A program made the position numbers and the translations under genes. 64,000 bases of DNA from Lactobacillus gasseri ATCC 33323 = JCM 1131 (lineage in GTDB: Bacteria > Bacillota > Bacilli > Lactobacillales > Lactobacillaceae). The stretch spans positions 558,001 through 622,000 of the forward strand of contig NC_008530.1 in NCBI RefSeq assembly GCF_000014425.1, read 5' to 3'. Of this stretch, positions 1 through 64,000 are shown one piece after another; within the stretch, counting starts at the first letter, position 1, and each line of letters starts with the position of its first letter. The notes beneath the pieces are model-generated. The model worked only from the letters and a program-made list of their open reading frames with translations, did no database searches and was not told where the DNA came from.

Positions 1-531
1 GATTTAAACAAAATTCGTAAAAATGTGGGAATGGTTTTCCAGCATTTTAACTTGTATGACAACCATACTGTGCTTGAAAATATAACTTTAGCTCCTAAGA
101 TTGTTTTGCACCGTCCAGAGAAAGAAAACCACGATATTGCAATGGATCTTTTGAAAAAAGTAGGTCTTGAAGAAAAGGCTAATATGTATCCAAGACAATT
201 ATCTGGTGGACAAAAGCAACGTGTTGCAATTGCTCGTTCGTTAGCAATGAGACCAAAGGCTATTTTATTTGATGAACCAACTAGTGCGCTTGACCCAGAA
301 ATGATTCAAGATGTTTTAGATGTTATGAAGTACGTAGCAGATCAAGGAATTACAATGGTTGTTGTAACTCATGAAATGGGCTTTGCTCGTGAGGTTGGAG
401 ATAGACTTATTTTCTTTGATCAAGGAAGAATTTTAGAAGATGCTAAGCCAGAAGAGTTCTTCGAACATCCTAAGACTGAACGTGCGCGTCAATTTTTAAG
501 TAAGGTTATTACTGAAAAGCTAGGTGGCTAA
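1..531 (+). CDS. glnQ: Glutamine-type amino-acid ABC transporter ATPase (5' part outside window)
   Basis: ATP-hydrolysing subunit that powers import of glutamine or a related polar amino acid. The frame is open from base 1, so the gene starts upstream and the Walker A loop is missing from view. Visible are the Q-loop (MVFQHFNL), the ABC signature ([16 protein letters not shown]), Walker B with D-loop ([13 protein letters not shown]) and the switch histidine ([11 protein letters not shown]), all typical of the GlnQ/HisP subfamily. The stop overlaps the ribosome-site region of the lipoprotein gene, and two permease genes follow, so this is the first visible gene of a four-gene importer operon. 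Substrate is inferred from family only. Confidence 0.93.
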
Positions 532-532
532 A

Positions 533-1357
533 ATGAAAAAATCAATTAAGATTTTTATTTTACCTTTGGTATTAGTTTTACTGATTACTTTAACCGGATG
601 TGCCAAAAAGCAAAAATCAAGTAATATTTATGAACAGGTTAAAGAAAGTAAAACCATTACTTGGGGCGTTAAGGCTGATACGCGATTATTTGGTTTAATG
701 AGTATTAAAACTGGAAAAATCGAAGGCTTTGAAGTGGATTTAGCAAAAGCCTTAACTAAACAAATGTTAGGTAAAAATGCAAAAACTGAATTTGTGCAAA
801 CTACGCCTAAGACGAGAATTCCGCTACTTAAGAATGGTAACATTGATGCAATTTTAGCAACAATGACGATTACACCTGATCGTAAAAAACAAGTAACTTT
901 TAGTGAACCATACTTTACTGCAGGTCAATCTTTACTAGTTAAAGATAATTCAACTATTAAGAATGTTAAGGATCTTAATGGTAAAACTGCTTTAGCGGTA
1001 AAGGGAACAACAGCAGTTGATAATGTTAAAAAATTTGCACCTAAAGCAAAAGTTTTAGAGTATGACGATTATGGTCAAGCTTTTACTGCCTTAAAAGCGG
1101 GACAAGGTCAAGCAATGACTACTGATAACGGTTTACTTGCCGGAATTGCGAGTGAAAATAAAGGCTATAAATTAGTTGGTGGTACCTACACCAGTGAGCC
1201 TTACGGGATTGCTGTAGAAAAAGGACAAACCGATTTTGCTGACCGTATTAATAAGGCACTAAATGAATTAAAGAAAAACGGAACATATCATCGTTTGTTA
1301 GTTAAATGGTTCAATGGTATTCCAGGATTTAACATTAAGGAGGTTGAAAATTCGTGA
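533..1357 (+). CDS. Amino-acid ABC transporter substrate-binding lipoprotein
   Basis: Surface-anchored solute-binding protein (bacterial SBP family 3). It begins with a lysine-rich lipoprotein signal peptide and hydrophobic core ending in the lipobox LTGC, so the mature protein is lipid-anchored at the Cys about 23 residues in. The body has the family-3 features ('GFEVDLAKALTKQML', 'TPDRKKQVTFSEPYF'). I chose the ATG at 533 over the GTG at 524 because the AGGTGG ribosome site ends just before it and the signal peptide then starts with MKKS. It overlaps the next gene by four bases (GTGA), showing translational coupling with the permease. Glutamine/glutamate-type substrate is inferred. Confidence 0.9.
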   Translation: MKKSIKIFILPLVLVLLITLTGCAKKQKSSNIYEQVKESKTITWGVKADTRLFGLMSIKTGKIEGFEVDLAKALTKQMLGKNAKTEFVQTTPKTRIPLLKNGNIDAILATMTITPDRKKQVTFSEPYFTAGQSLLVKDNSTIKNVKDLNGKTALAVKGTTAVDNVKKFAPKAKVLEYDDYGQAFTALKAGQGQAMTTDNGLLAGIASENKGYKLVGGTYTSEPYGIAVEKGQTDFADRINKALNELKKNGTYHRLLVKWFNGIPGFNIKEVENS

Positions 1358-1992
1358 TAGGGATTTTAACAAATCACTGGTCTGAATTCTTATCAGGCTT
1401 TTGGAACACAATCTTATGTAGTCTGATTGCCCTGTTCTTTAGTTTAATTCTTGGGGTAGGCTTTGCTTTATTAGAAGTTGCACCAAATAAGTTTGGTAGA
1501 GCAGTAGCACATGTCTATATTGAAATTTTTCGTAATATTCCTTTACTAGTTATTACAATGATTTTTTACCTTGTTGTACCGCAAATTTGGTTTAAGGTAT
1601 CTGGTTTTGCAGCTGGTACAATTGGATTAACCTTGTATACTTCAGCTTTTATTGCGGAAACTGTTAGGGCAGGAATCAACTCAGTTGGAGATGGGCAAAT
1701 GGAAGGAGCTCGTTCAAATGGGATGACTTATACGCAAGCAATGCGATATGTTATTTTGCCACAAGCTCTAAAGATTGTAATTCCTCCATTGGGCAATCAA
1801 TTTATTAACTTAATTAAAAACTCATCGGTATTAGCCTTTGTAGCCGGTTTTGACTTGATGTATCAAGCAGATGTCATAGCTTTTTCATCTTTTGAAACTA
1901 TTAATACCTATGTTGTTGTAGGTTTATTTTACTTAATTTTAACCTTGCCATTAAGTTATTACATGCGTCACTTAGAAAAGAAATTAGCCTAG
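1354..1992 (+). CDS. Amino-acid ABC transporter permease (first of pair)
   Basis: Inner-membrane subunit of the importer, HisM/GlnP type, 212 residues with about five membrane helices. The EAA-loop region 'EGARSNGMTYTQAMRYVILPQALKIVIPPLGNQFINLIKNSS' fixes the family and is the contact with the ATPase (quoted in pieces: EGARSNGMTY, then YVILPQALKIVIPP). The GTG start overlaps the stop of the binding-protein gene and is preceded by a strong GGAGGT. It pairs with the next permease to make a heterodimeric channel. Confidence 0.92.
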   Translation: MIGILTNHWSEFLSGFWNTILCSLIALFFSLILGVGFALLEVAPNKFGRAVAHVYIEIFRNIPLLVITMIFYLVVPQIWFKVSGFAAGTIGLTLYTSAFIAETVRAGINSVGDGQMEGARSNGMTYTQAMRYVILPQALKIVIPPLGNQFINLIKNSSVLAFVAGFDLMYQADVIAFSSFETINTYVVVGLFYLILTLPLSYYMRHLEKKLA

Positions 1993-2005
1993 GAAGGAGA
2001 AAAAG

Positions 2006-2656
2006 ATGGAAAACTTTATTCATGCATATTCTTGGATTAACATTCGCTTTCTCTTACAAGGTTTGTGGGTGACTATATATGTATCCTTAATATCAATTGC
2101 CTTGAGTTTTATTCTAGGGCTAGTATTTGGTTTTATTCGATATGTGAAGATTAAGTATCTTTCAGCTGTTGTTGGTTTTGTGATTGATATTATAAGAAAT
2201 TTACCGCTATTGTTGATAATCTTCTTTACGTACTTTGGATTGCCAGAGTTAGGAATTGTTACTAATCCAACAGTAGCATCGATTATTGCTCTAGTAGTAT
2301 TTGAAGGAGCCATGCTTGCTGAAATTGTCAGAAGTGGTATTGCTGCTGTGGATCCGGGACAAATGGAAGGAGCTCGTTCAAACGGGATGACCTATATGCA
2401 GGCGATGTATCATGTGATCATTCCGCAAGCTCTTAATAAGATGATCCCGTCTCTTTTGTCACAATTCGTTTCATTAGTTAAAGACACGTCACTTGCAACA
2501 ATTATTGTTTTGCCAGAGTTATTGTTCCATGCGCAAATTATTTATAGTCAAAATACAACCTACTTAATTCCAATGTATGTAATTATTGCAATTATGTATT
2601 TCATTGTTTGTTTCTCACTCTCAATGATTGCTAAGCATTTGCAAAGTAAGTATTAA
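2006..2656 (+). CDS. Amino-acid ABC transporter permease (second of pair)
   Basis: Second membrane subunit of the same importer, 216 residues and homologous to its upstream neighbour: it shares the EGARSNGMTY EAA-loop motif. Start at ATG 2006 follows AGGAAGGAG with good spacing. It is the last gene of the operon; a strong terminator follows directly. The heterodimeric permease pair plus separate binding protein contrasts with the fused binding-protein/permease transporter at 15938-18152. Confidence 0.92.
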   Translation: MENFIHAYSWINIRFLLQGLWVTIYVSLISIALSFILGLVFGFIRYVKIKYLSAVVGFVIDIIRNLPLLLIIFFTYFGLPELGIVTNPTVASIIALVVFEGAMLAEIVRSGIAAVDPGQMEGARSNGMTYMQAMYHVIIPQALNKMIPSLLSQFVSLVKDTSLATIIVLPELLFHAQIIYSQNTTYLIPMYVIIAIMYFIVCFSLSMIAKHLQSKY

Positions 2657-2663
2657 TTATGTG

Positions 2664-2697
2664 AAAAACCACGTGAGCTGAATTCACGTGGTTTTTT
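2664..2697. terminator. Terminator between converging genes
   Basis: Inverted repeat AAAACCACGTGA / TCACGTGGTTTT around a short GCTGAAT loop. A T-run follows on the plus strand and an A-run precedes it, so it can end transcription from both the plus-strand transporter operon and the minus-strand gene that starts at 3527. Confidence 0.9.
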
Positions 2698-2702
2698 GTT
2701 GA

Positions 2703-3527
2703 TTAATTATTTTTTATAAATTGTTTTAGTTCTTTTTGAGAGAAGTATGAACCATAATCTTCAGTTAATTGTTTTAAAATGAAGTCATTGCTCGCATTCA
2801 GTTTTCTACTGAGCTTAATCATCTTCTTAATAGCATCAACCCGCTCTTCTTCTTTTGCAACATATCGCATATCATCAAGTTTCATTTGGTAATCCATGAG
2901 CTCTTTCCTTCTTTCTGGATTAGTTTTATATTTCTCAACATCGCTTTGTAACTTTTGAATAAAGCTATCATTTGTATTAATTTTACCACGCATTAGATCA
3001 AAAAAGCCTTGCAGACGCGGCGTGATTTCCCCTTTTGTTCCACTTGCATTAAGCAAAATCAGATTTTGACCAATATTTAATGGATCATGTCTAAATCCCT
3101 CAGTGCTCCAAGTAGTATTATAGCGATATTGGTCAAGCCCAAGCGGATCGGTTGGTAGAATTAAAATTAAATACGTAGTAGGCAAGTTGCGATAATTTTC
3201 ACCTTGCATAAATAGACTTTGATCCATCATTGAAAAATAATATCGCATCCGCTTTCCTAAAAAATCAGGCAGGGTCATTTGTAGTTCAATATCAAAGACT
3301 CGGCCTTTGTCATCTGTAGCATAGATGTCGGGGATAATACCATGCATTGCAGGATGAAACTTCAATCTTTTCTGTGTTTCAAAACCAGCAGTTTGAATAT
3401 GCAATTCAGGCGCAATTGCTCGTAAAAGGTCGCGGCAATTATTTCCTTGTTCCATAACCCAGCTAAAGATTGGATCAGCGGTGATATCAGCTTCATCAAC
3501 CCGTTTTTCTAATTCTTTTCTGTTCAT
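2703..3527 (-). CDS. Rpn-family recombination-promoting nuclease / PD-(D/E)XK transposase-like protein
   Basis: 274-residue member of the PD-(D/E)XK 'putative transposase' family (TIGR01784/PF12784; RpnA-E of E. coli are characterised members, reported to be DNA endonucleases that stimulate recombination). The nuclease core is visible as 'GIIPDIYATDDKGRVFDIELQM', where D, the E-L-Q segment and adjacent residues form the metal site. The C-terminal part is helical and charged ('RRKELMDYQMKLDDMRYVAKEEE'). Start is ATG 3527, with AGGAG just upstream on the minus strand. It stands alone, flanked by a terminator on its 3' side. No transposon ends were seen, so mobility is not supported. Confidence 0.8.
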   Translation of the reverse strand: MNRKELEKRVDEADITADPIFSWVMEQGNNCRDLLRAIAPELHIQTAGFETQKRLKFHPAMHGIIPDIYATDDKGRVFDIELQMTLPDFLGKRMRYYFSMMDQSLFMQGENYRNLPTTYLILILPTDPLGLDQYRYNTTWSTEGFRHDPLNIGQNLILLNASGTKGEITPRLQGFFDLMRGKINTNDSFIQKLQSDVEKYKTNPERRKELMDYQMKLDDMRYVAKEEERVDAIKKMIKLSRKLNASNDFILKQLTEDYGSYFSQKELKQFIKNN

Positions 3528-3603
3528 AGAAAACTCCTTTAAGTGTATTAGAGAAAGATCTCCAATCTTAATTACGCAAAAGGGAGTTTTATTTTTTTGA
3601 AAA

Positions 3604-3631
3604 GAAAAAGAAGATCAATCTGATCTTCTTA
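3604..3631 (-). terminator. Terminator of treC/treR transcript
   Basis: AAGAAGATCA / TGATCTTCTT hairpin with a 3-nt loop. Read on the minus strand it is followed by a T-rich tract, directly after the treC stop codon. Confidence 0.85.
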
Positions 3632-3633
3632 AA

Positions 3634-5292
3634 TTAAAGTTTGATTGCTAAAGCTTCATAAGGCTTTAATTGCAAGGCTAAAGGAAGAGAAGCAAGATTT
3701 TTATCGTAATTTTGAATTAAAATATGCCCCGCCTTATTTAAATATTCAGCAGGTATTTTAACTTCAGTTTCTTTGCCATAGAAGTTTGCAAATACTAAAA
3801 GTTTTTCATTAGAGTCATCTAAATAACGTTCATAGGCCATAACTTGTGGGTGTTCCATTAAAAATGGTTTGATGTGACCTTCAGAGATCAATTTTTCTGA
3901 TTTTCTGAGTTTAATTAATTTTTGATAGAAATTAAAAATTTCACCATCCAGTAGTTCTTTTTCAACGTTAATTCTATCTTGGTCTGTTGGCATAAGCCAA
4001 GGTTTGTGGTCACTAAAACCAGCATATTGAGAATTATCCCAGTGCATTGGAACCCTTGAATTATCGCGAGCTTTAGACTGAACAATTTCAAAAGCTTCTT
4101 TTTCATCAATACCTTTTTTGATTAATGCGTCATAGGCATTCAAAGCTTCGATATCAACATAATCCTTCATGGAAGTATAGTGAGGATCCATCATACCAAT
4201 TTCTTCGCCCATATAAATGTAAGGCGTTCCGCGTAGTAGATGAAGAGCAAGAGCTAACATCTCAGCAGATTTATTGTGATATTTTCCAGTATCACCGAAT
4301 CGATTTAATGCCCAAGGCTGGTCGTGATTATTCCAGAATAGAGCTTGCCAGCCGCCACCTTGATCAATCTTACTATTCCAGGTAAGCATAATATCTTTTA
4401 ATTTCTTAAAGTCAAAAGGCATCTTAGACCATTTTTCACCGTTTTTATAGTCAACTTTGAGGTGATGAAAGGTAAAGACCATTGAAAGCTCATGATCTTC
4501 TGGACGGGTATAAGCAATTGAATTTTCAATCGTAGTTGATGACATTTCTCCAACAGTAACTGATTCCGGGTCTTGACCGAAGGATTTTGCATTTAATTCT
4601 TTTAGATATTGCTGCACCACTGGTGTATCAGTATAAAGGGATTTTTCTTGCACCGGATCTGTTGAGTTAACTAAGGTAGTATCTTTCCCTGTAACGTTGA
4701 TTACGTCAAAGCGGAAGCCGTGAACTCCTTTATTACGCCAAAAGTTTACAACATCTATTAAGGCAGCGCGAACTTCAGGATTGTGCCAGTCAAGATCTGC
4801 TTGAGTTGGGTCGTAGAGGTGGAGATAGTAGTAATCAGTGTCGCCAAATTTTGACCAAGCTGGACCACCAAATTTTGATTGCCAGTTATTAGGTAGTTGT
4901 CCGTCCTTACCTTTTCTAAGATAAAAGAATTTTTGATACTTCTTATCTCCGGCTAGAGCTTTTTTAAACCATTCATGTTCTGTTGAGCAGTGATTTAAAA
5001 CCATGTCGAGCATCACATTAACGTTAATACTTTTTAATTTAGTTACCAATTCTTCGAAATCATCCATTGTTCCAAAACGAGGATCAATTTTTTTATAATC
5101 AGCAATGTCATAGCCGTTGTCATTTTGTGGAGAAACAAAAAATGGGTTAAACCAAATGAAATCTACATTTAGCTTCTTAATATAGTCAATTTTTTCAATG
5201 ATGCCACGTAAGTCGCCAATACCATCATTATTTGAGTCATAAAAAGATTTTGGGTAAATTTGATAAATTACTTTATTGCCTAAATTATTCAT
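3634..5292 (-). CDS. treC: Trehalose-6-phosphate hydrolase (alpha,alpha-phosphotrehalase)
   Basis: Cytoplasmic GH13 enzyme that splits trehalose 6-phosphate, made by the PTS during uptake, into glucose and glucose 6-phosphate. The 552 residues match the usual TreC/oligo-1,6-glucosidase length. Barrel motifs run in order: 'IYQIYPKSFYDSNNDGIGDL' at the N-terminus, 'DMVLNHCS', 'GFRFDVINV' (nucleophile Asp), 'VGEMSS' (acid/base Glu) and 'FWNNHDQPW' (transition-state Asp). The specific call to trehalose phosphate rests on its neighbours, treR and the trehalose PTS gene. It lies 14 bp downstream of treR, so both are read as one transcript. Confidence 0.93.
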   Translation of the reverse strand: MNNLGNKVIYQIYPKSFYDSNNDGIGDLRGIIEKIDYIKKLNVDFIWFNPFFVSPQNDNGYDIADYKKIDPRFGTMDDFEELVTKLKSINVNVMLDMVLNHCSTEHEWFKKALAGDKKYQKFFYLRKGKDGQLPNNWQSKFGGPAWSKFGDTDYYYLHLYDPTQADLDWHNPEVRAALIDVVNFWRNKGVHGFRFDVINVTGKDTTLVNSTDPVQEKSLYTDTPVVQQYLKELNAKSFGQDPESVTVGEMSSTTIENSIAYTRPEDHELSMVFTFHHLKVDYKNGEKWSKMPFDFKKLKDIMLTWNSKIDQGGGWQALFWNNHDQPWALNRFGDTGKYHNKSAEMLALALHLLRGTPYIYMGEEIGMMDPHYTSMKDYVDIEALNAYDALIKKGIDEKEAFEIVQSKARDNSRVPMHWDNSQYAGFSDHKPWLMPTDQDRINVEKELLDGEIFNFYQKLIKLRKSEKLISEGHIKPFLMEHPQVMAYERYLDDSNEKLLVFANFYGKETEVKIPAEYLNKAGHILIQNYDKNLASLPLALQLKPYEALAIKL

Positions 5293-5306
5293 CGCTAGGA
5301 TCCTTT

Positions 5307-6032
5307 CTAAAATTTAATCTTTTTTCTTCGAGCAAAATCAACAAACTTGAATTTATCAGGTCGATGATATGACAGAGTTAGTTCAAATTTAGTTGTATCA
5401 GCTAAATAATTTCTGCTTGCGACCAGCACTGCGAGTTCGTTATCTAGTTGAAGTAAATCTCGAATTCTTTGGTTAACTGTGCAGACAGAAATTTCTTTCG
5501 TTGCATAGGAAATTTCTAATTTTTCTTTATTTTCTAAATAATTATAAATAGAAGTTTTTGCAGCATCTTTTGGAAGTGAATTAATAGGAGGTGAAAGCAA
5601 ATAGTCGCAATCTAAGACATCAGCTTGTCCTTCTATTAATCGCAAGCGTTCAAGATGAAAACCGGCACTGTTTTTTTCTTCAGGAAAATATTTGATAAAG
5701 CCAGTAGGTAAATGTTCTTCTTTTTGTAAAAGTAAAACTTTTGTTTCCGCCTTAAGTCCTAATTGATTGTTCAATTCAGCGAAACTGCTAATTCCTGAAA
5801 TAGGAAAAGCGTAGCGATCAAGATTTAAAACTATTGAGCCTTTTCCGCGAATTTTTTGAATTAAGCCTAAGTCAGTTAAGCTAGTAAGTGCTTTGCGAAT
5901 TGTTTCTCTTGAAGCCCCATATAAGTCCATTAATTGATGTTCACTAGGGAGATATTCGCCAGGTTTATATTGTTGATGCTTAATTTTATCTACTAAGTCT
6001 TGAGCAATAGCACTAACTTTGGATTGAGCCAT
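5307..6032 (-). CDS. treR: Trehalose operon GntR-family repressor
   Basis: Transcription regulator of about 241 residues: an N-terminal GntR winged helix ('YKPGEYLPSEHQLMDLYGAS', 'TIRKALTSL') and a C-terminal UTRA effector domain, which in TreR binds trehalose 6-phosphate. A longer frame exists up to 6209, but the ATG at 6032 is preceded by AGGAGG at ideal spacing and gives the normal N-terminus MAQSKVSAIAQ. The divergent control region carries two matching palindromes, one across its own promoter and one across the treB promoter, so it should repress both genes and itself. Confidence 0.92.
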   Translation of the reverse strand: MAQSKVSAIAQDLVDKIKHQQYKPGEYLPSEHQLMDLYGASRETIRKALTSLTDLGLIQKIRGKGSIVLNLDRYAFPISGISSFAELNNQLGLKAETKVLLLQKEEHLPTGFIKYFPEEKNSAGFHLERLRLIEGQADVLDCDYLLSPPINSLPKDAAKTSIYNYLENKEKLEISYATKEISVCTVNQRIRDLLQLDNELAVLVASRNYLADTTKFELTLSYHRPDKFKFVDFARRKKIKF

Positions 6033-6063
6033 AAAAAATCCTCCTTTGTCTTTAATTATATAC

Positions 6064-6079
6064 ACTTGTTTAGACAAGT
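6064..6079. promoter_or_regulatory. TreR-like operator 1, overlapping the treR promoter
   Basis: Palindrome ACTTGT-TTAG-ACAAGT. It lies directly upstream of a minus-strand -10 (TATAAT, plus-strand ATTATA at 6055-6060), inside the spacer of the presumed treR promoter. The half-sites are identical to those of operator 2 at 6153. Confidence 0.8.
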
Positions 6080-6146
6080 AAAGAAAAACTTTATTATCTA
6101 CAAAATGCTTATTTAAAAGAAAAGTAAGCTTTTTCATAAAATAGTA

Positions 6147-6175
6147 TTGACAACTTGTACAGACAAGTATAGTAT
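6147..6175 (+). promoter_or_regulatory. treB promoter with TreR-like operator 2 in the spacer
   Basis: TTGACA at 6147-6152 and TAGTAT at 6170-6175 are 17 bp apart. The spacer contains ACTTGT-ACAG-ACAAGT (6153-6168), the same palindrome as operator 1. Bound repressor would block RNA polymerase. Confidence 0.85.
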
Positions 6176-6189
6176 TTAAGTCAAGATTA

Positions 6190-6204
6190 ATGAAAGCGGA
6201 TACT
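6190..6204 (+). promoter_or_regulatory. cre (CcpA) site downstream of the treB promoter
   Basis: ATGAAAGCGGATACT fits the consensus WTGNAANCGNWNNCW at every fixed position. It lies just downstream of the -10, where CcpA would block transcription when glucose is present. It also forms part of a longer TGAAAG/CTTTCA palindrome. Confidence 0.75.
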
Positions 6205-6225
6205 TTCAAAGAGGAGAATGAAATT

Positions 6226-8154
6226 ATGGTACAAGATACTACTAATTTATTAGCTCCAGCTACTGGAGCGGTTATTGCTTTAGCTAAGACTTCTGATCCA
6301 ATCTTTTCTCAGGGAACAATGGGAGATGGATTTGGATTAACTCCAACTGTTGGAAAGGTTGTAGCACCTGTCTCAGGAAAAATTAGTATGGTTGCTGATA
6401 CTAAGCATGCTGTCGGAATCGTCACTAATGAAGGACTAGAGGTGCTAGTTCACATGGGCGTTGATACAGTTGGTTTAAAGGGTGCACCATTCACGATTAA
6501 GATTGAAAATGGTCAAGAAGTTAAAGCTGGCGATGAAATTGCTGAAATGGATTTAGATGAAATCAAGGCTAAGGGATTAGATACAACAATCATGGTTTTG
6601 ATTACTAATTCAGCTGATAAGATTTCAGGACTTGATGTAACTGAAGGTGAGGCAGAAGCTGGTGAGGTTGTCGCAACAGCTTACTTAAAAACTTCAGAAA
6701 CAGAAGACACTTCAAGTAAAAAGTTATCCTATCCAGAATTGGCTGCTTTCATTATTAAAAATGTCGGCGGTAAAGATAATGTTAACAATGTAATTCACTG
6801 TATTACCCGTTTGCGTTTTTATTTAAAAGATGAAAGTAAAGCTAACGATGACGTTTTAAAAAATCAACGTGGAATTCTAGATGTGATGCATGCTTCTGGC
6901 CAATACCAAGTTGTAATTGGTAATGAGGTAACTAATGTCTTTGATGAAGTAGTCAAGCAATTAGGACCTTTAGATAGTGAAGCAGCTCCTGCTCCAGAAG
7001 ATGACGGTAAAAATCCAGTTTCAAAAGCTTTTGGTAATTTAATTGGATTTATCACTGGTTCAATGAGTCCAATTATCGGTGTAATTGCTGCAGCAGGTAT
7101 TATTAAAGGTATTTTGGCATTACTTACTCTGCCTCAATTAGGTAGTTTACTTAGTGTCAAGAGTACAGCCTATATTACTACTAGTGCAATTGCTGATTCA
7201 GCCTTCTTTTTCTTGCCAGTCTTAGTTGGTTATTGTGCAGCAAAGAGATTGAATTCCGATCCAATCATTGCAGCAGTAATTGGTGGTGTGCTTGTTTACC
7301 CTCAATTAGTTGAATGGGGTAAAGCTTTTAAGACGATGTTTGAAGTTGGTGGGATTAAGTTTGAGTTCTTGAACTATACTTACTCAATTTTCCCAATGAT
7401 TTTAGCTGCATGGCTTGCTAAAAAGTGTGAAGATTGGCTTAAAAAGTGGCTACCATCATACTTGCAAATGATTTTTATCCCATTAATTACTGTTTTAGTT
7501 GTATCTGCATTGACTTTAATGGTAACTGGTCCGATTATTCAAGGTGTTGCTAACGGGATTGCTGTCTTCATTAACTGGTTAGTTCACGCATCTGGTTGGA
7601 TCGGCGGATTCATTATTGGTGGATTTTACCAAGTATTGGTTATCTTTGGTTTGCACTGGGGTGTTGTTCCACTTGTTGCACAACAAATTGCCGGAACTGG
7701 TGAAAGTGCGTTAAACGCAATTATTTGTTCATCAATGATTGCTCAAGGTGCTGCAGTATTAGCTGTTGCTATTAAGTCTAAGAAAGAAGACTTAAAAGAA
7801 TTAGGATTTGCTTCAACTATTTCTGCAATGTGTGGTGTTACTGAGCCAGCCGTTTATGGTATCAGTTTAAGATATAAGAAAGTATTTATTTCTGGTTGTA
7901 TTGGTTCTGCATTTGGTGGCCTTGTTACTGGATTAATGCATGGAACAATGTATGGCTTTACTGGTGGATTAATTGGTTTTTCTTCATTCTTTAATCCAAA
8001 ACATCCAACTGATTTATCTAGTTTCTATACTTTCTTGATTGCTAGTGCTGTAACAATTGTAGTTTCATTTATCGTAACTTGGGTTTGGGGCTATAACGAT
8101 AGTATGGTTCAAGGCGCCAAGGTTGCAAAGAAAAAGAGACCTGGTAGTAAGTAG
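6226..8154 (+). CDS. treB: PTS trehalose-specific EIIABC permease
   Basis: Membrane carrier that phosphorylates trehalose during import to give trehalose 6-phosphate. Domain order from the N-terminus: IIA of the glucose type (residues ~1-155, phospho-His in 'LEVLVHMGVDTV', about H76), IIB (~165-255, phospho-Cys in 'IHCITRLRF', about C192), then the polytopic IIC (~280-630). IIA at the N-terminus differs from the common IIBCA order. ATG 6226 is preferred to the in-frame ATG at 6190 because of the AGAGGAG ribosome site, and because the extra codons fall in the cre site. It is divergent from treR/treC. Confidence 0.93.
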   Translation: MVQDTTNLLAPATGAVIALAKTSDPIFSQGTMGDGFGLTPTVGKVVAPVSGKISMVADTKHAVGIVTNEGLEVLVHMGVDTVGLKGAPFTIKIENGQEVKAGDEIAEMDLDEIKAKGLDTTIMVLITNSADKISGLDVTEGEAEAGEVVATAYLKTSETEDTSSKKLSYPELAAFIIKNVGGKDNVNNVIHCITRLRFYLKDESKANDDVLKNQRGILDVMHASGQYQVVIGNEVTNVFDEVVKQLGPLDSEAAPAPEDDGKNPVSKAFGNLIGFITGSMSPIIGVIAAAGIIKGILALLTLPQLGSLLSVKSTAYITTSAIADSAFFFLPVLVGYCAAKRLNSDPIIAAVIGGVLVYPQLVEWGKAFKTMFEVGGIKFEFLNYTYSIFPMILAAWLAKKCEDWLKKWLPSYLQMIFIPLITVLVVSALTLMVTGPIIQGVANGIAVFINWLVHASGWIGGFIIGGFYQVLVIFGLHWGVVPLVAQQIAGTGESALNAIICSSMIAQGAAVLAVAIKSKKEDLKELGFASTISAMCGVTEPAVYGISLRYKKVFISGCIGSAFGGLVTGLMHGTMYGFTGGLIGFSSFFNPKHPTDLSSFYTFLIASAVTIVVSFIVTWVWGYNDSMVQGAKVAKKKRPGSK

Positions 8155-8182
8155 AAATATTTATTTAAATTAAATAAACAAT

Positions 8183-8216
8183 AAAACAACGTTGGAAGTT
8201 TCAGCGTTGTTTTTTG
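8183..8216 (+). terminator. treB terminator
   Basis: AAACAACG / CGTTGTTT stem with a 13-nt loop followed by TTTTTT. Confidence 0.88.
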
Positions 8217-8296
8217 CGTTCAGGAGTTGCAAATATTAAATCATATTAATATAATTAATAATAATTTAATTAAGTCGTAGATTAGGGGGAAAGGCT

Positions 8297-9091
8297 ATGA
8301 TTTTTGAAAAGCTTTTTTCTAAAGAAAATAAAAAAGATGAGATAGTTGATGTTAAGTTAAGTGATAAAAAGTTCAATGAATTAAGAATAAAGTTAAGCAT
8401 TGGAGACGTAACAGTTGAACAAGGCGAGAATTTTTCGGTTAATTTTACTGGTAAAAGACACTACTTACCGCTTATTCGCTTAGAAGATGGTAAACTACGA
8501 CTTAAGCAAAAAATGAATTTGATTGAAAAGGGAGAAGCTCATTTAAAAGTTGTGATTCCTACAAAGGTTACTTTGGATAGTCTTGATATTCAAACTAGTA
8601 GCGGGGATATTGAGATAGTTGATATTAAGACTGAAAAAGCCTATCTTAAATCTACTGAAGGTAGAGTTAGAGTAAGACGAGTGGCAATAGCTGAGACTCT
8701 TCTTGAATCAACAGATGGAAACGTAACAGTACGAAATAGTGATCTAGCAGATGGCAAACTAGCAACATACGATGGAGAAATCAAAGTATCGGGATCTATT
8801 TTATCTAGGATTTCTTTAAATGTAACAGATGGAGATATGAATCTAACTGATGTTACGATTGACGAAGGGAATGCAAACTTAAAGGCTGGTAACTTTACGC
8901 TCGATCATGCTGTATTTAAGAGCGATTATGAAATAAAGAATATTGAAGGAAATAATACAGTTTGGAGTGCAAATTTAAAATATGCTCATGTAAGAACGGC
9001 AAATGGCTTAAATAATATTTCGTTTGATCCACAACCTTCAGGTGTTGTTTTAACAATGACAACGGTAGATGGAGATAATGTAGTTGAGTAG
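8297..9091 (+). CDS. DUF4097-type beta-strand repeat protein
   Basis: 264 residues without signal peptide or clear membrane helix. The body is a ladder of short beta strands with recurring 'TDG/TSSGD' turns ('IQTSSGDIEIVDI', 'STEGRVRVRR', 'STDGNVTVRNS', 'TYDGEIKV', 'VTDGDMNLTDV'). This is characteristic of the DUF4097 'adhesin-like' beta-solenoid family, often linked to cell-envelope stress modules; the function here is unknown. Start ATG 8297 follows GGGGGAAAGG. It is a single-gene unit between two terminators. Confidence 0.75.
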   Translation: MIFEKLFSKENKKDEIVDVKLSDKKFNELRIKLSIGDVTVEQGENFSVNFTGKRHYLPLIRLEDGKLRLKQKMNLIEKGEAHLKVVIPTKVTLDSLDIQTSSGDIEIVDIKTEKAYLKSTEGRVRVRRVAIAETLLESTDGNVTVRNSDLADGKLATYDGEIKVSGSILSRISLNVTDGDMNLTDVTIDEGNANLKAGNFTLDHAVFKSDYEIKNIEGNNTVWSANLKYAHVRTANGLNNISFDPQPSGVVLTMTTVDGDNVVE

Positions 9092-9095
9092 AAAA

Positions 9096-9132
9096 AATAA
9101 ACCTCGTGGAATAACCCACGAGGTTTATTTTT
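9096..9132. terminator. Bidirectional terminator
   Basis: AATAAACCTCGTGG / CCACGAGGTTTATT with a 5-nt loop. It has T/A tracts on both sides and is shared by the converging DUF4097 and uridine kinase genes; it overlaps the last codons of the latter. Confidence 0.9.
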
Positions 9133-9775
9133 ACTTGACGTTGCTCAAAACAGAACGAATCTTAGTTGTAAGCATATCAATAGCAACATCATTTTCTCCA
9201 CCTTCTGGAACGATGATGTCCGCATAACGCTTAGTTGGTTCAATAAATTGGTTGTACATTGGCTTAACGGTCTTTAAGTATTGATCAATAACTGAATGAA
9301 CTGAATGAACTGAACGACCACGTTCTTGCGTGTCACGTTCTAATCTTCTGATAAAACGAATATCGTCATCCGTATCAACAAAGACCTTGATGCTCATTAA
9401 ATTACGTAAGTTTTCTTCACCAAGAACGAGAATACCTTCTAGGATAATAATATCAGCTGGTTCAGTGTGAATAGTCTTTTCACTTCTAGTATGAGCAGTA
9501 AAGTCGTAAACTGGCATTTCAACTGCCTTATAGTCCATTAATTGACGAAGTTGCTCAACAAGTAGTGGCATGTCAAAGGCATCTGGATGATCGTAGTTAA
9601 TCTTTTTACGCTCTGACATTGATAAGTCATCGTTATTCTTGTAATAAGAATCTTGCGTCATAATTAAAATATGGTCATCTTGTTGTAATTGGTCATAAAT
9701 TTCATGGGCAATGGTTGTCTTCCCACTACCTGAACCACCGGCAATTCCAATGATAATAGGGCGTTTACTTTGCAC
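9131..9775 (-). CDS. udk: Uridine kinase
   Basis: Cytoplasmic pyrimidine-salvage kinase (uridine/cytidine + NTP to UMP/CMP), 214 residues from the GTG start. The P-loop is 'GGSGSGKTT', followed by the family blocks 'TQDSYYKNN', 'YDHPDAFD', '[10 protein letters not shown]', '[15 protein letters not shown]' and '[13 protein letters not shown]'. GTG 9775 is chosen because AAGGAG lies 8-9 bases upstream; the frame extends further upstream without a ribosome site. The lid segment reads [13 protein letters not shown], where the SVH unit is doubled by a 9-bp tandem repeat. Expressed alone, divergent from the broken MFS gene. Confidence 0.93.
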
Positions 9776-9936
9776 AATTAAAATCTCCTTTTTTAAACTA
9801 TTACAATAATACCTTAAAATTACGCTCTGTGATAGATTTACAGGCAATAATATTGACAAATATGTGTTTTTTCTGAATATGTGAAGTAAAATAAAATTGA
9901 AAGTGTTATGTATGGTTTTAAAAAGAAGGTTTTACT

Positions 9937-11304
9937 TTGACTGCTCAAGAGAAAGCCGCAATCAAGAATTGGAATCCCCGATATCGGAGAAATGTCTATT
10001 TATATCTATGGATTTACGGAATTTTAGGTGCGGTAACTGGAATTACTAATGATGCAGCTTTGTCATACTTTGATATAGTAGCACCAGGATTAATTTCAGG
10101 TTTGAATATCTTTAATGCAATTACTGCATTATTAATGTCGTTGATGATTGTTTGGGTACATGAATTAGGTTATCGCAAAATTTTGTTGATTTTGCCGCCT
10201 TTAACTTCTATTTTTCTGGCGTTGACTACTATTACAACTAACCAAATAGTTATTATGTTTGCTTACATTATTTCATGGACTGCAATTGGAGTTTATGACT
10301 TAATGTATCCTCTAATGTGGACTTCTTATGTTCCTAAAGAAATTAGAACTAAGATGTTTACGGTAGTAATGGTTGTAAACTTAGTTGCGCAAACCATCTT
10401 AACTTTCATTGGTGGGAAGGCAGTAGTGTACTTTTTTAGCAAGATGCAGAGTATTCCTTATGATACTGCTTCTAATCTATCTGCTCATACTGCTCAACTA
10501 AGTGGAAGTTATCTAGCTAATTATACTAATGCCTTTAGAATAGTATTGATTTTGACTGCTTTAGTTAATGTAGTTGCTTTTGTATTGGCAATATTTATTA
10601 AAGATGAGCCAAAGGACTATCGAACCGTTGGGATGAAGAAACCGCAAACGCCAGAAGAGAAGAAGAAAGCTTTTGAAGCCTTAATTAATAAAAAGACGAT
10701 TATGTGGATTCTGTACATTGCAGGTATTCAACTAGGTGCAAGATTGGTTGTTCCTTATATACCAATTTATTTGAATGATTATCTGCATATTCCCCGGGGA
10801 ATTACTTCAACGATAAATACCTTTTAGACCGCAGCAATGTTTATTGGATATTTCTTTGCTCCATTCTTAGCAAAGAAGTTAGGTGCCATTGTTTCTATTG
10901 CTGCTGGGACCTTAACTTGTGCACCATTAATGTTCTTAATGGCTAATGGTCGGCATTTTGGTACTGGAATTACTCTTTTTGTAGTTGTAGGAGTTTTGCT
11001 ATTTTTACGTAGTGGTTTAGCAAATGCAACAATGCCGATTCAGCAAGAAGTACAGATGATTATTGTAGATAAGGATATGCGTCCAGCATTTACTGCTGTG
11101 GTTCAGATTGCATATGCGGTAATTGGAATAATTGATGGATTATTTACAGCCTTTTATTTACTTAAGACGCCAGCTGGGTATGCGAATGCATACTACATTG
11201 CGACTGCTCTATATGTAGTAGTAAGTATCTTATTAATTGTAATGTTTGCTAAGCAGTATAACTGGATCTTAGATGAGAAAAAGAGCAAATCTAATGAAAA
11301 ATAG
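9937..11304 (+). pseudogene. MFS transporter interrupted by an in-frame TAG
   Basis: A 12-helix-type permease of about 455 codons, read as two consecutive frames (9937-10827 and 10837-11304) in the same register and separated only by TAG at 10825-10827. The residues after the stop ('TAAMFIGYFFAPFLAKKLGA') continue the fold, so a single substitution (CAG to TAG would be the simplest) cut the protein at residue ~296. The start is TTG 9937 behind AAGAAGG. The substrate is not recognisable: it has the MFS layout with a long charged central loop ('KDEPKDYRTVGMKKPQTPEEKKKA'-like, about residue 230). Most likely inactive unless the stop is suppressed or is a sequencing error. Confidence 0.85.
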
Positions 11305-11331
11305 TTAATTGATAACTTAAGAATAATAATA

Positions 11332-11373
11332 AAATACCGAATTAGTCGTGAAAGTGACTGATTCGGTATTTTT
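11332..11373 (+). terminator. Strong terminator after the MFS pseudogene
   Basis: About 16-bp stem AAATACCGAATTAGTC / GACTGATTCGGTATTT (one G-U pair) with an 8-nt loop and a T-run. Confidence 0.92.
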
Positions 11374-11447
11374 GGTATTTTCGGGGGATGAAAGATGGTA
11401 ATATTTAAGACATAAAAATAATGTTGATTATTTAAGGAGAAGAAATG

Positions 11448-11618
11448 ATGAAAGATATTAGAAAAGAAAATATTGTTAAAGCTACTACTTTGAGTGAAGA
11501 AGAAATGATTGAAGTTGTTGGTGGAAAGGCAGTGAATGGTTTTGTTAATGGAAATTTTAGTAGCAGAATCAGTCTCTTTTGCACTTTTACAAAAAATGAT
11601 AGTAAAATTAATGAATAA
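11448..11618 (+). CDS. Bacteriocin-like peptide with double-glycine leader
   Basis: 56-residue secreted-peptide precursor. The leader MKDIRKENIVKATTLSEEEM followed by IEVVGG is a textbook class II bacteriocin/pheromone double-glycine leader (L-S-x-x-E-M/L-x-x-V-x-G-G), normally cut by a C39-peptidase ABC exporter. The predicted mature part is 30 residues: KAVNGFVNGNFSSRISLFCT, then FTKNDSKINE. It has one Cys and no YGNGV motif, so it is not a standard pediocin-type peptide. AAGGAG lies 8 bases before the ATG at 11448 (another ATG lies at 11445). The immunity-type gene follows 29 bp downstream. No exporter gene is seen in the window, so export would need one elsewhere. Confidence 0.75.
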   Translation: MKDIRKENIVKATTLSEEEMIEVVGGKAVNGFVNGNFSSRISLFCTFTKNDSKINE

Positions 11619-11647
11619 ATGATAATATTTGGAAACAAAACTACTCT

Positions 11648-11977
11648 TTGGAGGACAGAAATATAAAAAATGAATTGAAACAAGTGTTGAATGACTTTAT
11701 CTCACTTGCTAAGACTCGTTATGATAGGAAAGGCAACGAATACTTACTAGAGCAACTTGAAGTTGCCTTAGACAAGTTAGAACATAATGTTCAAGATGAA
11801 GTAGATGAAGCTCGTGCAACTTATCAAAATATAAATACTATTTGTCTTACTAACCATCTTCACTTGGAAACAGATGAAGAAGCATTACTTGAAAAGATTA
11901 AAAAAATTTCAATGAGTAAAGGCTGGCTTGGTGGCTTAAACAGCTGGAATACGACCAATACTTGGCCTGGAAAATAA
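11648..11977 (+). CDS. Bacteriocin immunity protein (enterocin A immunity-like)
   Basis: About 105-110 residues, soluble and helix-rich ('LKQVLNDFISLAKTRY', 'NEYLLEQLEVALDKLEHNV', 'EDALLEKIKKIS'-like pattern). This is the size and four-helix style of class II immunity proteins, which protect the producer's mannose-PTS from its own peptide. It sits directly behind the double-glycine peptide gene, before a terminator. The start is uncertain: the frame opens at TTG 11648, but the only good ribosome site (GGAGG at 11650-11654) lies inside it and is spaced for a codon at 11663, which is ATA. Confidence 0.65.
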   Translation: MEDRNIKNELKQVLNDFISLAKTRYDRKGNEYLLEQLEVALDKLEHNVQDEVDEARATYQNINTICLTNHLHLETDEEALLEKIKKISMSKGWLGGLNSWNTTNTWPGK

Positions 11978-12017
11978 GAGAAACATAAATATCAAAAACA
12001 AAATCTATCCAAGAATG

Positions 12018-12045
12018 AAGAATAGTCGAAGGGCTATTCTTTTTT
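12018..12045 (+). terminator. Terminator of the bacteriocin locus
   Basis: AAGAATAG / CTATTCTT stem with an 8-nt loop and TTTTT. Confidence 0.85.
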
Positions 12046-12112
12046 AATATATTAACTTTATGTGCATATTTTTTAAAAGTGAACTAAAATGGATCTGTAA
12101 AAAGGAATAGAA

Positions 12113-14914
12113 GTGATAACTTTGACTAAAAATGATGAAAACGATGAGATAATTAAGGTTGCTCAATTATCTGTTGAAGATGCACTGAAGGAATTAAATA
12201 CTAGTCAAAGTGGCTTAACAATTGATGAAGTTCATACACTACAGCAAAAATATGGAAAGAATATTTTTGCCAAAGCAAACCAGGAGCCACTTTGGAAGAA
12301 ATTTTTAGCTAATTTTACTAATTTAATGGCGATTCTGCTTTGGGTAGCAGGTATTATTGCTTTTTGTGCTGATTTAGTGCAATTAGGAATTGCTATTTGG
12401 GCCGTAAATATCATTAATGGTATTTTTAGTTTTTGGCAAGAATTTCAAGCTGATAAGGCAACTGAAGCGCTAGCGAATATGCTTCCTTCTTATACAAGAG
12501 TTGTAAGAAACGGAAAAGAAGAAAAGATTTTAGCTAATGATTTAGTACCCGGCGATATCGTTAAGCTTGAAGAAGGAGACGATATCCCAGCTGACATTCG
12601 TGTAATTGCTGCAACAACGGCTCAAGCTGATCAATCTTCGTTGACTGGCGAAGTGAACCCAGTTCATAAGGGTGCTCATGCTGTTGAAGACGCGAAGAAG
12701 AAAAATCACGCTGATCTTAATAACATGATTTTCTCTGGTACCAATATGATGAAGGGTAATGTTACTGGAGTTGTTGTTAAGACGGGGATGAATACTGATT
12801 TTGGTAAGATTGCTGAATTAACACAAAATGTTGCTCAGCAAAAGAGTCCGCTTGAAAAAGAACTGGATACTTTAACTAAGCAGATTTCAATTTTAGCCAT
12901 TTCAATTGGGATTATTTTCTTCTTAATTGCTACTTTCTTTGTTCACTATCCTTTAGTAAAAGGCTTTGTCTTTGCTCTAGGAATGATTGTAGCTTTTATA
13001 CCAGAAGGATTAGAACCAACAGTTACTTTATCTTTAGCTGGGGCGGTTCAACGAATGGCAAAAAAGCACGCTCTAATTAAGCGTTTATCTAGCGTAGAAA
13101 CGTTAGGTTCGACATCAGTGATTTGTTCTGATAAAACAGGAACTTTAACTAAGAATGAAATGACAGTTAAAGAACTTTGGACCCTAGAAAAAAGCTACCA
13201 TGTTTCTGGCGAAGGCTATGCAGTTCGAGGCCATATTAAAGAAGGACCAACGCATGTTTTCGCTAAAGATAATGACACTTTAAAAGAAGTATTACTTGGT
13301 GGAGTTTTTGCAGACAATGCAAAAATTCAAGCACCAGATAAGAAGCATCTACGCTATCAAATCTTGGGAGATCCAACTGAAGCATGCCTTGAAGTGGTTG
13401 CTCGAAAAGGTAAAGTTGATGTTGAAGCTGAATTAAAAAATACGCCGCGAGTTAAAGAACTACCATTTGATTCAAGCAGAAAAATGATGACGGTAATTCA
13501 AAGCTCTGATGGCACACACCGTTTTAATACCTATACTAAGGGTGCTCCGAACTGTGTAGTTGATAAGTGTACTTCTTATTTAGAACACGGTGAGATAAAG
13601 CCTATTACCCAGGAAATAAAAGATAAGATTATGCGAGCTAATGATGGCTATGCGAAGGATGGCCTGCGTGTTTTAGCAGTTGCAGGACGTAATCTTGATC
13701 AAAAGATGATGGATAATTTAGATTCAGCAACAATTGAAACTGTTGAAAAGGATCTTACTTTCTTAGGCTTGACAGTCATGATGGATCCACCAAGAGCAGA
13801 AGTGTATAAAGCCGCTCGTGAATGTCGCAAAGCTGGAATTAAGGTAACGATGGTTACCGGTGATTATGGCTTAACTGCTAAAAGTATTGCACGCCAAATT
13901 GGTTTGAACGATCCAGATAAGCCTTTAACTGTAATTACAGGGGATGCCTTAAAGACAATGCCAGATGATGAATTAAGACATTATCTTGAAGGTGAGGTTG
14001 TCTTTGCTCGAATGGCACCTGAGCAAAAATACCGTGTCGTTTCTATGTATGAAAAAATGGGCAAGATTGTTGCTGCTACCGGTGACGGTGTTAATGATGC
14101 TCCAGCCTTAAAGAAAGCCAATATTGGAATTGCCATGGGCGGTACTGGTACTGATGTTGCAAAAGAAGCAGCCGATATGATTTTGACTGATGATAATTTT
14201 GCATCTATTGTCGGAGCAATTAAAGAAGGACGCGGAGTCTACAGCAATATTCGTAAGTTTTTAATTTACATCTTAAACTCAAATATGCCAGAAGCAGTTC
14301 CTTCAGTTTTGTTCTTGCTTTCAGGTGGTGCAATTCCGCTTGCTTTAACTGTAATGGAAATTCTATTTATTGACTTAGGAACAGATATGATTCCAGCTCT
14401 TGGATTAGGACGTGAAGATCCTGAAAAAGGCATCATGGATCGACCTCCACGGTCGCCTAAGGATCACTTAATTAATAAGCATGTTTTAGCTAAAGCATTT
14501 TTATGGTATGGCTTAATTGCTTCAATTATTGCGACAGCAGCATTCTTTGGTGCTAACTTCTATCGTGGTCATATTTTTCCAAATTTACCAGAGGTAGGTT
14601 GGGATTATCGTCAAGCAACGACAGTAACGTTGGCTGCAATTATCTTTTGTCAGATTGCGGCAGTATTAAATATTCGTTATTCAAGACAATCAATGTTTAA
14701 TAAGCATTTCTTCAAGAATTCCATGATCTTTATCGGAATTATTATGGAGATAGTTTTGTTGCTATGCATTTCTTACGTGCCAGTTTTCCAGTCATTCTTT
14801 GGTACGGAGCCACTTAATTCACATGATTGGATTATGCTAGTATGTATTCCAATTCCGCTAATTTTAATTGATGAGTTAAGAAAGTGGATTTTAAGGAAAA
14901 ATTATAAAAAGTAA
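12113..14914 (+). CDS. P-type cation ATPase, Na+/K+-ATPase-like (P2 type)
   Basis: Membrane ion pump of 933 residues. N-terminal cation-ATPase domain; actuator loop with 'SSLTGEVNPV' (TGE motif); TM4 'IVAFIPEGLEPTVTL'; phosphorylation site 'SDKTGTLTKNE' (Asp ~340); nucleotide domain with 'KGAP'; hinge 'TGDGVNDAPALKKA'; and C-terminal helices. The TM6 segment 'EILFIDLGTDMIPALGLGRE' matches the D-L-G-T-D-M-(V/I)-P-A signature of Na+/K+- and H+/K+-ATPase alpha subunits (class IIC) better than the SERCA pattern. Transported ion unknown; Na+ or K+ exchange is inferred. GTG 12113 follows AAAGGA; TTG 12122 is an alternative. Single-gene unit with its own terminator. Confidence 0.88.
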   Translation: MITLTKNDENDEIIKVAQLSVEDALKELNTSQSGLTIDEVHTLQQKYGKNIFAKANQEPLWKKFLANFTNLMAILLWVAGIIAFCADLVQLGIAIWAVNIINGIFSFWQEFQADKATEALANMLPSYTRVVRNGKEEKILANDLVPGDIVKLEEGDDIPADIRVIAATTAQADQSSLTGEVNPVHKGAHAVEDAKKKNHADLNNMIFSGTNMMKGNVTGVVVKTGMNTDFGKIAELTQNVAQQKSPLEKELDTLTKQISILAISIGIIFFLIATFFVHYPLVKGFVFALGMIVAFIPEGLEPTVTLSLAGAVQRMAKKHALIKRLSSVETLGSTSVICSDKTGTLTKNEMTVKELWTLEKSYHVSGEGYAVRGHIKEGPTHVFAKDNDTLKEVLLGGVFADNAKIQAPDKKHLRYQILGDPTEACLEVVARKGKVDVEAELKNTPRVKELPFDSSRKMMTVIQSSDGTHRFNTYTKGAPNCVVDKCTSYLEHGEIKPITQEIKDKIMRANDGYAKDGLRVLAVAGRNLDQKMMDNLDSATIETVEKDLTFLGLTVMMDPPRAEVYKAARECRKAGIKVTMVTGDYGLTAKSIARQIGLNDPDKPLTVITGDALKTMPDDELRHYLEGEVVFARMAPEQKYRVVSMYEKMGKIVAATGDGVNDAPALKKANIGIAMGGTGTDVAKEAADMILTDDNFASIVGAIKEGRGVYSNIRKFLIYILNSNMPEAVPSVLFLLSGGAIPLALTVMEILFIDLGTDMIPALGLGREDPEKGIMDRPPRSPKDHLINKHVLAKAFLWYGLIASIIATAAFFGANFYRGHIFPNLPEVGWDYRQATTVTLAAIIFCQIAAVLNIRYSRQSMFNKHFFKNSMIFIGIIMEIVLLLCISYVPVFQSFFGTEPLNSHDWIMLVCIPIPLILIDELRKWILRKNYKK

Positions 14915-14922
14915 ATAAACTT

Positions 14923-14952
14923 TAACTGCTAGTTTTAACTAGCAGTTTTTTC
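14923..14952 (+). terminator. P-type ATPase terminator
   Basis: AACTGCTAGT / ACTAGCAGTT hairpin with a short T-rich loop, followed by TTTTTT. Confidence 0.88.
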
Positions 14953-14986
14953 TTGCTAAAATATTAAAAATAAAGGTGGCGAAAGT

Positions 14987-15835
14987 ATGAAAAAAGGATT
15001 GGTAATGGAAGGCGGAGCGATGCGCTGTATGTTCACCGCTGGTGTGATTGATACTTTAATGAAAGAAAAAATTAAGTTTGATGGAGCAATTGGTGTTTCA
15101 GCTGGAGCAGCATTTGGTTGCAATTATAAGTCAAGGCAAATAGGACGTGTACTGCGTTATAACATGAAATACGCTAGGGATCCTCGCTTATCAAGTTGGC
15201 AGTCGTGGCTAAAGACAGGAGACTTATATGGCGCTGATTTTTGCTACCGAGAACTACCAGTTAAATTAGATATCTTTGATACAAGCGCTTTTCAAAAAAA
15301 TCCAATGGATTTTTGGTGTGTAGCGACTGACATTGATAATGGAGAAGCTGTATATCACAAGTTGTTGTCAGGTAAAGAGGCTGATTTAAAATGGATTCGT
15401 GCCTCTTCTTCTATTCCAGTTTTTGCAAGGCCAGTAGAGATAGGTAATCGAAAGTATTGGGATGGGGGGATTAGTGATTCAATCCCGATTAAATTTTTTG
15501 AAAAAATTGGCTATCAGAAGAATATTGTAATTTTGACGCAACCACTATCTTACCGAAAAGAAGTAAGTAAACTATATCCAGCATTAGAGTTAGTCTTGCA
15601 CAAGTATCCTGCTGTCTTAAGAAAATTGAAGACTAGGGCAAAAGATTATAATGATGTCCTTAGTTATATTAGAAAAAAAGAAGTTCAAGGCAAGCTTTTA
15701 GTTATCAGGCCTCCTTATCATTTGGATATTGGTACGATGGAAAAAGATCCTAAGGAATTGAAACGAGTATACAATATTGGCGTAAAAGAAGCTCAAAGGA
15801 ATCTAAAAGCGATTCAATCGTATTTAAGCGAATAA
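14987..15835 (+). CDS. Patatin-like phospholipase family protein
   Basis: 282-residue predicted Ser-Asp lipid acyl hydrolase. The oxyanion loop 'GLVMEGGAMRC' comes first, then the nucleophile elbow 'IGVSAGAAFG' (G-x-S-x-G) and the dyad Asp in 'KYWDGGISDSIP' at about residue 160. Bacterial relatives (YjjU type) are cytoplasmic, and there is no signal peptide here. Start ATG 14987 follows AAAGGTGG. Monocistronic. Substrate not predictable from sequence. Confidence 0.88.
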   Translation: MKKGLVMEGGAMRCMFTAGVIDTLMKEKIKFDGAIGVSAGAAFGCNYKSRQIGRVLRYNMKYARDPRLSSWQSWLKTGDLYGADFCYRELPVKLDIFDTSAFQKNPMDFWCVATDIDNGEAVYHKLLSGKEADLKWIRASSSIPVFARPVEIGNRKYWDGGISDSIPIKFFEKIGYQKNIVILTQPLSYRKEVSKLYPALELVLHKYPAVLRKLKTRAKDYNDVLSYIRKKEVQGKLLVIRPPYHLDIGTMEKDPKELKRVYNIGVKEAQRNLKAIQSYLSE

Positions 15836-15842
15836 TATTTAC

Positions 15843-15872
15843 TTGTCTTCATTGCGTTTCATTCGCTATAAT
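15843..15872 (+). promoter_or_regulatory. Promoter of the second amino-acid ABC operon
   Basis: TTGTCT, 18-bp spacer, then a perfect TATAAT at 15867-15872, about 65 bp before the start codon. Confidence 0.65.
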
Positions 15873-15937
15873 TAACAAAAGCTTAAAATTTTGGTTTTTA
15901 ATTTTTAATAGTAATAATTATAGAAGGAATGAGCGTA

Positions 15938-17434
15938 ATGAAGAAAACAAAACTATTTAGCTTCTTCTTTGCATTTCTACTCTTCTTCTCACTTGGTGCC
16001 GCTTTTATTCAACCAGCTCAAGCAGCTAGTGAAAAAAAGGTTGCAGAAGGCAGCGTTTTAAAGAAGATTAAGAAGAGTGGAGAGCTAGTAGTTGGTACAT
16101 CTGCCGACTATCCACCGTTAGAGTTTACAGCAAGTGAAAACGGTAAGACTAAATATGTTGGAGTCGATATTGAATTAGCTAAAGACATTGCACAAGACTT
16201 GGGCGTTAAGCTTGTTATTAAGAATATGTCTTTTGACTCGTTGTTAGTTGCACTTGAAACAGGAAAGGTAGACATGGTTATTTCTGCTATGACACCTACT
16301 CCTGAAAGAAAACAAAGTGTGGCTTTTTCAAAAATTTACTACAAGCCAAGTGGTGAATATTTTTTAGTAAATAAAAAAGATAAGGATAAATATACAAGCA
16401 TCCAAAGCCTTAAGGGTCAAGCTATTGGTGCGCAAACAGGAAGCAACCAATATAATTTAGTTAAATCGCAAATGAAAGATTCTAAGTTAAAAGGCCTTGG
16501 GAAAATTAATAACTTGGTCTTAGCTTTACAATCTGGTAAGGTTTCGGCAGTTGTCGTTGAAGAATTAATCGCTAAAGCTTATGCGGAAAACAATAATAGC
16601 TTAGCCGCAGTACGTTCAAACTTGAAAGAAACACAGTCTGGTAATGCAGTAGCAATTGCCAAGGGACAAGATGAATTAGTTGCTCAGGTGAATAAAACTA
16701 TTGATCATGTTCAAAAGAAAGACTTAATTAATAAACAATATCTTCCAGCAGCTGCCAAATATATGAAAACGGAAAAGAAAAGTAATACTTTTGCTAAATA
16801 TATTCCATACTTCTTCAAGGGCATCTGGTACACAATTGTAATTACTGTCTTTTCTGTCATTATTGGTATTGTTTTAGGAATTATTTTAGCTTTAATGCGC
16901 CTGTCTAAGAATCCAATTTTACACTGGCTTGCCGTTTGCTACATTGAATTTATTCGTGGTACGCCTCAAATGGTTCAAATTTTGTTTGTATACTTTGGAA
17001 TCGGATATTTAATTTCTAATCTGTCAGCTTTAGTTGCTGGTATTATCGCTATCGGTCTTAATTCTGGAGCTTATGTGGCTGAGGATATTAGGTCAGGAAT
17101 CGATTCTTTGCCAAAAGGACAAATGGAAGCAGCACGTTCCTTAGGCTTAAGTCGTCAGAAAGCATTTAGATATGTAATTATTCCTCAGGCAATAAAGAAT
17201 ATTTGGCCAGCCTTAGGTAATGAATTTATTACTTTATTGAAGGATAGTTCCTTGGTTTCAGTAATTGGAGTAGCTGAATTAATGTATCAAACACAATTGG
17301 TTCAGACTTCAACTTATAAGGGTGTATTACCATTATTCATTGCCATGATTATTTACTTTATTATGACTTTCTCATTAACGAGATTGTTGAATCATTTTGA
17401 AAAGAGGATGAAGCGTAATGACAGCAATGATTAA
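15938..17434 (+). CDS. Amino-acid ABC transporter, fused substrate-binding and permease protein
   Basis: One polypeptide of about 498 residues carrying both halves of an importer. It has a signal sequence ([14 protein letters not shown]... to 'AQAA'), a family-3 binding domain (~35-270, '[14 protein letters not shown]', '[12 protein letters not shown]') and a HisM-type permease (~285-490) with EAA loop '[20 protein letters not shown]'. This fusion is the GlnP layout of lactic acid bacteria, for glutamine/glutamate-type substrates. ATG 15938 is chosen over ATG 15929 because GAAGGA touches the latter and is 9 bases from the former. The 3' end overlaps the ATPase gene by 17 bp. Confidence 0.92.
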
Positions 17435-18152
17435 GGTTGAACATTTAAAGAAAAGTTTTGGAAAAAAAGAAGTCCTTAAAGATATTTCTGCAAATGTTGA
17501 TAAAGGAAAAGTTATTAGTATCATTGGTCCATCAGGTTCAGGAAAGAGTACTTTTTTACGCTGTCTCAATGTGCTTGAAACGCCAACTAGTGGCAAGATT
17601 GTTTTTGATGGACAAGATTTAACGCATATTAATGAAAAAGAGTTAGATATTTTACGTGAAAAAATGGGAATGGTTTTTCAAAGTTTTAATCTTTTTCCTA
17701 ATATGAATGTAATTGAAAATATCAAACTTGCTCCAATGAAGGTTAAAGGGGTAAATGAACAAGATGCTGAGAAGCAAGCTTTAGAATTACTTGATAAGGT
17801 TGGCTTGAAAGATCGGGCTGAGCAATATCCTTCGAGCCTCTCTGGCGGTCAACAACAGCGTGTTGCCATTGCTCGAGCTTTAGCAATGGATCCAGAGGTA
17901 ATGCTGTTTGATGAGCCAACAAGTGCATTAGATCCAGAGATGGTCGGAGAAGTTTTAAAGACAATGCAGGATTTAGCTGATTCGGGAATGACGATGGTTA
18001 TTGTTACTCACGAAATGGGTTTTGCTCGTGAAGTTTCTGATGAAGTTTGGTTTATGGCAGATGGATATTTACAGGAACAGGGTAGTCCTGAGCAAATTTT
18101 TGAAAATCCGCAGAGCCCACGTGCACAAGATTTCCTTTCTAAAGTTTTATAA
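17418..18152 (+). CDS. glnQ: Amino-acid ABC transporter ATPase
   Basis: Energising subunit for the fused transporter just upstream. 244 residues with Walker A 'GPSGSGKST', Q-loop '[12 protein letters not shown]', signature '[16 protein letters not shown]', Walker B '[14 protein letters not shown]' and switch His '[10 protein letters not shown]'. GAGGA lies 9 bases before the ATG, inside the upstream gene, indicating coupled translation. It is a paralogue of the truncated ATPase at the left edge of the window. Confidence 0.94.
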
Positions 18153-18172
18153 ACATTAATATTTCTTTTAAA

Positions 18173-18207
18173 TAAGCACTTTCTTTTTACAAGGAGAGTG
18201 TTTTTCT
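18173..18207 (+). terminator. Probable terminator after glnQ
   Basis: Imperfect AAGCACTTTCT / AGGAGAGTGTTTTT stem ending in a T-run. Confidence 0.55.
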
Positions 18208-18251
18208 TTATAATGGTTTCTTGACAAAAAAGTTGGAAAGGGATGAGTTTA

Positions 18252-18773
18252 ATGAAGATTAGACAAGCTACAATGAATAACTATGATCAAATCATGTCGA
18301 TTTTGAAAGATGGTGCAAACCAACTAGCGGAGCGCGGAGTTGATCAATGGCAAGGAGAATATCCTTCTCCAGATCAAATTAAAGAAGATATTGACAAAGG
18401 CTTTGCTTATCTGGCTGTTTCAGCTGATGGCGAAACTGTAGGTGCCATTTCAATTGTTGAAGCTCCAGATCATTCCTACGATAATTTAAAGGGTAAATGG
18501 CTTCTTAATACAGATAAGTATGTGGTAATTCATCGTGTTGCGATTCATTCAAAGCATGCGGGCCATGGCTATGCCACTAAATTGTTGACTGAAGTAATTG
18601 ATTATATTCGTGATAATCGTAAAGATATTGATAGTATTCGTATTGATACTCATGAGAATAATACTGCGATGCAGCATTTGATTGATAAAATGAATTTTAG
18701 TAAAGTAGGAGAACTACATGGGATTTATCGTCCAGATGAAATTTCATACGTTTATGAAAATGTCAGAGAATAA
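18252..18773 (+). CDS. GNAT-family N-acetyltransferase
   Basis: Acetyl-CoA dependent acyltransferase of 173 residues. The acetyl-CoA loop is 'VHRVAIHSKHAGHGYATKLL' (V-x-x-x-x-x-G-x-G/A pattern), followed by 'IRIDTHENNTAMQHLIDKMNF', the usual motif-B region. The start at ATG 18252 has GAAAGGG 9 bases upstream; ATG 18243 is too close to it. Acceptor unknown. Confidence 0.85.
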   Translation: MKIRQATMNNYDQIMSILKDGANQLAERGVDQWQGEYPSPDQIKEDIDKGFAYLAVSADGETVGAISIVEAPDHSYDNLKGKWLLNTDKYVVIHRVAIHSKHAGHGYATKLLTEVIDYIRDNRKDIDSIRIDTHENNTAMQHLIDKMNFSKVGELHGIYRPDEISYVYENVRE

Positions 18774-18783
18774 ATAACTTTTT

Positions 18784-18810
18784 GGCTAGGTTGAAAAACC
18801 TAGCCTTTTG
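18784..18810 (+). terminator. GNAT gene terminator
   Basis: GGCTAGGTT-GAAA-AACCTAGCC, a perfect 9-bp stem with tetraloop, then TTTTG. Confidence 0.92.
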
Positions 18811-18890
18811 TTTAGTTTAGTCGTTCTGTTGACAGAGAATATTATGATAAAATATTCTTGTTAAATACTGTAAATTACATGGAGAAATTG

Positions 18891-19760
18891 ATGAGAACAA
18901 ATTTTAAATTTAAAATAGCTGCTGTTTTAGGACTATTAGCTATTTTAATCGGACTTACAGGCTGTGCTAACAATAATAGCAATAAGATTACTGTTGTTGG
19001 ATCTAGTGCCATGCAGCTTTTAGCTGAGCAAGCTGGAAATGACTATCGTCTTTCTCATCCAGACAGTAATATTGTTGTCCAAGGTGGAGGTTCTGGTACT
19101 GGTCTTAGCCAAGTACAGGCTGGCGCTGTTGAAATCGGAACTTCTGATGTTTTTGCTGAAACACAAAAAGGAATTGATGCAAAAAAATTGCAAAATCATC
19201 TAGTTGCAGTTGTAGGGATTGTACCAATCGTTAATAAGAGCGCTGGCGTGAAGAATTTAACCAGACAGCAATTGAGTGATATTTTTACTGGTAAGATTAC
19301 CAACTGGAAACAAGTTGGTGGTAAAAATCAAAATATTACTGTAATTAATCGCTCTAAAGGTAGCGGTACACGAGGTACTTTTGAAGGTTTAATTCTAAAC
19401 GGAAAGAAACCAATTCAAGCGCAAGAGCAAGATTCTAACGGTACTGTACGTAAGATCGTTAGTTCTACGCCAGGGACCATTTCTTATATTTCTTTCCCTT
19501 ATGCTAATGATGAAAATATTCAAAAATTGAGTATTGACGGAATAAAGCCTACAAATAAAAATGTAGCAACAAATCGTTGGCATCTTTGGTCTTATGAGCA
19601 TATGTATACTAAGGGAAAGCCTAATAAAAATGTTCAAAAATTTATTGATTATATGCTTGGCAGTAAAGTTCAGAATGACTTAGTACCTAAGTTAGGCTAC
19701 ATTAGTATCAACAAGATGCAAGTTGAACGTGATAGTAATAATCATGTTGTGCAAAAATAA
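18891..19760 (+). CDS. pstS: Phosphate ABC transporter substrate-binding lipoprotein
   Basis: High-affinity phosphate receptor anchored outside the membrane. It has a lipoprotein signal ending in LTGC, the PstS opening 'ITVVGSSAMQLLAEQ', the phosphate-binding glycine loop 'GGGSGTGLSQVQAGAVEIG' and 'INRSKGSGTRGTFE'. ATG 18891 is preceded by GGAG and gives the short signal; the longer frame from 18858 has no ribosome site. A TTGACA at 18829 marks the likely promoter. First gene of a six-gene pst operon. Confidence 0.94.
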   Translation: MRTNFKFKIAAVLGLLAILIGLTGCANNNSNKITVVGSSAMQLLAEQAGNDYRLSHPDSNIVVQGGGSGTGLSQVQAGAVEIGTSDVFAETQKGIDAKKLQNHLVAVVGIVPIVNKSAGVKNLTRQQLSDIFTGKITNWKQVGGKNQNITVINRSKGSGTRGTFEGLILNGKKPIQAQEQDSNGTVRKIVSSTPGTISYISFPYANDENIQKLSIDGIKPTNKNVATNRWHLWSYEHMYTKGKPNKNVQKFIDYMLGSKVQNDLVPKLGYISINKMQVERDSNNHVVQK

Positions 19761-19776
19761 AGAATAGGACGTTTTG

Positions 19777-20769
19777 ATGGATAACAAAGATCTAAAAAAA
19801 GTAGTTGAATCTGCTTTAGATAAGCAAAAAGTTCCTCATGTTAAATTAAAGAAGATTGGAACTAGCAAGGTTGATGTTGCTAGTTTAACTGAACCTTCAA
19901 AAGAGACGCGACAAGAATATTGGGGTAAGGGGTTAACTTACTGTGCTATTATCCTAATTATTATTTTAGTTGCTTCAATTATCGGTTTTATTGGCTTTCA
20001 TGGTTTAGAAACATTTACCAAAGATCATGTAAATGTGTTCCAATTTTTGACCTCTAGCGACTGGGATCCGGGTGAAGGAAAGAGCCATGTAGGTGCAGCT
20101 GCAATGATTATAACTTCTTTTTCAGTTACTTTATTAGCAGCTTTAGTAGCAACCCCATTTGCCATTGCGGTGGCCTTATTTATGACTGAGTATTCTTCTA
20201 AAAAAGGAGCACGCTTTTTACAATCTGTAATTGAATTATTAGTTGGGATTCCATCTGTTGTTTACGGATTTTTGGGATTAACAATTATTGTTCCATTTAT
20301 TAGAAATATTTTTGGCGGCACAGGATTTGGTATTTTGTCTGCTACTTTGGTTTTATTTGTCATGGTCTTACCAACGATTACTTCCTTGACTGTTGACAGT
20401 TTAAAGGCCGTTCCTTCTGACTACCGAAAGGCTTCTTTGGCTTTGGGAGCAACTAAGTGGCAAACAATTTATAAGGTAATTTTACGAGTTGCTTCTCCTA
20501 GAATTATGACTGCGGTAATTTTCGGAATGGCACGTGCCTTTGGGGAGGCGTTAGCCGTACAAATGGTTATTGGTAATGCAGTCTTGATGCCAGCTAACTT
20601 AGTGAGCCCATCAGCTACTTTAACTAGTCAATTAACTAGTCAAATGGGAAATACTGTGATGGGAACGTTGCCTAATAACGCCCTTTGGTCATTAGCCCTG
20701 TTATTATTAATTATGTCTTTAGTCTTTAACTTCTTAGTCCGCTTAATTGGAAAGAGAGGACAGAAATAA
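19777..20769 (+). CDS. pstC: Phosphate ABC transporter permease PstC
   Basis: 330-residue membrane subunit with a charged N-terminal extension of about 50 residues, then six helices. Family motifs are 'ELLVGIPSVVYGFLGL' and 'RKASLALGATKWQTIYKVIL' (EAA loop). ATG 19777 behind AGGAC is preferred to the overlapping TTG 19774. Its stop overlaps pstA (TAATG). Confidence 0.93.
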   Translation: MDNKDLKKVVESALDKQKVPHVKLKKIGTSKVDVASLTEPSKETRQEYWGKGLTYCAIILIIILVASIIGFIGFHGLETFTKDHVNVFQFLTSSDWDPGEGKSHVGAAAMIITSFSVTLLAALVATPFAIAVALFMTEYSSKKGARFLQSVIELLVGIPSVVYGFLGLTIIVPFIRNIFGGTGFGILSATLVLFVMVLPTITSLTVDSLKAVPSDYRKASLALGATKWQTIYKVILRVASPRIMTAVIFGMARAFGEALAVQMVIGNAVLMPANLVSPSATLTSQLTSQMGNTVMGTLPNNALWSLALLLLIMSLVFNFLVRLIGKRGQK

Positions 20770-21659
20770 TGAATGCAAAAACGCGTAATAAAATTGCTAC
20801 TGCTGGTATTTATACCTTGGTGAGTATTGTCGTAATTATTCTTTTTGGAATTTTGGGCGATATTTTAGTTTCTGGTGTACCGCATCTTTCATGGCATTTT
20901 TTATCTTCTGAAGCCTCTTCTTATCAAGCTGGTGGCGGAGTACGAGATCAGCTGTTTAACTCTTTGTATTTGCTAGTCTTGACACTGATTATTTCTTTGC
21001 CAATTGCATTAGGCGCTGGGATTTATTTAGCAGAATATGCTAAGGATAATTGGTTTACAAACTTAATTAGGACAACCATTGAGATTTTAAGTTCTTTACC
21101 ATCCATTGTTGTAGGTTTATTTGGTTACTTATTATTTGTAGTGCAATTTGGTTTTGGCTTTTCCATTATTTCTGGTGCATTGGCACTAACATTTTTTAAT
21201 CTACCAACTTTGACTAGTAATATTGAACAAGCTATTGAAGGTGTTCCACAAGCTCAAAGAGATGCTGGACTTGCTTTAGGCTTATCTAATTGGAAGACGA
21301 TTCGGGGAATTGTTTTACCAGCAGCTTTGCCAGGAATTTTGACAGGTATTATTTTAAGTGCTGGTAGAATTTTTGGTGAAGCAGCAGCCTTAATTTATAC
21401 TGCAGGTCAAAGTGGATCAACGATTGATTATAGTAATTGGAATCCGCTTAGCCCAACTAGTTTCTTAAATGTTATGCGCCCAGCAGAAACTTTAGCTGTT
21501 CATATTTGGAAAGTTAATACAGAAGGAATCATTCCGGATGCAACTATTGTTTCAGCTGCAACTTCTGCTTTATTAATTATTGTGGTAATTTTGTTTAACC
21601 TAGGTGCACGTGCTTTAGGTAACCATTTATACCGTAAGTTGACAGCTGCTAAGTCATAA
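20769..21659 (+). CDS. pstA: Phosphate ABC transporter permease PstA
   Basis: Second membrane subunit, 296 residues, with '[15 protein letters not shown]' and the EAA loop '[20 protein letters not shown]'. It starts inside the pstC stop codon with GAGAGGA upstream, so translation is coupled and expression should be equimolar with PstC. Confidence 0.93.
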
Positions 21660-21669
21660 GGAGAAATTT

Positions 21670-22470
21670 ATGCAAAATGTGAATGAAGCACCTACTTTTA
21701 TTCATCAATTCGATCAAGATGAACAAATTATTTCTACTAAAGATCTTAGTGTCTTTTATGGTGGGAGTATTCAAAAGCTTTTTGGAGCTAGCCTGCAATT
21801 TAAGAAAAAAACGATTACTGCCTTAATTGGAGGATCTGGATCAGGAAAGTCGACTTTTTTACGTTGTCTTAATAGAATGAATGATAAGGTTGCTCGAGTT
21901 GATGGTGAGATTTGGTATCACGGCTTAGATATTAATAAAAACAATATCAATGTTTACCAATTAAGAAAGAATATTGGGATGGTCTTTCAAAAGCCAAATC
22001 CATTTCCAAAATCAATTAGAGAAAATATTACATATGCTCTCAAAGCAAATGGTGAAAAAGATAAGCAAAAGCTGGATCAAATTGTTGAAGAAAGCTTAAG
22101 AGCAGCTGCTTTGTGGGATGAAGTAAAAGATAAGCTAGATAAGAGTGCCTTAGCAATGTCAGGTGGGCAGCAGCAGCGTTTATGTATCGCTAGAGCGCTT
22201 GCCTTAAAACCTGAAATTTTGCTTCTCGATGAACCAGCTAGTGCGCTTGATCCTGTTTCTACTTCTAAGCTTGAAGATACGCTCAAGCAGTTGAGAACCG
22301 ATTATACAATGATTATGGTTACTCATAATATGCAACAAGCTAGTCGAATCAGTGACTATACAGCTTTCTTTCATTTAGGACATGTTCTAGAGTACGATAA
22401 AACAGAAAATATTTTCACTAATCCTAAGGGTGAAATTACGGAAGATTATATTCGCGGAAGTTTTGGATAA
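21670..22470 (+). CDS. pstB1: Phosphate ABC transporter ATPase 1
   Basis: 266-residue ATPase: Walker A 'GGSGSGKST', Q-loop '[19 protein letters not shown]' (PstB-specific KPNPFP), signature '[16 protein letters not shown]', Walker B '[13 protein letters not shown]' and switch His '[18 protein letters not shown]'. Lactobacilli and relatives commonly carry two tandem pstB genes, as seen here. AAGGAG precedes the ATG. Confidence 0.94.
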
Positions 22471-22480
22471 GGGGTTTACT

Positions 22481-23236
22481 GTGGAAAATATTATTACAAG
22501 TAGAGATGTTCATCTAAGTTATGGAAATGTTGAAGCCTTGCATGGAATTAGCTTGGATTTTGAAGAAAAAGAGCTAACTGCTTTAATTGGGCCTTCGGGG
22601 TGTGGAAAGTCAACTTTCTTGCGCTGTTTAAATAGGATGAATGATGATATTCCAAACATTCATATTAGCGGTGATATTCAGTTTGAAGGACAAAACATTT
22701 ATGGTTCTAAGATGGATTTGGTAGAATTACGTAAAGAAGTTGGGATGGTATTCCAGCAGCCGAGTCCTTTTCCATTTTCTGTTTATGACAATATTGCTTA
22801 TGGATTAAAGATTGCTGGAATTAAGGATAAAGAGTTAATTGATCAGCGCGTTGAAGAAAGTCTCAAGCAAGCGGCAATTTGGAAAGAAACCAAAGATAAT
22901 TTAGATCGCAATGCTCAAGCTTTTTCTGGTGGTCAGCAACAGAGAATTTGTATTGCGCGTGCTTTAGCAGTTCGTCCGAAAGTAGTTTTGCTTGATGAAC
23001 CCACAAGTGCGCTTGATCCAATTTCAAGCAGTGAAATTGAGGAAACCTTGCTTGAATTAAAGCATGAATATACTTTCATCATGGTAACGCATAACTTGCA
23101 GCAGGCCAGTCGAATCAGCGATTACACTGCTTTCTTAATGAGTGGTGACTTAATTGAATATGGAAAAACAGCTGATATGTTCATGAATCCTAAGAAACAG
23201 ATTACGAGTGATTATCTGAATGGACGTTTTGGTTAA
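22481..23236 (+). CDS. pstB2: Phosphate ABC transporter ATPase 2
   Basis: Paralogue of the gene before it: Walker A 'GPSGCGKST', '[19 protein letters not shown]', signature '[16 protein letters not shown]', Walker B '[13 protein letters not shown]'. The start is placed at GTG 22481, with AAGGGG 6 bases upstream; the longer frame from 22430 would overlap pstB1 without a ribosome site. 251 residues, the normal PstB length. Confidence 0.93.
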
Positions 23237-23253
23237 TAAGGAGAAGTTTTAAG

Positions 23254-23937
23254 ATGCATGAAGTTTTTTTAGATGAATTACGTAAGTTAAATACCCGTTT
23301 TATGGGGATGGGGATTGATGTTAGCGAGTCAATTGAGGAAGCTACCCAAGCCTTTGTTGATCATGATAAAAAATTAGCTCAAAGCCTGGTAAAAGATGAT
23401 CAAAAAGTTTCTCGGGCTGCTACTAAAGTTGAGAAGAGAACCTTGAAGTTAATGGCTCTGCAGCAGCCGGTTGCTAGTGATTTTAGAAATGTAATTAGTA
23501 TCTTAAAGGCAACGGGAGATTTAGAACGAATTGGTGAAAATGCACTTTCAATTGCTTGGGAGACAATAAGAGTAAAGGGTAATCCACGTATTCCAGAAGT
23601 TGAAGCAATCATTAAGTCAATGTCTAAGAAAGTTAACTTCATGCTTGATCAAGTTTTAAAAGCTTATGTTCAAGGTGATGAAAAATTAGCTCGGGAAGTT
23701 GCTAAAAAAGATGACGAAGTAGATGAAGATTATGTAAAGGCGCGTAAGTTGATTATTGCTGGAATTAAACAAGATCCAGAAGCCGCTGTTGCTTCTTCAA
23801 GTTACTTTATGGTAATTCGTTTACTGGAACGGATTGGAGACCACGTAGTTAACTTGGCGCAGTGGGTTGTTTATAAGATGTCAGGCGAATTAGTTGACTT
23901 AAATACTAAAGATACTGATGAAATGACTGAACTATAA
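23254..23937 (+). CDS. phoU: Phosphate uptake regulator PhoU
   Basis: 227-residue all-helical protein made of two PhoU repeats, each with the metal-cluster motif: 'KATGDLERIGENALSIA' and 'RLLERIGDHVVNLAQWVVY'. It is the negative regulator linking Pst transport to phosphate signalling. Last gene of the pst operon, followed by a terminator. Confidence 0.94.
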   Translation: MHEVFLDELRKLNTRFMGMGIDVSESIEEATQAFVDHDKKLAQSLVKDDQKVSRAATKVEKRTLKLMALQQPVASDFRNVISILKATGDLERIGENALSIAWETIRVKGNPRIPEVEAIIKSMSKKVNFMLDQVLKAYVQGDEKLAREVAKKDDEVDEDYVKARKLIIAGIKQDPEAAVASSSYFMVIRLLERIGDHVVNLAQWVVYKMSGELVDLNTKDTDEMTEL

Positions 23938-23955
23938 TCGAAAATATTTAGACTA

Positions 23956-23981
23956 AAAGACTGCATTTTGCAGTCTTTTTT
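23956..23981 (+). terminator. pst operon terminator
   Basis: AAAGACTGCA / TGCAGTCTTT hairpin with a very short loop, followed by TTTTT. Confidence 0.9.
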
Positions 23982-24070
23982 GTGCAGATAAATGTAAGCG
24001 CGTGCAAATTTTCATAAAGAAATCTATAATAAAACTATAAATTAAACTGTAAATGTGATCGGGGGAAGTT

Positions 24071-25609
24071 ATGAGTAATACAGTTCAAAAAAAGAAAAAG
24101 CATCAATTTCCAACAGCGTATACGGTTATTATTATCGTTCTGTTATTGGTGCAGATTTTAACATTTTTTATCCCATCAGGTAATTATGCAACGCTTGAGT
24201 ATGATCAACCTAATAAGGAATTTGTGATTACTAAGCCAAATGGTAGTAAGCATAAAGAGGCAGCAACTCAAAAAACTTTAGATAAGTATAAAGTTAAGAT
24301 TGATGTGAAGAAGTTTACTAATGGTACTATTTATAAGCCAGTGGCAATTCCTGATTCTTATGAAAAGATTGATCAGAAAAAGCCAGGATTAGGTGGAGCA
24401 ATTTATCAATTTTTATCTTCACAAGTAAACGGAATTGCGCAAAGTATTGATATTATTGCCTTTGTTTTAATTCTGGGTGGATGTATTGGCGTTGTGCACG
24501 CAAATGGTGCTATTGATGCCGGTATGCAGGCACTTTCTAAAAAGATCAAGGGTAAGCAAGTATTACTAATCGTTTTGGTAATGGGCTTGATTGCCATTGG
24601 TGGTACAACCTTTGGTTTAGCTGAAGAGACCATGGCTTTTTATCCAATTTTGATTCCCGTATTCTTACTGGCTGGCTTTGATCGTATGACGGTTGTCGCG
24701 ACGATCTTCTTAGGAACCAGTATTGGTACGATGGCGTCGACGATTAACCCATTTTCAACTGTAATTGCTTCTAACACTGCTGGTGTTAACTTCACAGAGG
24801 CATTGCCGTTAAGAATTTGTATGTGGGCAACTTGCGTTATTGTGGGGATGATTTATGTTATCGCTTATGCCAAAAAGGTACAAAAGAACCCCAAGGCCTC
24901 ATATGTTTATAATGACTTCGTTAAAGAAGATCAAGAATATCTGAATCAAGACCAAACAACGCAAGAACAAGAATTTACTTGGCGTCAAAAATTAACATTG
25001 CTTGTTTTCGCAATTGCATTTATCGTAATGATTTGGGGTGTTCAGCAAAAGGGCTGGTACTTTACTGAAATTGCGGTTGTCTTCTTGGCAACTGGATATA
25101 TTTTTGCCTTTATTTCAGGCTTGAGCGAGCACAAGTTTGTTGAAAGCTTTGTAAATGGCGCAGGCGACTTATTAGGTGTGGCTTTAACAATTGGATTAGC
25201 GCGTGCCGTTTCAATTGTAATGGAAGAAAGTCATACTAGCGATACCATCATGAACTTCTTTAGCCAACAAGTCTCTGGTATGCCACCACTAGTGTTCATT
25301 TGGTTTATGTTCTTGGTCTACATTGTTTTAGGCTTCTTTATTCAATCATCTTCTGGTTTAGCCGTTCTCTCAATGCCAATTATGGCGCCATTAGCCAACG
25401 TAGTTGGTATTGACCGAGCAAGCATTATTGATGCTTATAACTGGGGACAGGGCTTTATCAGTTTGGTAGCTCCAACTGGTTTGATTTTAATGAGCTTAAT
25501 GATGGTGAATATCGGCTTTAACAAATGGTTTAAGTTTTGCTGGAAATTATTAGTAATTGAGTTTGGTATTTGTTTAGCATTTTTAGCAATTGGTCTGGTT
25601 GTTTACTGA
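24071..25609 (+). CDS. YfcC-family (arginine/ornithine antiporter-like) membrane transporter
   Basis: 512-residue polytopic protein of the YfcC/ArcD-related C4-dicarboxylate carrier superfamily. It has a short basic N-terminus, a first helix ending 'LTFFIPSGNY', a soluble insert (~50-115), then about ten helices. Conserved membrane blocks include 'GGTTFGLAEETMAFYPILIP' and 'SSSGLAVLSMPIMAPLA'. Starts behind GGGGGAAG. The substrate is not established for the family; peptides or amino acids are usual guesses. Monocistronic. Confidence 0.83.
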   Translation: MSNTVQKKKKHQFPTAYTVIIIVLLLVQILTFFIPSGNYATLEYDQPNKEFVITKPNGSKHKEAATQKTLDKYKVKIDVKKFTNGTIYKPVAIPDSYEKIDQKKPGLGGAIYQFLSSQVNGIAQSIDIIAFVLILGGCIGVVHANGAIDAGMQALSKKIKGKQVLLIVLVMGLIAIGGTTFGLAEETMAFYPILIPVFLLAGFDRMTVVATIFLGTSIGTMASTINPFSTVIASNTAGVNFTEALPLRICMWATCVIVGMIYVIAYAKKVQKNPKASYVYNDFVKEDQEYLNQDQTTQEQEFTWRQKLTLLVFAIAFIVMIWGVQQKGWYFTEIAVVFLATGYIFAFISGLSEHKFVESFVNGAGDLLGVALTIGLARAVSIVMEESHTSDTIMNFFSQQVSGMPPLVFIWFMFLVYIVLGFFIQSSSGLAVLSMPIMAPLANVVGIDRASIIDAYNWGQGFISLVAPTGLILMSLMMVNIGFNKWFKFCWKLLVIEFGICLAFLAIGLVVY

Positions 25610-25688
25610 TAAGGCAGATAAATAGCTTTTATTAATTTTTATAGTTATGATTTAAATATGAATATTATTTTATTTAAGGAGGCATTTT

Positions 25689-26156
25689 ATGGCTTATCCA
25701 AAAACTAAAAAAATTATGAATGAAATCGTTGCCGATTTAACTCAAACACATATGGTTGTGCATCAACATCATTGGTATATGCTCGGAAGAGGATTTTTGA
25801 AATTACATCCATATTTAGATGATGTAATGGATGAATTAGCTGAGCAACAAGATGGAGTTGCTGAAAGATTAATTGAGATTAACGGTAGTCCAATTTCAAC
25901 TTATGAAGAAGTGTTAGAAGAAACTAACGTTCCAGATCAAGTTGGCAGTTGGGATTTATCCATGGAAGAAAGATTCCAATTAATTGTCAATGCATATAAG
26001 CAATTACGAGATGATTATGAACGTGGTATTAAGATTAGTGAAGATGAAGGAGATAATTCCACTAATGACTTGTTAATTGCTTATCATACCGCCGTTGAAA
26101 AGAGAATCTGGATGATGTCAGCTGAACTTGGCAAGAGACCTGGCGAAGGTGAATAG
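25689..26156 (+). CDS. dps: Dps-family ferritin-like DNA-protection protein
   Basis: 155-residue four-helix ferritin-like protein forming dodecamers that oxidise and store iron and limit peroxide damage. The ferroxidase residues are visible in 'HQHHWYMLGRGFLKLHPYLDDVMDELAEQ' (shown in part: HHWYM ... HPYLDD ... DELAEQ), spaced H-x12-D-x3-E as in Dps. AAGGAGG precedes the ATG. Confidence 0.9.
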   Translation: MAYPKTKKIMNEIVADLTQTHMVVHQHHWYMLGRGFLKLHPYLDDVMDELAEQQDGVAERLIEINGSPISTYEEVLEETNVPDQVGSWDLSMEERFQLIVNAYKQLRDDYERGIKISEDEGDNSTNDLLIAYHTAVEKRIWMMSAELGKRPGEGE

Positions 26157-26169
26157 ATTTTAAAGAATA

Positions 26170-26202
26170 AAGAAGGGGCGAATAAATTTTTGCTCCTTTT
26201 TT
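26170..26202 (+). terminator. dps terminator
   Basis: AAGGGGCGAA / TTTGCTCCTT stem (with a G-U pair and an A-rich loop) and TTTTTT. Confidence 0.8.
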
Positions 26203-26280
26203 ATCATTTATTGTTATGATTTAGAAAATTATAAGTTAAATATATTCTTTATAAGTGATATAGAAAATTTAGGTATAACA

Positions 26281-26622
26281 ATGGATCTATTTAACAACCA
26301 ACAAGCTAGAGATGCTGCAATTAAAGCCATGCATGAATACCATTTAGCTTACAAAACAGGTAAAAATATTGATACAGCAAAAGTTAAACAATCACTAAAA
26401 AAGTTATCCCAGTCAGATAGAACTTTTATGTTTATCATAGGAAATACAAGCAATCCCTTAGTTGCAATTCCATCGATCAATTATGATATAAAGAAGAATA
26501 CTCTAAATAAATTAATTATGGCCTGCTTTTATTTCAAAAAAGAAACCGAAAACAAAATGGATAGGCAAATATTAGTGGTGCAGGCAGATAACTTTTATAA
26601 ATCGGTTGCCTTAAATAAATAA
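26281..26622 (+). CDS. Unrecognised 113-residue protein
   Basis: I do not recognise this protein. It is small, basic and without signal peptide or strong membrane helix; the first half looks helical ('RDAAIKAMHEYHLAYKTGK', 'VKQSLKKLSQSDR') and the centre beta-like ('TFMFIIGNTSNPLVAIPS'). The ribosome site is weak (TTAGG, 7 bases before the ATG). It lies alone between dps and the ribose genes. Confidence 0.6.
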   Translation: MDLFNNQQARDAAIKAMHEYHLAYKTGKNIDTAKVKQSLKKLSQSDRTFMFIIGNTSNPLVAIPSINYDIKKNTLNKLIMACFYFKKETENKMDRQILVVQADNFYKSVALNK

Positions 26623-26680
26623 TAAATGAACCTTTTTGCTATAATTAAAAGAAAAAGATCGTGCATGAAAGGAAAAATTG

Positions 26681-27604
26681 ATGAATAAAGTTACAATTGT
26701 TGGATCAATTAACGTTGACAACATTATGCATATCAAAAAGCTTCCTCAACCAGGAGAAACAATAGCAATGTCCGAATTTTCAAAGGCAGCTGGTGGTAAA
26801 GGTGCAAACCAAGCAGTCGCAAGTAGTCGTGCCAAGAATGAGACAATATTTGTTGGCCGTGTTGGGGATGATGACAATGGTCGCTTTATGCTTGAACAAT
26901 TTAAGGATAATGGCGTTAATGTTGAACATGTAACAGTAACTCCTAATGAGCAAACTGGTCAAGCTTATATTTTACTTCAAGAATCTGGTCAAAATTCAAT
27001 TATCATTCAACATGGCGCTAACTTTGATGTAACGGCTGCAGATGTTAGAAATGCTAAGAGTCAAATTGAAGATAGCGATTTTGTGATTGCACAATTTGAA
27101 ACTCCACTTGAAGCAACTATTGAAGCTTTCAAGATTGCTAGAGCTGCTGGTAAAACTACTATTTTAAATCCTGCTCCTGCTCGTACTGACATTCCCAAAG
27201 AATTGTTAGAGCTAACCGATTTAATTACACCTAATGAAACTGAAGCTGAAAGCATCACTGGAATTAAGGTTGATAGCGAAGAATCAATGAAGAAGAGCAG
27301 CGAACTCTTCCACAAGATGGGAATTAAGGGTGTAATTATCACAATTGGTGAGCGTGGTTCTTACGTTTCTTATGAAGATATCGAAGAAATTATTCCAGCT
27401 TTTAAGGTTAAGGCAGTTGATACAACCGCTGCTGGTGATACTTTCTTAGGTGCTTTATCTAGTGAATTAAAACCTGATTTAAGTAACTTAAAAGAAAGCG
27501 TAGTTTATGCTTCTAAATCTTCTTCATTTACTGTACAGAAATTAGGTGCATTTCCATCCATTCCGACTAGAGATGTAGTTGAGCAAGCTTTAAAGGAGAA
27601 TTAA
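26681..27604 (+). CDS. rbsK: Ribokinase
   Basis: PfkB-family kinase that phosphorylates D-ribose to ribose 5-phosphate. 307 residues from ATG 26681 (AAAGGA upstream). Signatures: N-terminal 'SINVDNIMHIKKLPQPGET', 'AAGGKGANQAVAS' (substrate clamp) and C-terminal 'VDTTAAGDTFLGAL' with the catalytic Asp in A-G-D-T-F. It is 2 bp from rpiA, so the two are co-translated. Confidence 0.94.
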   Translation: MNKVTIVGSINVDNIMHIKKLPQPGETIAMSEFSKAAGGKGANQAVASSRAKNETIFVGRVGDDDNGRFMLEQFKDNGVNVEHVTVTPNEQTGQAYILLQESGQNSIIIQHGANFDVTAADVRNAKSQIEDSDFVIAQFETPLEATIEAFKIARAAGKTTILNPAPARTDIPKELLELTDLITPNETEAESITGIKVDSEESMKKSSELFHKMGIKGVIITIGERGSYVSYEDIEEIIPAFKVKAVDTTAAGDTFLGALSSELKPDLSNLKESVVYASKSSSFTVQKLGAFPSIPTRDVVEQALKEN

Positions 27605-27606
27605 AT

Positions 27607-28305
27607 ATGGATAAGAGTGAACAAGATCAATTAAAAAAAGAAGCAGCCACTAAAGCCGCTATGATGGTAGAATCTGGTTCTGTTTTAGGTGTTGGAACCG
27701 GTTCGACAGTTGCGTTCTTTATTGATGCATTAGGGGAACGCAAAGAAAAAGAGAATTTTAGTCTTAAACATATTGTTACTACTTCTAACCGCAGTAAAAA
27801 GCAACTTGAAGGCCTAGGCTTTCAAGTTGATGAATTAGCGGATATTGATCAAGCTGATTTGACTGTAGATGGAGCAGATCGCGTCGATGATAATTTAGAT
27901 GGAATCAAAGGTGGCGGCGGTGCTTTGACTTTAGAAAAGAATGTCGCTATTAACTCTAAAAAAGTCATTTGGATTGTTGATGAGTCTAAGCTTGTTCACC
28001 ATTTAAGTGGTTTTCCTCTTCCAGTTGAAGTTCTACCTGTTTCTGCAGAACAAAATTTTAAGCGTTTTGAAGAAGAAGGATTAAAGCCGCAATGGCGTCT
28101 TGATGATAACGGCAAACGTTATGTAACGCACTATGGAAATTACATTATTGACTTAGCGGCTGATCCAACTCCTGTACCACATGGTTTAGCAGATTACTTA
28201 GATCATACAGTTGGTGTTGTTGAACACGGGTTGTTCTTAGATATGTGCGATGAAGTGATTATTGCTCATAGCGATGGTACGATTGAAGACAAGAAGAGAA
28301 AGTAA
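27607..28305 (+). CDS. rpiA: Ribose-5-phosphate isomerase A
   Basis: Interconverts ribose 5-phosphate and ribulose 5-phosphate. 232 residues with 'VLGVGTGSTVAFFIDAL', 'TVDGADRVDDNLDGIKGGGG' and 'ALTLEK', the RpiA active-site loops. It takes the product of RbsK toward xylulose 5-phosphate, the substrate of the phosphoketolase encoded 3 kb downstream. A terminator follows. Confidence 0.94.
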   Translation: MDKSEQDQLKKEAATKAAMMVESGSVLGVGTGSTVAFFIDALGERKEKENFSLKHIVTTSNRSKKQLEGLGFQVDELADIDQADLTVDGADRVDDNLDGIKGGGGALTLEKNVAINSKKVIWIVDESKLVHHLSGFPLPVEVLPVSAEQNFKRFEEEGLKPQWRLDDNGKRYVTHYGNYIIDLAADPTPVPHGLADYLDHTVGVVEHGLFLDMCDEVIIAHSDGTIEDKKRK

Positions 28306-28333
28306 ATATTTTTAAAGAAAATAATCTAACTTT

Positions 28334-28364
28334 TAAAGACTTGACTAGTTCAAGTCTTTTTTTG
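28334..28364 (+). terminator. rbsK-rpiA terminator
   Basis: AAAGACTTGA / TCAAGTCTTT with a 5-nt loop and TTTTTTT overlap. Confidence 0.9.
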
Positions 28365-28419
28365 TAACAAATCTTAGTTCATAATAAATATGATACGTAA
28401 AATAGAAAGAAGGACCTTT

Positions 28420-29343
28420 ATGTCAAAAAAGCCCTTAATTATTAGTACAGATCCAGGAATCGATGATGTTGCTGCAATAACGATTAGTCTTTTTGCAGCT
28501 GATCTTGATGTTAAAATGATCGTACCAACTTGGGGCAATGTTTCCTTAGAGCATACCCTACAAAATACTCTTGATTTAGAAAAATTTTTACATACTGAAG
28601 TGCCTGTAGTGAAAGGTGCTAATCAACCATTGGTACGTCCAGCTATTAGCGCTGCTTCAGTTCACGGTAAGACAGGAATCGCTGGTTTTGAATTTGAAAA
28701 AGCAAATAGTGATTTACTTGAAGAAGGACTTGCTGCTACTAAGATGTATGAAGAAATTAAAAGCAGTCCTGAAAAAGTAACTCTTTTAGGAATCGGGCCG
28801 TTAACTGACTTTGCGCTTTTATTTAAACAATATCCTGATGTAGTAGACAATATTGCTGAAGTTTACATTATGGGTGGAAATATTGGCCACGGAAATCATA
28901 GTCCATTTGCAGAATATAATATTGCTGGAGATCCAGAAGCTGCTCAAATTGTCTTTCATTCTGGGTTGCCAGTCTATGTTGCTCCACTCGAGGTTGGTGA
29001 TAAAGCACATCTAACCAAAGATCAAATGGATAAGATTAAGGAATGTGGCGAAGTTGGAAATATGCTATATTCAATGTTCTCAAATATTCATGAACCTGAT
29101 GGAGATACTAGAATTAAGATTTATGATCCAACTGCCGTAGGAATTATGCTTCATCCTGAATTTTTCACCTTAAAACCTGCGAATGTTGAAATTGAATTAG
29201 CTGGACGTTATACTTATGGCGCTAGCGTGATGGACTTTTTAAGTGAAGAACATAATGCGCAAATCGCAACCGACGTCGATACAAAGAGCTTTGCAACTTG
29301 GTTTGTTCAAAGTATCCAAGCTGCCAATAACGGGAGAAAATAA
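28420..29343 (+). CDS. Nucleoside hydrolase (inosine/uridine-preferring type)
   Basis: Cleaves nucleosides to free base and ribose. 307 residues from ATG 28420, chosen over ATG 28390 because AGAAAGAAGGA is correctly spaced. The N-terminal calcium/ribose motif 'ISTDPGIDDVAAI' (D-x-D-P-G-I-D-D form) and 'YIMGGNIGHGNHSPFAEYNI' with 'AGDPEAAQIVF' define the family. The stop overlaps the GntR start (TAATG), so the enzyme and its probable regulator form one operon. It supplies ribose to RbsK. Confidence 0.91.
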   Translation: MSKKPLIISTDPGIDDVAAITISLFAADLDVKMIVPTWGNVSLEHTLQNTLDLEKFLHTEVPVVKGANQPLVRPAISAASVHGKTGIAGFEFEKANSDLLEEGLAATKMYEEIKSSPEKVTLLGIGPLTDFALLFKQYPDVVDNIAEVYIMGGNIGHGNHSPFAEYNIAGDPEAAQIVFHSGLPVYVAPLEVGDKAHLTKDQMDKIKECGEVGNMLYSMFSNIHEPDGDTRIKIYDPTAVGIMLHPEFFTLKPANVEIELAGRYTYGASVMDFLSEEHNAQIATDVDTKSFATWFVQSIQAANNGRK

Positions 29344-30071
29344 TGACTGATTTAGTCTATCGCTCAGTGATGCGCGATATTAAACAAAAAATACTTAATA
29401 ATGAATATGAAGATATGCGCTTACCAGATGAGCGGAGTTTAAGTGACTATTATCATGTAAGTCGTTCATCAATGAAACGGGCTTTGGGATTACTTGCGCA
29501 GCAAGGGATAGTTTTTAAAAAAAGGGGTAGTGGAACTTTCATTAATCCTCTTTACTTAAAGAACCAAGCTCTCTTTAAATATGAAGGATCAAATTTGGGT
29601 ATTACTGATTCTTTTAGCGTTCCTGGTAAGAAACAAAGTATTGAGCTATTAGACTATCAAGTAATTAAGGCTGATGAAGATTTAAGACAAGATCTCTTTT
29701 TAAAAGAATCAGACTTTGTTTATCAAATTAAACGATTGCGATTATTAGATGATCAACCATTTTTGATCGAAACTGGTTTTATTCCAATTAAAATTACGCC
29801 AGAATTAAATCCAGATATTTTAAAGGGATCGCTATTTAATTATTTAGAAGACACGCAAAATAAGACAGTAACACGATCATTCTTAACAATTACTGTTGAA
29901 CCTTCAACTTTAGAAGATCAATCTAAGTTAATGCTGGCTCCTAATGAACCAGTTGGCGTAATGGAAGGTATTTTCTTTTTAGATGATGGAACGCCATTTG
30001 AAGTTTCGAATATGCGGATTCACTATAAGTATATGAAATACAATACTTTTGTTAACTTAAGTCAAGAATAA
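29343..30071 (+). CDS. GntR/HutC-type transcriptional regulator
   Basis: 242 residues: GntR winged helix ('YEDMRLPDERSLSDYYHVSRSSMKRAL', shown here as LPDERSLSDYYHVSRSSMKR) followed by a UTRA sensing domain ('YQIKRLRLLDDQPFLIETGF'). It is translationally coupled to the nucleoside hydrolase, so a role in sensing a nucleoside- or ribose-derived metabolite is inferred. Same family as TreR at 5307. Confidence 0.88.
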   Translation: MTDLVYRSVMRDIKQKILNNEYEDMRLPDERSLSDYYHVSRSSMKRALGLLAQQGIVFKKRGSGTFINPLYLKNQALFKYEGSNLGITDSFSVPGKKQSIELLDYQVIKADEDLRQDLFLKESDFVYQIKRLRLLDDQPFLIETGFIPIKITPELNPDILKGSLFNYLEDTQNKTVTRSFLTITVEPSTLEDQSKLMLAPNEPVGVMEGIFFLDDGTPFEVSNMRIHYKYMKYNTFVNLSQE

Positions 30072-30076
30072 AAAAT

Positions 30077-30121
30077 AAGACATCGTTTTTCTCGGGGGAT
30101 GAGAGAAACGATGTCTTTTTG
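30077..30121. terminator. Terminator between converging genes
   Basis: AGACATCGTTT / AAACGATGTCT stem with a 17-nt loop containing CTC/GAG pairs, then TTTTTG. A following A-free side makes it mainly a plus-strand terminator. Confidence 0.9.
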
Positions 30122-30135
30122 CTTGAGGGGATAGT

Positions 30136-30462
30136 TTAATCAAATTGCAAACTATCATTAATTGGTGCCAGATATACATAGTTTAAGTTAGTATTTTTGC
30201 ATTGTTCACTGAGAGAATTAATTAAAGCATCTTGTTCCTTAGTGATTGGAATTTGTTTTAACGCTATTTGAGATTGCAAAAACATAACTAATTTATTACT
30301 CCAAGCAATTGCGTCATCATGATTTTCAGCTTTTGCTATAACCTTTAAAATTGCTTTTTCAAGAGGAAGATATGCATTAATCTGTACTTTATTAAAACTA
30401 GCATATAAGTCCTTTAACGTTATGACAACTTCATTTTGTTTAGTAATAGTATTTTCTAACAT
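30136..30462 (-). CDS. Unrecognised 108-residue helical protein
   Basis: I do not recognise it with confidence. It is acidic, cytoplasmic and predicted nearly all helical ('VVITLKDLYASFNKVQ', 'LEKAILKVIAKAENHDDAIAW', 'KEQDALINSLSEQC'). Size and helix pattern recall bacteriocin immunity helical bundles, but no bacteriocin gene is adjacent, so this is only a guess. GAGG lies 7-9 bases before the ATG. It diverges from the DeoR regulator across a 260-bp gap. Confidence 0.6.
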   Translation of the reverse strand: MLENTITKQNEVVITLKDLYASFNKVQINAYLPLEKAILKVIAKAENHDDAIAWSNKLVMFLQSQIALKQIPITKEQDALINSLSEQCKNTNLNYVYLAPINDSLQFD

Positions 30463-30725
30463 GATAATGACCTCGCTATCGTAAATAACTAATTTATTTC
30501 TGGGCCCACTTAAATACTAGCATCTTGCTTATTTGAAAAGCTTATTTTGACAGTAAATAGCAACTTTTATTAAGTGTTTATCTTGATTTAAATAACGTTA
30601 TGCTGATTTATTTCAGTAAATGGTTCCTTAAATACAGATAAATCCTTAAAATAAGGCTAGAAATACAGACAAATACATAAAATAAGAGGACTTTCTGCTA
30701 AGATTGATCTTGTGGGGTGAGAAAA
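30463..30725. other. Intergenic region between divergent genes
   Basis: About 260 bp, very AT-rich, with no ORF of note. It contains the imperfect 27-bp direct repeat described separately and presumably both promoters; no clear -35/-10 pair stood out. Confidence 0.6.
30630..30687 (+). repeat. Imperfect 27-bp direct repeat, likely regulator-binding sites
   Basis: Two copies of AAATACAGAYAAAT-C/A-C-T/A-TAAAATAAG, at 30630-30656 and 30661-30687 (period 31 bp), differ at a handful of positions. They sit 40-95 bp before the DeoR-family gene. Period of about three helix turns suits cooperative binding by a multimeric regulator. Confidence 0.6.
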
Positions 30726-31505
30726 ATGCAGTCACAAATAGAAAGATTAGATCTAATTCGGCAAAAATTAGATGAAAGAAAAACGATTAGTACTCGTGAA
30801 ATTATGAAATTATGTCACGTTTCTTTTGATACAGCAAGAAGAGACGTGATTAAGTTAACCAGCACTGGTCAAGCAATTAGAATTCACGGCGGATTAATGA
30901 AAATTAAACAGGGAACAGTTCCAGATTATAATTCTCGGGCACATGTCTTATCTCCGATCAAAAATAAAATAGCTAAGATGACAGCTAAGTATTTAACCGC
31001 TAATCAATTGATTTATTTAAACGCTTCAACTACGATTTCGCAGCTTTGTCGTTATTTAACTGGCTTAAATGCAACGATTATGACTAATTCAATTGATAAC
31101 GCTGGAGCTTTAATGATGGATAATTTGCCTAATGTGATTTTATTAGGTGGATACTTAAATAAAGAAAATCACTATACTTCTTCTTTAAATAGTTTAAAAG
31201 AAATTGATCAGTATGAGTTTGATGTTGCTGTAATTGGAACGTCATCAGTTAATAAAAAGGGTGTATTTGTAGTTAATCATTCTGATGCTCAGATTGAAAG
31301 AGAAGTTGTTAATCGAACAAAGACAGTCATTTTGCTAGCAGAAGAATATAAATTTAAGGAAGATCGTTCTTCACCATACAAGGTAATGGACTGTAAGCAG
31401 GCAGATATTTTAATTACAGATAATAAATTAGCTCCTCAGTATCGGAAGTATTTCAAAAAGAATATCAAAATTCGCGAAGTATTAGCAGAAGAAAGCAAAA
31501 ACTAA
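30726..31505 (+). CDS. DeoR/GlpR-family sugar-metabolism regulator
   Basis: 259 residues: DeoR helix-turn-helix at the N-terminus ('RKTISTREIMKLCHVSFDTARRDVIKL', quoted in part: ISTREIMKLCHVSFDTARRD) and a C-terminal phosphosugar-binding isomerase-like domain ('NASTTISQLCRYL', 'VILLGGYLNKEN', 'VAVIGTSSVNKKGVF', 'ILLAEEYKF'). ATG 30726 suits the GGGGTGA site; the GTG at 30717 overlaps it. It directly precedes xfp and is probably its regulator; direct repeats upstream may be its operators. Confidence 0.88.
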   Translation: MQSQIERLDLIRQKLDERKTISTREIMKLCHVSFDTARRDVIKLTSTGQAIRIHGGLMKIKQGTVPDYNSRAHVLSPIKNKIAKMTAKYLTANQLIYLNASTTISQLCRYLTGLNATIMTNSIDNAGALMMDNLPNVILLGGYLNKENHYTSSLNSLKEIDQYEFDVAVIGTSSVNKKGVFVVNHSDAQIEREVVNRTKTVILLAEEYKFKEDRSSPYKVMDCKQADILITDNKLAPQYRKYFKKNIKIREVLAEESKN

Positions 31506-31506
31506 G

Positions 31507-31540
31507 TTTTAAAAATTGGACCGTCCCAATAATTTTAAAA
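31507..31540. promoter_or_regulatory. Palindromic region upstream of xfp
   Basis: TTTTAAAA-ATTGG ... CCAAT-AATTTTAAAA forms an imperfect 34-bp palindrome centred on ACCGTC, directly after the DeoR stop codon and about 80 bp before the xfp start. No T-run follows, so an operator or CCAAT-centred protein site is more likely than a terminator. Confidence 0.5.
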
Positions 31541-31616
31541 GTTGAATTTTTGCGTATGATGAATTATGATTAATACTGTAATAAGCAATGAAAACTATTT
31601 CAAGGAGATACTTGCT

Positions 31617-34022
31617 ATGGTAATAAATTATGATTCTGAAGAATACTTAAAGAGCGTCGACGCATATTGGCGTGCTGCCAACTACTTATCAGTTGGTCAG
31701 CTATTTTTAATGAATAATCCACTATTAAAAGGCGAATTAAAGGCTAAAGATGTAAAACCTAAGCCAATTGGACACTGGGGCACAATTGTTCCACAAAACT
31801 TTATTTATGCTCATTTAAATCGAGCAATTAAAAAGTATGATTTAAACATGTTCTATATTGAAGGTTCTGGTCATGGTGGCCAAGTAATGGTATCTAACTC
31901 ATACTTAGATGGCTCATATACTGAGCGCTATCCAGAAATTACTCAAGATGAAAAGGGAATGGCTAAGTTGTTTAAGCAATTTAGTTTTCCAGGTGGAGTT
32001 GCTTCTCATGCTGCACCAGAAACACCGGGATCAATCCATGAAGGTGGAGAGTTAGGTTACTCACTTTCTCATGGTGTTGGTGCAATTTTAGATAATCCTG
32101 ATGTAATTGCAGCTGTTGAAATTGGTGATGGGGAATCCGAAACTGGCCCACTTGCTACTTCTTGGTTCTCAAGCAAGTTTATTAATCCAATTAAAGATGG
32201 TGCTGTAATTCCTATCTTACAAATTAATGGTTTTAAGATTTCTAACCCAACTATCGTTTCAAGAATGAGCGATGAAGATTTAACTAAATATTTTGAAGGA
32301 ATGGGCTGGAAGCCATACTTTGTTTCTGCATATAAAGATGGCGAATTCAATGGTTACAAGGATCACATGGAAGTTCACCACGAGATGGCTAAGACAATGG
32401 ATGAAGTTGTTGAAGAAATTAAGGCTATTCAAAAGCATGCTCGTGAAAATAATGATGATTCATTAGTGAAATGGCCAATGATTGTCTTTAGAGTACCTAA
32501 GGGCTGGACTGGACCTAAATTTGACTTAGATGGTAATCCAATTGAAAATAGTTTCCGTGCTCACCAAATTCCAATTCCAGTTTCTCAAGGGGATATGAGT
32601 CATAAGGAAATGCTTACTGACTGGATGGAAAGCTACAAGCCAGAAGAATTATTCAATGAGGATGGATCACCTAAGGAGATCGTTAAAGAAAATACCTTGT
32701 CAGGCGACCAAAGAATGGCGATGAATCCAGTAACTAACGGTGGAATTAATCCTAAAGTTTTAAATATGCCTGATTACCGTGATTTTGCAGTGAAATTTGA
32801 TAAACCTGGTTCTGTTGAGAAGCAAGATATGGCTGAATGGGCAAAATACTTAGATAAGATGGCTGCCTTAAATCCAACTAATTTCCGCGGTTTTGGTCCA
32901 GATGAAACTAAATCTAATCGTTTATTCCAACTTTTAGATAATCAAAAACGTCAATGGATGGAAAATATTCATACTCCAAATGATGAAAACTTGGCTCGCG
33001 AAGGTCGCGTGATTGATTCGCAATTATCTGAACACCAAGATGAAGGATGGCTTGAAGGTTACGTTTTGACAGGCAGACATGGCTTTTTTGCAACTTATGA
33101 AGCATTTGGCCGCGTAGTTGATTCAATGCTTACCCAACACATGAAGTGGTTAAGAAAAGCAAAAGAACAAACTTGGCGTCATGATTATCCAGCTTTGAAC
33201 TTAGTTGATACTTCAACTGTTTTCCAACAAGATCATAACGGTTATACTCACCAAGATCCTGGTATGTTAACCCACCTTTATGAAAAGAACCGTCCAGATT
33301 TAATTCATGAATACTTACCAGCAGATACTAACTCACTTCTTGCTGTATCTGATAAGGCATTTAGAGATCGTGAATGCATTAACGTTTTAGTAACTTCTAA
33401 GCAACCTCGTCCGCAATGGTTCTCGATTGAAGAAGCTAAAAAGTTAGTTGATAAAGGTCTTGGCTACATTGATTGGGCATCAACTGATAAGGGTGCTAAG
33501 CCAGATGTTGTCTTTGCTTCCACTGGTACTGAACCAACGATTGAGTCATTAGCTGCAATTGACTTATTGCACAAAAAGTTTCCAGACTTAAAGATTCGCT
33601 ACATTAATGTTATTGATGTCATGAAATTAATGTCTCCAGAAAAGAATCCAAATGCAATCAGCAATGAAGAATTCGATCGTCTTTTCCCTAAAGGTACACC
33701 AGTCATCTTTGCTTGGCATGGTTTCAAACCAATGATGGAGTCAATTTGGTTTGACCGTGGACGCGGAAAAAATGACGTTCATATTCATGGCTATGAAGAA
33801 AATGGTGATATTACTACGCCATTTGACATGCGAGTATTGAACCATATGGATCGTTATGATTTAGCAAAAGATGTTGTCGAAAGTGTTTCCGACCTAAGTG
33901 AAAAGAATGCTGACTTTATTGATGAAATGGATAGCTTGCTTGCTAAACACCATCAATATATTCGCGATAATGGTAAAGATATGCCTGAAGTTACAGAATG
34001 GCAATGGAATGGTTTAAAATAA
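31617..34022 (+). CDS. xfp: Xylulose-5-phosphate/fructose-6-phosphate phosphoketolase
   Basis: Thiamine-diphosphate enzyme that splits xylulose 5-phosphate with phosphate into acetyl phosphate and glyceraldehyde 3-phosphate. 801 residues, the standard Xfp length. Visible signatures: '[20 protein letters not shown]', '[20 protein letters not shown]' and the ThDP motif '[11 protein letters not shown]' with downstream Asn. ATG 31617 follows AAGGAGA; the frame from 31566 has no site. The preceding DeoR gene and the ribose genes suggest it drains pentose from nucleosides. Confidence 0.95.
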
Positions 34023-34044
34023 AATTGAATAAATAGTTTTTATA

Positions 34045-34076
34045 GAAAGACCTAATGGATGTTAGGTCTTTTTTTA
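34045..34076 (+). terminator. xfp terminator
   Basis: AAAGACCTAA / TTAGGTCTTT with a 6-nt loop and TTTTTTT. Confidence 0.92.
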
Positions 34077-34187
34077 TGGTTAATTAGTTATTAAAATTTG
34101 CTCTATCCTAAGTGCAGCATAGCTGTTATAATGAACTTATAGAATGTAAGTGTAATTTTATTAATGAAATATTGAAGGGATGATTGG

Positions 34188-34844
34188 ATGGAATTTAAAG
34201 ATGTCTTAACCCGTGAACATGCAACAAGAAAATTCACGGATCAAAGAGTAAGTGAAAAGACCGTACGTAAAGTTATCGAAGAAGCACAAAGAACACCATC
34301 TTTACTTAATTCACAGCCTTGGCGTATTTATGTTGCTGAAGGTGAAGTAGCAAAAACAATTCGAAAAGAACACGAAGAAAAGACCTTGGCTAATGAAGAA
34401 CCCCATGAAGAATTTGATTCATTATTAAACGTTGAATGGGATACATTTCCAAGTAAGAATATGGCAACAATGAGTGAAACTTTAGACTATTTCTTACGAG
34501 GAGAAGCTGATGACTTTGATCAAGCTCAACTTAAATTATTCAATGCTCCTGTAATTGTTTTTCTTACTATTCCTAAACAATCTCCAGCTTGGTCAATCTT
34601 TGACTTAGGTGGTTTTTCACAAACTTTAATGCTTGCAGCAAATAATCGCGGCTTAAGTACAATGCCAGCACATGCTTTTGTTAAGTATCCTGAAGTGATC
34701 AGAAAATATTTGGATATTCCGGAAGATGAAACAATTGGAATTGGAATTGGCTTAGGATATCCTAATAAAAAAGCAACAATTAATAATTATAAGTCTAAGC
34801 GTGTACCACTAGATGAAATCTTAAAAATTAAGAAAAATCTTTAA
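34188..34844 (+). CDS. Nitroreductase-family flavoprotein
   Basis: 218-residue FMN-dependent NAD(P)H oxidoreductase fold. N-terminal 'REHATRKFTDQRVSEKTVRK' and 'RTPSLLNSQPWRIYVAEG' form the FMN site, and 'DLGGFSQTLMLAANNRGLST' and 'IGIGIGLGYPNKKA' complete the family pattern. Start ATG 34188 with GGGATGAT upstream. Physiological substrate unknown. Confidence 0.9.
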   Translation: MEFKDVLTREHATRKFTDQRVSEKTVRKVIEEAQRTPSLLNSQPWRIYVAEGEVAKTIRKEHEEKTLANEEPHEEFDSLLNVEWDTFPSKNMATMSETLDYFLRGEADDFDQAQLKLFNAPVIVFLTIPKQSPAWSIFDLGGFSQTLMLAANNRGLSTMPAHAFVKYPEVIRKYLDIPEDETIGIGIGLGYPNKKATINNYKSKRVPLDEILKIKKNL

Positions 34845-34851
34845 TCATGAT

Positions 34852-34898
34852 TTCCTGAAGAATTGAGTGAATTTACTTTAATTCTTCAGGATTTTTTG
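34852..34898 (+). terminator. Nitroreductase gene terminator
   Basis: TCCTGAAGAATT / AATTCTTCAGGA 12-bp stem followed by TTTTTTG. Confidence 0.92.
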
Positions 34899-34964
34899 TA
34901 CTCACTTATTTAAAATAAAATTAAAATATGGCATAATTATAAGAAATAGTAAAAGGAAATGAAA

Positions 34965-35663
34965 ATGATGACTTTATTAGTTTCTCCGCAGCAGTGGGCT
35001 AATTGGGATCAGTGGTATAACTACACTTTACCTGGCTATATTTTAATTTTAGGAACTATCTTTTTATTTGTTGGCTTAATCCCATTTTTATGTGTAAAAA
35101 ATAAATTAACAGCAGTTTTATTTGGGGTAACGACTACAGTTTTGTGCCTTTTTCTAGGTGCATCTTATTTTAAAAATAAAGAGTCAACGGAATATATGAA
35201 GGAAAATCATTACTTAACTGCAATGGTAAGAGTATACGATGCCCAAATTTTTGCTAAAAAATATTATGATCCAAATGAAATTGAGGCATTTAAATATGTG
35301 GCAGATATTAAGACACCTTCTCATTTGCCTTCGATTTATCAAAAAATTCCTGTTAAACAAGAAGTTACTTATCTTGGTAAAAATGACTATTATGCCTTTG
35401 TTAAACTGGATAATACAGTAATGAAATTTAGTTTAGCAGATTGTAAGAAGGTTCCTGGTAATAAAGCCTACTTTACTGGATATCATTTTAAGATGAAAAA
35501 TAAAAAATTTTTGAAATTAGGTTTTATTGATTTAAAACATGATTTGCGCGATAAGGTTGAATTACCGGCAAATTCTTATAATAAGCAAGTATCAGAGAAT
35601 ATTGAAGAAAATTATAATCATCCAGGATTAGTTGCAAACTGGATCCCTGATTCGGAGAAATAA
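34965..35663 (+). CDS. Unrecognised two-helix membrane protein
   Basis: About 232 residues. Two membrane helices near the N-terminus ('GYILILGTIFLFVGLIPFLC', 'LTAVLFGVTTTVLCLFLGAS') are followed by an outside or cytoplasmic soluble domain of ~160 residues with no motif I know. ATG 34965 fits the AAAGG site; ATGs at 34959 and 34968 are alternatives. It lies upstream of the CNNM gene with about 50 bp between, possibly co-transcribed. Confidence 0.7.
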   Translation: MMTLLVSPQQWANWDQWYNYTLPGYILILGTIFLFVGLIPFLCVKNKLTAVLFGVTTTVLCLFLGASYFKNKESTEYMKENHYLTAMVRVYDAQIFAKKYYDPNEIEAFKYVADIKTPSHLPSIYQKIPVKQEVTYLGKNDYYAFVKLDNTVMKFSLADCKKVPGNKAYFTGYHFKMKNKKFLKLGFIDLKHDLRDKVELPANSYNKQVSENIEENYNHPGLVANWIPDSEK

Positions 35664-35713
35664 TGCTAAAATAGAGATGTAATTATTTAATATATAAAAA
35701 AGGTGAAGATCAC

Positions 35714-37093
35714 TTGTCTACAAGTACTATAACTACTAATTTAATTGTCATTTTCATAACGTTTTTAATTGCGATATTCTTTGTTGTTGCCGAATTTGCT
35801 TTAGTGCAAACTAGATCTAGTCAGCTAGAAGATATGCTAGCAAACGGTCAAGGCAATCCTAAGAAGTTAAAGCGTGCTTTGCACATGGTTCATAACTTAA
35901 ATGAATCATTATCTACTACTCAGGTGGGTACGACCTTAGTCGGTGTTATTTTAGGTTGGATTGGTCAAGGAACAATCGAAGAATTATTGACTGATGTATT
36001 TAAGATGACGCCATGGTTTGGGGCAAAGACTAGCGGTGTATTAGGAGCAACTTTAGGTGTTGTATTGTTAACCTACTTAGAAGTTGTTGTAACTGAAATT
36101 GTTCCTAAAAATATTGCTATCGATATGCCTGTTAAGTGTTTGATGGCTGTTGTTACTCCCTTGACAGTCTTTCATACGGTAGTATATCCATTTGTTTGGT
36201 TACTTAACCATAGCGCTAATGGCTTACTTCATTTATTGGGAATGCAATCAGCTGATGAAGAAAGCGAAGTTTATTCACAATCTGAAATTCTACGTTTATC
36301 ACGTAATGCTGTAACTGGTGGATCACTTGATAAAGACGATTTGTTATACATGGAGCGTGCCTTTGAATTAAATGATAAGGTTGCTAAAGATATTATGACT
36401 GATCGTACTCAGCTTCAAGTTTTGAATGCCACTGATAATGTTAAAACTGCTTTAAAGAAGTATATTGAGGATGGTTTTAGTCGTTTTCCAGTTGTTCGTG
36501 ATAATGATAAAGACGATATTGTCGGTTATGTTTATGCTTATGATATTGTAAGCCAAGATCAAGAAAGTCCTGATGTCCCGATTACTAGAATTATTAGAGC
36601 GATCATTACTGTGCCTGAATCCATGTTGATTCAAGATATCTTGAAGTTAATGATCAAAAAACATACTCCAATTGTTCTAGTAGTAGATGAATATGGTGGC
36701 ACCAGCGGTATCGTAACGGATAAAGATATTTATGAAGAGCTCTTTGGTTCAATTAAAGATGAAATTGATGATGTTTCTGATGAATATATTGTTCGTGATG
36801 ATCATGGGGACATTCATGTTTCAGGAAAGACTACTTTATACGATTTTGAACGTTACTTCCATACTAAACTTAAGAGTTTTGAAGACAGCGATATAATTAC
36901 TATCGGTGGCTATATGATGGAACATTACCCTAACTTGAAGAAGGGTGAATCTGTTGACTTAGAAGGCTTTAAGTTCAAATTGGTAAATATCGAACAAGGT
37001 TTCATGCGTTGGTTCCTTGTTTCTAAGATAGCCAGGAACACTGATAAGAAAGCAGCAGATAGCGATCAAAATAAAGAAGAAAAAGCTAAATAA
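35714..37093 (+). CDS. CNNM/CBS-domain membrane protein (hemolysin C/CorC family)
   Basis: 459 residues: CNNM membrane domain with four helices (~1-200), a CBS pair (~210-335, 'IMTDRTQLQVL', 'GFSRFPVVRDN', 'VDEYGGTSGIVTDKDI') and a C-terminal CorC_HlyC domain (~350-435, 'DSDIITIGGYMMEHYP'). The family includes Mg2+/Co2+ exporters; the 'hemolysin' name is historical. TTG 35714 behind AGGTGAAG is taken as start. It is followed by a terminator. Confidence 0.88.
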   Translation: MSTSTITTNLIVIFITFLIAIFFVVAEFALVQTRSSQLEDMLANGQGNPKKLKRALHMVHNLNESLSTTQVGTTLVGVILGWIGQGTIEELLTDVFKMTPWFGAKTSGVLGATLGVVLLTYLEVVVTEIVPKNIAIDMPVKCLMAVVTPLTVFHTVVYPFVWLLNHSANGLLHLLGMQSADEESEVYSQSEILRLSRNAVTGGSLDKDDLLYMERAFELNDKVAKDIMTDRTQLQVLNATDNVKTALKKYIEDGFSRFPVVRDNDKDDIVGYVYAYDIVSQDQESPDVPITRIIRAIITVPESMLIQDILKLMIKKHTPIVLVVDEYGGTSGIVTDKDIYEELFGSIKDEIDDVSDEYIVRDDHGDIHVSGKTTLYDFERYFHTKLKSFEDSDIITIGGYMMEHYPNLKKGESVDLEGFKFKLVNIEQGFMRWFLVSKIARNTDKKAADSDQNKEEKAK

Positions 37094-37098
37094 TCGGT

Positions 37099-37129
37099 AA
37101 AAAGCACCTTAAGATGGGTGCTTTTTTTA
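37099..37129 (+). terminator. CNNM gene terminator
   Basis: AAAGCACC / GGGTGCTTT hairpin with TTTTTTT. Confidence 0.9.
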
Positions 37130-37191
37130 ATAATTAAATGTTATAATTCTACTAATAACAAAGCATTTATAAAAGGATATAGAGGGTTAAG

Positions 37192-37761
37192 ATGCAAAAT
37201 AGTGATAATATTGACAACATTATTGATCGTGTTTTATTCAGCCAAGATGATATTGAAGAAATTTGTCAAAGACTTGGCAAACAATTGACTGAAGATTACG
37301 CTGGAAAGTTTCCATTAGTCATTGGCGTATTAAAGGGTGCAGTTTATTTCATGACGGATTTAACTCGGCACATGAATGTAAAGATGCAAAATGATTTCAT
37401 GGATGTTTCAAGCTATGGTGACGGTTTTGAGTCAAGTGGTAAAGTCAGATTAGATATTGATGTTCAAGCTGATGTCAAAGATAGAGACGTTTTACTAGTT
37501 GAAGATATTGTTGATACTGGTCATACTTTGAAGTTCATGAAGGATCTATTAAACAAGCGTGGTGCCAAAAGTGTAAAATGCTGTGCTTTACTTAATAAGA
37601 CTGAACGTCGTGAAGATAATGTAGTTGTAGATTACTATGGATCAAAAGTGGAAAATGCGTTTGTTGTTGGTTATGGTTTAGACTACTTAAATGCATATCG
37701 TAATTTACCTTATGTCGGCGTTTTAAAGCCAGAAGTTATTCAGGCAAACTTAAATCGTTAA
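37192..37761 (+). CDS. hpt: Hypoxanthine phosphoribosyltransferase
   Basis: Purine-salvage enzyme converting hypoxanthine or guanine with PRPP to IMP/GMP. 189 residues; PRPP loop 'VLLVEDIVDTGHTLKF', 'GVLKGAVYFMTDLTRHM' near the N-terminus and 'NAFVVGYGLDYLNAYRNLPY' at the purine site. It can recycle bases released by the nucleoside hydrolase at 28420, although it is a separate unit. Confidence 0.93.
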   Translation: MQNSDNIDNIIDRVLFSQDDIEEICQRLGKQLTEDYAGKFPLVIGVLKGAVYFMTDLTRHMNVKMQNDFMDVSSYGDGFESSGKVRLDIDVQADVKDRDVLLVEDIVDTGHTLKFMKDLLNKRGAKSVKCCALLNKTERREDNVVVDYYGSKVENAFVVGYGLDYLNAYRNLPYVGVLKPEVIQANLNR

Positions 37762-37792
37762 TAGTTAAAATATTACTTTAATAGACAAACAA

Positions 37793-37838
37793 AAAAGGGT
37801 TGAAAGCTACTCACGAGAGATAGTTTCAACCCTTTATT
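37793..37838. terminator. Bidirectional terminator hpt / amino-acid permease
   Basis: AAAGGGTTGAAA / TTTCAACCCTTT stem with an A-run before and T-rich run after, between converging genes. Confidence 0.88.
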
Positions 37839-37844
37839 TATAAA

Positions 37845-39155
37845 TTAATTCTGATGATTATGTTTCTTCATATAGTAGTAAACAGGTAATCCCAAAGCTG
37901 TTAAACCAATTCCAGTTATTGAAAGCCAGAATTCATTAATTACGGTACTAATTACAATAAAAAGACCACCGCCGATTGAAATGATTGGAATAATTGGGTA
38001 CCAAGGAACAACATATGGCCGTTCTAGTTTAGGCTCACGATAGCGTAGAATTACCACCGCAATTGAAATTAATGTCGTAAAGGTCCACATAACAAATACC
38101 AACATATTAGTTAAGAGATCAAAAGTTCCTAAAAAAATCATTATTAAGGAAACGGTCAAAATAATCAAAGCACTAATTGTCGGTACACCTGTATTAATGT
38201 TAGTGCGACCGATTTTATTGGAAAATGGCAACATTTTATCTTTTGCTAGAGTATATGGAATTCTCATTCCTGTAAGCATAAAGCCATTAATTGCTCCATA
38301 AACAGAAATTAAAATTCCGATTGTAATTAATTTGCCCCCTAGACTGCCAAAGAGCTTTAAGGAGGCAAGATAAGCAGTATTTTGGTTGCCAATTATTTCT
38401 TTAAAGGGAATTGCAGTTAAGAAAGCATAATTTACTAACACATAAATTAAAGTAATTGCGGATAGTCCAATAATAATGGCTCTTGACAAGTTCTTTTCTG
38501 GTTCTTTAACTTCACCAGCTAGATTGGTGACATTGATCCAGCCGTCGTATGCAAATAAAGCAGCTAGTAAACCGCCACTTAAACCAGCCCAAAAAGAAAT
38601 ATTATGGCCAGAACTTAAGGGAAGTAAGTTGACATTAATTTTAGTTGAATTAAAAAGGCCAAAAATTACAATTAATGCAATTGGAATAGCCTTCAGAATT
38701 GTCATCGCTGACTGCATTCTGGTTGAAAATTTGGTAGAAATAAAATTTAAACTCATTAAAAAAAGAGCGAGCAATAAAGCAATCAGGGTTGCATATTTAG
38801 TAGGGAAACCAAATAAGACAGCAAATTGTTGCCCAAATACCACGCTTAAAGCGGCGATATTGGCAGGAAAGTAGACTAGCATTTGTGCCCAGCCAAATAA
38901 AAAGCCCCAAACTTTCCCATAAGTATATTCAATATATTTAATTGATCCGCCAGTAACTGGAAGTGCAGCAGCAATTTCAGAAACTGTTAGACCAGAAGCA
39001 ATAGAAACGATACCGGCTAAAATCCAAACAAAAAGAGTTAAAGATGGTGTGCCTGTTTCATGACTAATGCTACCGATTTTAAAGAAGACGCCCCCGCCAA
39101 TTACAGTTCCTACCACTGTAGCCAGCGCCTGTCCGAAGCTAATTTGTCTTTTCAA
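37845..39155 (-). CDS. APC-family amino-acid permease
   Basis: 12-helix amino-acid transporter, about 436 residues. The opening 'ISFGQALATVVGTVIGGGVFF' holds the APC G-x-G backbone-binding loop, followed by 'PVTGGSIKYIEYTYGKVWGFL' and 'LFAYDGWINVTNLAGEVKEPEKN' (both over-length blocks abbreviated here to PVTGGSIKYIEYTYG and YDGWINVTNLAGEVKEPE). TTG 39155 is chosen because AAAGGA is 9 bases upstream; the ATG at 39203 lacks a site. Substrate unknown. Confidence 0.88.
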   Translation of the reverse strand: MKRQISFGQALATVVGTVIGGGVFFKIGSISHETGTPSLTLFVWILAGIVSIASGLTVSEIAAALPVTGGSIKYIEYTYGKVWGFLFGWAQMLVYFPANIAALSVVFGQQFAVLFGFPTKYATLIALLLALFLMSLNFISTKFSTRMQSAMTILKAIPIALIVIFGLFNSTKINVNLLPLSSGHNISFWAGLSGGLLAALFAYDGWINVTNLAGEVKEPEKNLSRAIIIGLSAITLIYVLVNYAFLTAIPFKEIIGNQNTAYLASLKLFGSLGGKLITIGILISVYGAINGFMLTGMRIPYTLAKDKMLPFSNKIGRTNINTGVPTISALIILTVSLIMIFLGTFDLLTNMLVFVMWTFTTLISIAVVILRYREPKLERPYVVPWYPIIPIISIGGGLFIVISTVINEFWLSITGIGLTALGLPVYYYMKKHNHQN

Positions 39156-39274
39156 TATGTGCTTTCCTTTCAATTCATTTATAACTTTTAGTATTGATAT
39201 CATTTTATACTAAATCTTAGTGAAAGTGGTATAGAAAGGAGAAGTTCGTTAAAATAACTAGTGGAGGGATGATT

Positions 39275-39985
39275 GTGCATCGTTATCGACATAAATATAC
39301 TTTTCCAAGTATTATTATTTTGCTCATTCTAGCCTTTTCTGGGTTAGTATGGGGATATTTCAATATGAGGCAAAATACGACTGTGCCACGTGGCTCAAAT
39401 ATGAGTGTACTTGGAATTGAATTAGATCAAACTAAAGATTATATTGACCTTCATAAATTAGAAAAGAACGGGATTTCGTTTGTTTATTTGCGTTCAACGC
39501 AAGGGAAATCGTATTTTGACGACAATTATTTACTTTACCGTGATCAGCTTCAGGGAACTAATCTTAATTTTGGTACAATTATTGCCTATAGTGATGAAAC
39601 CAGCAATCAGGATCAGTATCAATATTTTGTAAATAAAGTTGGAACTAATACTGGCAGTTTACCAGTTATGATTGTGCCAGCTACTAATCACTTAACTAAG
39701 TCATACTGGAAAAGAATGGGTGAATTTGCTCAGATGATAAATAATCTTGGCAAGAGAACGATGATAGCAGGCGACTACCGTTATCATAATTACTTTCCAG
39801 AAGGAACAAGATTTTTATATACGGGAGCAAGTTTAAAAGATAGACGACATTATGCCTTTTGGTGTTACACTCAAAATGGAAGAGTTAAAAATATTGATAA
39901 TTTAGATCGAGACGTCACAATGTTTGCTTACATTGGTACTAATACGCAATATGCGCAACTATATAGTCAAGAGAAAACACAATAG
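39275..39985 (+). CDS. Membrane-anchored GH25 muramidase-like protein, probably inactive
   Basis: 236 residues: an N-terminal signal anchor ('FPSIIILLILAFSGLVWGYF'), then a domain with the GH25 barrel layout ('MSVLGIELDQTKDYIDLHKL', 'GISFVYLRSTQGKSYFDDNY', 'GTIIAYSDETSNQDQYQYFV'). In active lysozymes of this family the strand after 'LP' carries the catalytic D-x-E; here it reads 'SLPVMIVPATN', so that pair is missing. GTG 39275 is 7 bases from GGAGGG; ATG 39269 is too close. Its 3' end lies 10 bp from the helicase start. Confidence 0.65.
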   Translation: MHRYRHKYTFPSIIILLILAFSGLVWGYFNMRQNTTVPRGSNMSVLGIELDQTKDYIDLHKLEKNGISFVYLRSTQGKSYFDDNYLLYRDQLQGTNLNFGTIIAYSDETSNQDQYQYFVNKVGTNTGSLPVMIVPATNHLTKSYWKRMGEFAQMINNLGKRTMIAGDYRYHNYFPEGTRFLYTGASLKDRRHYAFWCYTQNGRVKNIDNLDRDVTMFAYIGTNTQYAQLYSQEKTQ

Positions 39986-39995
39986 AGGAAGTAAA

Positions 39996-41231
39996 ATGTA
40001 TTCAAAAGCAGTTTCACAAGTTTTAGAAAGAGAACGCAAGACTAAACCAACTTTAATTCAAGAGCGGACCTATGATGCAATACACAATGGTGCGAGTCTG
40101 GTTGGGCTAGCTAAGACTGGTACGGGAAAGACTTTGGCATATGGATTGCCAGTAATGGAGCGAATTGACGAAATTGGCGGCCGAGGAGTTATTTTAGAGC
40201 CGACAACTGAATTAGCAATTCAAACGAGAAATAATCTTTTGCCTTATGCTAAAGCTTTAGGACTTAAAACAATCGCACTAGTTGGGGCCGGCAATAGAAA
40301 AAGACAATTAGAGCGTTTAAAAAAAGAAAAGCCAGAAATAATTATTGCTACTCCGGGAAGGTTTTTTGATTTTTTATCCGAGAATCGGATTAAATATCAA
40401 GATATTAATGCCTTAGTAATTGATGAGGCAGATGATATTTTAGAATTTGCAAAATTAGATTTATTAAGTTCATTAGGACAAAATTTATCCTCAACAGCTC
40501 AAATTTTACTTTTTGGTGCTTCAGAGTCTGAAGTAACTAAAAATGCAGAAGATCTTTTTAATCATACTTTTTTATTGGTTGATGTACGGCCAGAGCAAAA
40601 GTCTGAAGTTAAGCATTATTTCTTGCAAGTTTCAAATGAATATAAAATGCAGTTTTTACAACGGTTAGCGAAATTAGATAAGTTCAAGGGTATTCTGTTC
40701 TTTGACAGTACTGAAACTGAAATGAGATTCGCACGAATTTTTAGTCATAGTAAGACTAAATTTGCTGTTTTAAGTAATGAAACTAGTAAGCAAAATCGCG
40801 AAAAGTTGCTTAGTGATTTCAAAGCGGGGCGGATTAAGTTCTTATTTGCGACTGATTTAGCTGCGCGTGGTTTAGATTTACCTGATGTTAGTTATGTCAT
40901 TAATTTTGAAATACCAAGTGAAGTTAATACATACTTACATCGTAGCGGTAGAACTGGACGGATGAATAAGTCAGGTACAGTCGTTACTCTTGGGGATGAC
41001 CATGACTTTAGAAATTTAAAGAAATTGCTAGCTGGTACTTATCAAATTGAAAGAGCATATTTTGCTGGTTATAGTTTAACTACTGAAAAACCTAAGTCTA
41101 AAAAGGTAGAGGCAGTAGAAAAGAAAGAGCATAAAAAAGTAGAAAAAAGTAAGCCAAAACATAAAAAGAAGCGTTGGCGTAATAAAAAAAATAAAGGATA
41201 CCATCCTCGAAAGAGCAGAGGAGAGAAATAA
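39996..41231 (+). CDS. DEAD-box RNA helicase
   Basis: ATP-dependent RNA helicase of 411 residues. Motifs in order: Q-motif region 'KPTLIQERTYDAI', I 'AKTGTGKT', Ib 'ATPGRFFDFL', II 'VIDEADDIL', V 'ATDLAARGLDLPDVSYVINF', VI 'YLHRSGRTGR'. The last ~45 residues are almost pure Lys/Arg with few acids, an RNA-binding tail as in CshB-type helicases. ATG 39996 follows GAGGAAG; the longer frame is a shadow. Overlaps the next start by one base. Confidence 0.92.
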   Translation: MYSKAVSQVLERERKTKPTLIQERTYDAIHNGASLVGLAKTGTGKTLAYGLPVMERIDEIGGRGVILEPTTELAIQTRNNLLPYAKALGLKTIALVGAGNRKRQLERLKKEKPEIIIATPGRFFDFLSENRIKYQDINALVIDEADDILEFAKLDLLSSLGQNLSSTAQILLFGASESEVTKNAEDLFNHTFLLVDVRPEQKSEVKHYFLQVSNEYKMQFLQRLAKLDKFKGILFFDSTETEMRFARIFSHSKTKFAVLSNETSKQNREKLLSDFKAGRIKFLFATDLAARGLDLPDVSYVINFEIPSEVNTYLHRSGRTGRMNKSGTVVTLGDDHDFRNLKKLLAGTYQIERAYFAGYSLTTEKPKSKKVEAVEKKEHKKVEKSKPKHKKKRWRNKKNKGYHPRKSRGEK

Positions 41232-42562
41232 TGTCATCTTTAGTTAAATGGCTTGAAACTTACGTTTTACCGCCTGCATCTCGTTTAGCTCAAGTTCGGT
41301 GGCTAGTTGCAATGCGGGATACTTTCATTTCTTTATTACCGATTACAATGGCTGGTTCAATTGCGATGCTATTTAATAGCATCATTAGAGCCGCTAAAGT
41401 ACAGATGCATTGGGATACTTTTTATTCTTTGATGCAGCCAGTTGTCGCAATTGATAATATTATTTGGGAAGGTACATTCGCACTTTTTGCAGTTTATTTT
41501 GCGATTTCTTGGGGCTATCACTTAGCTAAGACCTATGAAGTAAATCGTTTTGCTGGCTCAGTTGCTTCCTTAGTTGCCTTTGCAATGAGTATTAGTGATT
41601 CAGTAAAATTACATATTGATGGAGACGTAGTTGATATTAAAAATGCTTTTGATATCAAGCAATTTTCAACAATGGGCTTGTTTACGGCTATTATTTTTGG
41701 TTGCATTGGGACTGCCTTGTTTATTGTATTTTATAAGGCAAGAATTCGACTCAAAGTTGATACCAGTATGCCTCATGCTGAATGGGTGGCATTTAGTACC
41801 TTAATTCCAATTTTACTTTCAGTGTTTATTGTTGGCTTTGTTAATTATGCATTTCAACGGCTTACTGGAACTTATTTTGGCAATTGGCTTCTTGCGACTA
41901 TTCAGCGTCCCTTGGTTAATTTGGGACAGGGATTTGGAGTCGTCTTATTGGTTACCTTTCTGGTGCAAATTTTTTGGTTCTTTGGAATTAACGGCATCAG
42001 TGTTTTAACTCCAGTAATGGACTCTTTGTGGTTAACCCCAGAAAATATTAACGTTACAGCTGTTCGAAACAGTGAGCGTGTTCCATATATTTGGGTTCGC
42101 GATTCATTTAATGTATTTGCCTGGTTTGGTGGAGCAGGAGGTACCCTAGTATTAATTATTGCGATCTTAATGTTTTCTAAACGTAAAGATTATCGAACAA
42201 TAGCTAAGATGGCTGTAGCACCTGGTATATTCAATATTAATGAACCTATTATTTTTGGCTTGCCTGTAGTTTTTAATCCAGTTTATTTAATTCCATTTGT
42301 TGTTGCTCCGCTTGTAAATGTGTCACTAGCATATTGGGCAACAACGGCAGGTCTAGTTAATCCGGTTCAAATTTTTGTTCCAACAGTAATGCCGCCACTT
42401 ATTGGGCCGTTTCTAGCATGTAATTATGATTGGCGAGCTATTGTTTTAGCACTTATTAATATGGTAATCGCACTTCTTATTTGGATGCCGTTTGTTTTTG
42501 CGGCTGACCAGATCACTAAGCAAGATAATAATCAACGTAATTTCTATTTACCACAGTATTAA
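41231..42562 (+). CDS. PTS EIIC, lactose/cellobiose (CelB) family
   Basis: 443-residue sugar-transporting membrane subunit without attached IIA or IIB domains. Family blocks: 'RDTFISLLPITMAGSIAMLF' and 'PGIFNINEPIIFGLPVVFNP', the latter being the conserved substrate-loop N-x-x-E-P-(I/V)-x-F-G-x-P. No cognate IIA/IIB genes are adjacent, so it must use partners encoded elsewhere. The start overlaps the helicase stop (TAATG), so it is translated from the same message. Confidence 0.9.
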   Translation: MSSLVKWLETYVLPPASRLAQVRWLVAMRDTFISLLPITMAGSIAMLFNSIIRAAKVQMHWDTFYSLMQPVVAIDNIIWEGTFALFAVYFAISWGYHLAKTYEVNRFAGSVASLVAFAMSISDSVKLHIDGDVVDIKNAFDIKQFSTMGLFTAIIFGCIGTALFIVFYKARIRLKVDTSMPHAEWVAFSTLIPILLSVFIVGFVNYAFQRLTGTYFGNWLLATIQRPLVNLGQGFGVVLLVTFLVQIFWFFGINGISVLTPVMDSLWLTPENINVTAVRNSERVPYIWVRDSFNVFAWFGGAGGTLVLIIAILMFSKRKDYRTIAKMAVAPGIFNINEPIIFGLPVVFNPVYLIPFVVAPLVNVSLAYWATTAGLVNPVQIFVPTVMPPLIGPFLACNYDWRAIVLALINMVIALLIWMPFVFAADQITKQDNNQRNFYLPQY

Positions 42563-42580
42563 ATTTTTAATAGTTAAAAG

Positions 42581-42612
42581 TCAGTTTTTATGTTAAAGTA
42601 GAAACTGATTTT
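42581..42612 (+). terminator. Probable terminator before tRNA-Arg
   Basis: TCAGTTT / AAACTGA stem followed by TTTTG. It ends right at the first base of the tRNA gene. Confidence 0.6.
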
Positions 42613-42685
42613 GACCCCGTAGTTCATCTGGATAGAACAATGGTCTCCTAAACTGTAGAGGTGAGTTCGAATCTCACCGGGGTCA
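42613..42685 (+). tRNA. tRNA-Arg (anticodon CCT)
   Basis: Full cloverleaf: acceptor GACCCCG / CGGGGTC, D-arm GTTC...GAAC, anticodon loop CTCCTAA (CCT, reads AGG), T-arm GTGAG-TTCGAAT-CTCAC, discriminator A. CCA is not encoded. The prophage integrase lies just beyond its 3' end, so this gene is the bacterial attachment site. Confidence 0.93.
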
Positions 42686-42762
42686 TATTGATGTAGAGCT
42701 ATTTGTGGGACTTTATAAATAAACAAAAATTAAATTTGACCCCCAAATGACCCCTAAGCAAG

Positions 42763-43881
42763 TTAATCTTCAATTTTTTTGGATAATACATCGTTGATTT
42801 TTTTATTAACTAATTCTCTGTGCTTTTCAAATTCATAGGCGTATGTTTCTTCTGTAGTTTTAGTTGTAGCATGTCCTAGGCGTTGTGCAATGTCATAAGT
42901 AGAAATATCAGCTTGAAGCAAAAGAGCAACTTGAGAATGTCGTAAAGAATGAGGGTGGAAATCATCGGCTGAAATACCTAAATTTTTTAGTGCAGTTCTA
43001 AGACATTCTGTTAAGCCCTTAGATCCGGGTAGGCATCTATGCGTCTTTGACCAGAAAACTTTGGTTTTATGATTATTTTTTAATTCTTGAATACAATCCA
43101 TCATTTTAGACGGGACACTCACAATTCGTTGAGATGACCCGTTTTTTGTTGGTCCATAATCTTTTTGAGTATATACCCAACTTTTTTCTACAGTAATGAG
43201 ATTGCTTTTTAAGTTAATATTATCCCATGTTAATCCTGCAACTTCGCTTTCTCTTAAGCCCGTTAGGAGCATTAACATTAGCATATATGAGGAAGAATAC
43301 TGAGGTTTCCTATGGTCGTAAAGATATTTATATAGTCTAGGAATATCTTTGTCTTGTAAATAAGTAACCTTATAGGCTTTATCTTGGTTATAAGCTAGTG
43401 AAATATCGTCAGTAAAGTTTCTTGTTATTATGCCGTCATTAATCGCAGAACGGATACAAGCTTTGATAATATTATGAAGTTTACGCATGGTCGTCTTAGC
43501 ATGGTCTTTTCCAAAATCATTTATAAACTGCTGATAGGTGGTTCTTTTTATTGATTTGATTTTGGTAGCTCCAAAGTAGTTTCTAATCCGTTTACCTTGC
43601 AATATATATTCAGTTAATGTATTAGGTGCTACAGAATTACTTTGACCGTTTGGAGTACCTTTGTATGTCTTTACCCAATTATCGTAATAATCGGCGAAAA
43701 TCGGGTTTTCTGTCACGTTAACACCATCGCTTACTTGGACTGCTAATTTATTATCTTTTTTTTCAGCTTCACGTTTATTTTTAAATCCTCGGCGGGTAAT
43801 ATAGTGACGTTTGCCATTTACATCGTACCAAGAACGCTTGATATACCATGTTTTTGATTTATTATCCTTATAAACAGACAT
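42763..43881 (-). CDS. int: Tyrosine recombinase (phage integrase)
   Basis: 372-residue integrase that inserts and excises the phage at tRNA-Arg. N-terminal arm-binding domain with a three-strand start ('SKTWYIKRSWYDVNGKRHYI'), SAM-like core-binding domain (~60-165) and catalytic domain with R210 ('TGLRESEVAGLTW'), H311-x-x-R314 ('HPHSLRHSQVALLL'), H337 ('RLGHATTKTT') and nucleophile Y347. Start behind AAGGA on the minus strand. Orientation toward attL is typical. Confidence 0.94.
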   Translation of the reverse strand: MSVYKDNKSKTWYIKRSWYDVNGKRHYITRRGFKNKREAEKKDNKLAVQVSDGVNVTENPIFADYYDNWVKTYKGTPNGQSNSVAPNTLTEYILQGKRIRNYFGATKIKSIKRTTYQQFINDFGKDHAKTTMRKLHNIIKACIRSAINDGIITRNFTDDISLAYNQDKAYKVTYLQDKDIPRLYKYLYDHRKPQYSSSYMLMLMLLTGLRESEVAGLTWDNINLKSNLITVEKSWVYTQKDYGPTKNGSSQRIVSVPSKMMDCIQELKNNHKTKVFWSKTHRCLPGSKGLTECLRTALKNLGISADDFHPHSLRHSQVALLLQADISTYDIAQRLGHATTKTTEETYAYEFEKHRELVNKKINDVLSKKIED

Positions 43882-43883
43882 TT

Positions 43884-44021
43884 TTAATCCTTTTTTTCAT
43901 TAGAAATTTTAAAAAGCTTCAACAATGTTTGATAATCTTCATCACAAATATCTTTCTTTTCTCCATAAGGATCGCATGCGAAAATTCCTAATCTTCTAAG
44001 TTTCTCTCGATTGGTTAACAT
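43884..44021 (-). CDS. 45-residue prophage ORF, unknown
   Basis: A small gene with an outstanding ribosome site (AAAGGAGGTGA, 5 bases before ATG). The product is MLTNREKLRRLGIFACDPYG followed by EKKDICDEDYQTLLKLFKIS and NEKKD: charged, helical and without membrane segment. It ends 3 bp before the integrase start, so the two should be co-translated. An Xis-like or regulatory role is possible from position but not shown by sequence. Confidence 0.7.
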   Translation of the reverse strand: MLTNREKLRRLGIFACDPYGEKKDICDEDYQTLLKLFKISNEKKD

Positions 44022-44062
44022 TTTTGTCACCTCCTTTCAGAACACTAGTTCTATCTGATCGT

Positions 44063-44092
44063 AAAAATAAAACCAGCGTTAACTGGTTTTAA
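44063..44092 (-). terminator. Terminator of the lipoprotein gene
   Basis: AAAACCAG / CTGGTTTT stem. On the minus strand a T-rich tract (TTTTATTTTTAC) follows. Confidence 0.85.
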
Positions 44093-44094
44093 AA

Positions 44095-44718
44095 CTATTT
44101 CAAATCGGTTTGAGTCTTAGAGGTTAATGCACCATTCTCAAATGTAAGAGAAGCAAATGCACCGTCAGCTTTTCCTTTAATACCGGTGTACCATAATCCC
44201 GTAACCGTCTTAGTACCAAGAAGAAGAGACTCGTTCAAGCTGTCAGGTTCCCCATATTTTTTAACGATATCATCATATGTGGCGCCGTCTTGAATACTAT
44301 TAAAAGCCGCAAGATCTAATTTTTCATCACGTTTTCCCCACTTAAAGCCAGTGATGTCCTTAGTAACAGCCTTATCTGGCTCAAATTGAACGGTAACAGT
44401 AACAGCGCCTTTATTCCAGATATAAGATTTTGTCTTATAACTATCTACGGTAGTGGTATCAGTTGTATTAGCTTTTCCCAGTAACTTTTCTACATCTTGA
44501 ATAGTGGAACCGCCTTCACCATGATTGCTTAATTCACCAACTTTAATTTGATCGAACTTTTCTCTCAACTCTTTATTTTGAGAGATAGTTTCATTCTTTT
44601 TCTTTTTTTGGGAAGTTTTAGCAGAATCGCTTTTACTACCGCTATTAGATGAACAAGCTGACATAGACAAGCCAAGTAGGGCAAGTCCGGTAGCAGCAAC
44701 TAAATATTTCTTTTTCAT
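44095..44718 (-). CDS. Prophage lipoprotein, DUF3862-like
   Basis: 207 residues: lipoprotein signal ending 'LSMSACSS' (lipobox Cys ~22), a Ser/Lys-rich linker, then two SmpA/OmlA-like half domains with the 'STIQDVEKLLGKANTTDT' and 'ATYDDIVKKYGEPDSLNE' repeats characteristic of DUF3862/BLIP-type folds. Lipoproteins between integrase and repressor in lactic-acid-bacterial prophages (Ltp of phage TP-J34 is the known case) block DNA injection by related phages. That function is inferred from position. It has its own terminator and would be expressed in the lysogen. Confidence 0.8.
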   Translation of the reverse strand: MKKKYLVAATGLALLGLSMSACSSNSGSKSDSAKTSQKKKKNETISQNKELREKFDQIKVGELSNHGEGGSTIQDVEKLLGKANTTDTTTVDSYKTKSYIWNKGAVTVTVQFEPDKAVTKDITGFKWGKRDEKLDLAAFNSIQDGATYDDIVKKYGEPDSLNESLLLGTKTVTGLWYTGIKGKADGAFASLTFENGALTSKTQTDLK

Positions 44719-44782
44719 AAAATCCTCCTATGAGCTAACCTTAACATCAGCTTTTTAAGTCATCAGTCTTGGACTATAAAGG

Positions 44783-45235
44783 TTAAAATAGTAAGTCATT
44801 ATTGCTTTCAAATTTTTGGGCAACCACTTTTTTCAATCTCTCAGGAATTCCAAACTGTAGCATAAATTCTCCAGGGTCTTCACAGGTATATCCTTGGGAA
44901 GAAGCATAATTCCAGATGAGATCTAATCCATATAGATCAGCTTGATCTTCCTTAAAAGCATCATCATTGCGATTAAAAGCACGATGTTCTTGCCATTTAT
45001 AAGTATGGTCATAGTACATAACACCTTTATCGCCATTTATATAATGCCCTAATTCGTGAGCAGCCATGAATGGAATTTCTGGTGGATTCCACCAGTTTGT
45101 ATTAATAATGATAGTTTTTTGTTTAGGAAGATACCTAGAACGGAAATGTCTGTCTTCTAAGCGGGATAGTATGTAAGAAAGATGATGATCTTCAATTAAA
45201 TTACAAATATAGATTAGCAAATCATTATTGTACAT
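44783..45235 (-). CDS. ImmA/IrrE-type metallopeptidase
   Basis: 150-residue zinc peptidase with the H-E-x-x-H motif in 'FMAAHELGHYINGDKG' and a downstream Asp/Glu ('EDQADLYGLDLIW'). In ICEBs1, ImmA cleaves the adjacent repressor to trigger induction; the same pairing with the CI-like gene is seen here. ATG 45235 is chosen: the longer frame would run deep into the repressor gene. It starts 5 bp after the repressor stop, so translation is coupled. Confidence 0.88.
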   Translation of the reverse strand: MYNNDLLIYICNLIEDHHLSYILSRLEDRHFRSRYLPKQKTIIINTNWWNPPEIPFMAAHELGHYINGDKGVMYYDHTYKWQEHRAFNRNDDAFKEDQADLYGLDLIWNYASSQGYTCEDPGEFMLQFGIPERLKKVVAQKFESNNDLLF

Positions 45236-45239
45236 GGCA

Positions 45240-45578
45240 TTACTCGTAGTGAACGTCTCCATCATTCTTATGTCTTTCAAGAATTGCTTTGATAACGTCC
45301 ATATCTTCTTCTGAAACAGGGCGTCCACCGTAACTAAGAACGACAGGATCTTTTTCTAGGTCAACGGATTTAGGCTCACTAGTTTTATCTGAACCTAATA
45401 AATAATCAGCTGACACATCAAAGTATTCAGCTAGTTTAGCTAAAGCACCGCTTGAAGGCTCAGCTTTCCCATTTTCCCATTTAGTAATAGTTTGTTGAGA
45501 TACATGTAATAATTTGCTTAGTTCTGTTTGTGAGAGTCTATGAGATGTCCTCAACTCACGTATTCTATCGCCAATCAT
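45240..45578 (-). CDS. CI-like phage repressor (XRE family)
   Basis: 112 residues with an N-terminal helix-turn-helix ('LSQTELSKLLHVSQQTITKWENGK', shown in part: ELSKLLHVSQQTITKWENGK) and a short acidic tail, with no LexA-type autoprotease domain. Loss of repression therefore probably depends on the downstream ImmA-type protease or the antirepressor at 50170. ATG 45578 is 9 bases from GGAGG; the longer start is inside the site. Divergent from cro. Confidence 0.9.
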   Translation of the reverse strand: MIGDRIRELRTSHRLSQTELSKLLHVSQQTITKWENGKAEPSSGALAKLAEYFDVSADYLLGSDKTSEPKSVDLEKDPVVLSYGGRPVSEEDMDVIKAILERHKNDGDVHYE

Positions 45579-45592
45579 GCTCTTCAACCTCC

Positions 45593-45731
45593 GTTTATCA
45601 ACTATTGTACTTAAATTATAATACTTTATACATATTTTTAACTTAAAAAGTAAAAAAAGTAGTAAAAAGTGTTTACATTATAAACTATGATGTATATAAT
45701 ATATATGTAAGTTGATAAAGGAGTTGATAAA
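45593..45731. promoter_or_regulatory. Lysogeny switch: divergent promoters and repeated GTTGATAAA sites
   Basis: Perfect early promoter on the plus strand: TTTACA (45672-45677), 17 bp, TATAAT (45695-45700). A minus-strand TATAAT lies at 45615-45620 for the repressor. The 9-mer GTTGATAAA occurs at 45711-45719 and 45723-45731 and, inverted, at 45593-45601, i.e. just downstream of each start of transcription. These are candidate CI/Cro operators. Confidence 0.75.
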
Positions 45732-45956
45732 ATGAAGCGGGAACTTAAAAGCTTACGAGTTGGAGCTGGGCTTACGCAAACTGAATTAGCAAAGCGATTA
45801 GGCGTTACTAATGTTACAGTTTCAAGGTGGGAGAGAGGAGAAGCAATTCCAAAGCCCAAGTATATTAAAGCCATGGCAAAATTATTTAATATCAAGGGGC
45901 AGGATATTTTTTTAAATTTAATTACTACTAAAGCTTATAAAGTTGCTACAAAATAG
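45732..45956 (+). CDS. Cro-like XRE regulator
   Basis: 74-residue DNA-binding protein consisting of a single helix-turn-helix ('LTQTELAKRLGVTNVTVSRW', 'ERGEAIPKP'). It is the first gene of the early transcript, opposite the CI-like repressor. The GTTGATAAA repeat overlaps its ribosome site region (AAAGGAGTTGATAAA-ATG). Confidence 0.87.
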   Translation: MKRELKSLRVGAGLTQTELAKRLGVTNVTVSRWERGEAIPKPKYIKAMAKLFNIKGQDIFLNLITTKAYKVATK

Positions 45957-45988
45957 AAACAAATAGTGATAATAAAGTAGGTGATTAA

Positions 45989-46324
45989 ATGCCTGAGCTA
46001 ATTAATAAAGATGCTCTCATAGTTATCTTTAAGCCGATTATCAAAGCTTTATTTGATAAGGAAAAGGAAGAAGCAGAGGGCGCAACAATTAACATTGATG
46101 AGTTCCGAAAAAAGTATTGCGGAGGTAAAGGTCAAGAGTGGGTAAGGTTGTATGTTTTCGATAAGTTTAAAAAGGAAATTGATTTCGAAAATGGTGGTTT
46201 TGTAGTTAACCCACACAACGGCAAGAAAACAATCATTTTTAGAAAAGACGCTAAAAAGTGGATTGAAGAAAACTATCACCGCATTGATTGGAATGCAAGT
46301 ATTAAGAAAGATTTTGGGAGGTAG
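45989..46324 (+). CDS. DUF771 phage protein (excisionase-like)
   Basis: 111 residues with the DUF771 core 'NIDEFRKKYCGGKGQEWVRL' and an ending 'KDAKKWIEENYHRIDW'. DUF771 proteins are common in early regions of Firmicute phages and are thought to be winged-helix DNA-binding proteins; the role is not established. AGGTGATTAA precedes the ATG. Confidence 0.75.
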   Translation: MPELINKDALIVIFKPIIKALFDKEKEEAEGATINIDEFRKKYCGGKGQEWVRLYVFDKFKKEIDFENGGFVVNPHNGKKTIIFRKDAKKWIEENYHRIDWNASIKKDFGR

Positions 46325-46328
46325 AAAA

Positions 46329-46607
46329 ATGATAAAGGTTACAACGGGCGATGTAATTAGACAATTGGTATCAAGAGGCGTATTCGAGTGGAAGAAAGAT
46401 GCTGAATATCAGATTGGCATCAAAGATGAACAGATTGTTGTTAACAAAGATGGATCGGCTGAAATTGCCTATCTAGGTAACACCTTAGAAAGTGTTATTC
46501 AGTTAGCCGATATGTTTAAAAAGGTAGGTACTAAGGAACAGCAAGAGCAAATTAACGCAGCACTTACAGATTTAGTAACGATTGGAGATCGCTGGAATGA
46601 AGCGTAA
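46329..46607 (+). CDS. Early phage protein, 92 residues, unknown
   Basis: I do not recognise a family. It is a mixed alpha/beta soluble protein ('EYQIGIKDEQIVVNKDGSAE' beta hairpins, then helices 'LESVIQLADMFKKVGTKEQQ'). ATG 46329 follows GGGAGGTAG. Packed between DUF771 and a tiny membrane ORF. Confidence 0.7.
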   Translation: MIKVTTGDVIRQLVSRGVFEWKKDAEYQIGIKDEQIVVNKDGSAEIAYLGNTLESVIQLADMFKKVGTKEQQEQINAALTDLVTIGDRWNEA

Positions 46608-46710
46608 GAAGACAGATTGGCTGGTTGCAATTGTGTGTTCAGAAGTAATTGCAGCAGGGGTTATATGTATCACTATGTTGGGCTATTACTTCTGGAGAAT
46701 ATTCCTTTAA
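46597..46710 (+). CDS. 37-residue single-helix membrane peptide
   Basis: MKRKKTDWLVAIVCSEVIAA followed by GVICITMLGYYFWRIFL: a basic N-terminus and one membrane helix. It overlaps the previous gene by 11 bases; TTGGAGATCGCTGGA upstream gives a possible ribosome site. One of several tiny membrane ORFs in this early region. Confidence 0.55.
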   Translation: MKRKKTDWLVAIVCSEVIAAGVICITMLGYYFWRIFL

Positions 46711-46724
46711 AGGAGGTGGGATAG

Positions 46725-46871
46725 ATGACATTAGAAGCAAGATTAATCAGCAATAGCAACGCATTTTTTGCTAGACAAGATAAGTCACCACTAGATGTTG
46801 ATGAGTACCAGAAACAATTCGAAATTGCTTTAATGCAACAAAAAAAGCCGTTACCGACTGCAAATCAGTAA
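46725..46871 (+). CDS. 48-residue early phage protein, unknown
   Basis: Starts behind a very strong AGGAGGTGGG. The product (MTLEARLISNSNAFFARQDK, then SPLDVDEYQKQFEIALMQQK, then KPLPTANQ) is soluble and helical. No family recognised. Confidence 0.65.
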   Translation: MTLEARLISNSNAFFARQDKSPLDVDEYQKQFEIALMQQKKPLPTANQ

Positions 46872-46922
46872 CGACTAATCAAAGGTTTTATAAATTAAAT
46901 TACTAAGGAGTATTTTACCACA

Positions 46923-47255
46923 ATGGTCGAAATTATGACACCCGTACAAGCTGCCACTTATAGAGAGCAGCGATTGAAAAAAGAACAAAGAAATTTAGCA
47001 AAACAAGGTATTAGTTCAGCAATGGAAGGCAAAAGCCTTGTAACCATTGGTGATGCAAATCAGGATTATTTAAGTTTTAAACATTTCGTTACAGCTCAAA
47101 TTTTTAGATTGGGTATCGATACTTATATGGGTCTTACAGGTTGGGACGACAAAAGAGAATTAATTGAAGAGCTTGCCAGTGTAGAAGATCCCAATGATGA
47201 TCTTTGGAAAGAGGATGTACTAGATTATTTTGACGGATTTGAGGGGAACTACTGA
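46923..47255 (+). CDS. Early phage protein, 110 residues, unknown
   Basis: Soluble, helix-rich and acidic toward the C-terminus ('EELASVEDPNDDLWKEDVLD'). No known motif. AAGGAG lies upstream and the stop overlaps the start of the DUF1351 gene, so the two are coupled. Confidence 0.7.
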   Translation: MVEIMTPVQAATYREQRLKKEQRNLAKQGISSAMEGKSLVTIGDANQDYLSFKHFVTAQIFRLGIDTYMGLTGWDDKRELIEELASVEDPNDDLWKEDVLDYFDGFEGNY

Positions 47256-48115
47256 TGAAAGAAATTTCAACAAAATTAGATGAAACTAGTCCTGATTATA
47301 AAGTTAAATTTACTCCAGCCTCAATTGAGTTTGACGATTATGGAAAGCTTAAAGAAGAGACAGATGAAATATATAAGAGATATAACGGCTATGTTGTTGT
47401 TCCTGAAAATCTAAAAGGGGATAGAGCAATTGCTGCTGATTTAAATAAAAAAGCTAAGGCTTTAAAGGCTGCTAAAAGTACTGTTAGAAAGCAAGCATTA
47501 AAACCCTTAGATGAGTTCAATGAGCAGATGGACGCCTTAATTGATGAGATTACAGATGTTTCTGGTCAAATTCATCAAGGATTGAAGGACTATAGAGAGC
47601 AAGGTATTAAGTTAAGACACGAAGCTAATATTAAGCACATCGACAAAATGGCTGAAAAGTTTGGTCTTACTCATGAAGATATAGCCTATGACGCTAAATG
47701 GGATAACAAGTCTAATAACTGGAAGAAGATTGAAGAAAACATCAATCAACTTTTAGAAAAGGCAGCACAAGAACGTGATTTCAAAAATGAAAAAATCACT
47801 TTAATTACAGAAGCTGCTGAAAAAGAGCAAATTTTACCAGATAGTTATATCAATTTGATTGATGATCTAACTATTTCTGAAATATTAGCTCGAATTAAGA
47901 ATGATGGAAAACGTCAAAGAGAACTAAGTTTAAAAAAAGATGAGCCTATCAAGCAACAAGTTAAAGGCAATTCAGTAATTGATACGACTACTGGAGAAGT
48001 AGTTGGCGAAACAAAAGTTGCTTATCTAAAAATTACTGGATCAGATGAACAGATGAAAAAGTTAGTCGAATTTATAAAAAGTCAAGGATTAAAAGTAGAA
48101 CCAATTGAGAGGTAA
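47255..48115 (+). CDS. DUF1351 phage protein
   Basis: 286 residues, mostly a long charged coiled coil ('NKKAKALKAAKSTVRKQALK', 'LDEFNEQMDALIDEITDVSG') typical of DUF1351. This family is regularly found just before ERF/RecT single-strand annealing proteins and is thought to be an accessory recombination factor. The order here matches that rule. Confidence 0.82.
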   Translation: MKEISTKLDETSPDYKVKFTPASIEFDDYGKLKEETDEIYKRYNGYVVVPENLKGDRAIAADLNKKAKALKAAKSTVRKQALKPLDEFNEQMDALIDEITDVSGQIHQGLKDYREQGIKLRHEANIKHIDKMAEKFGLTHEDIAYDAKWDNKSNNWKKIEENINQLLEKAAQERDFKNEKITLITEAAEKEQILPDSYINLIDDLTISEILARIKNDGKRQRELSLKKDEPIKQQVKGNSVIDTTTGEVVGETKVAYLKITGSDEQMKKLVEFIKSQGLKVEPIER

Positions 48116-48120
48116 TAAAG

Positions 48121-48933
48121 ATGGAGTTTGTCGGAGAAGTAAAAGATCGTGCAAGTTGGGCATTACACTTCGCACAAGTTAAAGCTAATATCAAACAACC
48201 ACAAAGAAGTCATAAGGTTCAAGTATCAGGAAAAACTAAAACTGGTAAGCCTTATACGTATGAATACAAGTATGCAGACTTAGCAGACGTTGATAAATCA
48301 GTTATGGAAGCCACTAAAAAAGTTGTTGATGATAAAGGCAATGTACAGTTTACTTACTTTTTTGATGTTAACAACACGGATCAAGGTGTAGATGTACAAA
48401 CCATTCTAGTAGATGTATCTGGCTTTTATGCTGTCACAAATAAAGTTTGGTTTAAAAACTTTAATGTGGGAGACGCACAGAAAACAGCTAGCTTAATCAG
48501 TTATGCTAAGCGTTATTCCTTAAGTGCAGCTTTTGGAATTGCTAGTGAAGATGACGATGATGCGCAGGACGTAAAAAATATTGAAGAGCCTAAAGTCTTA
48601 TCTAAACAAGAGTTAGATAATTACACGGTTTACTATAACGGAATTAAAGCTAATCTAGCTGAATTATATCAAGAAGCTGTAGATGGAATTGCTGATGCTC
48701 AAGATTGGATTAGAGGATCACATACTCCGCAGGACGCCCAAGCCATTTATCAGTTAAATCAAAGTTACAAACGGCGTGAAAAAGATAAGCAAGAGGCTTT
48801 AAAGAAAGCCGAAGAGGAAGCTAAAAAAGAAGAAAAATTAAGAGAAGCACAGCGAAGTGAAGAGAAGCCAAAACAAGAAGATGTATCCAATTTATTCGGA
48901 ACATTACCTGCTGACGGGGAATACATCAAATAG
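48121..48933 (+). CDS. erf: ERF-family single-strand annealing recombinase
   Basis: 270 residues. The ERF core spans ~1-150: 'YEYKYADLADVDKSVMEATK', 'DVQTILVDVSGFYAVTNKVW' and 'GDAQKTASLISYAKRYSLSA' with 'AFGIASEDDDDAQD'. It anneals complementary strands during phage recombination and circularisation. The C-terminal third is a Lys/Glu-rich helix ending in an acidic tail that may bind SSB-like partners. Confidence 0.9.
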   Translation: MEFVGEVKDRASWALHFAQVKANIKQPQRSHKVQVSGKTKTGKPYTYEYKYADLADVDKSVMEATKKVVDDKGNVQFTYFFDVNNTDQGVDVQTILVDVSGFYAVTNKVWFKNFNVGDAQKTASLISYAKRYSLSAAFGIASEDDDDAQDVKNIEEPKVLSKQELDNYTVYYNGIKANLAELYQEAVDGIADAQDWIRGSHTPQDAQAIYQLNQSYKRREKDKQEALKKAEEEAKKEEKLREAQRSEEKPKQEDVSNLFGTLPADGEYIK

Positions 48934-48942
48934 GAGGTCAAA

Positions 48943-49866
48943 ATGGGTAGAAGAATGTACAGCGATAAGATTGTTGAAACTGATAAATTCTTAGATATGC
49001 CCGTATCTAGTCAAAATCTATATTGGCACTTATGTATGCACGCAGATGATGATGGATTTTTAGGAAATCCTAAAACTATAGTTAGATCAATTGGTGCACA
49101 ACAAGACGATTTAAAAATTCTAGTTGAAAAGGGATACGTAATTGTATTTGAAGATGGAGTAATTGCTATAACAGACTGGTTCGTTCATAACTACATTCCT
49201 AAAGATCGCTATCATGAAACAGTTTATAAAGAAGATAAAAAACAACTTGAGCTGTCCGAAACCAAGCAATACCGCCTTGTTACAAGAAAGCCGATTGTTC
49301 AGGATACAAAAAGTAAACAAGTTGTAGACAACATGGATACATCTTGTATACAAGATGATAACAAAGTGTATACCGAAGATAAGTTAAGTAAAGATAAGTT
49401 AAGTAAAGATAATAATATATATAAATTGTCGAGTTCAGAGAACATCGACACCGATCCAGAACAAAAATCTCAAAAAATACCTTACGAAAAAATTATCGAT
49501 TACTTAAACAGAAAGACTAATTCACATTATCGTCCAACTTCTAAAGCTACTAGGCGACTAATTAAAGCTAGATACAACGAGGGCTTTACTGATATTGACT
49601 TTAAGTCTGTTATAGACAAGAAGTGTGCTGAATGGCTACAAGATGGCAACATGGTTCAGTACTTAAGACCAGAAACTCTTTTTGGAACTAAGTTTGAAGC
49701 ATATCTAAATCAGCCAGATACAGGACCTATTCCACGAAACAATTTTAGAAATAAGCCAGTTCGAAGGGCTACAAACTGGGATAAGGTTCAGCAACAACAA
49801 TCGCAAACAACACTACAAATGACGCGAGAAGAACGTAACGCAATTTTCAGAGAGTACGGGAGGTAA
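48943..49866 (+). CDS. Phage replication initiator (winged helix plus conserved phage C-terminal domain)
   Basis: 307 residues. The N-terminal DnaD-like winged-helix region is 'YSDKIVETDKFLDMPVSSQN'; a variable linker follows; the C-terminal Phg_2220_C domain (~180-265) has 'KIIDYLNRKTNSHYRPTSKA' and 'RLIKARYNEGFTDIDFKSVI'. Such proteins open the phage origin, and the origin commonly lies inside the gene. Here tandem 15-bp repeats followed by an AT-only stretch occur in the linker. No DnaC-type helicase loader gene follows. Confidence 0.85.
   Translation: MGRRMYSDKIVETDKFLDMPVSSQNLYWHLCMHADDDGFLGNPKTIVRSIGAQQDDLKILVEKGYVIVFEDGVIAITDWFVHNYIPKDRYHETVYKEDKKQLELSETKQYRLVTRKPIVQDTKSKQVVDNMDTSCIQDDNKVYTEDKLSKDKLSKDNNIYKLSSSENIDTDPEQKSQKIPYEKIIDYLNRKTNSHYRPTSKATRRLIKARYNEGFTDIDFKSVIDKKCAEWLQDGNMVQYLRPETLFGTKFEAYLNQPDTGPIPRNNFRNKPVRRATNWDKVQQQQSQTTLQMTREERNAIFREYGR
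49376..49411 (+). repeat. 15-bp iterons inside the replication gene, candidate phage origin
   Basis: AAGATAAGTTAAGTA occurs twice in perfect tandem (49376-49390, 49391-49405), with a third partial copy, then TAATAATATATATAAATT. Iterons next to an AT-rich tract are the usual form of lambdoid and dairy-phage origins. They also encode a DKLSKDKLSKD repeat in the linker. Confidence 0.6.
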
Positions 49867-49871
49867 CCACC

Positions 49872-50177
49872 ATGCAAAATAGGCTAAAGAAATTGAGATT
49901 GGAAAAGAGATTAACTCTTGCCGATATACAAGCTAAAACCAACATTGATTTTAGAATTTTAGAAAATTTCGAAAAAGGATTGGAAAATGGAATACATAAC
50001 TCTTTAGCAATTTGGCAAAAGTTGGCTAACTTTTTAGAAGTTCCAATTGAGTACCTAATGGGATTAAACGACGATAGCAAGACATTAACTGTTAACGACT
50101 TGAACCCAGCCAAAGAAGATGCTTACGAGCGTATTACGGATATGCTATGCGAAGATGAGGACGATGAAGATGAATAA
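49872..50177 (+). CDS. XRE-family helix-turn-helix protein
   Basis: 101 residues with an HTH ('KRLTLADIQAKTNIDFRILE' followed by 'NFEKGLENG') and a strongly acidic C-terminus (CEDEDDEDE). It lies between the replication initiator and the antirepressor and overlaps the latter's start. It may control the antirepressor; this is inference from position. Confidence 0.75.
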   Translation: MQNRLKKLRLEKRLTLADIQAKTNIDFRILENFEKGLENGIHNSLAIWQKLANFLEVPIEYLMGLNDDSKTLTVNDLNPAKEDAYERITDMLCEDEDDEDE

Positions 50178-50955
50178 CGAATTAATCAAAGTAACGGTCA
50201 AGAATGACCAGCAACTAGTTAGTGCTAGAGATTTATATAAGGGATTAGGTATCAAGCGAAGATTTTCCGCTTGGTGGGAACAGAACAGCAATGACTTTAA
50301 AGAAAATAGTGATTTCCAACGTGTACTTATAAGTACACCTAGAGAAAACCGCGGTAGCATTGAGCTTCAGGACTATGCACTCACAATTGATATGGCTAAG
50401 CAGCTGTGTCTTTTGAGCCGTACCTCAAAGGGCAAGGAATATCGAGAATACTTAATCGAAGTTGAAAAGAAGTGGAATAATCCGGACATGATTATGCAAC
50501 GCGCCTTAACTATCGCTAACAATCGGGTGAAGTTGCTGGAAACTGAAAAGAGAGAACTAAAAGAAACAAATGCTAGACAAGCAGCTAAGATTGCTAAAGA
50601 TGCTGACGATGTGGTTTTTGCCAAGGCTATTAGATATAGCCATCATGCAATCCCTGTTGGCGAATTAGCTGAAATTTTAACTCAAAACGGTTTTGTGATT
50701 GGAAGAAATCAACTATTCCAATTACTTAGAGAAGAAAAATATCTTTCAAGTTTTAATCATAGCTGGAACGTGCCAATGACACAGATGGTTAAAAGAGGTC
50801 TGTTTAGAATTACACATAATTTGACCAGAGATGGCAGAGGATATTCTCAAACATGGGTAACACCTAAAGGTCAGAAATACATTATTAACAAAGCGCTAAG
50901 AGGAAAATTTGATGATATTTATCAAAAAGTTATGGTATCAACCTTGAACGTTTAG
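50170..50955 (+). CDS. Phage antirepressor (AntA/AntB N-domain, ANT C-domain)
   Basis: About 261 residues. The AntA/AntB domain (~1-105) reads 'LVSARDLYKGLGIKRRFSAW' and 'DYALTIDMAKQLCLLSRTSK' with 'GKEYREYLIEVEKKW'. A coiled-coil linker (~115-145) leads to a KilAC/ANT domain ('VPVGELAEILTQNGF'-like: IPVGELAEILTQNGFVIGRN). Such proteins inactivate phage repressors. ATG 50170 is 9 bases from GAGG; ATG 50164 is also possible. Confidence 0.88.
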   Translation: MNNELIKVTVKNDQQLVSARDLYKGLGIKRRFSAWWEQNSNDFKENSDFQRVLISTPRENRGSIELQDYALTIDMAKQLCLLSRTSKGKEYREYLIEVEKKWNNPDMIMQRALTIANNRVKLLETEKRELKETNARQAAKIAKDADDVVFAKAIRYSHHAIPVGELAEILTQNGFVIGRNQLFQLLREEKYLSSFNHSWNVPMTQMVKRGLFRITHNLTRDGRGYSQTWVTPKGQKYIINKALRGKFDDIYQKVMVSTLNV

Positions 50956-50969
50956 AAAGGACTAGCACG

Positions 50970-51155
50970 ATGAACGAAATTGAAAATATTAAAGCCGGTT
51001 TGACTTATCTTTTAGATATTAACGATTTGAAGAACAATGTAACGGTAACCAAAGATGGCAAGTCGCATTCTATGAATGTGAAAGATTTGAAAGAAGCAAA
51101 TTATGATGTTCTTTTACAAATTGCTGAATTATTAGGTATGGATGTTAATAACTAG
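50970..51155 (+). CDS. 61-residue early phage protein, unknown
   Basis: Small soluble protein with no motif recognised ('ITYLLDINDLKNNVTVTKDG'-type alpha/beta start). AAAGGA lies upstream and the gene follows the antirepressor by 14 bp. Confidence 0.65.
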   Translation: MNEIENIKAGLTYLLDINDLKNNVTVTKDGKSHSMNVKDLKEANYDVLLQIAELLGMDVNN

Positions 51156-51164
51156 GAGAACAGA

Positions 51165-51377
51165 ATGCTTGAAGAAAATCACGATTTAGAGAAAATCATC
51201 GAAGATGCTAAACAATATCGCTGGTACTCAGTTCCTGATATGTACGTGGTTGAGATCTTAGACACAACAGGTCGCTCAGCTGGATATGCCAAGTCGATAT
51301 TTATCGACAAGAAAGAGGCAGCAAAAGTTGCTAAGAAGCTCCATGGAGTAGTAAGGCAGGTAAGTCAAAATGAGTAA
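51165..51377 (+). CDS. 70-residue early phage protein, unknown
   Basis: Soluble alpha/beta protein ('DMYVVEILDTTGRSAGYAKS', 'IFIDKKEAAKVAKKL'). AGGAGAAC precedes the ATG and its end overlaps the next start by 8 bases. No family recognised. Confidence 0.68.
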   Translation: MLEENHDLEKIIEDAKQYRWYSVPDMYVVEILDTTGRSAGYAKSIFIDKKEAAKVAKKLHGVVRQVSQNE

Positions 51378-51567
51378 AACCCAGCTAAAACCAAAGTGGT
51401 ATGCAATGTATAGAGGTGACACATTCATTGATCTTGGTACAGCAGATTATTTAGCTGAAAAGTATCACAAAAAGAAACAATCTCTGTTGTACTTGTCGAA
51501 ACCTGCATATCACAGAAACGCATCGAAAAATAGTCAAAGATTAACACTGTACAAAATGGAGGATTAA
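51370..51567 (+). CDS. 65-residue basic phage protein, unknown
   Basis: Basic, 'KWYAMYRGDTFIDLGTADYL' then 'AEKYHKKKQSLLYLSKPAYH'. The pattern resembles small phage proteins that hold a degenerate HTH/AP2-like start, but this is not firm. Overlaps the previous gene. Confidence 0.66.
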   Translation: MSKTQLKPKWYAMYRGDTFIDLGTADYLAEKYHKKKQSLLYLSKPAYHRNASKNSQRLTLYKMED

Positions 51568-51569
51568 CA

Positions 51570-51833
51570 ATGGAAATTATTGATAATCGCACAAAGAAAG
51601 AAGAGTGGCGCTTGGGTGATGTACTTGTATCTGGGAGCGCTCAATTAACAGGCTTAATTGTAAAAGATAACAATGGAAAATATTGCTTAATAGATATTAC
51701 TCCTGACGAATCTGGAAACTACAGCACCATGGAAGGTTGTTACTATGGCGATAGTTGTGAAAATTTAGCAGAACTTTATTGCAAAATGGGTCCCAATTGG
51801 CACAAAGTAAACGCAAAGCTGGTGATCGAATGA
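51570..51833 (+). CDS. 87-residue phage protein, unknown
   Basis: Beta-rich start ('EEWRLGDVLVSGSAQLTGLI', 'VKDNNGKYCLIDITPDESGN'), three Cys, no known domain. GGAGG is 7 bases upstream. The stop overlaps the zinc-ribbon gene start (ATGA). Confidence 0.66.
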   Translation: MEIIDNRTKKEEWRLGDVLVSGSAQLTGLIVKDNNGKYCLIDITPDESGNYSTMEGCYYGDSCENLAELYCKMGPNWHKVNAKLVIE

Positions 51834-52030
51834 CAGTAGCAACTAGAGAAAAATGTCCATATTGTCAGGGCGTAAAAAGAATTAGAGATGATCTAGTTCA
51901 TTATACTTTCAGACATATTTTGCAAATTCAAAATGGTGATGAATTATGGTCAATAGTAATTACCAATAAGAACGAATATAGAACCATGGCTTATATTGAA
52001 TACTGTCCTAAATGCGGGAGGAAACTATGA
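51830..52030 (+). CDS. Small zinc-ribbon-like phage protein
   Basis: 66 residues with two Cys pairs, 'CPYCQGVKR' near the N-terminus and 'CPKCGRKL' at the end: a classic zinc-ribbon knuckle pair. ATG 51830 overlaps the upstream stop. DNA or RNA binding is possible; function unknown. Confidence 0.7.
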   Translation: MTVATREKCPYCQGVKRIRDDLVHYTFRHILQIQNGDELWSIVITNKNEYRTMAYIEYCPKCGRKL

Positions 52031-52383
52031 AAAAAATTAAAGTAGAAAAAGATAGTGTAGAAGAGAGTTATCGTTGGGCTTATGGCTGGCGAGTGGTAGA
52101 TGGGAAGTGTTCTCCACCTGCAAGGAACTTCCCTTTACCAGATTTTGTTCAAGCAAGAATTGATTGGCTATCTGATGAAGTGAAACGTGGCGGCTTAACT
52201 TTTCAAGGTGCTTTCAGAATTTTGTTGGATATTGATGATGAAAAGGCCCTGAAAGAGGACTGGGAACTTGGAGCTGCAAGTGACTATATGCCAGTTAGCG
52301 ATAAGTATCGAGAATGGTTGCAAGATCCAATTCTTCACGATATTAGACAAGTTGCAGTTATGGTGGGGTTCATTTATGCCTGA
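52027..52383 (+). CDS. 118-residue phage protein, unknown
   Basis: Soluble, aromatic-rich ('SYRWAYGWRVVDGKCSPPAR'), helical C-terminal half. ATG 52027 follows GGGAGG and overlaps the previous stop. Family not recognised; similar-sized DUF1642-type proteins occupy this place in dairy phages, which remains a guess. Confidence 0.62.
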   Translation: MKKIKVEKDSVEESYRWAYGWRVVDGKCSPPARNFPLPDFVQARIDWLSDEVKRGGLTFQGAFRILLDIDDEKALKEDWELGAASDYMPVSDKYREWLQDPILHDIRQVAVMVGFIYA

Positions 52384-52450
52384 TTGGGTTTTTGCAGCAG
52401 CATTCTTAATTCTGCTAGCTATAGTAATTTTGGTAGTAGGAGCGATGTAA
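52376..52450 (+). CDS. 24-residue single-helix membrane peptide
   Basis: MPDWVFAAAFLILLAIVILV ending VGAM: essentially one membrane helix. TGGTGGGG lies 8 bases upstream, and it overlaps the end of the 118-residue gene by 8 bases. The good ribosome site and the pure helix composition argue for translation. Confidence 0.5.
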   Translation: MPDWVFAAAFLILLAIVILVVGAM

Positions 52451-52452
52451 AT

Positions 52453-52707
52453 ATGATTTTTAAATTGGAAGAAGATTTACCTTTTGATATACAGGGAAAT
52501 TTAAATGAATACTGGTTAAATATCTTGGAAAGGAATAATTTCAAAGTAATTGAAATTAATAAAAAAACACGTGAACTTGAGTACCGAATAGAACTTATGA
52601 GTCTTGATGATCTACGGAAATTACAGAAAAAAATCGGATTAAACTTGACAATTTCGTTTGAAGACGATGAAGGCACAAACGAAGTTGATGGGATTATTAC
52701 AATTTAG
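52453..52707 (+). CDS. 84-residue phage protein, unknown
   Basis: Soluble and acidic ('FKLEEDLPFDIQGNLNEYWL', 'LMSLDDLRKLQKKIGLNLTI'). Starts 2 bp after the 24-residue membrane ORF. No motif recognised. Confidence 0.62.
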   Translation: MIFKLEEDLPFDIQGNLNEYWLNILERNNFKVIEINKKTRELEYRIELMSLDDLRKLQKKIGLNLTISFEDDEGTNEVDGIITI

Positions 52708-52719
52708 GAAATTAAGTAT

Positions 52720-53181
52720 ATGAGAGTTAACTTTACGATTGAAGGACCGCCGATTGGTAAGGCAAGACCGAGAGTTACTAGGACGGTAACTTACACGCCA
52801 GCTAAGACTGCACGATATGAGGATTTAGTCAGGTATACAGCGATTAATAGTTTCAAAGGAATATTTGATAAAGATGAACCTTTAGACGTTAAGATCATGG
52901 CATATTTTGAAGTACCGAAGAGTTTAAGCAAGAAACGTAAGGCTTTATGTTTAGCTAACCAAGAACTGCCAACTAAGAAGCCTGATGCTGATAACGTGGG
53001 CAAAATCATCATGGACGGCATGAACCCAAAGATGAGGCGTGATAAACGACTTCACAAAATGGTTGAAGTTATGAGAGGTGTTTATCATGACGACAAGCAA
53101 GTAACAACCTTGTTAGTCAAAAAGAGGTATGCCGAGCGTGCAAGAGTTGACGTGAGGATTAAGAGAGATATGGGTGATTAG
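52720..53181 (+). CDS. rusA: RusA-family Holliday-junction resolvase
   Basis: 153-residue endonuclease that resolves branched DNA before packaging. The RusA fold starts 'FTIEGPPIGKARPRVTR', with the metal-binding aspartates in 'KKPDADNVGKIIMDGMN' and the following 'YHDDKQVT' segment. Directly followed by a further small ORF. Complements the ERF recombinase in the early region. Confidence 0.9.
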   Translation: MRVNFTIEGPPIGKARPRVTRTVTYTPAKTARYEDLVRYTAINSFKGIFDKDEPLDVKIMAYFEVPKSLSKKRKALCLANQELPTKKPDADNVGKIIMDGMNPKMRRDKRLHKMVEVMRGVYHDDKQVTTLLVKKRYAERARVDVRIKRDMGD

Positions 53182-53403
53182 ATGCAAAAAATTGATTTGA
53201 GTCTGGTAAGTAAATTTGTAGATGCAAGCATCGCTAACGATAAGAGATTGGCTTTGAAGTTAGCAAAAAAGATTGCTGAACAGCATAACTGTTCTTTGAG
53301 TTTTGAACTTGACACTTTAGACTGGAGCGCAAATTGGTTGAAAAGTGATGAAAGAGTGACTACTCAATCTATGGTTCGGGAGCTGAGAAAGTATGAAGCA
53401 TAG
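53182..53403 (+). CDS. 73-residue phage protein, unknown
   Basis: Helix-rich soluble protein ('SKFVDASIANDKRLALKLAK') starting on the base after the rusA stop codon. No motif recognised. Confidence 0.62.
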   Translation: MQKIDLSLVSKFVDASIANDKRLALKLAKKIAEQHNCSLSFELDTLDWSANWLKSDERVTTQSMVRELRKYEA

Positions 53404-53476
53404 TGCAGAATTAATCAGTATAGCAGGGATGCTAATTTGCTTAGGTGCTGTCGGATTTGTGGTGTTTTGTCTATGA
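53393..53476 (+). CDS. 27-residue single-helix membrane peptide
   Basis: MKHSAELISIAGMLICLGAV ending GFVVFCL: one membrane helix, overlapping the previous gene by 11 bases and the next by 4 (ATGA). GGGAG lies about 10 bases before the ATG. Third tiny membrane ORF of the early region. Confidence 0.5.
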   Translation: MKHSAELISIAGMLICLGAVGFVVFCL

Positions 53477-53604
53477 GCAATAATTTGAAGTATCAAAAAG
53501 GCAAGTGGTATCACGTACAAGAAGACGGTTCACTTAAGCCAGTAGATTATGACAAAGAAGTTGAAGAGTATTACAAGAAATGGAGAGATAACTATGGCAA
53601 TTGA
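53473..53604 (+). CDS. 43-residue phage protein, unknown
   Basis: Charged and aromatic (MSNNLKYQKGKWYHVQEDGS, then LKPVDYDKEVEEYYKKWRDN). Overlaps its neighbours on both sides; no strong ribosome site, consistent with coupled translation. Confidence 0.52.
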   Translation: MSNNLKYQKGKWYHVQEDGSLKPVDYDKEVEEYYKKWRDNYGN

Positions 53605-53884
53605 GTTAAAGATTGGGGCTAGAGGAACGAGAGAAGATTTTGAAGACACATATACTAGAAGTTTCTTAGAAGATAACGGTCTGTTTAAATTTGATCCAAG
53701 AAAGTTTACAGTTAACTGTGTGTGGGGAGTTCATACTAAATACGGCTATATGTGTTCTTTCAGTTATGATGACATTTTGACATACATGGGCGATGGTGTC
53801 TGGGACTTAAGAGTAGCTGAAGAAACAAAAATAACTGATGAAGAGTTGAAGAGAGCATTATCAGAACCTGACAAGGAGTTCTAG
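53594..53884 (+). CDS. 96-residue phage protein, unknown
   Basis: Alpha/beta soluble protein ('KFTVNCVWGVHTKYGYMCSF', 'GVWDLRVAEETKITDEELKR'). ATG 53594 follows GGAGA with 7 bases; the longer frame has no site. No motif recognised. Confidence 0.66.
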   Translation: MAIELKIGARGTREDFEDTYTRSFLEDNGLFKFDPRKFTVNCVWGVHTKYGYMCSFSYDDILTYMGDGVWDLRVAEETKITDEELKRALSEPDKEF

Positions 53885-53886
53885 CA

Positions 53887-54105
53887 ATGCAACTATACGG
53901 GCATGAAGTAAATCCTTATACGTATAAGGATTTTAAGACAGAACAACTTAAGAATTTTAGATCAATGCTTAAATCAAACATCAAGAATTTTGAAAATATT
54001 ATAGAGCCAACAATCGAAGAAATGATTGACGAAGATAAAGCTGAGGAGCTGCTGCCTTTGATTGAGCATGAAATTAAAGTGAGGTCGAATGATGGACGAA
54101 ACTAG
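53887..54105 (+). CDS. 72-residue phage protein, unknown
   Basis: Helical, acidic C-terminus ('FENIIEPTIEEMIDEDKAEE'). AAGGAG lies upstream. Overlaps the next small gene by 14 bases. No motif recognised. Confidence 0.64.
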   Translation: MQLYGHEVNPYTYKDFKTEQLKNFRSMLKSNIKNFENIIEPTIEEMIDEDKAEELLPLIEHEIKVRSNDGRN

Positions 54106-54259
54106 GAACGATTTAGAAGTAGGCAATGAAACAGCAGTCATGATGTACTTGAACATCTTAAAGTATGCTAAGCATCATTGTCCCGAAGATGAAGATCCTT
54201 ATGAGATCACGGATCGAATATTTACTGATATGTTCGCAGCGAATAAAGCAAGTAATTAA
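54092..54259 (+). CDS. 55-residue phage protein, unknown
   Basis: MDETRNDLEVGNETAVMMYL continuing NILKYAKHHCPEDEDPYEIT to the stop at 54259. GAGG is 7 bases before ATG 54092 (an ATG also lies at 54089). Soluble, acidic, helical. Confidence 0.6.
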   Translation: MDETRNDLEVGNETAVMMYLNILKYAKHHCPEDEDPYEITDRIFTDMFAANKASN

Positions 54260-54288
54260 ACAACTAGAAGACGAGAGGGAGTGTAAGT

Positions 54289-54819
54289 GTGTATCAGATT
54301 GACTTAGGATTACAGCCAAATTTAAGGGCTACAGCTAAAAGGGTGGATAAGTTCCTGACTATTAATTTTCAGAGCTATCTTAATTTAGCTGGCTTACATC
54401 GTAATCAGCTTACAAGCCCTCAATTATCTTTTGCACCTGGATCGACAAACAAAAATGGCGTTGAAAAGAACTTTATTGACGAAGCACAAGACGATATTGA
54501 TATTGCTGATCCTGCTAGGAAGGTCTGTGCAGCGATTTATCGGACGATGGATAATTGCACTGATACATCATTAAAGCCTTACAGACGTATCTTAATTGGA
54601 ACTTACATTGACCAGTTACGTATCGTTGATGTAGCAGCTACAGTTAATTTGTCGACTAGGTCAATTGATACTAAGAAGATTAATGCTCAGTGTGAGTTCG
54701 CTGATAGATGGCTTTACTGGAAAAAATACTTTGGTGTTAATGATTTACCCGACTTAAGAGTTTTCAGTCAAAAGGTCAAAACAGTATGGCCGGATAAAAT
54801 TAAGATCCGGAAAAATTAG
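54289..54819 (+). CDS. ArpU-family late transcription regulator
   Basis: 176 residues; in Firmicute phages ArpU/RinA-type proteins close the early region and switch on packaging and structural genes. The C-terminal part has a sigma-like helix-turn-helix ('RILIGTYIDQLRIVDVAATV', 'NLSTRSIDTKKINAQCEFAD'). GTG 54289 follows GAGGGAG. Its position just before the non-coding region and the terminase genes fits. Phased 11-bp repeats begin 5 bp after the stop. Confidence 0.83.
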   Translation: MYQIDLGLQPNLRATAKRVDKFLTINFQSYLNLAGLHRNQLTSPQLSFAPGSTNKNGVEKNFIDEAQDDIDIADPARKVCAAIYRTMDNCTDTSLKPYRRILIGTYIDQLRIVDVAATVNLSTRSIDTKKINAQCEFADRWLYWKKYFGVNDLPDLRVFSQKVKTVWPDKIKIRKN

Positions 54820-54823
54820 TCGT

Positions 54824-54860
54824 GCGTAAAGCTTGCGTAAACCTTGCGCGCTGCTTGCGT
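54824..54860 (+). repeat. 11-bp phased repeats after the late regulator
   Basis: GCGTAAAGCTT, GCGTAAACCTT, GCGCGCTGCTT, then GCGTT: three full units and a partial one, exactly 11 bp apart. One-helix-turn spacing is typical of protein-binding arrays, such as the target of the late regulator or a pac-type site. Confidence 0.65.
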
Positions 54861-54883
54861 TCATTTCATGATAAATTGTTATT

Positions 54884-54920
54884 GTCGAAAGATTAGACGT
54901 GGTGGTTACGATCTTTCGAC
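54884..54920 (+). ncRNA. Perfect 10-bp hairpin
   Basis: GTCGAAAGAT / ATCTTTCGAC around a 17-nt loop, with no T-run after it, so not an intrinsic terminator. A related TTTGAAAG / CTTTCGAAA hairpin follows at 54945-54967. Confidence 0.5.
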
Positions 54921-55013
54921 TTCACCTTGATACGTGCGGTACGTTTGAAAGAATATCTCCTTTCGAAATTAATACAAGATCTTAATTTGTTCGGTAAGTA
55001 ACAGATTAAAAGT

Positions 55014-55061
55014 AACCGTTCTTGGTAGACGTTAGCAGTCGTTCAATTCGACTGGCGGTTA
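55014..55061 (+). tRNA. tRNA-like minihelix (acceptor plus T-arm only)
   Basis: Seven-bp acceptor AACCGTT / GGCGGTT (two G-U pairs), canonical T-arm AGTCG-TTCAATT-CGACT placed directly before the 3' acceptor strand, and discriminator A. Only 16 nt (CTTGGTAGACGTTAGC) replace the D-arm and anticodon arm, so it cannot decode. A deletion remnant or a tRNA mimic. Confidence 0.5.
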
Positions 55062-55172
55062 TAGCCTGACTAAACTCAGGCGATAAACATTCCTCTAAAT
55101 GACTTTTATTTTTAGTTTTTAGCTTACAATTCTTTTATTTTTTACTTTTTCTTATTTATTTGACTCAGGCAC

Positions 55173-55197
55173 TCAGGTTCGAATCCTGATTGCTTGA
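55173..55197 (+). ncRNA. Isolated tRNA T-arm and 3' acceptor-like piece
   Basis: TCAGG-TTCGAAT-CCTGA is a perfect T-arm followed by TTGCTTG-A as 3' acceptor and discriminator. No matching 5' acceptor strand was found in the preceding 150 bp, so it looks like a 3' tRNA fragment. Confidence 0.45.
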
Positions 55198-55253
55198 TAG
55201 CCTAGGCGGTAGTCCATTATTGGCTATTGTATATAATAGTTGCCTAGGTAAAT

Positions 55254-55345
55254 GACGCCTATGCCATGACCCTCAACGGTTTCGAGGAGAGCGTGGGAAG
55301 AGCTGGGGCGTTGTTGGCTGGCCCGCAGCAGCAACTGCCGTGGGT
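55254..55345 (+). ncRNA. GC-rich island, probable structured RNA
   Basis: By hand count about 60 of 92 bases are G or C, against roughly one third in the flanks. It contains CCTC/GAGG and GTTGTTG/CAGCAAC hairpins. High GC in AT-rich DNA without a coding frame of normal composition is a known mark of structural RNA. The sequence does not look like RNase P, tmRNA, 6S or SRP RNA. Confidence 0.5.
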
Positions 55346-55429
55346 AGAGTGGCACAATTTGGAATTTAGAAAGAAAAGAGGAATTTTCTTTCACAACTAT
55401 GTAGCGGGGTTCAATTCCTCGCCTGCCCA
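55342..55429 (+). tRNA. tRNA-like element, degenerate middle
   Basis: Acceptor GGGTAGA / CCTGCCC (one wobble, one mismatch), T-arm CGGGG-TTCAATT-CCTCG in exact register with the acceptor, discriminator A. The 56 nt between contain a 9-bp hairpin (GAAAGAAAA / TTTTCTTTC) but no proper D-arm or 7-nt anticodon loop, so no amino acid can be assigned. The ORFs on both strands here are artefacts of the T-arm. Confidence 0.45.
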
Positions 55430-55548
55430 TTGCCTGTCGGAAAGCAGGCGTAAAAATAATATTATTTAGATCACGAATATATTTTGTTTGTCTGATTTTA
55501 ATTTACAGAATTGCATCTGGTTTAGCTCTGTACCTAACAGAGCATTCT

Positions 55549-55621
55549 AGGACTATAGCCAAATTGGTAAGGCATCAGGTTTTGATCCTGTGTATTGTTG
55601 GTTCGAGCCCAGCTAGTCCTA
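55549..55621 (+). tRNA. tRNA-Gln (anticodon TTG)
   Basis: Complete cloverleaf: acceptor AGGACTA / TAGTCCT, D-arm in TAGCCAAATTGGTAAGGCA (the usual bacterial tRNA-Gln layout), anticodon loop TTTTGAT with TTG, T-arm GTTGG-TTCGAGC-CCAGC, discriminator A. CCA is not encoded. Anticodon stem position 27-43 is a T-T mismatch. Just upstream (55520-55543) a D-arm-like GCTC...GAGC element may be another tRNA fragment. Confidence 0.88.
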
Positions 55622-55676
55622 TAGATTAGCTCGTTTTTTGTTTTATAGTGTTTATTTCAAGGAATAGGAGTTAAGT

Positions 55677-55961
55677 ATGAAAGTTGAGACAGTTTCAATT
55701 AATAAGATTAAACCTTATGAGAACAACCCTAGAAATAATGATGATGCAGTTGACGCTGTAGCTAATTCTATTAAGGAATTTGGCTGGCAACAGCCCATAG
55801 TTGTCGATAATGGGGGGGTAATCATAGCTGGTCATACACGGTACAAGGCTGCTAAGAAATTGGGCTATAAAGAAGTTCCAATTGTGGTTGCAGATAGCTT
55901 CGATTACTGGCAAAGGTTTAATAACTGTGAACCTATTGTTGATCTTCATAAATATAAGTAA
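55677..55961 (+). CDS. Short ParB/Srx-fold nuclease-like protein
   Basis: 94 residues. It has a clear ParB N-terminal domain: 'INKIKPYENNPRNNDDAVDA', 'SIKEFGWQQPIVVDNGGVII' and the G-H-T-R box 'AGHTRYKAAKKLG'. Phage relatives usually continue into a helical or methylase domain after 'VPIVVAD'; here the frame ends after an unrelated 'SFDYWQRFNNCEPIVDLHKY' tail, so it may be a truncated gene. AGGAGTTAAGT precedes the ATG. It sits between the tRNA-like region and a second non-coding region. Confidence 0.72.
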   Translation: MKVETVSINKIKPYENNPRNNDDAVDAVANSIKEFGWQQPIVVDNGGVIIAGHTRYKAAKKLGYKEVPIVVADSFDYWQRFNNCEPIVDLHKYK

Positions 55962-56023
55962 GGGTACTTTGAAGGTATAATTATGGTACTTCAATAGTCT
56001 TTAGGTATGGTTAAATATATATT

Positions 56024-56047
56024 GTGAGTTAATGAAAATTAATTCAC
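56024..56047 (+). ncRNA. 10-bp hairpin with GAAA tetraloop
   Basis: GTGAGTTAAT-GAAA-ATTAATTCAC: ten continuous pairs (one G-U) capped by a GNRA tetraloop and without a T-run. An RNA structural element rather than a terminator. Confidence 0.55.
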
Positions 56048-56159
56048 CGCATTAATAGAATTCCTCTCTATATTTATGTATTTAACATTTAGGCTATTGC
56101 TCTGTGTTAGCTGCGCATACATGCATTCTTTAAGAATGTCCTTTAAGAGCATAATTATG

Positions 56160-56206
56160 ATTAGCTTTAGTTTTGAAATGCTTAGTTTTAAGCCACTAAG
56201 GCTAAT
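56160..56206 (+). ncRNA. 11-bp stem with inner hairpin
   Basis: ATTAGCTTTAG / CTAAGGCTAAT (one G-U pair) encloses a smaller GCTT/AAGC hairpin. No T-run follows; it stops 6 bp before the tRNA-like element. Confidence 0.5.
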
Positions 56207-56212
56207 CTTTAT

Positions 56213-56294
56213 AGCAACTTAGTTCAATGGGAGAACAAAGCGTGTACAGTTAAACAATGTGCTTGAGAAGGTGGTTCGATTCCATCAGTTGCTG
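56213..56294 (+). tRNA. tRNA-like element with enlarged anticodon arm
   Basis: Perfect acceptor AGCAACT / AGTTGCT, D-arm GTTC-AATGGGA-GAAC, T-arm GGTGG-TTCGATT-CCATC, all in correct register, and a normal 5-nt variable loop. The anticodon arm is 27 nt instead of 17: stem AAGCG/TGCTT (extendable by weak pairs) and a 17-nt loop TGTACAGTTAAACAATG. No standard anticodon can be read, although GTT (Asn) is present in the loop. Confidence 0.5.
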
Positions 56295-56317
56295 TAGTCC
56301 TTTTTAGGACTAAATAA

Positions 56318-56392
56318 TTCCATTCGTTTCAAAAAGTCAAGTCTTTTAATTAGGCTTGACTTTTTTATAATTATTTTTGAAACGAATGGAGG
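56318..56392 (+). promoter_or_regulatory. Attenuator-like nested repeat covering the next gene's ribosome site
   Basis: CCATTCGTTTCAAAAA (56320-56335) and TTTTTGAAACGAATGG (56374-56389) are a perfect 16-bp inverted repeat. Between them lies a terminator hairpin (AAAGTCAAG / CTTGACTTT with T-run). The right arm runs into GGAGG (56388-56392), the Shine-Dalgarno of the gene at 56402. The same A-tract can pair with either the terminator T-run or the outer arm. Confidence 0.75.
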
Positions 56393-56401
56393 CTAAATAA
56401 A

Positions 56402-57019
56402 ATGAATGTTTTTACAAATAATATTATTGATGGTTATATAAGATGGAATAAAAACAATATGATTAGCAAAAATTTTACATGCGGTTACTGTGGAGCGTAT
56501 GTTTCTAGTGATAAAGGAATGCCTCTTGTAGATCAAGGTAGAGTAAATCCGACAGAAAGTATTGGTGTGTATATATGTACTAATTGTTATATGCCTACTT
56601 TTATTTATGATGATATTCAAGTACCAGGAAATAGATATGGGGTAGCAGTTAGTGGAGTTCCTAAAGATGTAAACGATGTTTATGAAGAAGCTAGAAGTTG
56701 TTACGGTGCAAATGCTTTTACTGGAGTAGTTCTATTGTGCAGAAAGTTATTAATGCATGTTGCTGTAGATTTAGGGGCTAAAGATAATCTTAAATTTGTT
56801 GAATATGTAAATTATTTAAATGAGAATCATTTTGTAAGTGTTAAAAGTCATGATTGGGTTGATCAAATTCGAAAATACGGCAACGAAGCAACTCATGAAA
56901 TACAAGTTAATACTAAAGAAGATGCACAAAAGATTATAAAGTTTTGCGAAATGATATTAAAAATGAATTATGAATATCCTTCGGAGATAAATGATTCGAA
57001 TGATGGGAAAAATAATTAA
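56402..57019 (+). CDS. DUF4145-domain protein with zinc-ribbon start
   Basis: 205 residues. A zinc-ribbon-like pair (C-G-Y-C near residue 28, C-T-N-C near 60) precedes the DUF4145 helical domain ('EARSCYGANAFTGVVLLCRK', 'WVDQIRKYGNEATHEIQVNT'). DUF4145 occurs in restriction and other defence proteins, but its biochemical role is unknown. Its ribosome site is inside the inverted repeat described just upstream, and no promoter was seen after the terminator, so expression should need read-through. AT-rich composition and position suggest an accessory (moron) gene. Confidence 0.8.
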   Translation: MNVFTNNIIDGYIRWNKNNMISKNFTCGYCGAYVSSDKGMPLVDQGRVNPTESIGVYICTNCYMPTFIYDDIQVPGNRYGVAVSGVPKDVNDVYEEARSCYGANAFTGVVLLCRKLLMHVAVDLGAKDNLKFVEYVNYLNENHFVSVKSHDWVDQIRKYGNEATHEIQVNTKEDAQKIIKFCEMILKMNYEYPSEINDSNDGKNN

Positions 57020-57182
57020 TTTTATAATGACTAGTCGAAAGGCCAGCTCTTTTTTTATGAAGGCTTTTATGAAATTTTTAGCAGTAGTTCTAAAATATTT
57101 ACCATTGTTGGACTTAGTTAGCTTAAATTTATATTCATCTCAAAGAATAAATCCTATTATTTCGAAATTGATTTTTTTATAA
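56991..57182 (+). CDS. Possible 63-residue hydrophobic protein
   Basis: Overlaps the end of the DUF4145 gene. It has a basic start and a hydrophobic middle ('FFMKAFMKFLAVVLKYLPLL'). GGAG lies 4 bases before the ATG, closer than ideal. It could be a membrane partner of the DUF4145 protein or a chance frame. Confidence 0.3.
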   Translation: MIRMMGKIINFIMTSRKASSFFMKAFMKFLAVVLKYLPLLDLVSLNLYSSQRINPIISKLIFL

Positions 57183-57201
57183 TTGTTATTGAGGTGATTT
57201 T

Positions 57202-57858
57202 ATGACTGCTTTAAATGCTGAAATTAGTCCTAATAGTATTATTTTATCTATGGATACTTTAGCATCGAGAAAAAACAACAACGGAAAAACTATTCCATCT
57301 TACTTTACTCAAAAATTTGAATATTATCCTTTTACTCAAAGCATATTGTGTGGAACTGGAGATTTTTCAATTATTAGACTAGCTTTTGATAGATCTAGAT
57401 CAATTTTATCGAAAGAAGTTAAAACATTTAGTCTAATAATTCGAGATGTTTTAAAAAATAATATTGAAAAAGTAAATACAGACACAACAATTTATATCTT
57501 CGGCTTTGATGAAGATATGAATACACATGCTTATGCTCTTAGGAGCACTAATAAATTTGGTATTCAGGAGATCGCAAGTTATTCAAATCCTAATTGGATA
57601 TTAAAGCCTCAGTGTGAAGAAGCGATAGATTATTTGCTTAATAGCGATTCAAATAATAAAATTCATATATTCAAAGAACTAATGAAAATCGAAAAAAATA
57701 TTGACGACAAAAAAACTAAAGAAAGGGTTGGGATTGGTGGTCAAAATATTTTAATTAATTTAGTAGCTAAAGATGGAGAGATATTATCTAGCATTAATAT
57801 AATTGATGAATTTGAAGATTACGATAAACAATATAAGTTTTGTCTGGAAAATTTATGA
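57202..57858 (+). CDS. Ntn-hydrolase (proteasome beta/HslV)-like prophage protein
   Basis: 218 residues of no family I can name with certainty. The N-terminus, MTALNAEISPNSIILSMDTL, follows the HslV/proteasome pattern: Thr right after Met, two strands, then Asp at position 17 once Met is removed. It continues with a Lys before a strand ('QKFEYYP'), the 'ILCGTGDFSIIRLAFDRSRS' segment (compare the A-G-G-T-A-D-A helix of HslV) and a late 'VGIGGQNILINLVAKDGE' (compare I-G-S-G-G). This suggests an N-terminal-Thr amidohydrolase or a non-catalytic relative. GAGGTG lies 6 bases before the ATG. Follows the DUF4145 gene and ends at a terminator. Confidence 0.6.
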   Translation: MTALNAEISPNSIILSMDTLASRKNNNGKTIPSYFTQKFEYYPFTQSILCGTGDFSIIRLAFDRSRSILSKEVKTFSLIIRDVLKNNIEKVNTDTTIYIFGFDEDMNTHAYALRSTNKFGIQEIASYSNPNWILKPQCEEAIDYLLNSDSNNKIHIFKELMKIEKNIDDKKTKERVGIGGQNILINLVAKDGEILSSINIIDEFEDYDKQYKFCLENL

Positions 57859-57863
57859 TTTTT

Positions 57864-57890
57864 AAGTCAGCATAAGCTGACTTTTATTTT
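57864..57890 (+). terminator. Terminator before the packaging genes
   Basis: AAGTCAGC-ATAA-GCTGACTT, a perfect 8-bp stem with tetraloop, then TTTATTTTG. It separates the accessory genes from the terminase operon. Confidence 0.9.
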
Positions 57891-57918
57891 GTCTAAATTA
57901 AGGTGGTGGTGAGATGTT

Positions 57919-58440
57919 TTGGAACGGAAGTTAACAACTAAACAAAAAATATTTTGTGATGAGTATATAAAGTCTGGGAATGCTAAAGAGGCAGCCATTA
58001 AAGCGGGATATTCTCCAAAAACTGCTAAATCAATTGGTCAGGAAAACCTGACTAAACCTGACCTGAAAGCTTATATTGACGCTAAAATGGCTGAAATTGA
58101 GTCACATAAGATCGCTGATGCTAAAGAAGTGTTGGAATTTTATACTAAAGTACTCCGAGATGAAGTTGTTGAAGAAGTTCCAATGTCTACTGCTGATGAT
58201 GTGGTTGTAATCAAAAAGAAGCCTTCTTTCAAGGACAAAATTACAGCTTCAAAAGAAATTATGAAGCGCTATCCATTAGTCGATCCTATTGAGAAACAAA
58301 AACTTCAAAAACTTATTGCAGATACTCGTATATCGGAAGCAAAGGCTACAGTTGCTGAACGATTAGGCAATGAAAGTGATGACAAGCTTGATGAACTTAT
58401 GGATAAGTTGATAAAAGCAAGTGAAAAGTCCCAAGAATGA
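57919..58440 (+). CDS. terS: Terminase small subunit
   Basis: 173-residue DNA-recognition subunit of the packaging motor. The N-terminal HTH domain 'LTTKQKIFCDEYIKSGNAKE' with 'AAIKAGYSPKTAKSIGQENL' is the Terminase_2 (PF03592) signature, and the rest is helical oligomerisation. It starts at TTG 57919 behind GGTGGTGAG. A homing endonuclease gene now separates it from terL. Confidence 0.9.
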   Translation: MERKLTTKQKIFCDEYIKSGNAKEAAIKAGYSPKTAKSIGQENLTKPDLKAYIDAKMAEIESHKIADAKEVLEFYTKVLRDEVVEEVPMSTADDVVVIKKKPSFKDKITASKEIMKRYPLVDPIEKQKLQKLIADTRISEAKATVAERLGNESDDKLDELMDKLIKASEKSQE

Positions 58441-58473
58441 AGATGGTATAATTATTATGAAAATAAAAAAAGC

Positions 58474-58525
58474 CCTAGCGGTGCTGGTGACACCCTAGAG
58501 CTAGGTAATCATAGAAAGGTATGAT
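58474..58525 (+). promoter_or_regulatory. Leader hairpins of the homing endonuclease gene, with SD in a loop
   Basis: First element CCTAGC-GGTG / CACC ... GCTAGG (58474-58505, 5-nt bulge). Second element ATCATA-GAAAGG-TATGAT (58508-58525), a perfect 6-bp stem whose loop holds the ribosome site of the gene at 58529. A TATAAT at 58446-58451 may belong to a local promoter. Free-standing homing endonuclease genes of phage T4 use similar hairpins to limit translation. Confidence 0.65.
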
Positions 58526-58528
58526 CAC

Positions 58529-59260
58529 ATGAATAATAATATAGAAATTTGGAAAGACGTTCAAGGCTATGAGGGGCTTTATCAGGTGTCAAATCTTGGA
58601 AGAGTAAAAAGTTTGTATAAAAATACTAAGATTCTTATGCCTAGATTAAATAACCGTGGGTATCAGTATGTAATGTTTTTTAAAGACAAAAAATATAAGC
58701 ATTTTTTAGTTCATAGATTAGTAGCACAAGCTTTTATCCCTAATCCTAATAAGTTACCTCAAGTAAATCATATTGATGAAAATAAAGAAAACAATTGTAT
58801 TAGCAATTTAGAATGGTGTACAAACATTTATAACAATCTATATCGTGGCAAAGTTAAAAGAGCTGGAATAAAGAACGGTATATGTGTTGCTCAATATAAT
58901 TTAAAAGGCAAATTAGTTAAAGTGTGGAATTCTGCGCATGAAGCTTCTAAAGAAGGCTACAATGCTAGCCACATAAGAGAGTGTTGCTTAGGACAAGCAC
59001 AAACTCATAATAATTATATGTGGCGATCAGTCAGTAACAATCATGTAATTAAAAAGATTGAGCCATATCAAAAAACAAGTTTTACTAATCGTTCAGATTT
59101 AAGTGAAAACATTGGTCAATATGATATTGATGGCAATTTGATAAAGGTTTGGCCATCAATAAGAGAAGCTTCAAGAAAAGGATTCGATCGTAGCAGTATT
59201 TCATATCATATAAAAAATAAAAAACCATATAAAGGTTATATTTGGAATTTAATGAAATAA
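58529..59260 (+). CDS. HNH homing endonuclease with NUMOD4 and two NUMOD1 motifs
   Basis: 243 residues: NUMOD4 ('[20 protein letters not shown]', ~6-26), HNH_3 nuclease core ('[12 protein letters not shown]', '[20 protein letters not shown]', ~70-105), then two NUMOD1 DNA-binding motifs ('[20 protein letters not shown]' and '[20 protein letters not shown]'). A selfish gene sitting between terS and terL. It ends 2 bp before the terL start codon, so the endonuclease message continues into terL. Confidence 0.93.
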
Positions 59261-59262
59261 TA

Positions 59263-60486
59263 ATGTCATTAAACGATTTATTTACAAAAAAACAACAAAA
59301 GGTACTTCAATCTTATTTGAATGATGATTGGAAGTATCTTTTTTTAATTGGTGCGGTTCGTTCGGGTAAAACATATATTTCAAATTGGATGTTTTTACTT
59401 GAGTTAAAACGAGTTGCAAAGTTAGCAAAGACAAATAATGTTAAAAGACCGATTTATATATTAGCTGGGTATTCTAGCAATTCAATTAATACAAATATTA
59501 TTGCGTCAATTGAGAACGAGTTTGGTATAAATATACCAGTTGATAGACATGGTCATTATCATTTGTTTGATGTAGAAATTGTTCCGGCTTATACAGGTTC
59601 AATACGTGGTATTGGTTCTATTCGTGGAGCTACTGCGTATGGTGCTTTGATTGATGAAGGAACGCTTGCAGATCAGGGCGTTTTTCAAGAAATAATTAAT
59701 CGTTGTTCTATTGAAGGTGCAAGAATTGTGGTTACTTCAAACCCTGATGCACCAACAAATTTTATTAAGACTGAATATATTGATAATCATGACCCAAAAG
59801 CGAGAATCAAAGTGTTTAATTTTACAATCTTTGATAATACTTTTTTATCTAAAGATTACGTGGATGCTTTAGTGGCTGCTACACCTTCTGGAATGTACAC
59901 AGATCGAACGATCTATGGTAAGTGGGTTAGTGCCGAGGGGCAAATATTTAGTGATTTCAATATTGAAACTATGACTATTACAACTGATCAACTACCAGAA
60001 ATGGTTAAATACTATGCCTCGATTGACTGGGGTTTTGGTAAAGGTCATAAAGGAGTTATTCAACTTTTTGGTGATGATGAAAATGGAACAAGTTATTTGA
60101 TCAAAGAATGGGCACATGAGCATAGATTCATTGATTATTGGATAGATGTTGCCAAAGAAATTAAACAAAAATATGGGAATATCGTCTTTTGGGCTGATTC
60201 AGCTCGTGTTGATTATGTGAATCAAATGCAAGCTAATGGTATCAATTGTATTAATGCCAATAAAAATGTATTGAGTGGTTTGGAATTTGTAGATAGTTAT
60301 TTCAAACAAGGAAAGTTAATCATTAATAAAGATGAAGCTGATAATTTATTAAACACTATTTTCAATTATGTTTGGGACGATAAGAAAGAAGCTCCTCTAA
60401 AAGAAGATGATGATAGTGAGGACTGCTTAAGATATGGAATTTATTCAGAACATTATGAAGGAGGGGGGTTCGTGCCTTGGAATTAG
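59263..60486 (+). CDS. terL: Terminase large subunit
   Basis: ATPase and nuclease of the packaging motor, 407 residues. Walker A-like 'LIGAVRSGKTYISN' near residue 30, Walker B region 'GALIDEGTLA', coupling 'IVVTSNPDAP', and RNase H-type nuclease start 'YASIDWGFGKGHKG'. ATG 59263 has no clear Shine-Dalgarno of its own and follows the endonuclease stop by 2 bp, so translation probably depends on re-initiation. Confidence 0.92.
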   Translation: MSLNDLFTKKQQKVLQSYLNDDWKYLFLIGAVRSGKTYISNWMFLLELKRVAKLAKTNNVKRPIYILAGYSSNSINTNIIASIENEFGINIPVDRHGHYHLFDVEIVPAYTGSIRGIGSIRGATAYGALIDEGTLADQGVFQEIINRCSIEGARIVVTSNPDAPTNFIKTEYIDNHDPKARIKVFNFTIFDNTFLSKDYVDALVAATPSGMYTDRTIYGKWVSAEGQIFSDFNIETMTITTDQLPEMVKYYASIDWGFGKGHKGVIQLFGDDENGTSYLIKEWAHEHRFIDYWIDVAKEIKQKYGNIVFWADSARVDYVNQMQANGINCINANKNVLSGLEFVDSYFKQGKLIINKDEADNLLNTIFNYVWDDKKEAPLKEDDDSEDCLRYGIYSEHYEGGGFVPWN

Positions 60487-61889
60487 ATGCTTTAAAAAAG
60501 TTAATTCAAAATACTTCAACAAGTAGAAATGATCTAATTAATAATTACAAACAAGCAGTGAATTATTATGAAAATAAGACTGATATCACTACCAGAAACA
60601 ACGGTAAAGCTAAGCTTAATAAGGAAGGTAAAAAAGATCCTTTAAGAAGTGCTGATAATCGCATTCCATCAAACTTTTATCAGTTGTTAGTAGACCAAGA
60701 AGCAGGTTACGTTGCTTCTGTTTTTCCTGACATTGACGTTGGAAAAGATGCCGATAATAAGAAAATTATTGATGTCTTAGGCGATGATCGTGCGTTGACG
60801 CTTAACGGCTTATTAGTAGACAGTTCGAATGCTGGTCGAGCTTGGTTGCACTACTGGATTGATGAAGATAACAATTTCAGATATGGCATTATTCAACCTG
60901 ACCAGATCACACCAATTTATGCGACAACGCTAGATAATAAGCTGCTGGGTATTCTGAGAAGCTATAAACAGTTAGATCCTGATAGTGGTAAGTACTTTAC
61001 AGTTCACGAATACTGGACGGATAAAGAAGCACAATTCTTCAGGACAAGCGCAACCGATAGCACAGTGATTGAGCCTTACAATATCATTACTTCTTACGAT
61101 CTAAGCGCTGGCTATGAAACAGGACAGTCAAACACCTTAAAACACAACTTTGGACGAGTTCCTTTTATTGAATTTCCTAAAAATAAATATCGCTTGCCTG
61201 AACTTAACAAGTATAAGGGGTTAATTGATGCTTACGATGACATCTACAATGGATTTATTAATGACTTAGACGATGTCCAAACTGTAATTCTCGTCTTAAC
61301 CAACTATGGTGGTGCTAGCTTAGAGCAGTTCATGAACGATCTAAGAGAATATAAGTCTATTAAGATCAATAACGCAGGTAATGGCGATAAGAGTGGCGTT
61401 GATAAGCTCCAAATTGATATCCCTGTTGAAGCCCGTGACGATGCACTTAAGATAACCCGTGATAACATTTTCTTGTTTGGTCAAGGAATTGATCCAGCTA
61501 ACTTTGAGAGTTCAAATGCTTCTGGTGTAGCAATCAAAATGCTATATTCTCACTTAGAATTAAAGGCTGCTAAAACACAAACTTACTTTGAACATGCTAT
61601 TAATGAGTTGGTTCGTGCAATTATGCGTTACCTTAACTTTTCAGATGCGGACAAGCGCCATATATCGCAACATTGGACGAGAACTAAGGTAGAAGATAGC
61701 TTAACTAAGGCTCAAATTGTTTCTACAGTAGCCAATTACAGTTCAAAAGAAGCAGTTGCTAAAGCTAATCCTATTGTTGATGATTGGCAGCAAGAACTGA
61801 AAGACTTAGCCAAGGATAGAGAAGAAAATGATCCATATTCTAAACAAGCTGACGAGTTAAACGGTAAAGGCGTAGACGATGAAGAGTAG
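60477..61889 (+). CDS. Phage portal protein (SPP1 gp6-like)
   Basis: 470-residue dodecameric portal through which DNA enters and leaves the head. SPP1-type blocks: 'SADNRIPSNFYQLLVDQEAG', 'IEFPKNKYRLPELNKYKGLI', 'DAYDDIYNGFINDLDDVQTV', and 'FESSNASGVAIKMLYSHLEL'. TTG 60477 lies 9 bases after GAGGGGGG and overlaps the terL end. Ends by overlapping the next gene by 11 bases. Confidence 0.92.
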   Translation: MELDALKKLIQNTSTSRNDLINNYKQAVNYYENKTDITTRNNGKAKLNKEGKKDPLRSADNRIPSNFYQLLVDQEAGYVASVFPDIDVGKDADNKKIIDVLGDDRALTLNGLLVDSSNAGRAWLHYWIDEDNNFRYGIIQPDQITPIYATTLDNKLLGILRSYKQLDPDSGKYFTVHEYWTDKEAQFFRTSATDSTVIEPYNIITSYDLSAGYETGQSNTLKHNFGRVPFIEFPKNKYRLPELNKYKGLIDAYDDIYNGFINDLDDVQTVILVLTNYGGASLEQFMNDLREYKSIKINNAGNGDKSGVDKLQIDIPVEARDDALKITRDNIFLFGQGIDPANFESSNASGVAIKMLYSHLELKAAKTQTYFEHAINELVRAIMRYLNFSDADKRHISQHWTRTKVEDSLTKAQIVSTVANYSSKEAVAKANPIVDDWQQELKDLAKDREENDPYSKQADELNGKGVDDEE

Positions 61890-63411
61890 TGACTACTGGC
61901 GTCAACGTGCTATTGCTGAAAAGAAAAAGCAACTTGAAGCGTCAGCAGATTATGAAGCGGCTATGCAAGTTAGACTAAGACGGTTAGAGCATGAATTCGA
62001 AAAAGAAGCATTAGTTTACTTACAGCGATATGCTAATGAGAATAATGTCGGCTTAAAACAAGCTGCTAGCGTCTTAGGAAGTATTAACACAACTAAATGG
62101 TCGATGACCTTAGAAGAGTTTGAACGTAAAGCTAAGGCTGGTGGTTATGATAAAGAGCTAAACGCCGAATATTACAAGAGCCGTATTTACAGACTTCAAC
62201 AGTTGCATGACCAGATGGTTGAGTTTTCTAAAAAGTATGGCATGGCTGAACAACTAAAAATGCAAAAAGGTTTAGCCAAACAGTATCAGAATAGCTATTA
62301 CTTACATGCTTATGATAAGTACCGAGCTACTGGTCAACTGGATATCAAGCTAAATCATTTCAACGAACAGCAATTAGAAAATATTGTTTACAGCCCTTGG
62401 AAAGGTAGCGATTTTAGCAAGCGAATTTGGAAAGAATACACTGAAATTCTTCCTGATGAGTTAACTGACACAATGCTAAGAGCAACTTTATTTGGATATT
62501 CTCCAAGCAAGGTTGTTTCAATGATGAGAGATCGTTTTAAGAAGGTTTCTGATCGAGATTTGCATAGGCTGGTTACTACTGAAATGGGACACGCTGCCGA
62601 AGAAGCAACAGCACAGTTCTATAAAGATAGCGATATTGAGCAATACCAATACTTAGCCACATTAGAAAGCCACACTTGTGACCAATGCACCCACTTAGAT
62701 GAGCGCATTTTTAATGTCAAAGATAAAAAAGAGGGTATTAACTATCCTTTAATTCACCCATATTGCAGATGCACGACTGTTCCTTACGATAAAGACTTGC
62801 CAGACGTTGAAACTCGTTGGAGTAGAGATCCGAAAACAGGTAAAGGACGCTATGTATATCGAAATGCTTTAGATTATAGTGAGTGGAAAAAGCTTTCCAA
62901 TGTTAAGATACTCAACTTATCACTACCTACACCAAAATTGACATGGGACGAAGAAGCTGCAATTCATAAATATAATTCTTTTGAGTCTTACGGTTTAAAT
63001 GCGGACTTAAGAGCAGGCAATACATTGTCACCAGCCGAAGAAAAGTTAAAACATGATTTAGATACTGCTCTGGATAAAATTCCATACTATTCAGAAGACG
63101 AACCACTTAGTCGCTCTTTATATTTTGAAAGCAGGGATGATATAATGGTCGATTATGTTAATAAAGCTTTGACTCAAGGATACATTCAAGAGCCAAGTTA
63201 TACGTCTTCAAGTGCTGGTATGGTATATAATCCAGAAGATGATTTACGAGTTGTAATTTTAAAAAGTCATAGTGGACATGATATTAGAAAATTTAATGAT
63301 GTTGAAGGTGAAGTATTATTTAAGCGAAATACAAGATTTGATGTATTGAGATTAAATATCATAGATGGTAAACCATATATTGAGGTGGTTGAACATGAAG
63401 AAAATGACTAA
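61879..63411 (+). CDS. Minor head protein (SPP1 gp7-like) fused to an ADP-ribosyltransferase domain
   Basis: 510 residues. N-terminal ~1-320 is a gp7/Mu F-type head morphogenesis protein ending in the Cys cluster 'HTCDQC ... HPYCRC' (C267, C270, C296, C298). Residues ~350-505 look like an exoenzyme-type ADP-ribosyltransferase (PF03496): opening 'EEAAIHKYNSFESYGLNADL', the Arg in 'LSRSLYFES' (R412), a Y-T-S-S-S motif (441-445) and E-G-E (E476, E478), i.e. the R-S-E set of ARTs. Such a protein could enter the host with the DNA, as T4 Alt does. The target is unknown. Confidence 0.85.
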   Translation: MKSSDYWRQRAIAEKKKQLEASADYEAAMQVRLRRLEHEFEKEALVYLQRYANENNVGLKQAASVLGSINTTKWSMTLEEFERKAKAGGYDKELNAEYYKSRIYRLQQLHDQMVEFSKKYGMAEQLKMQKGLAKQYQNSYYLHAYDKYRATGQLDIKLNHFNEQQLENIVYSPWKGSDFSKRIWKEYTEILPDELTDTMLRATLFGYSPSKVVSMMRDRFKKVSDRDLHRLVTTEMGHAAEEATAQFYKDSDIEQYQYLATLESHTCDQCTHLDERIFNVKDKKEGINYPLIHPYCRCTTVPYDKDLPDVETRWSRDPKTGKGRYVYRNALDYSEWKKLSNVKILNLSLPTPKLTWDEEAAIHKYNSFESYGLNADLRAGNTLSPAEEKLKHDLDTALDKIPYYSEDEPLSRSLYFESRDDIMVDYVNKALTQGYIQEPSYTSSSAGMVYNPEDDLRVVILKSHSGHDIRKFNDVEGEVLFKRNTRFDVLRLNIIDGKPYIEVVEHEEND

Positions 63412-63592
63412 ATATAATCTCAGCAATGAAGAATTTTTAAATTACATCAAATCAATTCCTAAATCCCAATTTAACAATAAATCTCATATTGAGTATTTTA
63501 AAAAAGTTTATGAAGCAAAAAAGAAATCAGGCAGTGATTACTCTAAAGAAGAAAAATATTTAAAGGAAAATGGAGTAAAGTTAGATGATTAA
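63395..63592 (+). CDS. 65-residue protein overlapping the ADP-ribosyltransferase gene
   Basis: Highly charged, helical, no membrane segment ('KYNLSNEEFLNYIKSIPKSQ', 'HIEYFKKVYEAKKKSGSDYS'). ATG 63395 follows GAGGTGG at 6 bases and overlaps the ART gene end by 17 bases, so it is translated with it. Position suggests a protective or accessory partner of the ART domain; not a known family. Followed by a terminator. Confidence 0.65.
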   Translation: MKKMTKYNLSNEEFLNYIKSIPKSQFNNKSHIEYFKKVYEAKKKSGSDYSKEEKYLKENGVKLDD

Positions 63593-63594
63593 AC

Positions 63595-63627
63595 AAGTCG
63601 TTGATATAATCAACGGCTTTTATTTTG
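63595..63627 (+). terminator. Terminator inside the late operon
   Basis: AAGTCGTTGAT / ATCAACGGCTT stem (one G-U) with a 3-nt loop and TTTTATTTTG. Confidence 0.85.
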
Positions 63628-63709
63628 ACCTGAGTAAGTCGTTAAACTGCTCTTTTTGTATGCCCTTATGAGAGGCGAACTCGTATAAAACGTGTGAAAG
63701 GATAGAACA

Positions 63710-64000
63710 ATGAAAAGAAAACAATTAGAAGAGCTTGGATTACAAGAAGAGCAGATTAAAAAGATCATGGATTTAAACGGCGAGGATATTCAAAACGCTA
63801 AGGATAAAGCAAGTGCTAGCAATGCTGAAATTTTAGAAGAGAATAAAGCCCTTAAGTCCCAGATGAGTGAAAGAGATAAGGATTTAAAGAAGTTGCGTGC
63901 TCAAGTTAAGGATAATGAAGACTTAACTAAGCAATTTAATGATCTAAAGAGCAAGTATGACAAGGATACAGCTGACCTTACTCAAAAACTTGCTACCAAT
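63710..64000 (+). CDS. Phage scaffold protein (GP20-like), 3' end outside window
   Basis: The first 97 residues of an open frame reach the window edge. It has a hallmark start ('MKRKQLEELGLQEEQIKKIM', 'DLNGEDIQNAKDKAS') and then a continuous coiled coil ('ILEENKALKSQMSERDKDLK'). This is the GP20 (PF06810) scaffold pattern, an internal protein that guides capsid assembly. AAAGGA precedes ATG 63710. Order head protein then scaffold is normal. Confidence 0.88.
   Translation, partial: MKRKQLEELGLQEEQIKKIMDLNGEDIQNAKDKASASNAEILEENKALKSQMSERDKDLKKLRAQVKDNEDLTKQFNDLKSKYDKDTADLTQKLATN

Follow-up and report, generated by a model that had tools for sequence, protein, structure and literature searches.

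A Lactobacillus gasseri prophage gene labelled as terminase encodes a putative stand-alone peptidase with a proteasome-like fold

The window analysed here is a 64,000-nt stretch of the 1.89 Mb genome of Lactobacillus gasseri ATCC 33323 (G000:C1:558001-622000), and positions without a contig prefix refer to it. The gene under study, 57202-57858 (hereafter the Ntn gene), lies in a prophage between a transcriptional activator gene and the gene for the terminase small subunit (terS), and its product is identical (100%) to a protein of L. gasseri phage KC5a. The region contains the following features:

54289-54819, + strand: transcriptional activator (phrog_248), left border of the slot
56319-56390, + strand: nested hairpin leader, 17-nt perfect arms around a terminator-like hairpin (56331-56365)
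56356-56380, + strand: 25-nt repeat, copy 1, upstream of the DUF4145 gene
56402-57019, + strand: DUF4145 (HEPN clan) protein, Pfam E 2.1e-10, variable slot occupant
56991-57182, + strand: 63-aa ORF, KC5a orf32 region, phrog_32324 (unknown function), hydrophobic as judged by eye
57011-57971, + strand: DNA block 94.9% identical to L037 (L. johnsonii ATCC 33200) and IMG/VR contig L040, apparent moving unit
57168-57192, + strand: 25-nt repeat, copy 2, 88% identical, upstream of the Ntn gene
57191-57196, + strand: ribosome-binding site GAGGTG of the Ntn gene, judged good and clear
57202-57858, + strand: Ntn-hydrolase gene, 218 aa, identical to the phage KC5a orf33 product
57205-57207, + strand: Thr2 codon (Thr1 once Met is removed), presumed nucleophile
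57253-57255, + strand: Asp18 codon (Asp17 equivalent)
57313-57315, + strand: Lys38 codon (Lys33 equivalent)
57352-57360, + strand: Gly-Thr-Gly 51-53 codons, probable oxyanion-hole turn (Gly47 in the proteasome-like family) before helix H1, assigned by position
57864-57883, + strand: terminator-like hairpin directly 3' of the Ntn gene
57919-58440, + strand: terminase small subunit, right border of the slot
59242-60486, + strand: true terminase large subunit (phrog_2, E 4.8e-42; Pfam Terminase_3 only below cut-off)

We take the activator to be of the ArpU type. The original prediction had placed an Ntn-hydrolase relative next to a DUF4145 protein; a real DUF4145 gene is indeed nearby, but the 63-aa ORF, which overlaps the end of that gene, separates the two. 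Promoter-like matches numbered 20 against 23.4 expected from shuffles and no promoter is therefore claimed. At 55677-55961 Pfam recognises a ParB N-terminal domain on its own (94 aa, E 3.1e-13), in a frame that stops shortly past the domain, and an HNH endonuclease gene with NUMOD domains (58529-59260), similar to homing genes, lies between the genes for the small and large terminase subunits. Over 21,360 bp, the segment 42641-64000 matches G000:C1:640727-662086 at 100% identity, and the genome carries two tandem prophages about 40,086 bp apart that are identical over the compared part. The source strain is known for tandem prophages.

Four of the five matching phage records, among them KC5a (DQ320509 orf33, 'terminase large subunit A') and NC_005354, as well as phrog_13702, label the Ntn gene as terminase large subunit, the fifth record naming it Orf221. 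This label is wrong. If taken at their word, the database labels would make the gene a terminase subunit or a head-maturation protease, a reading that can hardly be true: the real terminase large subunit is encoded at 59242-60486, the fold of the Ntn protein is proteasome-like and not that of a terminase ATPase/nuclease, and the gene is also present on plasmids. A role in head maturation was rejected because of this plasmid carriage and because two of the loci (L043 and L100) have their own downstream ClpP-like ORF, recognised by eye. The analysis thus corrects a database error that had spread over a whole PHROG family.

Sequence searches did not place the protein in any known family. Pfam yielded no informative match for 14 members scanned, PF00227 not being among the hits, NCBIfam gave nothing meaningful for eight members, and PADLOC gave no hit beyond chance for the two members scanned, the window protein (best match Cas13a, E 0.048) and L091. 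Searches of PDB sequences returned chance hits only, with no sequence-profile link to Anbu. When the family and its subsets were aligned by hhalign with the host HslV and with phage HslV-like proteins, the probability was 0.1-0.3%; as the family alignments are shallow (Neff ~3), the missing profile link is weak evidence. In the control, the phage HslV-like set was linked to HslV at 98.2% (six rows, two of them in the wrong frame) or 97.5% (three clean rows), a comparison favourable by choice, these rows having been found via HslV similarity. The three-row set aligned with the Ntn family at 0.2%. Among themselves, the Lactobacillus, Paenibacillus and gammaproteobacterial subsets were linked at 98.7-99.8%.

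AlphaFold2 run without an alignment gave a pLDDT of 40, and with nine family sequences and no templates a pLDDT of 89.4 and a pTM of 0.87. In the latter model six strands (4-9, 12-18, 20-24, 30-35, 39-42 and 47-52) lead into a first helix pair (55-65 and 73-85); after four more strands come a second pair (139-147 and 153-171), two long strands and a C-terminal helix. This element order (S-S-S-S-S-S-H-H-S-S-S-S-H-H-S-S-H) is the proteasome order, and the helix pairs H1-H2 and H3-H4 flanking the beta-sheet core are present in the predicted model. Foldseek found 618 PDB matches at E <= 0.001, the best 50 of which were all proteasome or Anbu entries (probability 1.00, identity 7-16%, rmsd 4.5-8.9), with moderate query TM-scores of 0.47-0.66. 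The highest query TM-scores among the matches listed were those of Anbu chain 5nyg_B (0.66) and proteasome chain 8g6f_M (0.65). A search against predicted viral proteins gave four matches at E <= 0.001, one of them spurious by TM-score. The original prediction of an Ntn-hydrolase relative is borne out by the agreement of the model topology with proteasome beta subunits and Anbu and by the Foldseek matches, neither another fold nor an unconserved residue 2 or Asp having been obtained. The predicted proteasome-like Ntn fold of the window protein is regarded as close to certain.

That prediction had started from the N-terminus of the product, which begins Met-Thr and in which, once Met is removed, Thr is residue 1, Asp residue 17 and Lys residue 37. 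All three are present in the ORF, as are G-T-G-D (residues 51-54, Met counted) and I-G-G-Q (178-181). By itself, however, the Thr/Asp/Lys spacing in the window sequence is no more than chance would give. In a set of 110 distinct ORFs (>= 100 aa) taken from the window and four other stretches of the same genome, the combination of Thr/Ser/Cys2, Asp18 and a Lys within residues 31-40 was expected 0.94 times and seen once, in ORF 57202-57858 itself. The case therefore rests on the relatives and on the structure. Thirty-two copies were read, giving 20 distinct translated copies, 13 with Thr and seven with Ser as residue 2; Asp18 and the GTG at 51-53, which is placed before H1, are kept in 20/20 and Lys38 in 19/20, at identities to the window protein that fall to 23%. 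The homologues thus bear out the proposed conservation of Thr2, Asp18 and the Lys, with Ser as the substitute for Thr, and the conserved Thr1/Asp17/Lys triad is close to certain.

In a 14-row alignment (A8), S115 and P136 were also invariant and IGG was found in all 13 rows reaching that far. The index of the Lys, with Met as zero, was 33 in six rows, 37 in five and 32, 34 and 36 in one each. Residue equivalence to the proteasome is assigned from order and spacing. A8 left out the 99%-identical siblings, L010 (identical to the L044 protein), L123 (the L101 element), the split copy L005/L042, whose first 90 residues entered the 20-copy tally, and L093, L132, L133 and L098, all four of which were counted in that tally; the split copies L097 and L116 are in neither set, and the truncated L099 contributes its first 167 residues only. 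A Shine-Dalgarno-like sequence judged by eye precedes the Met-Thr or Met-Ser start in most of 22 loci, many of them near-identical siblings, and in L102 it fits a TTG, which gives Met-Thr, better than an upstream ATG. The gene appears to be under purifying selection, as the dN/dS of the sole unsaturated pair was 0.131; seven other pairs gave 0.08-0.29 with saturated dS and two were not computable.

Proteasome alpha subunits are inactive relatives, according to Fuchs et al. 2021 (PMC8665760), and the open plasmid copy L098 lacks the Lys, as a catalytically dead structural or scaffold protein might. Such a reading is nevertheless very improbable, given T/S2 and D18 in 20/20 and K38 in 19/20 distinct copies at identities down to 23%. 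The L098 copy (6001-6636) has Q in place of the conserved Lys and may be regarded as a natural Lys-less variant; by eye, its Lys stretch looks like the product of two compensating frameshifts.

The claim that no phage system of this kind has been described was too strong. Phage-borne proteasome homologues are already known: the paper of Fuchs et al. (PMC8665760), who described 22 new proteasome-like families, discusses PPH and AAH as phage-borne, and its table puts a phage mark on PPH, CPH, AAH, PMI-4 and DAH and none on FC1-5 and GPH. Phage records annotated as HslV family also exist. Like PPH and AAH, the window protein is a phage-carried proteasome-like protein of unknown function, but it has 218 aa and contains H2 (73-85), whereas PPH is described there as a protein of about 140 residues without this helix. 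The phage HslV-like sequences, which may include AAH or PPH members, link to HslV (97.5-98.2%) and not to the Ntn family (0.1-0.3%).

The Ntn family could be one of the 22 families, such as GPH or FC1-FC5, and new only as a phage gene. By description only, these match both host groups, GPH the gammaproteobacteria and FC1-5 the Firmicutes. FC1-5 and GPH carry no phage mark in the PMC8665760 table, although GenBank records of KC5a and Lj928 annotate the gene and the Ntn family is phage-borne, and PPH differs in length and in the lack of H2. The identity with a catalogued family is therefore seen as a minority possibility, and the missing phage marks argue weakly for a place outside the 22. A literature search found no paper tying a phage Ntn hydrolase or proteasome homologue to defence and none describing the family, which does not prove its absence in print.

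Compared with the cellular enzymes, the window protein resembles Anbu in the fold (query TM 0.63-0.66 to eight 5nyg/5nyj chains among the matches listed) and in having no propeptide, Anbu being described without one and with a long coiled-coil helix in PMC8665760. It differs in its 7-11% identity and in a C-terminal helix of 10 residues in the model. With the 20S proteasome it shares the fold (query TM up to 0.65) and, in 6 of the 14 aligned members, the exact Thr1/Asp17/Lys33 spacing; it lacks a propeptide and a recurring second subunit gene, and its identity to the chains listed is 10-16%. HslV/ClpQ, which the host itself encodes at G000:C1:918109, has the same triad spacing; the differences lie in the hhalign probability of 0.1-0.3% and in the Ntn gene having no recurring ATPase neighbour in an all-against-all comparison of the neighbours.

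A Thr/Ser nucleophile may also serve in a peptide ligase or a small-molecule amidase. The ligase connectase belongs to the proteasome-like family (PMC8665760), and no partner gene recurs beside the Ntn gene. Connectase, however, is described there as lacking H1-H2, and the window model has both helices (55-65 and 73-85), which makes this reading improbable.

The 94.9%-identical DNA block shared with L. johnsonii prophage DNA (L037) and the IMG/VR contig L040 has nearest flanks with no match or at most 71% identity, apart from one 84-bp match (78.6%) 3.5 kb upstream, and the neighbouring terminase small subunits are only remotely alike. What appears to move is a single gene and not a module. 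The all-against-all comparison of neighbours in 20 loci (up to 5.5 kb upstream and 6 kb downstream, less at contig ends) revealed no gene in a constant position common to the three lineages (Lactobacillus, Paenibacillus and gammaproteobacterial), only isolated cross-lineage matches of a recombinase, a helix-turn-helix-like ORF and two others (E 1e-9 to 1e-4). As no neighbour recurs across lineages, no conserved ATPase companion is evident from this comparison of the neighbours with one another.

The original prediction of a two-gene module with the DUF4145 protein did not hold. In the window and in KC5a the two genes are near neighbours between hairpins, but the window's DUF4145 was found in only 4 of 25 related loci (L038, L041, L042 and L118) by phmmer at E 1e-3. 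By the same criterion it was not found in L037, L039 and L040, whose Ntn protein is about 99% identical; this threshold would miss a remote DUF4145 and failed to pick up even the Ntn gene of L093, L096 and L098. Furthermore, a different protein occupies that position in L040, and L113 has no ORF >56 aa between the activator and the Ntn gene. A functional pair with the HEPN protein is thus highly improbable, and a structural, packaging or DUF4145-paired role is contradicted. DUF4145 is assigned to the HEPN clan in PMC3710099. The protein encoded at 56402-57019 matches PADLOC PD-T7-4 (E 2.9e-11) and is a candidate anti-phage gene itself.

A near-identical leader ending in GGAGG precedes two unrelated genes, that of DUF4145 in the window and a SieB-labelled one in L040 (leader at about 5210-5290), and in L113 a complete hairpin, seen by eye, stands directly before the Ntn gene. 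Together with the 25-nt repeats, this arrangement looks like a slot built for swapping accessory genes beside a constant Ntn gene. The L040 neighbour is a 174-aa protein without a PADLOC match; the PHROG labelled SieB superinfection exclusion covers exactly its length, so that the label may have its origin in the cluster of this protein itself. The upstream neighbour in L101 matches PADLOC PDC-S64, a candidate defence model (E 1.9e-12), with an Apea-type HEPN model below the cut-off. No defence model matched the upstream neighbours of L043 and L044, which look like membrane proteins by eye, or that of L102. Thus, among six different upstream neighbours scanned, two (the window DUF4145 and the L101 protein) matched PADLOC at E < 1e-10. 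What is left of the defence idea in the original prediction is a hypothesis on the slot of the gene and not on a fixed pair with DUF4145.

The slot is also compatible with the main rival, in which the same enzyme would act in the lytic cycle, cutting a host protein after late-gene activation for host takeover or counter-defence. The activator gene and terS, between which the Ntn gene lies in the window, share its strand and have homologues on either side of it in several Lactobacillus loci; a position beside late genes fits a lytic function. The terminator-like hairpins before the cassette and after the gene, however, suggest separate transcription, and the plasmid and island copies have no lytic cycle; we consider this reading doubtful.

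The distribution of the gene is wide but sparse. In IMG/VR, seven distinct loci were found with one profile (A1) and 13 with another (A3), the two sets overlapping. Plasmid relatives were found on a Paenibacillus plasmid (32% identity to the window protein) and, in Enterobacterales, whose copies include conjugative plasmids, on IncX7 plasmids from Yersinia ruckeri and from E. coli (27%) and on an IncHI2 Enterobacter plasmid (26%). A search of 72,556 plasmid records with the IncX7 protein gave 147 matching records at E <= 1, of which 137 reached at least 60% identity. The IncHI2-type gene was present in 8 of 5,426 complete E. coli genomes (six chromosomal places and two plasmids), and a distant search gave 10 genomes, those eight included. 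Whole-genome sets gave 4/397 for the window's family, 3/395 for its order, 3/398 for its class and 4/245 for the family of G948; these sets overlap, the window genome being counted in the first three and G948 and G728 in both the class and the G948-family hits. The G728 copy is split by a stop.

In the window's family, 48 of the 397 genomes matched at E <= 1, but only four clearly (G000, G242, G171 and G275, E <= 1.1e-39), the next match being at 6.6e-4. Of 13 weaker matches that were inspected, six are proteins that we take to be uracil phosphoribosyltransferases, three are other proteins and four gave uninformative frames; the remainder were set aside by E-value alone. Weak order-level matches (E 0.002-0.09) were left out.

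Three of the six E. coli chromosomal copies were viewed (L131, L132 and L134), and each lies at one end of an integrase-linked island beside a truncated ygiQ. The island integrase is recognised by Pfam, and the same integrase and gene occur on the IncHI2 plasmid L096. The island layout resembles that of GInt elements. Split or truncated copies were found in different elements (L099, L042/L005, L116 and L097) and, although some may be sequencing errors, they are consistent with a dispensable cargo gene.

Taken at about 60% probability, our preferred reading is a stand-alone Thr/Ser peptidase carried as accessory cargo, probably for defence or superinfection exclusion. Its parts differ in strength: the window protein is very probably an active enzyme, a protein is its likely substrate, and defence or exclusion as the role is a tentative choice at slightly worse than even odds, favoured because part of the company that the gene keeps in the slot resembles anti-phage and superinfection-exclusion genes. 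Methionine aminopeptidase would remove Met and expose Thr1, or Ser1 in relatives, which Asp17 and the Lys33 equivalent would activate for attack on an amide bond; a specific protein would be the most likely target. The hydrolase would act without a propeptide and, as no recurring partner gene was found, apparently without a dedicated unfoldase. The gene would behave as a moron, picked up singly by phages, plasmids and integrative elements and placed, in Lactobacillus phages, between the late-gene activator and the packaging genes, with the other occupant of the slot changing. Its product would most likely shield the lysogen or host, possibly the element, from competing phages.

A bolder version, speculative and rather unlikely, would see here an uncatalogued mobile-element branch of the proteasome, spread over Firmicutes and Proteobacteria, that provides a one-gene, ATPase-independent immunity protease. 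Its Thr1/Ser1 would cut, or ligate, a trigger protein of phage or host origin, and the proteasome fold would thereby serve as a superinfection-exclusion system. The family adds to the proteasome-like fold a deeply divergent and sequence-isolated branch, found on phages, conjugative plasmids and integrative elements and not as host housekeeping. Should the enzyme work without an ATPase and the slot serve immunity, the proteasome fold would have been recruited for competition between phages.

The PAPS-reductase gene beside the IncHI2 copies was considered as a partner and dropped, as the IncX7 copies have no annotated PAPS reductase nearby and a search at E 1e-4 gave no homologue around the other loci. 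In IncX7-type plasmids the second gene upstream is annotated as a MipZ-type ATPase. In L102, an ORF judged by eye to be FtsZ/TubZ-type-like (3485-4624) suggests a plasmid-like Paenibacillus element, and the Paenibacillus plasmid has an annotated PAPS-reductase-family gene about 4.6 kb downstream of its Ntn gene.
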